Positions 1 through 21,306 of a stretch of DNA of 21,306 bases are shown here, one piece after another. The notes beneath the pieces are model-generated. The model made no database searches. It saw nothing but the letters and a program-made list of their open reading frames with translations, and was not told the origin of the DNA. The translations under genes were made by a program, and so were the position numbers. Source of the DNA: a virus; IMG/VR virus record IMGVR_UViG_3300036814_001729, positions 1 to 21,306 of that record; one strand, given 5' to 3'. Positions within the stretch are counted from its first letter, which is position 1. Each line of letters begins with the position of its first letter.

Positions 1-843
1 TCTAAAAACTGTGTTGCCGAGTTTGACGGAGGCCATTTTCTTTTCGGTAATGGTGACCTTTACCTGAACGATGGTCAGAAGATTACATCACTGCTACCGC
101 ACAAGATGCGGGACCATGTATTCTCTATTCTTGATGGCGACTTCTTAGAGAAGTCTTTTGTAGTTGCCGACTATGGCAGGACAGAGATGCTTGCTTGCTT
201 TGTATCTGCTGACTCTGTCAGCACCCAATGCGATAAAGCCCTGATATGGAACTGGGTGAATAACACCTTCTCCATTAGGAATATACCAGAGTTAGCAGAC
301 ATTGGCTATGGCAGTGTAAAGAATGAAGCTGCCTATACAACTTGGGGTCCGCCTCCGGGGGTTCCTATCTCTGTCACTTGGTCTACGGCAACAGGTGCAT
401 GGGCTACTTCTTGGGAGAATGTAGAGAACGTACTGCTATTCGCTTCCCCAACAGACACAAAACTCTACAGAGATGGAGTTGGAAACAAAGAAGACACTAA
501 TAACATGACCGCTTTTATAGAGAGAACCGGTCTTACATTTACAGCACAGAACAACCCAGATCAGTCCACAGTTAAGCGCATCAAGGCTATCTGGCCCAAG
601 ATGACGATAACAAACTCTGACACTGTAGACTTCTATGTAGGAACTCAAATGTCTACAGAGGAAGGGGTGGCGTGGCAGGGACCGTATGCATTCAATCCAG
701 ATACTCAGTCTAAGGTGTCTCTACGGGCTTCAGGCAAATACTACGGTGTAAAGATAGAAACAACTACCGATACAGACTGGAGACTAGAGGGGTTAGAGTT
801 TGAGCTGGAGGACGCCGGTAGACGTGGATCGAGGAATTACTAA
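1..843 (+). CDS. Tail/virion structural protein, beta-propeller-like (5' end outside window)
   Basis: The frame is open from base 1 with no start, so this is the C-terminal 280 residues of a larger protein that begins upstream. The sequence has repeated short beta-rich units: FLFGNGDLYLNDGQ, the aromatic CDKALIWNWVNNTFSIRNIP, and several later W/Y-centred strands. Such patterns occur in podoviral tail and packaged-DNA-stabilising proteins, where a blade has a quoted-name or state motif followed by 'ALIWNW..NTF..R..P'. It ends in LEFELEDAGRRGSRNY. The next gene starts inside its stop codon (TAATG), which fits a translationally coupled late operon. It probably sits in the tail hub or neck. The family name is recalled from general pattern, not from a search, so the structural role is likely but the exact component is not established. 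Confidence 0.7.
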   Translation, partial: SKNCVAEFDGGHFLFGNGDLYLNDGQKITSLLPHKMRDHVFSILDGDFLEKSFVVADYGRTEMLACFVSADSVSTQCDKALIWNWVNNTFSIRNIPELADIGYGSVKNEAAYTTWGPPPGVPISVTWSTATGAWATSWENVENVLLFASPTDTKLYRDGVGNKEDTNNMTAFIERTGLTFTAQNNPDQSTVKRIKAIWPKMTITNSDTVDFYVGTQMSTEEGVAWQGPYAFNPDTQSKVSLRASGKYYGVKIETTTDTDWRLEGLEFELEDAGRRGSRNY

Positions 844-1121
844 TGGTAATGGCAGCAGTAAAGAAGGTCAAGTCTGTAACAAGATACGAGCCGGGACCAT
901 TGCCAGACAATGCAGAAGACTTAGGTATTTATGTTGTAACGGAGTTAAAAAGATTAGGAAACATATTATTCAACCAATCGGTGATGAGACTTGAAGAAAC
1001 GAACACAGCGCCAGCGAAACCAAGAGACGGCGACATCAGATACGCCGACGGGTCTAACTGGAATCCAGGAGCGGGTACGGGAATTTATTGGTTCGATGGA
1101 ACCAACTGGACAAAGCTGTAG
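843..1121 (+). CDS. Small virion-associated protein, tail-fibre type C-terminus
   Basis: This 92-residue protein starts at the ATG overlapping the stop of the upstream structural gene. A second in-frame ATG lies six bases on. The N-terminal half is charged and probably helical (LGIYVVTELKRLGNILF). The C-terminal half is Gly/Trp/Asn-rich (SNWNPGAGTGIYWFDGTNWTKL), a signature common at the ends of phage tail-fibre and structural proteins, where 'G.G.Y.. .G..W..L' closes a small beta element. It has no signal peptide or membrane segment. Its place directly after a tail-like gene supports a virion role. It could be a small fibre or tail-hub attachment protein; no enzymatic motif is visible. Confidence 0.65.
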   Translation: MVMAAVKKVKSVTRYEPGPLPDNAEDLGIYVVTELKRLGNILFNQSVMRLEETNTAPAKPRDGDIRYADGSNWNPGAGTGIYWFDGTNWTKL

Positions 1122-1533
1122 AATCGGCCTTGTTCATCCGGAGGAGGTTGAAAGGATATGGGACAAGGTATCGTTACAGGTAGAGCGTTGCGTTCCCCAC
1201 TCAGAAGGGGAAATGAGTTCTGAGGACTTTTATATCGCTTTGGTTGATGCAGAAATGCAACTATGGATAGCGGTAGAGGAGGAAGAGGTTATAGCGTCAA
1301 TGATAACTCAGGTTATTACATACCCCTCTAAAAATACGCTTCGTGTTATTGCTATAGCAGGCGGAGATATGGACAAATGGTTTCACTTTATGCCGCAGCT
1401 AGAAGAGTTTGCTATCCTTATGAGTTGTTCATCTTTGGAGGCTTGGGGTCGCAAAGGGTGGAAGAGGATTTTATCTGATTGGAAAGATTCTTATGTGGTT
1501 TATACTAAAGATTTAAAACATAGGATGCATTAA
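1096..1533 (+). CDS. GNAT-like small phage protein
   Basis: This is a 145-residue protein if started at the ATG at 1096. The same frame is open back to an ATG at 991, but that start would overlap the previous gene by 131 bases, so the later one is preferred. After a short lead the sequence runs IGLVHPEEVERIWDKVSLQVERC, then MQLWIAVEEEEVIASMITQVI and LRVIAIAGGDMDKWF, then a C-terminal EAWGRKGWKRIL. The order 'position/charged helix - LW.A.e...i....t.v - l.i....G - GR.GW...L' resembles the GNAT-fold proteins often found near phage tail genes. The acetyl-CoA loop (Q/R-x-x-G-x-G/A) is not clear, so catalysis is uncertain. It is coupled to its upstream neighbour and is followed two bases later by the large repeat protein. 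Confidence 0.6.
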   Translation: MEPTGQSCRIGLVHPEEVERIWDKVSLQVERCVPHSEGEMSSEDFYIALVDAEMQLWIAVEEEEVIASMITQVITYPSKNTLRVIAIAGGDMDKWFHFMPQLEEFAILMSCSSLEAWGRKGWKRILSDWKDSYVVYTKDLKHRMH

Positions 1534-1534
1534 A

Positions 1535-3262
1535 ATGTCATATAACGGTGAAAATTCAGTTGATTACACTAACAGTAATCCAGACTATTGGGCTAGCGTT
1601 AATTCATATTTCGAAAGCCATGGTGAAAACGATGTTGGAGAAACCGGCATATGGATTCCTAATTTAGAAAAACAAGGGGCGGAGTCTATTGCATTAGCAG
1701 CCTCTGCCGGTGGCGTTACGGCGGTTGGTGGAAGTAATTATGCTGGCGGTAGCAAGTCAGCAGATACTAGAACTTACGCCGATACTGGAGAGACCGAATC
1801 CTCTAGGGCTGAATATAGCATAACCAGGCCTATAACTCTAGCCTCTATATACAGGGGTGGTACAGATTACGAAACAACCTCTGCATCAGATCACTATGGT
1901 GGTGGTACGTCTCTGGGAGGAATGGGGAAACTTCCCCCTTCTTGGCAGGGGGTTTCGATAAGCGGCGGGAATGTTGTTGGGACTCCTGGGGCTAATTACT
2001 CGGCTGCTGGCGGAGATTACGCTGGTTTATTGTCAGCTGGTACCGCAGTGACGGCTGAATTACTCGATAATTTACTAGGGCCAAGAGATGGCGACGGCCT
2101 GAGGGTTAGAGGCACGTTTCCAACTCCCACCGGTTCAGCCATTACTGGCGCTGGAACCACCGTTGGAGCTGGCACCGACACGGACTTGGCAAGTTATCTT
2201 AATTTTGAAGGACACCACGCTGAATATGATGGTTCTCAGGCTCATTCCATAGATTATACTAATCAGAACCCAGCTTACTGGACAAATGTTATCAATTGGC
2301 ACGCTGCTAATGGTACTAATGCAATGGGAGAAACCGGTATATGGATACCTAACTTTGAAAAACAGGGGGCAGAGGCTATTGGTATAGCTGCACATCTTGG
2401 CGGAGTTAGAAAGGTACAGGGAAACAATTACCACCAAGCTGGTGGCACAGAATTAGCTCTCGAGTTGGCTTCTATCCATAGGGGCGGAACCGATATTGAT
2501 ACTGGCAGAGGAATGGGTAAGTTATCTGGAGACAAGTATGGAGCTAAACTACTAGGCGGATCTGTAGTTGGCGGACCCGGAACTGCTTACTCGGCTGCGG
2601 GCGGAGACTTCCCAGGTTTAAGTATAGCAGGATCTCCTGGGTCTTATGTATCAACCGGTATTGGAACCGGTGTCGGAGCTGGACCAGCTAAGGATTGGTC
2701 AGCTTATATGCCTTCAAACTTTGCTCAAGCTGAGAACGGTGGATTGCTTTATCAGCCTTGGGCGACGAATTACCCGGCTTCCGGGGTCATACCAGGGGTA
2801 GCTTCAGGAAGCGGCATGTTAGGAACCGGGGGGTCTGCTGCTGCTAGTGGCACGCCAGCCGTTACAAGAACCGCTTCTGGTACCTTTCCGGCTGCTACTG
2901 TAATTACTCCGACAACGGGTGCTACGGGAACAGTCTCCCCGGTTTCTGAAGGGGGGCATGACCCAACGGGTGGTGACATAGCTCACTCAGTTTCAACAAT
3001 GTCGTCAATGATGTCACACGGTTTGACAGCGCCGGCTCATCTGGGGGCGGTCGTTGGTGCTATGTTTAGTCCAATGACGTCAACAGCTGGAACTACTATA
3101 GCTCCCGATACCTATTCTGCAACGGCCTTGGCAACAGCGTTGAAAGGCATGGAACCAGATCCGGCAGAGGCGTCAACTAGTGCTGGTGCGTCATCAGGCT
3201 CATCTTCTGGTTCAGCAGGCAGTGACCCAGAAAGCGATTCCGAACATGGCGGATCAGGATAA
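1535..3262 (+). CDS. Large Gly/Ala/Ser-rich repeat protein, probable virion or fibre-like
   Basis: This 575-residue protein is dominated by Gly, Ala, Ser and Thr and has very few Lys, Arg or Cys. It has a diverged internal tandem duplication: residues about 8-228 and 238-397 share the block DYTN.NP.YW, the block GETGIWIPN.EKQGAE, LASI.RGGTD, GMGKL, YSAAGGD and a VGAG end. After the second copy comes a low-complexity region (VTRTASGTFPAATVITPTTG and a final Ser/Gly/Asp/Glu stretch SGSSSGSAGSDPESDSEHGG). There is no signal peptide or enzyme motif. Its place between a GNAT-like gene and virion genes suggests an extended structural, fibre or surface-display protein. I do not recognise the family. 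The spacer of 28 bases to the next gene holds AGGGG as ribosome-binding site. Confidence 0.7.
   Translation: MSYNGENSVDYTNSNPDYWASVNSYFESHGENDVGETGIWIPNLEKQGAESIALAASAGGVTAVGGSNYAGGSKSADTRTYADTGETESSRAEYSITRPITLASIYRGGTDYETTSASDHYGGGTSLGGMGKLPPSWQGVSISGGNVVGTPGANYSAAGGDYAGLLSAGTAVTAELLDNLLGPRDGDGLRVRGTFPTPTGSAITGAGTTVGAGTDTDLASYLNFEGHHAEYDGSQAHSIDYTNQNPAYWTNVINWHAANGTNAMGETGIWIPNFEKQGAEAIGIAAHLGGVRKVQGNNYHQAGGTELALELASIHRGGTDIDTGRGMGKLSGDKYGAKLLGGSVVGGPGTAYSAAGGDFPGLSIAGSPGSYVSTGIGTGVGAGPAKDWSAYMPSNFAQAENGGLLYQPWATNYPASGVIPGVASGSGMLGTGGSAAASGTPAVTRTASGTFPAATVITPTTGATGTVSPVSEGGHDPTGGDIAHSVSTMSSMMSHGLTAPAHLGAVVGAMFSPMTSTAGTTIAPDTYSATALATALKGMEPDPAEASTSAGASSGSSSGSAGSDPESDSEHGGSG
1556..2720 (+). 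repeat. Diverged tandem duplication inside the 575-residue gene
   Basis: Copy A spans about 1556-2212 and copy B about 2246-2720. Both encode the same ordered blocks (DYTN.NP.YW; GETGIWIPN.EKQGAE; GGV...GNY-type turn; LASI.RGGTD; GMGKL; GG.VVG.PG..YSAAGGD; VGAG...D..(A/S)Y). Copy A is longer by about 60 residues, from an insert after the Gly-rich turn and another near the LLGPRDGDGL segment. The DNA copies differ widely at third positions, so the duplication is old rather than recent. Confidence 0.8.
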
Positions 3263-3290
3263 ACATGATTAATTCAACAGGGGTAATCTA

Positions 3291-4055
3291 ATGGCAGGTG
3301 GAGCATCAACAAGAACCGAGCCCTGGGCAGAGCAGAAGCCTTATTTGCAGGCTGGTTTCGAACAAGCAGGAAATCTATTTAGAGAGGGGCCGGCGGCTTA
3401 TTACCCAAAAGAATCTCTTGCTGGGTTTGACCCTCTTCAGCTAAAGGCGCAGAAAGCAGCTGGTGAATATATAACAGGTCCTAGAGCAGCTTCACAGCAA
3501 GCTTTTGCTGAGAAACGATTGCAGACAGGGTTAGAAGGTAAGGTTGATACAGAAACTTTCAATCCTGTTATGACCGCCCTCTCTGATCAAATGAAGAGCC
3601 AACTAACTGGCAGTGTCTTGCCTGGTATTCGCCAGTCTATGGTCGAATATCAACCAGGAGGGTCCTCTAGGGGCGACCTGGTCCAATCTACGGCCATATC
3701 ATCGGCTAATCAACAGATGCTTAACAAGGCTGCTGAGATGTACGGTGGTGCGCACCAGGCTGCTCAAGAAAGGTCCACACAGTTCGCTCAAATGTATCCC
3801 TCTATTATGGGAGCTCCCTTGGGCATGTATGAAGCCTTGGGCGATGTCGGTGGCCAGAGAAGGGCGTTGAGTCAAGAGGCTATGAACCAAGATCAACTTA
3901 GGTATAACTACGATGCAAACAAAGACCAAGGAATGCTAGAGAATTATATGGGTATGATCAGCGGGGACTATGGCGGGACGTCAACAGAATCGCCAAGTGC
4001 TATATCTTCTATAGGTCAGATGGCCTCGCTTGCTAAAATGTTTGGCGCATTCTGA
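3291..4055 (+). CDS. Probable virion protein of marine podoviruses
   Basis: This 254-residue protein starts MAGGASTRTEPWAEQKPYLQ and continues FEQAGNLFREGP. A Gly/Ser/Thr start, then 'EPW..Q.PYL...F..A..L', is a pattern I associate with conserved virion-associated proteins encoded upstream of ejection proteins in marine podoviruses. The middle is helical and Gln/Ala-rich (SANQQMLNKAAEMYGGAHQAAQERS), with a short GGSSRGDL turn containing RGD. The C-terminus is Met/Ala-rich (SIGQMASLAKMFGAF). There is no signal peptide or catalytic motif. The gene is coupled to the next by TGATG. A role as an internal core or ejection-linked protein is inference from content and position. Confidence 0.6.
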   Translation: MAGGASTRTEPWAEQKPYLQAGFEQAGNLFREGPAAYYPKESLAGFDPLQLKAQKAAGEYITGPRAASQQAFAEKRLQTGLEGKVDTETFNPVMTALSDQMKSQLTGSVLPGIRQSMVEYQPGGSSRGDLVQSTAISSANQQMLNKAAEMYGGAHQAAQERSTQFAQMYPSIMGAPLGMYEALGDVGGQRRALSQEAMNQDQLRYNYDANKDQGMLENYMGMISGDYGGTSTESPSAISSIGQMASLAKMFGAF

Positions 4056-4387
4056 TGTCGTATCAGTTTGATGATGTATTTTATCAATTCCTTGAAGAAG
4101 ATGCTGACAGGAGAGAGAAAGCAAACTACAAACGTTTGTTTGAACAGTTCGGCGGCTCTTTGGATGTAACGAAGCCGCCAGCTCCTTTTACTGGCGGAAA
4201 TACAGGTGTAGCTATGCCAGAAAGAGGAGAACTAGCTGTTGGAGCTCCTATGGATGTTGGACAAGCAAACTTTAACCCTAACTCTGCCCCGCCCGTTCAG
4301 GTTGGTGGAGTTGGTGGGTATATGGGAAGAGATGATCGGTGGAAATCAATCATGAACTTTCCTGTTTACCCTTGGCAAAGAGGGTAA
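4055..4387 (+). CDS. Hypothetical late protein
   Basis: This 110-residue protein begins at an ATG that shares one base with the stop of the previous gene. The N-terminal 35 residues are charged and helical (FYQFLEEDADRREKANYKRLFEQFGG). The rest is Pro/Gly-rich and likely unstructured (TKPPAPFTGGNTG, NPNSAPPVQVGGVGGY). I do not recognise the family. Its position between two probable virion proteins and its tight coupling suggest a small structural or assembly factor. The next gene starts only three bases after its stop, with GAGGGTAATCT as possible ribosome-binding site. Confidence 0.55.
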   Translation: MSYQFDDVFYQFLEEDADRREKANYKRLFEQFGGSLDVTKPPAPFTGGNTGVAMPERGELAVGAPMDVGQANFNPNSAPPVQVGGVGGYMGRDDRWKSIMNFPVYPWQRG

Positions 4388-4390
4388 TCT

Positions 4391-5833
4391 ATGGGACAGT
4401 ACCTAGATGAATGGGACAAGAAGGAAAAGATATATTTTCAGAAGGTTATGGATCGATCTAAAAAGATTGGTGAACTTGATGTTATATCCGGAGGAAGCGA
4501 AGCTGGGGCGTTCACTTCCGGCGCCCTTAAAATGCTCAAAGATCAAAGGGCCAAAGTAGAAGACCGAGACGAAAGAGAGATGCTACAGCAAATGCTTGGC
4601 TCTCCAACGGCTAAGGATATGAGGCCCGGACTAACGAATATAACTGAAGGGCAAGGCTTGAACATGAATCAGTTTAGCACCATGTCTTCTGCCTTCGCTA
4701 AACCAACAGTGGATAACACTTGGCAAAGGTATCTAAGTGCTGCTCAGTCTCAGTGGTCTAACGCAGACGATAATTTAAGGAGCAGGATGCAGGGTCTAAA
4801 CTTTGTCGTCGAACAGGATGGTCAAAATTATTGGGATGAGAAGGCAATTATCAATCACCTGGCTGGCGAGTTATTCGCAGCCGAAAAGAGAAAAACAGAA
4901 TACCAACCAGCCTTTGGTGCAGCTTTTGGTAGGCAGTCGGGGACAACCACTGCGAAAGTTATCGGCGATGCTCTAAATGTTAGTAACCAAGAAGAATCTT
5001 TCCAATCTATAGAGAGAATAAATACAGCGTTGAAACTGTTAGATGACCCTACTGTCCAGACAGGTCCAACAGCTAAAACCAGGATGTATATTTCTAGATT
5101 CTTGTTGGATGCTTTTGGGGCTCCTCGTTTTAATCAGGACAACACTCTAGACAAGGCGGGCTCTATCACTCAGAGAAAGTGGATTGAAAAGGCTAGGAAA
5201 TCTTTGGCCGATCCTAATCTAGATATAGGCAAGATGGAGTTGTTTAATCAAATTTCTGATCACTTAGGAACGGAATATTTAAAGCTTACCAAGGGTGCTA
5301 TCAGTGATGTGGAGTTTAAGGCTTTCATGTCCATGGCCCCAACCCTTAGTAAAACCAAAGACGGAAACAGGGCCCTTCTTAAGATGCTGAGAAGGTTTTA
5401 CCAGAAAACAATGTGGAAATCTAATGCAACAAAAATATTTCTTAGGGAGGTTGCTCCTAATAAGGGACTAACCCCTGAGAATCCCAAATTCGGTATCGAG
5501 TATGCTATTTACATGAATGATCAGCTCAGTAAAAAGTGGAACTTTGATCCCAAGTCTGGCATCGGAGGCGTAGTAAAAAGAGAGGATGTCGATTTGCTTT
5601 TTGCTATTGACGAAGAAGAAGCTAACGCTGCTGGTAACGGAGGAATTCCAACGGTGGGTGGTTACTCTGTTATAGGAGAGGCTAATCCAGCGATGCAAAG
5701 AGACATGCGAGATCAGGTCGATTTTGACGAGCCCATCTGTGTTTATGATGAGGCCAGCGAGGCCTTAGTTTGTTATATAAGGAAAGATGGGATTGTTTAT
5801 ACCGTTAACAAAGATGGCGTGGGACAAAACTAA
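4391..5833 (+). CDS. Probable internal virion / DNA-ejection protein
   Basis: This 480-residue soluble protein is largely helical and highly charged, starting MGQYLDEWDKKEKIYFQKVM. It has no signal peptide, membrane segment or recognisable catalytic motif. The region near residues 170-330 has regular amphipathic helices (FQSIERINTALKLL, KMELFNQISDHLGTEYLKLT). The C-terminus is acidic with a beta-like end (EPICVYDEASEALVCYIRKDG). Long helical proteins of this sort, lying next to an even larger one near the end of the tail region, commonly are the ejectosome proteins of podoviruses. That role is inference from size, position and composition. Its stop overlaps the next start by one base (TAATG). 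Confidence 0.55.
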   Translation: MGQYLDEWDKKEKIYFQKVMDRSKKIGELDVISGGSEAGAFTSGALKMLKDQRAKVEDRDEREMLQQMLGSPTAKDMRPGLTNITEGQGLNMNQFSTMSSAFAKPTVDNTWQRYLSAAQSQWSNADDNLRSRMQGLNFVVEQDGQNYWDEKAIINHLAGELFAAEKRKTEYQPAFGAAFGRQSGTTTAKVIGDALNVSNQEESFQSIERINTALKLLDDPTVQTGPTAKTRMYISRFLLDAFGAPRFNQDNTLDKAGSITQRKWIEKARKSLADPNLDIGKMELFNQISDHLGTEYLKLTKGAISDVEFKAFMSMAPTLSKTKDGNRALLKMLRRFYQKTMWKSNATKIFLREVAPNKGLTPENPKFGIEYAIYMNDQLSKKWNFDPKSGIGGVVKREDVDLLFAIDEEEANAAGNGGIPTVGGYSVIGEANPAMQRDMRDQVDFDEPICVYDEASEALVCYIRKDGIVYTVNKDGVGQN

Positions 5834-8118
5834 TGGCTTCATTAAAAGAAAAACTTAAAGAAAGGCTAGACAAGGCCGCCGGTAATGCGGAGACAACGGG
5901 AAGATTAACAATAGAAGCCATGGATCAATCTGCTTTTGATCAACTGGGAAACACTGTGAACGGGTGGTGGGATGCTATTAACGATATAGCGACCGGCTCC
6001 AAAAGAACAGAGTTTCCTTCTATGCCAGAACTGTCGGAAGACGGTTTATTGAAAGCTGGTGGGGCGAAGATGGGTGAGTGGCAACCTGGTTCGACGGCCA
6101 TTCCTGGAATTGAAGAACCGGGCAAGTACGGCGATGGTTCTTTGCACCCGTATACTGCTGGAAGAATGACAACCGATGACGATTTTCAATTAGCTAACAT
6201 ATTAAAGGAAGCTGTTGGAGAAGAAAATGCTCAATTTACCAGAGATTCGTACGGAAACACCGTTGTTATTGTAGACGGTAAAGCATTCTATCTAAACAAG
6301 CCTGGCTATTCTGCTGTTGATCACGAAAGATTGGTTGGTCAGTTGTTATCTTTTGCTCCTATTAGTAAGTTTTTTAAATACGGAACGATGATAACCAAGA
6401 TGACCAAAGCCGCTCTTGGTGGCACTGCGGTTTCAACCGTCAGAGACGTAGCTTCTCTTGCTCTCGGTTCTAACGATTTGAATCCAGAAAGAGATGTGCT
6501 AACGGGGGCTCTTTTCGCCTTAGGAATTCCCGTTGGTAAAGGTTTAGCTTGGGGATCGAAGCAACTGTATGCAAGAATCGCTCCCTGGTTGCAGGGCAGA
6601 CATATCAGTCAGGCTGGTAAAGATGCATTGATTATGGCGGGATATGACGAAAGCGCAATTGCTGTTTTGGAATCTTCTTTAATCAGAGAATATAATAAAT
6701 TATCAAAACTGTATGGCACAGAGGTTGCTGCTACAAGGCTAGCAGACAATGCTCTACCCGAGAATCTGCGCATTCCCAAAACAACAGGAGAAATAACGGG
6801 TGATGTCGCTCAACAACAAACAGAAACCTTTCTTGAGTCCGGTGTCAAAGGCAGGGTGGCTCAAGATGTTGCTTCAGCGGCAAGAGATAGACAAACCATT
6901 GCCGTTCAAGAATCTCCAGAAGCTTTACTAAGCGAGATCGGAACTGGCGCTGGAAGCGTAGAAAGGGGAGTTCCCCTTGCTACCGCTCAAGCTAAAGCTT
7001 TTAACCTTAGATCGCAAGATAAAACAGCTTACGAATTAGCTTATTCTAATGCGGAAAAAGGTAGCACCTTTCTACCACCTGGTGAACAGCTTGCATTGAG
7101 AACCGCCGTTAATGAGCTGGGTCTGTTTCCGGAGACCGGGGGATGGACGAAGGCAATACAAAACTTCAACAAGCTGGTTGATGAACCTATTGCTATTGAA
7201 TCCGCTGGCGTTAATGTTGCGAAGTATTTTGACTGGAGGAGAGAAGTTTCAGCTGCTGCTAGCAGCCTTCCTTACGGTACAGAGAAAACAGTTTTAACCC
7301 ATGTTAAAAGACAATTTGATCTAGCTATAAACAGAATTATAGAGAAAGGTTATGTTTTAGGAGATCCTGGTACTATAAAGTGGTGGACAACGGCAGTTAA
7401 GCGTAGAGCTAAGTTCGGCAAAGATTGGCAAGCTAAGCAAGCCTGGAACGAAAACAAATTAATTTCTGACCTAACAGATAACGTTAGTGGTCAATTAAAG
7501 GTAGCTCCAGAAGAAGCCGCTAATTACGTTTTGAACGCTAATAACTTAGGCTTTATAAATAAGGGTGGATTAACGAAGGGTTTAAAAACCATAAAAGAAC
7601 GACTAGGCGAGCTGTCTCCGGAGTGGAAGGGCGTTGCTGATGAGGTGATGTTAAGATTAATTGATAACGCTCGAACCGTTACCAGGGACTTCCCAATGGG
7701 GGAATTCAAGGTTAAGGCTTTCGCTTCCGGTTGGGGAAAGTTAAAAAAGAATGCTCCGCTTATGAATCTATTGTTCTCTCCATCGGAACAGCGACTAGTT
7801 AATCATTTTGTTTTTGGCGGAATGAAGGCTGGTTCCAAGAGTCAATTTGCAGGAAACCCTCCTAACACAGCTATTCTAAAGATGTTGGGAAGACCTCTAC
7901 AAAGGTTAAACTTAACGGCTCCGTTTAAGGCGAGGGCTGCTTTTTCTGGTGAAGTACCGGTTCAGATTAGTCCGCAAGCTCAGACTGCAGCTCCTATAGC
8001 TGCAACACAGTTAGCTCCTGGTTTAGAACAAGAAACCAACTTAGGAGCTGGTTTGTTGGAAGGAACAACCTTGCCATTCAAAGCTGTCAAGGGATTGGTA
8101 GGCGGAATGCTGCAATGA
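5833..8118 (+). CDS. Large probable internal virion / ejection protein
   Basis: This 761-residue protein is the largest in the window. The N-terminus is a charged helix (MASLKEKLKERLDKAAGNAE). Residues about 115-165 carry a compact domain with GNTVVIVDGKAFYLNKPGYS followed by DHERLVGQLLSFAPISKFFK. Residues about 190-240 are Ala/Gly/Leu-rich and weakly hydrophobic (KMTKAALGGTAVSTVRDVAS; TGALFALGIPVGKGLAWG), which could insert in or cross a membrane during ejection. The rest is helical, with a basic C-terminal part. There is no lytic transglycosylase or peptidase motif that I can see. Size, position after another helical virion protein and before host-lysis-like genes point to an ejection/core protein. 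Its stop overlaps the next start (ATGA). Confidence 0.6.
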   Translation: MASLKEKLKERLDKAAGNAETTGRLTIEAMDQSAFDQLGNTVNGWWDAINDIATGSKRTEFPSMPELSEDGLLKAGGAKMGEWQPGSTAIPGIEEPGKYGDGSLHPYTAGRMTTDDDFQLANILKEAVGEENAQFTRDSYGNTVVIVDGKAFYLNKPGYSAVDHERLVGQLLSFAPISKFFKYGTMITKMTKAALGGTAVSTVRDVASLALGSNDLNPERDVLTGALFALGIPVGKGLAWGSKQLYARIAPWLQGRHISQAGKDALIMAGYDESAIAVLESSLIREYNKLSKLYGTEVAATRLADNALPENLRIPKTTGEITGDVAQQQTETFLESGVKGRVAQDVASAARDRQTIAVQESPEALLSEIGTGAGSVERGVPLATAQAKAFNLRSQDKTAYELAYSNAEKGSTFLPPGEQLALRTAVNELGLFPETGGWTKAIQNFNKLVDEPIAIESAGVNVAKYFDWRREVSAAASSLPYGTEKTVLTHVKRQFDLAINRIIEKGYVLGDPGTIKWWTTAVKRRAKFGKDWQAKQAWNENKLISDLTDNVSGQLKVAPEEAANYVLNANNLGFINKGGLTKGLKTIKERLGELSPEWKGVADEVMLRLIDNARTVTRDFPMGEFKVKAFASGWGKLKKNAPLMNLLFSPSEQRLVNHFVFGGMKAGSKSQFAGNPPNTAILKMLGRPLQRLNLTAPFKARAAFSGEVPVQISPQAQTAAPIAATQLAPGLEQETNLGAGLLEGTTLPFKAVKGLVGGMLQ

Positions 8119-8501
8119 GTCTCAAGATTGCTATCATTGCACTATGGGCCGTTTTTACATTCGTGGGCGAAGTGGATGCAACTCAGCCTTTCGTGCAAAT
8201 TATACCAATGAAAGTGTTATGCATAGAGGGTGGTCCAGAGTATCTGATACTAGAGTTGATGGAAAAGTATAACGAAGTTCCTGCTTATACAATGGAAATC
8301 TCTGTTGATAAACCTATTCCATTGTTTATGATCATCACTGAAAACAAAAACAACCCTTCGTCTACTATTATATTAGGCAATCCCAACCTTAACATGTCAT
8401 GTATTTTCATGACAGCAAAGGATGCTTTGTTACCAACCGAGGCAGAAAGTCGTCCAGCCAAACAGCCTGACCCCGAAGAGCAACCGAAGCTAGGAGTTTA
8501 A
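8115..8501 (+). CDS. Secreted small phage protein with signal peptide
   Basis: This 128-residue protein begins with MSLKIAIIALWAVFTFVGEV, then DA just before TQPF. That is a classical signal peptide with probable cleavage after VDA at residue 22. The mature part resembles a small family frequent in marine phages: 'MK.LC......ll.L..KY.E.P......' then 'LFMIITENKNN....II' and a Cys near 'MSCIFM'. It has two Cys in the mature part (C32 in KVLCIEG and the SCIFM Cys), which could form a disulfide in the periplasm. The tail is Pro/Glu-rich (AKQPDPEEQPKLGV). It overlaps its upstream neighbour by ATGA and is followed after one base by the holin-like gene. A periplasmic role in late infection or lysis is inference. 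Confidence 0.65.
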   Translation: MSLKIAIIALWAVFTFVGEVDATQPFVQIIPMKVLCIEGGPEYLILELMEKYNEVPAYTMEISVDKPIPLFMIITENKNNPSSTIILGNPNLNMSCIFMTAKDALLPTEAESRPAKQPDPEEQPKLGV

Positions 8502-8502
8502 T

Positions 8503-8775
8503 ATGGAAGAGCGTAGACAGAATGGTGGCTGGGCTGTGAGCAAGAGCCTTAGTGTATCACACTTACTTGGTACTATAGGGATTGCTGTTGGCTTCTTCAC
8601 CTATGTGACTGACATAGAGCAAGAGACGGTCGTTAATAAGATGGAAATCAAAAGCGTTAGTGAGCGACTTGATCGTTCTAATGCTAGATACTCAGAAGAG
8701 TTTACAGAGATAAAGGAAATGTTCAAACACTTGTCTGCTAAGATTGATCGAATGCTGCTGACGAATCCAAGATGA
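8503..8775 (+). CDS. Holin-like membrane protein with coiled-coil tail
   Basis: This 90-residue protein has a strong ribosome-binding site (AGGAG at 8491-8495). After a polar start there is one hydrophobic segment, LSVSHLLGTIGIAVGFFTYV (about residues 16-35). A long charged helix follows with heptad-like spacing (IEQETVVNKMEIKSVSERLD; FTEIKEMFKHLSAKIDRM), suggesting oligomerisation. One transmembrane helix plus a cytoplasmic coiled coil is typical of small phage holin-like or spanin-related membrane proteins placed near lysis genes. No endolysin is visible next to it, so the holin label rests only on topology and place. Its stop is followed directly by the next start (TGAATG). Confidence 0.55.
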   Translation: MEERRQNGGWAVSKSLSVSHLLGTIGIAVGFFTYVTDIEQETVVNKMEIKSVSERLDRSNARYSEEFTEIKEMFKHLSAKIDRMLLTNPR

Positions 8776-9078
8776 ATGAATATAACACCCGAAGCCGCAG
8801 AGAGAATAAAACAAACTCTGTCCGACACAGAGTATCTAAGGGTAGAGGTAAATGGTGGTGGTTGCAACGGATTCACCGTAGTCTTATCGAAGACCCCAGG
8901 GATAAGCGAGAACGATATATTACTGAACGACAAGATTATCCTAGATCCCACCTCGGAGGGGTATTTGTCTCTCGCGACACTGAACTGGATAGATGATCCT
9001 TTCGCACCAACTTTTAAATTTGACATCCCCAACACGAAGTCTTGTGGTTGTGGTAACTCTTTCACGCTTGAGGAATAG
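8776..9078 (+). CDS. A-type iron-sulfur cluster carrier (HesB/IscA/ErpA family)
   Basis: This 100-residue protein is close to the usual 105-115 of the family. The three cluster-binding cysteines are all present: C30 in VNGGGCNGF (family GGGCSGF) and C90/C92 in SCGCGNSF (family CGCGSSF). The C30-to-C90 spacing is 60, slightly shorter than in bacterial IscA/ErpA. The N-terminus ITPEAAERIKQTL matches the family helix, and DPFAPTFKFDIPN matches the 'F.f.NPN' segment before the last cysteines. These proteins bind a 2Fe-2S or 4Fe-4S cluster as a dimer and hand it to apo-proteins in the cytoplasm. It follows a holin-like gene and precedes a Pro-rich gene, so it is expressed with late genes, unlike the metabolic operon on the other strand. 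The start at 8776 was preferred over the out-of-frame ATG at 8772. Confidence 0.9.
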   Translation: MNITPEAAERIKQTLSDTEYLRVEVNGGGCNGFTVVLSKTPGISENDILLNDKIILDPTSEGYLSLATLNWIDDPFAPTFKFDIPNTKSCGCGNSFTLEE

Positions 9079-9081
9079 ATA

Positions 9082-9783
9082 ATGCCAGTCATCCCGCCGA
9101 CATTCTCTGGACCAGGAATGCTTTCCCCATTTGTAGCGGCTCCGGCTTCCGGAAGCTTTGGTCCTCCGCCTGGCCCAGATCCTTATGGATCTCCCATGAC
9201 AGGCCCAGATCCTTATGGATCTCCCATGACAGGCCCAGATCCTACCATAGGATTCGGCCATATGCCTGCAATATCCATGCCACCGTCCATGAGTTCGATG
9301 GCCCCGCCTACCTCTTCTGGACCACCTGGGTATAGTTTTATAACCGGGACCGTAGACCCAACAGCGGCTGAGATTGTAGCAGCGGCTGGTGCAGCTGGAA
9401 TGCCGATCCCCCCAGGGATGGACCCTATAATGTTCTCTAGGATGATGTCCGGCGACCCCGCTGCTTTAGCTGCTGGACCCCCTCCTATTCCTGCTGCACC
9501 GCCACCACCGATGACGCCGCCCTTAGCGGTCTCAACACCGCCACCTACTACGGCAGCCGTTGCCCCTGCAGCCATACCACCGCCGACGGCCGCTCCCGTT
9601 GCGCGAGCTCCGCTAATACCGATAAAGAAGGCGATAGAACCGGTGTTAACAACTAAAGCTCCTGCGCCAACAGTAACTACTCCAAAATTATTTATCGAAA
9701 AACTAAAATCTAATCAATTATCTGGTGTTGGTGGTTACTCAAGATGCGATCCCATCACCGGTAAATGTTCTAACTATGCTTGA
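9082..9783 (+). CDS. Pro/Ala-rich low-complexity late protein
   Basis: This 233-residue protein starts three bases after the Fe-S carrier gene. It is rich in Pro, Ala, Gly and Met and has almost no charged residues up to residue 190. It carries two exact copies plus a partial third of the decapeptide GPDPYGSPMT (about residues 31-54), then poly-Pro stretches (AAPPPPMTPPL; STPPPTTAAVAP). The C-terminus is quite different: basic and ordered-looking, ending KLKSNQLSGVGGYSRCDPIT then GKCSNYA. The two final Cys (C-x6-C) could bind metal or form a disulfide. Pro/Ala-rich linkers with a structured end are seen in surface-exposed or periplasm-spanning phage proteins; here that is inference. I do not recognise the family. 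Confidence 0.65.
   Translation: MPVIPPTFSGPGMLSPFVAAPASGSFGPPPGPDPYGSPMTGPDPYGSPMTGPDPTIGFGHMPAISMPPSMSSMAPPTSSGPPGYSFITGTVDPTAAEIVAAAGAAGMPIPPGMDPIMFSRMMSGDPAALAAGPPPIPAAPPPPMTPPLAVSTPPPTTAAVAPAAIPPPTAAPVARAPLIPIKKAIEPVLTTKAPAPTVTTPKLFIEKLKSNQLSGVGGYSRCDPITGKCSNYA
9172..9243 (+). repeat. 30-bp direct tandem repeat, 2.4 copies
   Basis: Exact 30-bp units lie at 9172-9201 and 9202-9231, followed by a 12-bp partial copy at 9232-9243. Each unit keeps the reading frame and encodes GPDPYGSPMT. The unit contains the short palindrome GGATC..GATCC-like halves (AGATCC and GGATCT). Perfect identity of the copies indicates recent slippage. Confidence 0.95.
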
Positions 9784-10219
9784 AGGAGACCTCCATGGAA
9801 CTAATAAAAAACTGGGTGAAAGACAACCCGGCACTAGCAATAGCGGCTTTACTAATAGTCGCTACTATTATTTACTCCCTGTTGTTTGGCTCGCCGGATG
9901 TACCAGCCTAAAGAAGGCGGCAATAGTGGGGGCCGTAACGACAGCGGCTGCAGGTGTGGGATCTGTAGTGAGTTCGGGTGTCCTTGTACCGGCGGTAGCT
10001 GGGGGACTAGCTGCCTCTGTGATGAGTGTGGGTGCGGATTTGTCAAACGAGAAGACTGGAGATATCACATTGAATAACTGTACAGAATCTAATTTCTGGG
10101 ATGTTATCGGGCAACTAGTGGAGATGGGCGGATGGATGCTAATCTTAGTTATATTAATACCAATGATTCTGGGGTGGATTCTCCCGGGCCCACTGGAGAA
10201 GAGAAAGAAACGAAACTAG
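9776..10219 (+). CDS. Lipoprotein-like membrane protein with C-terminal TM; start uncertain
   Basis: The convincing part of this frame begins at YYYLLPVVWLAGC (9863-9901), a short h-region with lipobox LAGC and Cys at +1. Then come CTSLKKAAIVGAVTTAAAG, a Gly/Ala/Val-rich region, and TESNFWDVIGQLVEMGGW running into a strong transmembrane helix (MLILVILIPMILGWILPG) and a basic tail (PLEKRKKRN). The 'F..ViG.LVEMGGW....' plus 'LPGPLE.KKK' pattern is familiar from small membrane proteins near lysis genes of marine podoviruses. There is no normal start near the lipobox. The nearest ATG (9776) gives an unusual 30-residue polar lead and overlaps the previous gene by 8 bases. Translation may instead come by frameshift from the overlapping 38-codon gene. 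The product is real, its N-terminus is not settled. Confidence 0.6.
   Translation: MLEGDLHGTNKKLGERQPGTSNSGFTNSRYYYLLPVVWLAGCTSLKKAAIVGAVTTAAAGVGSVVSSGVLVPAVAGGLAASVMSVGADLSNEKTGDITLNNCTESNFWDVIGQLVEMGGWMLILVILIPMILGWILPGPLEKRKKRN
9795..9911 (+). CDS. 38-residue single-TM peptide
   Basis: A perfect AAGGAG (9783-9788) lies six bases before this ATG, the best ribosome-binding site in the region. The peptide has a charged start MELIKNWVKDNP followed by one transmembrane helix (ALAIAALLIVATIIYSLLFG) and a short tail SPDVPA. It lies completely inside the frame of the lipoprotein-like gene. The arrangement of a small membrane protein with an embedded out-of-frame lipoprotein recalls spanin pairs (Rz/Rz1), but here the inner protein runs on far beyond the outer one and has its own membrane helix. 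In the zero frame of this gene the codons ATA AAA AAC create the heptamer A AAA AAC (9806-9812). Confidence 0.6.
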   Translation: MELIKNWVKDNPALAIAALLIVATIIYSLLFGSPDVPA

Positions 10220-10434
10220 TAGAAGTATCATGGTTGGATTCTTATACTGAAGCTGGATGGGCAGAGCATGAGCCGGAAAAGGTTTTATCCAAAACCTACG
10301 GACTATTGATAGAAAAGAATTCTGACTGGGTCTCTCTAGCAATGACCAAAGAAGAAGGTTACTGGGGCAATCTATGGTACATCCCCACAAAGAACGTTGA
10401 AAACATTCGGGTTATAGAAACATTAAAAATTTAA
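10132..10434 (+). CDS. Hypothetical small late protein, last gene of the plus operon
   Basis: The frame is open from ATG 10132 (100 residues), but the protein-like part starts around KLVEVSWLDSYTEAGWAEHE, in line with a family of small phage proteins of the form 'VEV.WvDs....GW' then 'vGf...K..d...la......gyw.. .IP...I..i..L'. A start at 10132 overlaps the lipoprotein gene by 88 bases; a GTG at 10174 overlaps by 46. The GGAGAAGAGAAAG at 10195-10207 could serve initiation nearby, but no ATG follows in frame. The C-terminal half is SLAMTKEEGYWGNLWYIPTK, predicted beta-rich. No function is assigned. Its stop overlaps the stop of the convergent minus-strand gene. Confidence 0.6.
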   Translation: MDANLSYINTNDSGVDSPGPTGEEKETKLVEVSWLDSYTEAGWAEHEPEKVLSKTYGLLIEKNSDWVSLAMTKEEGYWGNLWYIPTKNVENIRVIETLKI

Positions 10435-10946
10435 TTGCTTTGTATTTTCTGTAATAGTCTCAGCTCAAGCAGCTCCTGTATAGGAACAACCTTAGCAACA
10501 ATAACATTATCGCTTTTGTTGTTTATCTTTTCTGGATACTTTTCTTTGTTTTCTTCAAACCACTTCTTTAGCATCGTGAAGTTAGCTCTATAAATTTCTT
10601 TGGTTTTCAAGAAGGTATAGAGTAACACATCAGCTTTGCATGTATACATCCATCCCGACCGATCTCTTTTCTTGTCTGCCCACAAAACCAAGAACAAGTT
10701 GTTGTGTTTATTTTCTACTTCCGTCTTCAGCTCTATAACCTCCATTTGTTTGTTTGGCAGCTGAACAAAGATATCACCGTATTTTTGCAACTCTCTGCTT
10801 GTATCCTTGTTGAACTTGGCTTCTCCTATAGAGGGAAGTACAATATACCGCCCTCCAACAGAGATCTGTTTTATATAGGGCATCACTAATCTTCTGCCCG
10901 CCTCCTCCACAGATAAGTTCCTCTTGATTTCTTTCGTAATACTCAT
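10431..10946 (-). CDS. PD-(D/E)XK nuclease-like phage protein
   Basis: This 171-residue protein has a probable restriction-type nuclease core: D58 in KYGDIFVQL, then E72-x-K74 in MEVIELKTE, that is D-(13)-E-x-K. After this come LFLVLWADKKRDRSGWMYTC and KADVLLYTFL, matching a small phage family with 'LF.E.Ws....r.GW......D.L.Y.fl'. It has no HNH or GIY-YIG motif. It is the last gene of the minus-strand metabolic operon and overlaps nrdJ by four bases (ATGA), so the two are translated together. It could be a structure-specific nuclease or a resolvase-like enzyme in DNA metabolism; the substrate is unknown. The nuclease call is by motif and context and has not been checked by profile comparison. 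Confidence 0.6.
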   Translation of the reverse strand: MSITKEIKRNLSVEEAGRRLVMPYIKQISVGGRYIVLPSIGEAKFNKDTSRELQKYGDIFVQLPNKQMEVIELKTEVENKHNNLFLVLWADKKRDRSGWMYTCKADVLLYTFLKTKEIYRANFTMLKKWFEENKEKYPEKINNKSDNVIVAKVVPIQELLELRLLQKIQSN

Positions 10947-12829
10947 ATTTCACAAACTCCTGCAAAACAAGCTAACTCTTGGCTTGCTATCGTGTTGTCT
11001 TCGCTTTCTTCAACATCGTCCCATGATATATCTTTGCTTTTGGGGAAGCTCTTCCATTCATCGAAGGTAATTTCTGTAAACGGCGCTGATTCATAGATGT
11101 GTTGATCCTCGCTTTTAGGCAGAAAGCTTATCCCACTAAGTATATCGAAGTTAGTATAACACCACGCTCCGACCTCCATCCACTCTTCTTCGCCAACATA
11201 GATGGTACAGCTGGGTTTGTGTTCGCACCAATTCAACGCAAACTTTTTCCACACCTCCAGATGCTGGATAGCGGTAATAGATTCTTTAGTACGCGATCCT
11301 TTGGGAGAGCTCATTGGAAACATAAAAACAACGGCTTCATTGTTGTAGGGATCTACTTCATAAGGAATGTTAGCAGCCATGATGACTTCGTTTAGCGGGT
11401 CTTTCTTGTCTTGCCTAACTCGCCTGATGTAATACTTAGAAAAAGATGGGTGCAACCCAGAACCTGCTACGCCAGTCAGTTGACTAACGGTTCCGGAAGG
11501 TTTAACACAGGTAACAGCAGCTGACTGGTTAATTTGAAATAACTTAGCCCACTTCTTATTCTCTGTTACAGCTAATTGTTTCCAGTCTTGCAGCTTTTCT
11601 CCTGTAGCATCTACTAGGATGGGGCAATCAAACACTCCTGTGAAACTAACACCCAGCAACCTCTCTTCTTCTGCGTTGTTTCTCCATACAGCTCTAACGT
11701 AACGGAAATTTGTTAAGGCTGATTGCACAGTACCTAGAAAGGTTGCAATAATGATCTTTTCTTTTATGCTCTCTTCGGTATCTTCTGGTCGGATAACACA
11801 CTCGGTGAGATTGCAAACACCAGCCGATCTTAAAACTATTTCAGAACATGGGTTGCAACCAAACTCGTGATCCTTGTCTCTCCTCTCTGGCAGAAGATTC
11901 AAACAGGCCTTTCTATTGAAGATCCCTCTTTCTCCGCTCTTTGATTCATACAGGGCTGTCCACTCCCTCAAGAATATACCCATCTCGGGTTTTTCTGTGT
12001 AACAAACAGAGTTATTAGCTAACGCTCGCTGTCCATGATCTACCCACCACTGACCAGACTTGGCATATCTCATGCGTTCATCTGTTAAATTGCTTAAGCT
12101 TATCTCAGCCGCCCTTCTAACACCCCCGACTACGACGCTTTCTCCGTTCCAGCACATTAAATCATGACACTCTAAGCTATTGAGCTTTCTTCCTTGTGCT
12201 GCTTTAAAGGTTGAGATATAATAGGAAAACAATCTTTCCAAAGGTTCCGGACCAGAGGCTCGACCACCAAACATTTTTAATTTTGCACCTGCCGGACGTA
12301 CACGAGAATAATCTATACGAGGAATCATTCCTTGATAGAGTAAACTAACAAGTTCTCTTAAAGATTTTGCCCAACCAATCTTGCTATCGCTTACTATTAC
12401 CGTGGTTTCGCTTTCGTGAAACTCTTCAGCAATTTCGGGTAATTTATTTATATACTGTCGTTCAACACTGAAGCCAACGCCTGTTCCGCACAATAGCACG
12501 TACAGGTTTTCATCAAACACCCTGGGGTGATCAACAGCGATATAAGCGCAGTTGTATCCAGCCATGTTATCTCTCTCTAGGGCTGGACCAGCTGTCATCA
12601 TCGCTCTCATGGAAGGCATAACATCCATTTTTAATATTGCTAGCCTAGCCTTGTCCCACATTTTTTGATACTTGTGTTCTGCCCCATCGGACGAAAGTTC
12701 GAATAACTTAGAATACCTCATAAAGGTACAATATCTCTCAACAGTCTCTTCCCATGTCTCCCTTCTACCTTTGTTGTCTAGGTAACGAGCGTAACGACTT
12801 TTGTGTATAAACTTTTGATATTCATTCAT
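10943..12829 (-). CDS. nrdJ: Adenosylcobalamin-dependent (class II) ribonucleotide reductase, monomeric type
   Basis: This 628-residue enzyme reduces ribonucleotides to deoxyribonucleotides using a thiyl radical made with adenosylcobalamin, so it needs no oxygen and no second subunit. All key residues are visible: C94 (YNCAYIAVD) pairs with C339 (AGVCNL) as the redox disulfide; N326, C328 and E330 in CNPCSEI form the radical site. The 11-residue spacing C328-C339 equals that of the Lactobacillus leichmannii enzyme. C621 and C626 at the end (ACFAGVCEI) are the thioredoxin-reactive pair. KPSGT (443-447) is a substrate-phosphate loop. It is shorter than the 739-residue Lactobacillus protein. The leader before it can form a pseudoknot. 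The gene implies that the host makes or imports vitamin B12, as proposed for cobaviruses. Confidence 0.95.
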   Translation of the reverse strand: MNEYQKFIHKSRYARYLDNKGRRETWEETVERYCTFMRYSKLFELSSDGAEHKYQKMWDKARLAILKMDVMPSMRAMMTAGPALERDNMAGYNCAYIAVDHPRVFDENLYVLLCGTGVGFSVERQYINKLPEIAEEFHESETTVIVSDSKIGWAKSLRELVSLLYQGMIPRIDYSRVRPAGAKLKMFGGRASGPEPLERLFSYYISTFKAAQGRKLNSLECHDLMCWNGESVVVGGVRRAAEISLSNLTDERMRYAKSGQWWVDHGQRALANNSVCYTEKPEMGIFLREWTALYESKSGERGIFNRKACLNLLPERRDKDHEFGCNPCSEIVLRSAGVCNLTECVIRPEDTEESIKEKIIIATFLGTVQSALTNFRYVRAVWRNNAEEERLLGVSFTGVFDCPILVDATGEKLQDWKQLAVTENKKWAKLFQINQSAAVTCVKPSGTVSQLTGVAGSGLHPSFSKYYIRRVRQDKKDPLNEVIMAANIPYEVDPYNNEAVVFMFPMSSPKGSRTKESITAIQHLEVWKKFALNWCEHKPSCTIYVGEEEWMEVGAWCYTNFDILSGISFLPKSEDQHIYESAPFTEITFDEWKSFPKSKDISWDDVEESEDNTIASQELACFAGVCEI

Positions 12830-12853
12830 AAAGAATCATTCCCTTTTGATAGC

Positions 12854-12901
12854 GCCCCGTTCGCAGAGGGAGGGACCTAAGACACGGGGCCACATCTTAG
12901 G
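12854..12901 (-). promoter_or_regulatory. H-type pseudoknot in the nrdJ leader
   Basis: In the 80-base gap before nrdJ the minus-strand RNA has two interleaved perfect 7-bp stems. Stem 1 pairs CCUAAGA (12901-12895) with UCUUAGG (12882-12876). Stem 2 pairs GCCCCGU (12890-12884) with ACGGGGC (12860-12854). Loop 1 is UGUG, the junction is one base, and the last loop is 15 bases, pyrimidine-rich (UCCCUCCCUCUGCGA). This is the topology of small pseudoknot riboswitches such as SAM-II. It ends about 24 bases before the nrdJ start and just ahead of the AAGGGA ribosome-binding site. It is not the long B12-box cobalamin riboswitch. A regulatory role is inference; the pairing is directly visible. Confidence 0.6.
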
Positions 12902-12909
12902 CACTATAA

Positions 12910-13146
12910 TTAAAACGGTATGTCGCTTTTCTTTTCTTTTGTGTAACTGCCACCACCGCTATTGAACGGCTCGGAGATAGTTAACGACAGGTATTCTTTG
13001 CCGCTTTTCGATTTAGTTTTCCAAGCCGCTAATTGAATTTCCTCGCCTCTCCACTTACCGTTTCCGGTCATCAAAGGATGCTTATCACTGTCTCGTTTTT
13101 CATTAGGGAACAGAGAACCCTTTCCTTCTCTTAGCTCGTAAGCCAT
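12910..13146 (-). CDS. Small protein with SSB-like acidic/IPF tail
   Basis: This 78-residue protein has a good ribosome-binding site (AGGAG) 8 bases before the start. The N-terminus MAYELREGKGSLFPNEKRDS and the core GKWRGEEIQLAAWKTKSKSG followed by KEYLSLTISEPF resemble the small DUF736-like family of phages and plasmids, predicted to form an OB-like beta sheet ('G.....i..W.k.sk.G..YlSl.i.'). After a Gly/Ser linker it ends KKSDIPF, close to the DDDIPF tip through which bacterial SSB recruits partners. It lies between the exonuclease and nrdJ in the replication operon. A role in single-stranded DNA binding or as an SSB-tip mimic is inference from the core and the tail. Confidence 0.65.
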   Translation of the reverse strand: MAYELREGKGSLFPNEKRDSDKHPLMTGNGKWRGEEIQLAAWKTKSKSGKEYLSLTISEPFNSGGGSYTKEKKSDIPF

Positions 13147-13156
13147 TGAACATCTC

Positions 13157-14035
13157 CTATAAATTTACCATCGTTGGACAAAATTCTGCAACATTGCAAT
13201 AAGATTCACACCTTCTATAAGACCCAGGCCTGAATTGCAAAGATATTCCCTCCTTGTCAAATAAAGATTCTATGTATTCCTCTGCTTCCTCTTCAGTATC
13301 ACAAAGCTTTACAGCCTTTACTCTACCCTTTCTCATTATGGCGTGCTTAGAGCCAGAGTACCATCTTTCCTCATCACTGCAAACAACTGGCATATCTCCT
13401 TCTTCGTTATTCCTGTGTAAAGCAAGTCTATCCTCTATATACTTATCCTGCTCTTCGTTAGTCCACCTCTTTATAGGAAGAACCTGTATTGGGTGGCTTG
13501 GATAATTTCTTTCTCCCGCCCTTCCTCTCGCCCAGTCTCTACAGATACCAAGAATATATAATTTTTTTACCTCATGTCCGTGATGTCGCATTATCGAACA
13601 GTTAACATTCAACTGCTTTTCGAACTTGGAATAATCCTGTCTAACGATCGCCCAAACAGATAAGTTTTTTATGTCCCATAAGATTTTGCTCTCTATCTCT
13701 AAACAATCGATCTGGCAAGATACGTTAACTTGCTCGCCTCCTGAATTGTAAGGAGATACGAATCTTTTCTCAACCAAAACATCTGAAGAATTAACATTCG
13801 CTTGCTCGAAAATATTATGAACAGCTGTCCCATACACGCTCCAGAGCATTTCACTAGCCTCTTCTACAATAGCTCCCTTGTTGGCTAGGGTCAAGTGATT
13901 CTTCATTGGCCCATCTATAAGGGTTGTGCAGCTAATGTCAAACTTAACTCCGTCTTTATTGTAGTTGCTATAAGTCAACCCTCTAACAACCCACTCTGGC
14001 AATTCTAACTGGTTAGTAAAATTTCTACTACTCAC
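13157..14035 (-). CDS. RecB/Cas4-type PD-(D/E)XK exonuclease with Cys cluster
   Basis: This 292-residue protein has the whole RecB-family nuclease order: H73 in YGTAVHNIFEQ, D110 in SCQIDCLEI, D121-x-K123 in LWDIKN, and Q141 in FEKQLNV. The N-terminal ISCTTLIDGP corresponds to the 'S.T.Li..P' motif of phage exonucleases, with C36 at the place of the first Cas4 cysteine. The end has C276, C280 and C286 (C-x3-C-x5-C in RRCESYCNVAEFC), which with C36 could hold a 4Fe-4S cluster as in Cas4/AddB. It probably trims DNA ends for recombination or degrades host DNA. It overlaps the small gene upstream by eight bases. The call is firm for the fold; the cluster is inferred from cysteine positions. Confidence 0.85.
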   Translation of the reverse strand: MSSRNFTNQLELPEWVVRGLTYSNYNKDGVKFDISCTTLIDGPMKNHLTLANKGAIVEEASEMLWSVYGTAVHNIFEQANVNSSDVLVEKRFVSPYNSGGEQVNVSCQIDCLEIESKILWDIKNLSVWAIVRQDYSKFEKQLNVNCSIMRHHGHEVKKLYILGICRDWARGRAGERNYPSHPIQVLPIKRWTNEEQDKYIEDRLALHRNNEEGDMPVVCSDEERWYSGSKHAIMRKGRVKAVKLCDTEEEAEEYIESLFDKEGISLQFRPGSYRRCESYCNVAEFCPTMVNL

Positions 14036-14303
14036 TTTCGCTTCTCCCTTTCAAGTTATAAACATTCTTTAGTATGTAATCTTTATCGTAACCAAACTCT
14101 GCTGCTCTCGTTTCGATAACGCAATCAATTATTTCTAAAAACTTTTCTGATAAGTCAGCCTTAACATCAACGGGTTCCGGCGTTTGTGGTAAGGATAGCA
14201 AGTACATCATACATTTGCATGCATATTCTGCAGCATCTCTTCTGCAGTCCATATCAATAGCAAACAACATATTCTCGAAATCAGTCTTTGAGTCTTGGTC
14301 CAC
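14028..14303 (-). CDS. Hypothetical helical protein with GTG start
   Basis: This 91-residue protein starts with GTG at 14301-14303, preceded by the strong site GAGGGAG seven bases upstream; the first ATG-type alternative (residue 12) has no such site. The protein is acidic, helical and Cys-containing (DMDCRRDAAEYACKCMMYLL), with a middle PQTPEPVDVKADLSEKFLEI and a C-terminal EFGYDKDYILKNVYNLKG. It overlaps the upstream nuclease-like gene by 23 bases and the downstream exonuclease by eight. I do not recognise it. The tight coupling between two nuclease genes suggests a small accessory factor in recombination or replication, but nothing in the sequence proves it. Confidence 0.7.
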   Translation of the reverse strand: MDQDSKTDFENMLFAIDMDCRRDAAEYACKCMMYLLSLPQTPEPVDVKADLSEKFLEIIDCVIETRAAEFGYDKDYILKNVYNLKGRSESE

Positions 14304-14625
14304 TCTGCTCTCCCTCTATAAGATGAATCTTTGCTTCCCACCTGTTCTTGCTATTTTTCCACCATCCCCAGACTTCGATTGTCCACCCCGCTTCTAAAAC
14401 GGTTTTCAAGTTATCGGAATCTGTTATCTTCTTTATTCGACTAGACATGTTCCCCTTGGTAGTGGCTTGGATGCCGAGGGTAGATCCCTGCTTAACCCCA
14501 ACTATATCGATGAACCCAAACAGATCTTTCCTTGTTCTACTGTGAGGATTCCACTTCTCGACAACCTCCGCTATAAAACCTTCTTTCCTTAACTTGTCCA
14601 AGCTTCTAACCGTTGGTGAACTCAT
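14281..14625 (-). CDS. VRR-NUC / resolvase-like nuclease-fold protein
   Basis: This 114-residue protein has the outline of a small PD-(D/E)XK fold: RSLDKLRKEGFIAEVVEKWN, then RKDLFGFIDIVGVKQG with the conserved D40, then LGIQATTKGNMSSRIKKI. In this phage family the strand after the Asp reads 'l.IQ.T' with Q53 where many nucleases have E or Q and T55 where Lys is expected. The usual catalytic Lys is thus not in its standard place, so it may work with a migrated residue (K57) or be a binding-only form. The C-terminal half has Trp-rich beta strands (WTIEVWGWWKNSKNRWEAKI). Candidate roles are Holliday-junction or branch resolution. It lies directly behind the helicase gene. Confidence 0.65.
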   Translation of the reverse strand: MSSPTVRSLDKLRKEGFIAEVVEKWNPHSRTRKDLFGFIDIVGVKQGSTLGIQATTKGNMSSRIKKITDSDNLKTVLEAGWTIEVWGWWKNSKNRWEAKIHLIEGEQSGPRLKD

Positions 14626-14627
14626 AA

Positions 14628-15560
14628 TTAATAAACCGTTTGCGGAGCATCGAATGGGTTGTTTAAAAATTGCATAGAAGCTTTGTTAAAAGACAGCTGC
14701 CACTTAGACTGGCCAGTATGCCTGGACTTGTCAACAACCAGCACACAGTCGGGCTCGTCGGTAAGATCTGTTCCGCCAAGCATCATCTCTTCTTCCTTGT
14801 GCTTGTTTCTCCATAGAATACAAGCCGTATCTGCTAAGTCTGTTAGCTGACCAGCTCCTCTGATATCGTGAAGAGATAGTTTACCCCTGTCTGATTGCAT
14901 CTTTCTAGAATGCATCGCTATATGGAAAGTAATTCCCGTATCTCTCGATGTTACAGCTAGCTTATCCATTAAGTCTGCTTCCATCATCCAACGATTATCG
15001 GGATTTCCGTCGAGCTTAAGTTTCAACCACCCATCTATAAATACATGCTTCACTCCCAACTCGTGCATCGCAAAACGAGATACTCCTATTATTTCATCTC
15101 CCTTTACTTGGTTTTCTTTGGTGTAGAGAAATCCTTTCCCTTCTAAAACTTCCATCGCTTTGTTTATGTTTTCTTGGGATGGATTCTCCTCTCCCGTTGC
15201 TTGTCTCAACATCCTGCCTACATTGACATGAGGTCTAAGCTCCGGTCCCCAGTATAGAAACTTTTCTTCCTTGTCTGAATATTTTCCTGTAGTAGAAAAC
15301 ACTGCTATCTGTGATAGCAAACAAGATTTTCCACTGCCTGTTGTGCCAGCATAGATATTGATTGTTCCATCTGTTATTCTATACTCGTCTTCGGAAGAAC
15401 CGAACGGAAGGCGTCCACCTTTCCCATCAGCCCTGTCTGTTAACCACAGAGAAGCCTCTTCTTTATACTCTCTAAGTTCGTGAACGTTGGATGTCTCATT
15501 TGGATCTAGATAAGCTTTCCAATCGATGTCTGTTAAAGAGAGTCTGTCTACCTCTTCCAT
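14628..15560 (-). CDS. DnaB-like replicative helicase, helicase domain only
   Basis: This 310-residue protein has the RecA-type core of superfamily-4 helicases. Walker A is GTTGSGKS (72-79), Walker B is HVFIDGW (172-178), the sensor/H3 part is TFHIAMHSRK (211-220), and the DnaB-type motif DIRGAGQLTDLADTACILW (232-250) is nearly complete. KSRHTGQ (278-284) has the basic finger residue R280. There is no N-terminal primase zinc or TOPRIM domain, so unlike T7 gp4 or Twinkle it is helicase only; priming would come from another gene or the host. The enzyme should form a hexamer that unwinds DNA at the fork. It follows dut with contiguous stop and start (TAGATG) and a GGAGG site. Confidence 0.88.
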   Translation of the reverse strand: MEEVDRLSLTDIDWKAYLDPNETSNVHELREYKEEASLWLTDRADGKGGRLPFGSSEDEYRITDGTINIYAGTTGSGKSCLLSQIAVFSTTGKYSDKEEKFLYWGPELRPHVNVGRMLRQATGEENPSQENINKAMEVLEGKGFLYTKENQVKGDEIIGVSRFAMHELGVKHVFIDGWLKLKLDGNPDNRWMMEADLMDKLAVTSRDTGITFHIAMHSRKMQSDRGKLSLHDIRGAGQLTDLADTACILWRNKHKEEEMMLGGTDLTDEPDCVLVVDKSRHTGQSKWQLSFNKASMQFLNNPFDAPQTVY

Positions 15561-16037
15561 CTACTTTGTTCCTCCGTACTTCCAGTCGCATTTCTCTTCA
15601 GAGGTAGAACCGAATCCGCCTACTCCTCGAGCGCTTGCTTTACGGAACAGGTCTGCTTCGTCTTTTTCTATTATCCTTATCGTAGGAACGGGCAGCAACA
15701 ATCCCTGCATTATCTTCATACCCGGAAAGATCTTTGTTATGCTTTCTCCGAGATTAATAACGTGAAGATGTATTTCACCTTGATACCCCTCATCTATAAC
15801 ACACGCTCCAACAACGAGCTGCTCCTTGGTTGCAATACCGCTTTTATTAAACTGGACAATAGCATAACCAGAAGGGATTTCCATCTTTACTCCGGATGGG
15901 ATTAATACATCTTCTCCGAAATACAAGTCAATCTCTTCAAAATCGTAAGGTACGAAAAAGTCGATACCTGCGTCTGTATCATGTCCCTTCTCTGGAGACT
16001 TCACTCTCCTAGTTTTACAGAAATTAAGTAATTGCAT
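15561..16037 (-). CDS. dut: Trimeric dUTP diphosphatase
   Basis: This 158-residue protein has all five motifs of trimeric dUTPases in order: I, DAGIDFFVP (22-30); II, FNKSGIATK (63-71, family RSGLA); III, GACVIDEGYQGEI (77-89), with the catalytic Asp D82 and the uracil-stacking Tyr Y85; IV, TKIFPGMKIMQG (101-112, family RIAQL.. slightly changed); V, ARGVGGFGST (136-145), the Gly-rich P-loop-like tail closing the site. It hydrolyses dUTP to dUMP and PPi, lowering uracil in DNA and feeding the thymidylate-synthase-type enzyme encoded two genes upstream. Length is typical. It overlaps the kinase-UDG gene by 14 bases and has AAAGGGAG as ribosome-binding site. Confidence 0.95.
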   Translation of the reverse strand: MQLLNFCKTRRVKSPEKGHDTDAGIDFFVPYDFEEIDLYFGEDVLIPSGVKMEIPSGYAIVQFNKSGIATKEQLVVGACVIDEGYQGEIHLHVINLGESITKIFPGMKIMQGLLLPVPTIRIIEKDEADLFRKASARGVGGFGSTSEEKCDWKYGGTK

Positions 16038-16917
16038 CTGTAGCTCCCTTTAGTGCCGACACAAAAGAATAAGAACTATTATAATTAAACCTCTTCCAAA
16101 ATTGGGGATGTGGAAAAATCTCATCTGGTACTACACCAACACCTTTCAAATACTTTTCAGCTTCTCTGCCCAACGCAAAGATTTTAGAGGGCTCTAGAAG
16201 ATCCATATAACATGGGTCTATCTTGTTGCCATCATGGGTGAAAGAATTGGCCCAGTAAAGTTTATCTTCTGGGATGTTAGCTTCGTCCATTAAACCAGAT
16301 AACCAAATAGAACTTCCGTTCTTTGCCGCAAAAGGAATTTCGCACTGCTCTATAAGGTTACACCTGTCGGCAACTATAAGTACGTTTCCTTGTTGAAAGT
16401 GACCAGAACCGGGCCCTAAATCTTCGGATGGAGAACAGTATTCTAACTGAGAAAACAATTCTACCGTCGAGTCTCTAGTCCAGTCGTAATAGACAACGGG
16501 CAAATGAGTTATAAGCTTTTGGTAGGCATAATATCCAGTTGTCCATTCTGCCAGATCTTTGATTACTTCGTATTCCCGATTTGCTTCCCAACTCTTTCTT
16601 GCAGCCTCTATCCCTGGGTCACAGAGGATGACCACACCCCTCTTTGAAAGACAAGCTCTATCAAACGCTCGATGCCTTAACCATTTCTCTGTGAAGCCCC
16701 GTAGAATTGGACCGTAAACCTGCTCCGAGAGGTGGGACAAGCGATCATAGATCATATTATCTGATCCGCTTTTAACCATCTTAATTTCTTCATAGAATCC
16801 AAACTTTCTACCGGAGTGCGAGTATCCGACCCCGTCTCTGAAAGTAAACATCCTGGATAGCTGCGCAGATAGGTAACTTTTACCTGTACCATCCATCCCT
16901 TCGATTATAAAACTCAT
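16024..16917 (-). CDS. Fusion of dNMP (thymidylate) kinase-like and UDG-fold domains
   Basis: Residues 1-150 look like a thymidylate/deoxynucleoside-monophosphate kinase: MSFIIEGMDGTGKS (P-loop 6-14), the DR motif YDRLSHLSEQVYGP (57-70) and a RGVVILCD strand. Residues about 168-285 match a uracil-DNA-glycosylase fold of phage type: GHFQQGNVLIVADRCN, then IPFAAKNGSSIWLSGLM, KLYWANSFTHDG, LEPSKIFALGREAEKYL and PHPQFWKRFNYN. The 'HPQ(Y/F)WKRF' end and 'P.k..ALG..A...L' are typical of this phage family. The first motif is VADRCN rather than the GE.PG of active glycosylases. The two activities in one chain suggest handling of a modified pyrimidine nucleotide or base. It lies between the thymidylate-synthase-like gene and dut, overlapping both. 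Confidence 0.75.
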   Translation of the reverse strand: MSFIIEGMDGTGKSYLSAQLSRMFTFRDGVGYSHSGRKFGFYEEIKMVKSGSDNMIYDRLSHLSEQVYGPILRGFTEKWLRHRAFDRACLSKRGVVILCDPGIEAARKSWEANREYEVIKDLAEWTTGYYAYQKLITHLPVVYYDWTRDSTVELFSQLEYCSPSEDLGPGSGHFQQGNVLIVADRCNLIEQCEIPFAAKNGSSIWLSGLMDEANIPEDKLYWANSFTHDGNKIDPCYMDLLEPSKIFALGREAEKYLKGVGVVPDEIFPHPQFWKRFNYNSSYSFVSALKGATDAIT

Positions 16918-17633
16918 AGTATGAGTGCCTCTCTGTTTAAATATTCTTCAATTTTCTGCACATCTCTGGTAAAGACATGGGCTGAATCGATATGATGAGT
17001 GTAATCTCCAACAACACAATCTAACTCTTTAGCTATATATTCCTGAAGTCTGCACATATTGTAAACGTCATACCCCATAACTGACCACACGTTTTGACTT
17101 CTCATGTGGGTGATCGCATGCAACCGACCTCTTCTGATAAAGTAATGAGCTCCGATAGTGCAAGGATATTCCATCGATGTTTTAGAACCCAGTATTATAT
17201 TATCTTCCTTCAGTAGAATACTTAAGTAAGCTCTTCGTGAGTCAGGATTGCGTCTCAGCTCATCTATTATCACCGGTAGCTGCTCCTTAACCTTCCACCC
17301 GTAAGAAGAACTAAAGTTTTCTGGCAGTCCGGTACCATCAACAAAGATCTTTGCGTATGGTTGCAGCTTGTTAATCTTCTCAGACAGGTCAGTATCGCCC
17401 GACATAATCCAATCAAAGAAAAGCTCGCAATGCTCTACGTTCAGCCTCTTAGATGTGAAGGCTATCTTATCCTCGTCCTCCGTCTCCCAAGGACAAAGCC
17501 TAAAACCAACACTAATATTTTCATGCGTTTTCTTCGGCTTAGACTCGGGATAGAGAACTAACTGATTCAGCAACCACCTTTCTGCTGTGTCGTAACGATC
17601 TGCTAATTTAAAATTTTCTAAAAATAGAGACAT
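16914..17633 (-). CDS. Thymidylate-synthase-family enzyme, possible pyrimidine hydroxymethylase
   Basis: This 239-residue protein has the family signatures: ELFFDWIMSGDTDL (70-83, with E70 matching the catalytic Glu), the phosphate-binding PDSRRAYLSI (R133, R134), the nucleophile C158 in EYPCTIG, HMRSQNVW (176-183), YDVYNMCRLQEYIAKEL (188-204) and THHIDSAHVF (212-221). D189 stands where thymidylate synthases have the Asn that reads uracil (E. coli N177). In T4 dCMP hydroxymethylase this position is Asp. F221 replaces the Tyr that contacts the sugar. So the enzyme may hydroxymethylate dCMP or another pyrimidine instead of making dTMP. It is short for ThyA (264). It overlaps the methyltransferase gene by 26 bases. 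Substrate is inference from a by-eye alignment. Confidence 0.8.
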   Translation of the reverse strand: MSLFLENFKLADRYDTAERWLLNQLVLYPESKPKKTHENISVGFRLCPWETEDEDKIAFTSKRLNVEHCELFFDWIMSGDTDLSEKINKLQPYAKIFVDGTGLPENFSSSYGWKVKEQLPVIIDELRRNPDSRRAYLSILLKEDNIILGSKTSMEYPCTIGAHYFIRRGRLHAITHMRSQNVWSVMGYDVYNMCRLQEYIAKELDCVVGDYTHHIDSAHVFTRDVQKIEEYLNREALIL

Positions 17634-18474
17634 GATGATACTTTCCCTGGTAGTTGAACGCTTGGAACTCGAACCCGGCTCGAGATGTCCAAGAATTAAA
17701 ACTGCTTATAGCTTCTTTAACGTCGTCAATCTGCATAGCAGCACCCGATTCAGTTAAATCATTCAGCCTGAGATCTAGGAAGGGATCTCTACTTTCAACC
17801 ACCAATAAACACCCTCCCTTTTTTAACAACATGCTGCTAACATCTAGTATTGCATTGCGTTCGTATTCTCCTTTCAGATGCAGCACCTCTGACAGGAGAA
17901 CGACATCGTGTTCTTTGCAGCTCTCCAGGCTTTTTCTGACAGTAGACGGGTCCCAAAGCAAGTCGAGCTCTACTACAAATCTCCTCTCTTTAGGGATTTC
18001 GATACCCGGCCACTTGATATTGATAACTCCCGGCCTGTCTATCATGGTTACTGTAGAGTCGACGAACGTTTCTAAGAAAGATTTAGCATATTCTCCGTCT
18101 CCACAACACACATCCGCCAAAGAACTTCCGTTACCAAAAGACTCCAAACCATTGCCATCTAAACAGTTAACAACATCTTGCCAAAAACTAGCTCTCTCGT
18201 AATGGAAGGTTTCGGTGAGACCTCTTAATAAAAGATCGTAATTATCTCTCCCCCCTTTCGATCCAGAAGAGAAGTTCTCGTTGTAGGTGAACATGCTGTA
18301 AAGCTTGCGTAGCTCTTCTATATTATCTAGCGCGCCGAACTCTTCCAAACAAGCACAAATCTTTTTGAATTTTTTAGCGTGTCTGATAGAGTGCTTATAA
18401 ATGAAATACTCGTGTATCAGATGGGTTAGGTATGGAGCATTTAATAACGTTGATGTACTCATTGAATGTGACAT
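17608..18474 (-). CDS. Class I SAM-dependent methyltransferase, O-methyltransferase-like
   Basis: This 288-residue protein has a helical N-terminal part (1-115) with LTHLIHEYFIYKHSIRHAKK, and a Rossmann methyltransferase domain after it. Motif I is SLADVCCGDGEYAKSFLETF (118-137), the acidic residue of motif II is D146 in VTMIDRPGVI, and motif IV is HDVVLLSEVLHLKGEY (189-204), followed by the LLKKGGCLLVVE strand. A 'DxPxVI'-type second motif and the order helical part plus Rossmann domain resemble the O-methyltransferase group (Methyltransf_2-like). It lacks DPPY/NPPY and PC motifs, so it is not an ordinary adenine or cytosine DNA methylase. As first gene of the nucleotide-modification block it may methylate a hydroxylated base or nucleotide; this is inference. 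GAGGA lies 12 bases before the chosen ATG. Confidence 0.72.
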   Translation of the reverse strand: MSHSMSTSTLLNAPYLTHLIHEYFIYKHSIRHAKKFKKICACLEEFGALDNIEELRKLYSMFTYNENFSSGSKGGRDNYDLLLRGLTETFHYERASFWQDVVNCLDGNGLESFGNGSSLADVCCGDGEYAKSFLETFVDSTVTMIDRPGVINIKWPGIEIPKERRFVVELDLLWDPSTVRKSLESCKEHDVVLLSEVLHLKGEYERNAILDVSSMLLKKGGCLLVVESRDPFLDLRLNDLTESGAAMQIDDVKEAISSFNSWTSRAGFEFQAFNYQGKYHHVSIFRKF

Positions 18475-18481
18475 TTTTAGG

Positions 18482-18817
18482 TTATTCCTCTATTGCCATG
18501 TCTCTAAGAAAGGTTGTGTTTAATCTGTCTTCTTCCCAGTTTAATATTCTTGTGGCGCCGGCTTTATCCAGAGACCAAACCAAGTCTTTTGTCCATCGAT
18601 TAGGCGCGAACCCGCTCTTCACTAGTATGACGTCCTGTTTCTGCGCCCATGCATAATTGAACTTAATTGGATTACCCTCTATCCACACGGTAAGCTTGCT
18701 ATGCGGCATTCTAGCGTAGGTTTCTTCGGCAGCGTGGCCATAGCAGCAGAATATTGTTCTGCTTTGGGGAGATCCGCCGCCATACCAGAACTTTTCCTTA
18801 GTCCTGTTGTGGCTCAT
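18482..18817 (-). CDS. Hypothetical protein of the early operon
   Basis: The frame is open from 18925, but the start at 18817 (MSHNRTKEKFWYGGG) has a good GAGGGG site nine bases upstream and removes most of the overlap with the previous gene, leaving 20 bases. The resulting 111-residue protein has a Gly-rich turn GGGSPQSRTIFCCYG, then AAEETYARMPHSKLTVWIEG, NYAWAQKQDVILVKSGF and RWTKDLVWSLDKAGATRILN. The alternating strands and helices suggest a small alpha/beta fold. I do not recognise a family. It ends seven bases before the methyltransferase start, so it is part of the same transcript. Confidence 0.6.
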   Translation of the reverse strand: MSHNRTKEKFWYGGGSPQSRTIFCCYGHAAEETYARMPHSKLTVWIEGNPIKFNYAWAQKQDVILVKSGFAPNRWTKDLVWSLDKAGATRILNWEEDRLNTTFLRDMAIEE

Positions 18818-19079
18818 TTCCGCCAACCCCTCTGGAAACCTCATCCGCGTACTGTTCGAGAGTTTGTCCATATCTTTCTTTAAACCACTGATTCCATGTT
18901 TTGGACTTATTGGGAACGAGTTCATTCCTCTTCAGCCAGATCGATTTGGCCCCTGTTCTCTTGATTCGTTCTTGAATTTTTTCCGATGATTCTTTCATTG
19001 GGTGATTTCTGTATGGCCATGGATTTATCGAAGAGACAGTTTTCAGCGGGAGCTGTGGGTCGAACTCTCCACCCTCCAT
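18798..19079 (-). CDS. Hypothetical small protein, start uncertain
   Basis: The frame gives 93 residues from 19079, or 66 from the ATG at 18998 (MKESSEKIQERIKRTGAKSI). The C-terminal part, KTWNQWFKERYGQTLEQYAD then EVSRGVGG, looks like a real folded segment. The first 27 residues overlap the sensible part of the longer gene beginning at 19566, so the later start is more likely. Even then 77 bases would overlap that gene in another frame. No ribosome-binding site is clear before either start. The stop overlaps the next gene's start by 20 bases. Function unknown. Confidence 0.5.
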   Translation of the reverse strand: MEGGEFDPQLPLKTVSSINPWPYRNHPMKESSEKIQERIKRTGAKSIWLKRNELVPNKSKTWNQWFKERYGQTLEQYADEVSRGVGGNEPQQD

Positions 19080-19566
19080 TGGGATCTTCTTTCAAAAGGT
19101 GACTTAACTTAAGAGACCAAATCTCTTCCCTTCCTGGGTTTGGTATTGTTTCGTGATGAAACTTACCAAGATCACTGATGGCTGGTTTTCTGGGTCTCCA
19201 ATAGGGGTTAATCTTTTTCTGCTTAGTTCTAGGTTGCATAAGAGCAATGCGTTCCCAGCTTGGTCCCATGTTTCTCCAAGACATGGTTTCTATCGACTTG
19301 TGCTCTTCTCTCGTAGGTAGATCCCACGACTGCACAGTTATGTAGCTTTCCCATGCTCTAGCTAATGCTTGTTGATGGTTGCTTGGAGATAGTGAGGACA
19401 AGTTGTCTATTCTCCCTATGTAATAGAGTATCCTGGAAAGCGCCCATTCATAGTCCGAAATACCGACTCGTCTGTATTGCAACATGGCTCTTTTTGCTAT
19501 GTTGGCTATGATTGTTAGCAGCCTCTCTATTGATGAAGGAGGCTTCTTCTTGTGATTTTTTTGCAT
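18922..19566 (-). CDS. Hypothetical basic protein; possibly the body of a frameshifted gene
   Basis: The frame gives 214 residues from the ATG at 19566. The first 80 are helical and basic (SIERLLTIIANIAKRAMLQY and RVGISDYEWALSRILYYIGR). The rest is Trp/Pro/Lys-rich (MSWRNMGPSWERIALMQPRT; INPYWRPRKPAISDLGKFHH). The ATG at 19566 lacks a convincing ribosome-binding site and lies within a run of seven A (19556-19562 on this strand). Upstream, a better-initiated frame begins at 19633 and would join this one if one A of the run were skipped. The last 50 residues overlap the next gene in another frame and look less ordered. I do not recognise a family. Confidence 0.55.
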   Translation of the reverse strand: MQKNHKKKPPSSIERLLTIIANIAKRAMLQYRRVGISDYEWALSRILYYIGRIDNLSSLSPSNHQQALARAWESYITVQSWDLPTREEHKSIETMSWRNMGPSWERIALMQPRTKQKKINPYWRPRKPAISDLGKFHHETIPNPGREEIWSLKLSHLLKEDPNGGWRVRPTAPAENCLFDKSMAIQKSPNERIIGKNSRTNQENRGQIDLAEEE

Positions 19567-19633
19567 TGGCGTAGTATACCCCGAGATACAGTTCTTCGTC
19601 GAATCTCCACTCCGGTTCGGGTATGTATCTCAT
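19448..19633 (-). CDS. Short ORF, probable N-terminal frame of the 18922-19566 gene
   Basis: This frame begins with ATG at 19633, overlapping the stop of the previous gene by four bases, the usual coupling in this operon. Its first 28 residues, MRYIPEPEWRFDEELYLGVY then YANAKKSQ, look like a real protein start. After the A7 run the frame becomes Ser/His/Gln-rich and ends at residue 61, while the neighbouring frame becomes the protein-like SIERLLTIIANIAKRA. Two readings are possible: a short separate protein, or the start of one protein that crosses to the other frame at A7 by slippage, or a sequencing indel. I favour the joined form. Confidence 0.5.
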   Translation of the reverse strand: MRYIPEPEWRFDEELYLGVYYANAKKSQEEASFINREAANNHSQHSKKSHVAIQTSRYFGL

Positions 19634-19881
19634 GATGAATGAGGAGCTGCCATCAACTCAACAGTCGCATTGAAAATCTTACCCATCGGCCCTGCATCAA
19701 TCTTTAGATCCTTCAGATCTGTTTTGAGAACGATGGTCAAATACCTAGTTAGGATCTTCCTTTCGTCGGCTGAGAATTTGCCCTCCTTCATGTGATCAAA
19801 CATGCAGACCAGCATAGTGTGGATAGATGATGCTAGCTTGTTACCGGCTTCGTCCCTTGCTTTTACAGTTATCTCAATCAT
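19630..19881 (-). CDS. Hypothetical small helical protein
   Basis: This 83-residue protein starts MIEITVKARDEAGNKLASSI, followed by TMLVCMFDHMKEGKFSADER, helix-rich segments, and an end GPMGKIFNATVELMAAPHSS. The ribosome-binding site GGAG lies eight bases before the start and inside the end of the upstream gene. It has no signal peptide, membrane helix or catalytic motif. It is one of a string of small early-operon genes linked by ATGA-type overlaps; such genes are often host-takeover or regulator proteins, which is only a general expectation here. Family not recognised. Confidence 0.6.
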   Translation of the reverse strand: MIEITVKARDEAGNKLASSIHTMLVCMFDHMKEGKFSADERKILTRYLTIVLKTDLKDLKIDAGPMGKIFNATVELMAAPHSS

Positions 19882-20056
19882 CTTTCATCTCCATCAGATG
19901 CTTTCTAATAACCCAGAGATTCTCTTTGAAAGCCTTTGGATTATTATGACTTAGCTTGTGCCAATCCCAAACCGCCTTCGTGAACTCTCCTGAATCGGTA
20001 TCGGAATCCATCATGATCTGGATGAGATCAAGGGTGATTCGATTGTAGTGGGTCAT
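19874..20056 (-). CDS. Hypothetical small protein
   Basis: The frame is open from 20122, but the ATG at 20056 (MTHYNRITLDLIQIMMD) overlaps the stop of the upstream gene as ATGA, as is usual here, so that start is chosen; it gives 60 residues. The protein is mildly acidic with a conserved-looking aromatic part, EFTKAVWDWHKLSHNNPKAF then KENLWVIRKHL. It probably forms two or three helices. No family recognised. It overlaps the next gene by eight bases. Confidence 0.6.
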   Translation of the reverse strand: MTHYNRITLDLIQIMMDSDTDSGEFTKAVWDWHKLSHNNPKAFKENLWVIRKHLMEMKDD

Positions 20057-20241
20057 GTTAGCCACTCCCCTAGGTTTGGTGCAGCCTCGCCTCGTGCAAA
20101 GCGAAGATCCTTTATCAAGCATTCTCTTTCCCAGAGAAGCTCCTCTAAGAGAGGGATGTGATCCTCGTTAAAGCTGCTAAGTCCGCTGAGTTTGATCTCG
20201 ACTTCCATCAAACGATCGTCCAACTTCATTGCATTCGTCAT
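20053..20241 (-). CDS. Hypothetical small protein
   Basis: A longer frame exists from 20277, but the ATG at 20241 follows a strong AAAAGGGAGAAGCAA site, nearly identical with the site of the 46-residue gene upstream. This start gives 62 residues: MTNAMKLDDRLMEVEIKLSG, then NEDHIPLLEELLWERECLIK and DLRFARGEAAPNLGEWLT. The leucine/glutamate pattern LLEELLWERECLI suggests an amphipathic helix pair or coiled coil. No family recognised. A small hairpin (20266-20283) precedes the ribosome-binding site. Confidence 0.65.
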   Translation of the reverse strand: MTNAMKLDDRLMEVEIKLSGLSSFNEDHIPLLEELLWERECLIKDLRFARGEAAPNLGEWLT

Positions 20242-20354
20242 CTTGCTTCTCCCTTTTCTTGATTGCGTGCTCTGCAAAGCACGACTTGTTTCAGCAAAAT
20301 ATCGGCAACCTTCTCTAAGCGTCGCTGGTCGGCTAGTTCTTCAGCTGCCGATAT
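20238..20354 (-). CDS. Possible 38-codon gene without a standard start
   Basis: Between the two small early genes one frame is open from just after a TAA and reads ISAAEELADQRRLEKVADIL then LKQVVLCRARNQEKGEAR, which looks like a real alpha-helical peptide. It ends in TGA overlapping the next ATG as ATGA, the arrangement used across this operon. No ATG or GTG starts it; the choices are ATA at 20354, directly behind AAGGTGAG, or TTG at 20297, giving 19 residues. It might also be a degraded gene. Confidence 0.3.
   Translation of the reverse strand: MSAAEELADQRRLEKVADILLKQVVLCRARNQEKGEAR
20243..20257 (-). promoter_or_regulatory. Repeated ribosome-binding block, copy 2
   Basis: The 15 bases AAAAGGGAGAAGCAA lie directly before the ATG at 20241. 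The same 15 bases lie at 20508-20522 before the ATG at 20506, and the match goes on through the start codon as AATGAC/GATGAC. The copy suggests duplication of the initiation region or selection for strong early translation. Confidence 0.75.
20299..20354. repeat. 9-bp inverted repeat between small early genes
   Basis: ATATCGGCA at 20299-20307 and TGCCGATAT at 20346-20354 are perfect inverted copies separated by 38 bases. The pair brackets most of the start-less ORF described at 20238-20354. It could form a stem in the minus-strand RNA between two small genes, or serve as a two-half-site binding place. Confidence 0.5.
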
Positions 20355-20365
20355 CTCACCTTAAT

Positions 20366-20506
20366 CTAGTATCTTTCTACTCCCTCTTCCTTCCACATAT
20401 CGCTGTTCAGTAACCACTCAGCTGCTTCGTACTCGCCGAAATCAACATAACCACTGTCTTTGAAGTTAGCTTCTAGTTCGGCGATTCTGTTTCTTGTTCC
20501 TGTCAT
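20366..20506 (-). CDS. 46-residue early protein, first gene of the minus operon
   Basis: The ATG at 20506 is preceded by AAAAGGGAGAAGCAA, a very strong ribosome-binding region. The peptide reads MTGTRNRIAELEANFKDSGY, then VDFGEYEAAEWLLNSDMW and KEEGVERY. It is acidic, with an N-terminal helix and a Trp/Tyr-rich second half. It is the first gene after the promoter region at 20550-20600, so it should be among the first products made. No family recognised. Ribosome-binding sites, composition and ATG support expression in spite of its size. Confidence 0.6.
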   Translation of the reverse strand: MTGTRNRIAELEANFKDSGYVDFGEYEAAEWLLNSDMWKEEGVERY

Positions 20507-20507
20507 T

Positions 20508-20522
20508 TTGCTTCTCCCTTTT
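20508..20522 (-). promoter_or_regulatory. Repeated ribosome-binding block, copy 1
   Basis: Identical 15-base block AAAAGGGAGAAGCAA, ending one base before the ATG at 20506. Its GGGAG core is spaced ten bases from the ATG. It is the partner of the block at 20243-20257. Confidence 0.75.
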
Positions 20523-20549
20523 TCTATCTGCTTTCTTGATGACCAGGCG

Positions 20550-20578
20550 ATTATCTCATGTTTAGATTACCACGTAAA
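20550..20578 (-). promoter_or_regulatory. Likely sigma70-type promoter(s) of the minus-strand operon
   Basis: On the minus strand TTTACG (20578-20573) and GATAAT (20555-20550) are separated by exactly 17 bases, 44 bases before the first gene. Two other possible pairs overlap: TTGCAT (20591-20586) with TAATCT (20569-20564), spacer 16; and a perfect TATAAT (20600-20595) with weak TGAATA 17 bases upstream. The stretch 20507-20639 has no gene and is AT-rich. Which hexamers are used cannot be told from sequence alone. Confidence 0.5.
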
Positions 20579-20639
20579 CCTCTTCATGCAATTAATTATA
20601 AAATAGTTTCTCCTTTCTATTCATAGCTTTAAGCGCCGA

Positions 20640-21077
20640 TTGTTAATAGCTGTAGATTCTTTAACTGTGTTGCTAGACACAGAAGACAACAAACATGGAC
20701 GATGGCGCTCGTTCGATCTAGCTCAAAGGTGCTTATTATTGATGGCCTTAATGAGAGAAGCGGGCCAATCTAAAACGCGGGCTAAGAGATGCTTTAACAT
20801 TGTCCATATCCTAATATGCCGCGACAATATCAATAATAATAAGATGGTCGAACGAGGAGCAAGTATCTCTATGGCTTCTCTCAGAGATTGGAGTAACAAA
20901 TTAATGAGCATCTCTCGTGGTGATCAAGAGTTTAGCAAAGAGAAGAGAAGAAGAGCGAGACATCGCAACTTGGTTGCTAAGAATTCCTTCAAGTTATACT
21001 CTTCTTATTCTCTGAAGGATGCTCGTATCTATGATAGAAGGAAGCAGAGAATGGATGAGTTCGAAGATTACTGGTAA
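20640..21077 (+). CDS. Divergent hypothetical basic protein, start uncertain
   Basis: This plus-strand frame of 145 codons is read away from the minus operon. The first possible start is TTG at 20640; GTG at 20667 or TTG at 20670 are alternatives, and the first ATG (20742) would give 111 residues. None has a clear ribosome-binding site. The protein is basic and rich in Arg/Ser: HGRWRSFDLAQRCLLLMALM, KTRAKRCFNIVHILICRDNI, SMASLRDWSNKLMSISRGD, then EKRRRARHRNLVAKN and DARIYDRRKQRMDEFEDYW. The even third-position usage and the lack of stops suggest a true gene. It could bind nucleic acid; no fold is recognised. A plus-strand TATAAA (20597-20602) lies 38 bases before the TTG. Confidence 0.5.
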   Translation: MLIAVDSLTVLLDTEDNKHGRWRSFDLAQRCLLLMALMREAGQSKTRAKRCFNIVHILICRDNINNNKMVERGASISMASLRDWSNKLMSISRGDQEFSKEKRRRARHRNLVAKNSFKLYSSYSLKDARIYDRRKQRMDEFEDYW

Positions 21078-21306
21078 ATAGCGCCATGTTCTGGCTGACG
21101 CACCCTATCTGGGTTCAGCTTAGTCTACTTAAGTGCTGGAAAGATATTCCTGCACCTACACACTCCACCCATTCTGCGCCCCGAAGCTGCGCCGCTGCGC
21201 CACCGAGACGCCGCGAGATGCGCATAATATCCCCATCGCACCTAAGCTATTGATTTATATAGCGTCGATGATGCGTATAACGCTTATTATGTAAGCTTTC
21301 GCCCCC
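21078..21306 (+). other. Non-coding end with hairpin, GC-rich block and short repeats
   Basis: No ORF of note is present. There is a hairpin at 21133-21155 (GTGC-T-GGAA, loop AGATA, TTCC-T-GCAC, one T-T mismatch) without a U tract. From about 21170 to 21220 the sequence is clearly richer in GC than the rest and holds CTGCGCC three times (21174, 21187, 21195). Then come two similar segments, GATGCGCATAAT (21217) and GATGCGTATAAC (21270), and a weak inverted repeat AGCGT/ACGCT (21261-21284). It could be a replication or packaging region, or the end of the contig; nothing decides this. Confidence 0.45.

Follow-up and report, generated by a model that had tools for sequence, protein, structure and literature searches.

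Among phages, the operator of gene 32 is the best-documented parallel, by analogy, to the element described here. In T4 and RB69, the SSB gp32 begins to assemble at a pseudoknot and comes to cover the ribosome site (PMC535899, PMC3014915), and this operator, known from T4, T2 and RB69, is lineage-restricted, its knot being absent from RB49 (PMC535899, PMC3014915). The gene 32 knot is of the H type, lies upstream of the ribosome site in the mRNA leader of the SSB gene and measures about 28 nt, with UUAAA repeats after it. Small H-type pseudoknots are also known as aptamers located before a Shine–Dalgarno (SD) sequence, as in preQ1-I, which has an A-rich loop 3 (PMC11625349), and in SAM-II. In preQ1-III, which is larger and has the HLout fold, an anti-SD/SD helix forms a second pseudoknot (PMC11625349). 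The HDV-like ribozymes, including the minimal (theta) phage ribozymes, fold as a nested double pseudoknot (PMC10879173).

The window, that is, the whole stretch of DNA analysed, is a 21.3-kb virus record in which genes running rightward occupy the left side and meet a DNA-metabolism operon of leftward orientation, coding for thymidylate synthase, a kinase, dUTPase, a DnaB-like helicase, an exonuclease, an SSB-like protein and NrdJ. Throughout the operon genes, as listed from 10431 to 18925, neighbours overlap or lie within about 10 nt, with the sole exception of 80 nt that run from the SSB-like stop (12910) to the nrdJ start (12829), and it is this only sizeable gap that the pseudoknot occupies. 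The nrdJ gene (10943..12829, minus strand) encodes a monomeric-type adenosylcobalamin-dependent RNR of 628 aa, related to TIGR02505 RTPR and PDB 1l1l. An in-frame stop is found 9 nt upstream of its ATG; as in-frame stops shortly precede the nrdJ ATG both here and in the one related phage described below, the leader lies outside the nrdJ coding sequence. The rightward genes include an A-type iron–sulphur carrier (IscA/HesB-like, PF01521; 8776-9078, plus strand) and a 575-aa protein (1535-3262, plus strand) that carries an internal duplication, GENDVGETGIWIPNLEKQGAE / GTNAMGETGIWIPNFEKQGAE, and has no Pfam family match.

The first-pass annotation had proposed a perfect H-type pseudoknot in the leader of this B12-dependent reductase gene, with two 7-bp stems and loops of 4, 1 and 15 nt, and direct reading of the sequence bore this out exactly, with 14/14 Watson–Crick pairs and the knot ending 24 nt upstream of the nrdJ start. 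The core of 48 nt runs on the minus strand from its RNA 5' end at 12901 to its 3' end at 12854. It comprises the 5' strand of stem 1 (CCUAAGA, 12895..12901), loop 1 (UGUG, 4 nt, 12891..12894), the 5' strand of stem 2 (GCCCCGU, 12884..12890), a single G as loop 2 between both stems (12883..12883), the 3' strand of stem 1 (UCUUAGG, 12876..12882), the 15-nt loop 3 (UCCCUCCCUCUGCGA, 12861..12875) and the 3' strand of stem 2 (ACGGGGC, 12854..12860), so that the two stems interleave; stem 1 could be extended by one G.U pair (12902/12875). The SD sequence of nrdJ (AAAAGGGA, 12840..12847, minus strand) begins 6 nt 3' of the knot, and the complete 80-nt gap followed by the start codon reads, on the minus strand 5'->3', UUAUAGUG-CCUAAGA-UGUG-GCCCCGU-G-UCUUAGG-UCCCUCCCUCUGCGA-ACGGGGC-GCUAUC-AAAAGGGA-AUGAUUCUUU-AUG.

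An exhaustive scan of both strands of the window, with loop limits of 1-8 (L1), 0-3 (L2) and 3-25 nt (L3), found exactly one 7+7 pseudoknot, whereas 200 dinucleotide shuffles gave 22 in total, or 0.11 per window. Four distinct 7+7 structures were present in 1.1 Mb of other loci, and the sole one at a phage nrdJ locus was inside coding sequence. From the shuffle and other-locus rates, the chance of a 7+7 knot landing in this 80-nt gap is estimated to be of the order of 1e-4. The knot core has a calculated energy of about -21 kcal/mol (stacking energies summed, the standard 9.6 kcal/mol penalty for a pseudoknot added and loop terms omitted), compared to -15.8 kcal/mol when the core takes its best nested fold. 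The nested-only prediction retains stem 2 and excludes stem 1, and its z-score is unremarkable (-1.0) because a nested fold cannot hold both stems.

To date one relative has been found, IMGVR_UViG_3300022693_001205, an independent contig that is 81% identical over 9 kb. The longest identical run in this 9-kb alignment is the element itself, 53/53 nt (12852..12904, minus strand), which covers the knot and two or three flanking bases on each side and defines the extent of the element. Elsewhere in the alignment, identity is 33/46 (72%) in the other gaps (Fisher p = 1.6e-5 against 53/53) and 60% at third codon positions. Divergence, including an indel, begins just 3' of the knot, 3 nt beyond the end of stem 2, and the SD sequence is conserved again despite the differing linker. 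All loop positions are as invariant between both phages as the stems. Judged from this pairwise comparison, the pattern shows strong purifying selection on stems and loops alike. No covariation signal exists, because nothing varies between the two phages at any of the 53 positions; the two-stem fold is a strong prediction from sequence, set beside a conservation that is read directly from the alignment. What weakens the knot reading most is that it rests on two genomes; what strengthens it most is that structure, invariance and position coincide exactly.

NrdJ searches of IMG/VR yielded 69 nrdJ loci, of which those whose nrdJ start lay inside the fetched DNA were compared. The same leader was present in only one of these nrdJ loci, contig 3300022693_001205, and was absent from 60/60 of the others, none of which had a perfect knot with stems of at least 7+6 bp just before nrdJ; phages with 50-75% identical NrdJ had no leader of any kind. 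Therefore, this is not a general nrdJ leader. No other equivalent 7+7 knot was found in the 69 nrdJ loci plus 80 loci with SSB-like genes, where weaker 5+5 matches look like chance. DNA pattern scans of IMG/VR with pairing checked, run with the exact core, with either stem left free in turn and with loop 3 as the only fixed part, returned only the one relative, a helicase-guided search for intermediate relatives led to the same contig only, and collections of genomes, phages and plasmids gave chance matches and no further copy. In Rfam, whose models hold one stem of a pseudoknot only, the whole window had no match at the gathering threshold, and a permissive scan of the region (E = 10) gave only a chance plus-strand snoRNA match (E 8.9). 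In the literature searched, no paper was found that describes this element or RNA-level control of a phage nrdJ. On this distribution, the element is a lineage-restricted addition to a known kind of regulator, known in two phages.

When the locus is compared with the described systems, it shares with the gene 32 operator its place in a phage mRNA leader, an H-type pseudoknot upstream of the ribosome site, a DNA-replication context and a restriction to one lineage. In contrast, the knot is longer here, it follows an SSB-like gene and precedes nrdJ, and no UUAAA or UAAA repeats lie between knot and start, where linker plus ribosome-binding site read GCUAUCAAAAGGGAAUGAUUCUUU. Because of the gene order and the lack of these repeats, the element is not a member of the gene 32 operator family. 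It has the topology and the pre-SD position of preQ1-I and SAM-II, but its loop 3 is C/U-rich, no queuosine or SAM gene lies downstream, and covariance models of preQ1-I/II/III, SAM-II, SAM-V, guanidine-III, fluoride and cobalamin riboswitches gave no match. The anti-SD proposed below would recall that of preQ1-III, in which a pseudoknot loop pairs with the downstream SD, although the gating is only predicted here. Like the cobalamin riboswitch, the knot precedes a B12-dependent RNR gene; however, the earlier statement that it is not that riboswitch holds, as it is far too short and matches neither the cobalamin family nor any other in Rfam. In HDV-like ribozymes, P3/L3 sits between the P2 5' and P1 3' strands. 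The minimal theta ribozymes resemble the element in being pseudoknotted phage RNAs, and a C-containing GCGAA before the 3' strand of stem 2 is reminiscent of J4/2; nevertheless, a single G separates the corresponding strands, which leaves no room for P3, and no tRNA is found near the knot, so an HDV-like ribozyme was rejected. Stop-codon readthrough, suggested by an 8-nt spacing like that of MuLV, was discarded because a second in-frame stop follows at once, as was a -1 frameshift, for which no slippery heptamer is present at UUUUAA.

The gene that precedes the leader (12910..13146, minus strand) ends 8 nt before stem 1 and encodes a 78-aa protein, related to DUF736, with DIPF at its C-terminus. 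It is tentatively assigned as SSB-like from weak family matches: DUF736 of Pfam falls just below the cut-off, two PHROGs families of single strand DNA binding proteins are matched, and the homologue in Phage C72C1 is annotated as SSB. The C-terminal Pro-Phe is invariant in 24 aligned relatives. Structure prediction gave four strands with modest confidence, and a fold search had no clear match. Proteins related to DUF736 whose C-terminus ends in an SSB-like (D/E)(I/L/V)PF tip are common in virus contigs, with over 500 loci matched, and look like a small divergent family of SSBs. In the SSB-like gene of the window, the last nine codons and the stop (12906-12939, minus strand) are identical at every base to those of the relative, and joined to the knot they form an 88-nt block with one mismatch; raised synonymous conservation in these nine codons was considered and rejected, since the 34-nt run is not significant and several coding runs are longer. 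In another nrdJ phage (L027, 778-4538), the translations reveal an exonuclease-like gene, a canonical SSB, small genes and nrdJ in this order and without the leader. Because a similar gene order is kept there, the SSB–nrdJ neighbourhood is probably ancient, and the leader was probably added locally.

Competition for strands between an RNA structure and the ribosome site is the usual basis of translational control. Once the two stems are masked, AGGGA of the nrdJ SD is predicted in both phages to pair with UCCCU, the five bases at the start of loop 3 (12871-12875), which suggests, as a model, that loop 3 (UCCCUCCCU) could gate the ribosome site; among random 15-mers drawn from the window, 6% contain a 5-nt match to this SD region. 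The nested ensemble computed without constraints gives the SD another partner, CCU in the 5' strand of stem 1. Either model thus has the knot and the ribosome site sharing strands or competing for them.

Considering these data, the pseudoknot is read as acting in cis as a translational operator of nrdJ, alone or together with a protein, and with a metabolite ligand counted apart; we give this reading a probability of roughly 50%, and the knot probably controls how much NrdJ enzyme gets made. In favour of this reading are the scarcity of such knots in the window, the coincidence with the longest invariant run, the closeness to the nrdJ ribosome site and the fact that a compact phage has kept the leader, as the knot fills the only gap of the operon over about 10 nt. 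Against it stand the existence of two sequences only, identical in the element, the chance rate of the loop 3/SD match, and the phages with similar NrdJ that manage without a leader. As a mechanism, within the polycistronic DNA-metabolism transcript, in the SSB–nrdJ intercistronic gap, the stacking of the two stems would give a compact knot with the C-rich loop 3 held in it. In a loose knot, or one that no partner holds, UCCCU of loop 3 would pair with AGGGA and the ribosome would be blocked, whereas with loop 3 docked along stem 1 or bound by the partner the site would be free, or the sign could be the reverse. The partner would more likely be a protein made during infection than a small metabolite, and the first candidate, by analogy with gene 32 of T4, would be the upstream SSB-like protein. 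Binding by a repressor would be one possibility, and has on its side the better precedent and this candidate; however, the T4 knot stands in front of the gene of its own SSB, and the knot described here comes after the SSB-like gene. Only tentatively can a more specific proposal be put forward, that of a new class of compact phage pseudoknots that would sense a DNA-precursor signal, be it dNTP, AdoCbl or the SSB of the phage itself, and set class II RNR output through a loop-3 anti-SD switch.

The knot could also be, as one option of the first-pass annotation has it, the aptamer of a metabolite riboswitch for a nucleotide, dNTP or cobalamin-related ligand, which would expose or hide the nrdJ SD. 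The H-type topology, the invariance of every loop position, as a binding pocket would need, and the position ahead of a gene for a metabolic enzyme whose operon also encodes thymidylate synthase, a kinase and dUTPase are consistent with it. Yet the region matches no Rfam riboswitch even at E = 10, and the element occurs in two phages, with no cellular or other phage copy in the collections searched, whereas known riboswitch classes are usually far more widespread. A ligand-sensing riboswitch, with topology and invariance as the limits of its support, is possible but unlikely.

Rather unlikely, in our estimation, is a stability or processing element, which would set dosage without a switch, either by blocking 3'-exonucleases and protecting the upstream message (SSB and earlier genes) or by defining the 5' end of a processed nrdJ mRNA. 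The location of the knot just after the SSB-like stop in a long polycistronic operon fits this role, and RNase E processes the T4 gene 32 mRNA at -71, beside its pseudoknot (PMC3014915). However, a mechanical barrier would not require every loop base to be invariant, nor would it have to lie close to the nrdJ SD.

As sequence conservation cannot separate DNA from RNA function, the two interleaved inverted repeats (spacers of 12 and 23 bp) could instead be a protein-binding or recombination site in DNA, with half-sites roughly two and three helical turns apart. This was considered improbable: the spacers are as invariant as the repeats, the site lies within an operon rather than at a divergent promoter, searches for a terminator or a sigma-70 promoter signal found none, and interleaved perfect repeats, unusual for an operator, are exact for a pseudoknot.

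Chance pairing within a region conserved for another reason is compatible with two genomes free of covariation and with shuffled window sequence yielding a random 7+7 knot roughly every 0.2 Mb, but it is very hard to reconcile with a knot that sits in the only real gap and overlaps the longest invariant run exactly. Least credible of all is a translated leader, in which a small frame (12895-12836, minus strand; MWPRVLGPSLCERGAIKRE) read by reinitiation after SSB would melt the knot and couple nrdJ to SSB translation: the frame stays open in each phage and stops near the nrdJ ribosome site, but its ATG has no SD, its C-terminus is not conserved, and all its third positions are invariant, against 57-63% identity for same-residue codons elsewhere, and therefore point to selection on RNA. 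The product of this frame, which overlaps the knot, is 19 aa long here (MWPRVLGPSLCERGAIKRE) and 16 aa in the relative (MWPRVLGPSLCERGAN).

RNR controls the dNTP supply and is among the commonest metabolic genes of phages. The element is small enough for the translational operator to be tested in one reporter experiment. If the reading is true, this would be a second, independent pseudoknot operator in phage DNA metabolism, which would suggest a recurring strategy.

Follow-up and report, generated by a model that had tools for sequence, protein, structure and literature searches.

Which base do four overlapping genes on the minus strand of this viral fragment act on, and what would they turn it into? 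The window, meaning the whole stretch of DNA analyzed, is a 21,306-nt fragment (IMG/VR record IMGVR_UViG_3300036814_001729), in which positions 15561-18474 encode, in this order, a methyltransferase (MT), a thymidylate synthase (TS)-like enzyme, a kinase joined to a uracil-DNA glycosylase (UDG)-like part, and a dUTPase (Table 1). The four open reading frames described in the earlier note were found at these positions, overlapping by 26 bases (MT/TS-like), 4 bases (TS-like/kinase-UDG), and 14 bases (kinase-UDG/dUTPase). A second contig, L002, carries the block with the same order and overlaps at a protein identity of 80-85%. Each gene, including the UDG part, has a pN/pS of 0.12-0.16 relative to L002, i.e., the block is under purifying selection, and these values together with the retained order and overlaps argue against a chance arrangement. 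The protein encoded directly upstream, for which family searches returned no match, has a comparable pN/pS of 0.17. Very probably, the four genes supply the phage with a modified cytosine for its DNA. Our preferred reading, to which we assign a probability of roughly 0.45, is a route from dCMP via 5-hydroxy-dCMP and its diphosphate into DNA, with the MT O-methylating the 5-hydroxyl group to yield 5-methoxycytosine.

Table 1. Coordinates of the features discussed, given as window positions.
Feature	Position	Strand	Basis
Trimeric-type dUTPase, 158 aa	15561..16037	-	PF00692 (E=9e-16), five motifs present
Kinase and UDG-like protein, 297 aa	16024-16917	-	ORF, AlphaFold model
Family 4 UDG-like domain, residues 176-297	16027..16392	-	Foldseek, Pfam in homologues, alignment
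dNMP (TMP-type) kinase domain, residues 1-165	16423..16917	-	P-loop GMDGTGKS, TMP kinase fold
TS-superfamily enzyme, 5-hydroxy-dCMP synthase (RB69p048) branch, 239 aa	16914..17633	-	Identity to RB69p048, clade support
Asp189 codon (ThyA N177 position), predicted cytosine recognition	17067..17069	-	Alignments
MRSQN motif, residues 177-181, common to 5-hydroxy-dCMP synthases	17091..17105	-	Alignment
Cys158 codon, catalytic Cys (ThyA C146)	17160..17162	-	Alignment
Class I SAM-dependent methyltransferase, Methyltransf_2-like with its own N-terminal part, 288 aa	17608..18474	-	PF00891, 1fp2
His199 codon, candidate general base of the MT	17878..17880	-	Weak 1fp2 alignment
Protein of no assigned family, directly upstream in the same operon	18482..18925	-	81% identity in L002

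The identity of the base can be read from the TS-like protein, which matches PF00303 (E=5.6e-15, 55.6 bits against a cut-off of 24.3) and has the features of the TS superfamily (C158, the Arg phosphate ligands R133/R134, R178). Its D189 aligns with N177 of ThyA and with the Asp of T4 gp42, as the earlier note had claimed, and also with the Asp of MilA. Because Asp occupies the position of ThyA Asn177, cytosine is well supported by the sequence as the target of the cassette. Features of thymidylate synthase sensu stricto are absent, with D189 standing for Asn177 and T159 for His147 after the Cys. Asp189 also rules out a hydroxymethyluracil reading of the SPO1 type. The parallel once drawn with SPO1 was wrong, as SPO1 gp29 has Asn at the ThyA 177 position; it and M6 gp58, both dUMP hydroxymethylases, belong to the same superfamily but differ by this Asn177 and hence act on uracil.

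The chemistry at C5 is likely to be hydroxylation of dCMP and not hydroxymethylation, judging from residues and phylogeny. The closest characterized relative is RB69p048 (41% identity versus 28% for T4 gp42), itself 99.4% identical to PDB 9iqu, and RB69-type enzymes are named 5-hodCMP synthases in a secondary source (PMC13390438). Five residues (E143/Q168/N169/V173/F209) are all common to the window enzyme and the RB69-type branch, whereas the corresponding sites of hydroxymethylases hold D, S or N, D, G/A/T, and Y. Within the MRSQN motif, N181 takes the place of the folate-binding Asp169 of ThyA, which is kept in T4 gp42, SPO1 gp29, and M6. The tree places the TS-like enzyme and RB69p048 in one clade (support 100/99.8 and 100/99.9), such that the T4-type hydroxymethylation proposed before probably does not apply. 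The window enzyme branches deeply, as sister to the RB69 group, and may nevertheless have another activity.

Among the competing explanations, the one that survives best, albeit unlikely, is a T4-like 5-hydroxymethylcytosine cassette, in which the TS-like enzyme would form hmdCMP and the MT would O-methylate the hydroxymethyl group. It would account for D189 and for the homology to T4 gp42, both enzymes sharing the catalytic Cys as well as the Asp typical of dCMP-acting members, and for the scheme shared with the T4 pathway (gp1 kinase, gp56 dCTPase, glucosyltransferases), where the monophosphate is modified before a kinase acts. Relatives of the window kinase moreover adjoin hydroxymethylase-type TS genes with the folate Asp kept, and the AU test did not reject a grouping of the TS-like enzyme with T4 gp42 and Xp15 (p=0.115). 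The RB69-type residues, including Asn for the folate Asp, and the grouping with RB69p048 speak against it; in further difference from T4, neither a dCTPase nor a glucosyltransferase was seen within the window.

Slightly less probable again is a 5-hydroxycytosine decorated with sugar as in RB69, the glycosyltransferase gene then lying in genome sequence beyond the contig and the MT serving a different purpose. PMC13390438 describes glycosylated 5-hydroxycytosine in Mosigvirus, and the RB69_047 gene (phrog_3891) adjoins the TS gene in all 23 of 23 T4-like loci of the same TS branch. With the arabinosyl-hydroxycytosine cluster of RB69/Mosigvirus the window shares the TS branch with its five signature residues and a similar length of the enzyme, as well as a dNMP kinase gene adjoining the TS gene. 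However, neither phrog_3891 nor the sugar genes of this cluster were found in the window, where an O-methyltransferase-like gene and the kinase with its UDG-like part stand instead; nor does the window derive from a T4-like phage. Relatives of RB69_047 were absent among the operon proteins tested (the upstream 147-aa and 214-aa proteins and the MT), and no glycosyltransferase match was obtained among the window proteins searched. As the contig is a 21-kb fragment, other tailoring genes may be encoded elsewhere in the genome; when a helicase was used as query to find longer relatives of the phage, the known contig alone came back.

Under the 5-methoxycytosine reading, the TS-like enzyme would hydroxylate dCMP at C5 and the kinase would phosphorylate the hydroxylated product to the diphosphate, on its way into phage DNA. 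The proposed fusion of this kinase to a UDG was borne out by an AlphaFold model of high confidence (pLDDT 90) with a TMP kinase-like N-terminal and a family 4 UDG-like C-terminal half; as modeled, a UDG-fold domain follows a nucleoside-monophosphate kinase in one polypeptide. The kinase domain aligned with YorR (3kb2) at Z 15.5 over 159 residues and matched phrog_761 thymidylate kinase (7e-9). As a second structural comparison gave kinase matches only, to the first domain, the assignment of the UDG half rests on Foldseek (4zby, E=1.8e-4; 1ui1, 4.6e-4; 1l9g, 9.4e-4) and on Pfam PF03167 (UDG) in homologues (E=2.4e-4 in the related cassette L010, 0.032 in L002). The two halves thus have the folds of YorR-type or bacterial TMP kinases and of family 4 uracil-DNA glycosylases, but the window protein fuses both and departs from the latter in motif A, which reads ADRCN compared with GE or GD in most relatives (family consensus GE.../GEAPG...), while motif B (HPQFWKRF) keeps HP. 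This alteration of motif A makes glycosylase activity uncertain; we can only guess that the UDG-fold part might recognize or repair the modified base, e.g., deaminated 5-hydroxyuracil. The dUTPase would keep dUTP from DNA and supply dUMP; in its slot, a pyrophosphohydrolase of the PRA-PH/MazG type is found in most related cassettes.

The MT carries the final step of the proposed route, in which it would methylate the 5-hydroxyl group, on the nucleotide or in DNA, by analogy in the role of the arabinosyltransferases of RB69-type phages. In agreement with the earlier description as an O-methyltransferase-type enzyme, it lacks DNA-methylase motifs of the DPPY, PC, and FGG types and has no DNA-methylase Pfam match, ruling out an N4, N6, or C5 DNA methyltransferase, and its L002 homologue exceeds the PF00891 cut-off (25.5 bits against 22.3), the window protein itself scoring 16.2 bits. 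Its profile aligns weakly (E=0.33) with isoflavone O-methyltransferase 1fp2 over the SAM site and the catalytic-His region, where VLH of the window protein meets ILH of 1fp2. O-methylation is suggested by genomic context and one conserved His. Among PDB sequences, the MT matched flavodoxin best (E 0.06-0.15), in the region where the SAM site begins, and we regard these matches as chance; the AlphaFold model, built from two input sequences, had a pLDDT of 39.5, too low to assign a fold. It is improbable, but conceivable for an orphan whose substrate is unreadable from its sequence and whose relatives, among phages, viral contigs, and genome contigs, were confined to L002 and L003, that cytosine is modified while the MT acts elsewhere (on tRNA, a host metabolite, or a protein) and sits in the operon by chance. 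The MT/TS overlap kept in L002 argues against such a coincidence, as does the finding that 25 of 42 related cassettes have an MT of a different family at their upstream end.

These cassettes belong to a widespread phage family of kinase-UDG fusions, and the gene-neighbor comparison corroborated the suspected modified-pyrimidine cassette, all 39 of 39 TS genes adjoining kinase-UDG homologues having the cytosine-type Asp. Related loci carry a PRA-PH/MazG pyrophosphohydrolase (34/42), a dCMP deaminase (30/42), and a methyltransferase (25/42); relatives lacking the MT can have other tailoring genes, namely a T4-type alpha-glucosyltransferase (L051, 8.6e-29), a PLP-enzyme (L045), or an NTP-transferase (L010 and L022). 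Asp177 TS, PRA-PH, and dCMP deaminase were also associated with cytosine-modified contigs by MetaGPA (PMC8670742). Members of the AXL3-type cassette are Stenotrophomonas phage AXL3, Pseudoxanthomonas phage PW916, and ~30 IMG/VR phages. They share with the window the kinase-UDG fusion (27% identity over the full length), an Asp-type TS, an NTP pyrophosphatase, and a SAM methyltransferase first in the block, but their TS is of the hydroxymethylase kind with the folate Asp kept, their MT belongs to another family, and a dCMP deaminase and PRA-PH stand where the window has a dUTPase. The AXL3-type MT occurs in only four distinct phages of the collection, all with the kinase-UDG cassette. AXL3 DNA resists 35 of 37 restriction enzymes, the two that cut having A/T-only sites (PMC7504290). 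Ordinary nucleotide metabolism boosting dTTP supply, with a thymidylate synthase and a dTMP kinase as the annotations of homologues and the nearby dUTPase and RNR would have it, is very improbable given the Asp at position 177, the Thr after the catalytic Cys, the separate ThyX in relatives such as AXL3 and L011, and the resistance of AXL3 DNA to enzymes with G/C sites.

A wider proposal, more doubtful than the 5-methoxycytosine route for this phage, is that 5-methoxycytosine replaces some or all cytosine through a TS-superfamily hydroxylase, a Methyltransf_2-type MT, and a kinase with a UDG-fold reader, and that capping by methyltransferases instead of sugars is a general route in the wider family of kinase-UDG cassettes. 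In the literature collection searched, no paper linked 5-methoxycytosine or 5-methoxymethylcytosine to phage DNA. To our knowledge, the caps described on the hydroxyl of modified cytosines are sugars or a carbamoyl group; we know of no ether-capped 5-hydroxycytosine in DNA and of no earlier report combining a hydroxyl with a methyl cap. If true, the methyl ether would extend these caps by a new, compact type, and the resulting new base in DNA, with enzymes of its own, would be of use for sequencing chemistry and for studies of type IV restriction. The kinase-UDG fusion in turn is a marker for dozens of uncharacterized cytosine-modification cassettes and ties the previously unexplained restriction resistance of AXL3 to specific genes. 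Phages evade restriction and CRISPR through altered cytosine, and the modified cytosine proposed here could likewise hide this phage from bacterial defences.

In the viral contig of 21,306 bases, a DnaB-like helicase gene comes immediately after the four-gene block described in the earlier note as overlapping (see table). The gene order and overlaps of the block recur identically in contig L002 (IMGVR 3300022693_001205). Comparison of the two contigs yielded a pN/pS of 0.12 both for the methyltransferase (MT) and for the kinase protein, whose UDG part taken separately gave 0.14; the thymidylate synthase-like (TS-like) gene stood at 0.14 and the dUTPase at 0.16, with synonymous sites near saturation (pS 0.62-0.78). 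The four genes are real and under selection. Directly upstream of MT, two conserved operon proteins of unassigned family are encoded (18482-18925 and 18922-19566, both minus). Elsewhere, the window carries a 575-aa protein in the virion gene region (1535-3262, plus) with the internal duplication DYTNxNPxYW...GETGIWIPNxEKQGAE, a 100-aa protein (phrog_17776; 8776-9078, plus) resembling by eye an iron-sulphur A-type scaffold (IscA/HesB) with conserved cysteines present, and a ribonucleotide reductase (10943-12829, minus; phrog_367, 7e-157), whose B12-dependent insertion-domain match lies slightly under the Pfam cut-off.

Coordinates of the block genes in the window and of cassette genes in two compared phages
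Feature	Position	Strand	Remark
MT	17608-18474	minus	first gene in transcription order
TS-like	16914-17633	minus	second; 26-base overlap with MT
Kinase + UDG-like	16024-16917	minus	third; 4-base overlap with TS-like
dUTPase	15561-16037	minus	fourth; 14-base overlap with kinase + UDG-like
L051 (IMG/VR phage) small kinase	5992-6489		cassette with Asp-type TS
L051 Asp-type TS	6446-7285		
AXL3 gp31 (L004)	7596-8420		Methyltransf_23-type methyltransferase

The TS-like protein matches PF00303 (5.6e-15), and alignments identify C158 as the catalytic Cys and place D189 at ThyA N177, as the earlier note had it. N177D shifts TS towards dCMP, as PMC8670742 reviews, and the same paper shows that position 177, with Asp, is among the two positions most associated with cytosine-modified contigs. 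Asp occupies this position in all 39 TS genes found in kinase-homologue loci. Cytosine is thus very probably the target base; as no dCTPase was found in the 21,306-base window, its replacement in the phage DNA may be partial.

The best PDB-sequence matches of the TS-like protein (9iqu and 9iqc, 7.5e-36) are 99.4% identical, over the compared part, to RB69p048 of Mosigvirus, a group in which a TS-superfamily 5-hodCMP synthase makes 5-hydroxy-dCMP at the mononucleotide stage and arabinosylation comes afterwards (PMC13390438). The window enzyme shares 41% identity with RB69p048 over 174 residues and 28% with T4 gp42 over 132. At ThyA positions 143, 168, 169, 173 and 209, it carries E, Q, N, V and F like RB69p048 and its T4-like relatives (Y209 in one of them), whereas these positions are D, S or N, D, G/A/T and Y in the hydroxymethylase-kind enzymes T4 gp42, SPO1, M6, Xp15 and those of the AXL3 type. 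Position 58 was misaligned for the window rows in this signature-residue alignment; the Glu (E70) is invariant in alignment A1. Asp169 binds folate in TS, and its loss in the window enzyme and RB69p048 would fit a reaction without one-carbon-unit transfer. Maximum-likelihood trees joined the window and L002 to the RB69-type branch (support 100/99.8 and 100/99.9). Constraining the window to the AXL3 type gave p-AU 0.049; grouping with T4/Xp15 was not formally rejected (p-AU 0.115), T4 gp42 being a very long branch in these trees. We put hydroxylation, not hydroxymethylation, at a probability of roughly 0.65.

The combination of dNMP-kinase and UDG-like domains in one gene, likewise proposed earlier, was borne out by an AlphaFold model (mean pLDDT 90.4, 33 sequences), in which residues 1-172 resemble TMP-type kinases (YorR 3kb2, Z 15.5, rmsd 3.5, 159 residues), by Foldseek, which also retrieved family 4 UDGs (4zby, 1.8e-4; 1ui1; 1l9g), and by Pfam UDG matches in the homologues of contigs L010 (2.4e-4) and L002 (0.032). 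Some kinase-family members (about 165-220 aa) lack the UDG half, which is therefore not essential for the kinase. Since the window protein retains HPQFWKRF and carries ADRCN where the family motif has GE..., glycosylase activity is only a candidate.

The kinase-UDG family is widespread, with 43 IMG/VR loci in addition to the phages AXL3, PW916 and ctUtU524. TS accompanies the kinase in 39 of 42 loci, a PRA-PH/MazG-type pyrophosphohydrolase in 34 (the AXL3 enzyme is a PRA-PH protein, 1.5e-14) and dCMP deaminase in 30; on cytosine-modified contigs, TS, PRA-PH and dCMP deaminase form a network with a carbamoyltransferase as decorator (PMC8670742). The AXL3-type methyltransferase is present in 25 of 42 IMG/VR kinase loci. 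Of the 50,697 records of the phage collection, five, representing four phages, match it at E<=1e-10, all inside the cassette. A methyltransferase is thus a frequent partner. AXL3 possesses a separate ThyX-type gene, and of 37 enzymes tried only TasI and Tru1I, both with A/T-only sites, cut its DNA (PMC7504290); ThyX adjoins the Asp-type TS in contig L011. The Methyltransf_23-type family, that of AXL3 gp31, may be what methyl-caps hydroxymethylcytosine and makes AXL3 resistant to restriction. A T4-type DNA alpha-glucosyltransferase gene (PF11440, 8.6e-29; 7282-8526, plus) adjoining kinase and TS in L051, which also encodes a dUTPase, a PLP-enzyme gene in L045 and NTP-transferase genes in L010 and L022 are expected decorators of hydroxylated cytosine. 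The L045 cassette (2367-5427), devoid of methyltransferase, has upstream an SGNH-like gene, one unassigned gene and the PLP-enzyme (PALP) gene, possibly for another hypermodification of hydroxymethylcytosine. In L010, the kinase-UDG/TS cassette has genes for Radical SAM/SPASM protein and NTP-transferase as neighbours (1826-3488).

The window MT occupies the upstream end of its block like the AXL3-type methyltransferase but looks unrelated. Its SAM-site motif is DVCCGDGEYA...MIDRPGV, and its sequence contains no DNA-methylase motif, in agreement with the earlier note. The O-methyltransferase type claimed there held in part: the L002 copy passes the PF00891 cut-off, but the window copy falls below it, and its segment VVLLSEVLHLKGEYERNAIL..LLKKGGCLLVVES aligns with isoflavone O-methyltransferase, ILH histidine included, albeit at E=0.33. 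In T4-like loci with the RB69-type TS branch, the RB69_047 gene (phrog_3891), a candidate arabinosyltransferase, is a neighbour in 23/23 cases and a kinase in 22/23. At the compared locus L009:14598-15498 (minus), RB69_047 and RB69_046 match consecutive stretches of this one family, which suggests that in RB69 a single gene has been divided. No RB69_047 relative was found among the window operon proteins tested. The simplest reading of these sequences is that MT would substitute for the sugar transferase, capping the 5-hydroxyl of the modified cytosine; given a cytosine target and hydroxylation, the chances that the product is O-methylated are about even.
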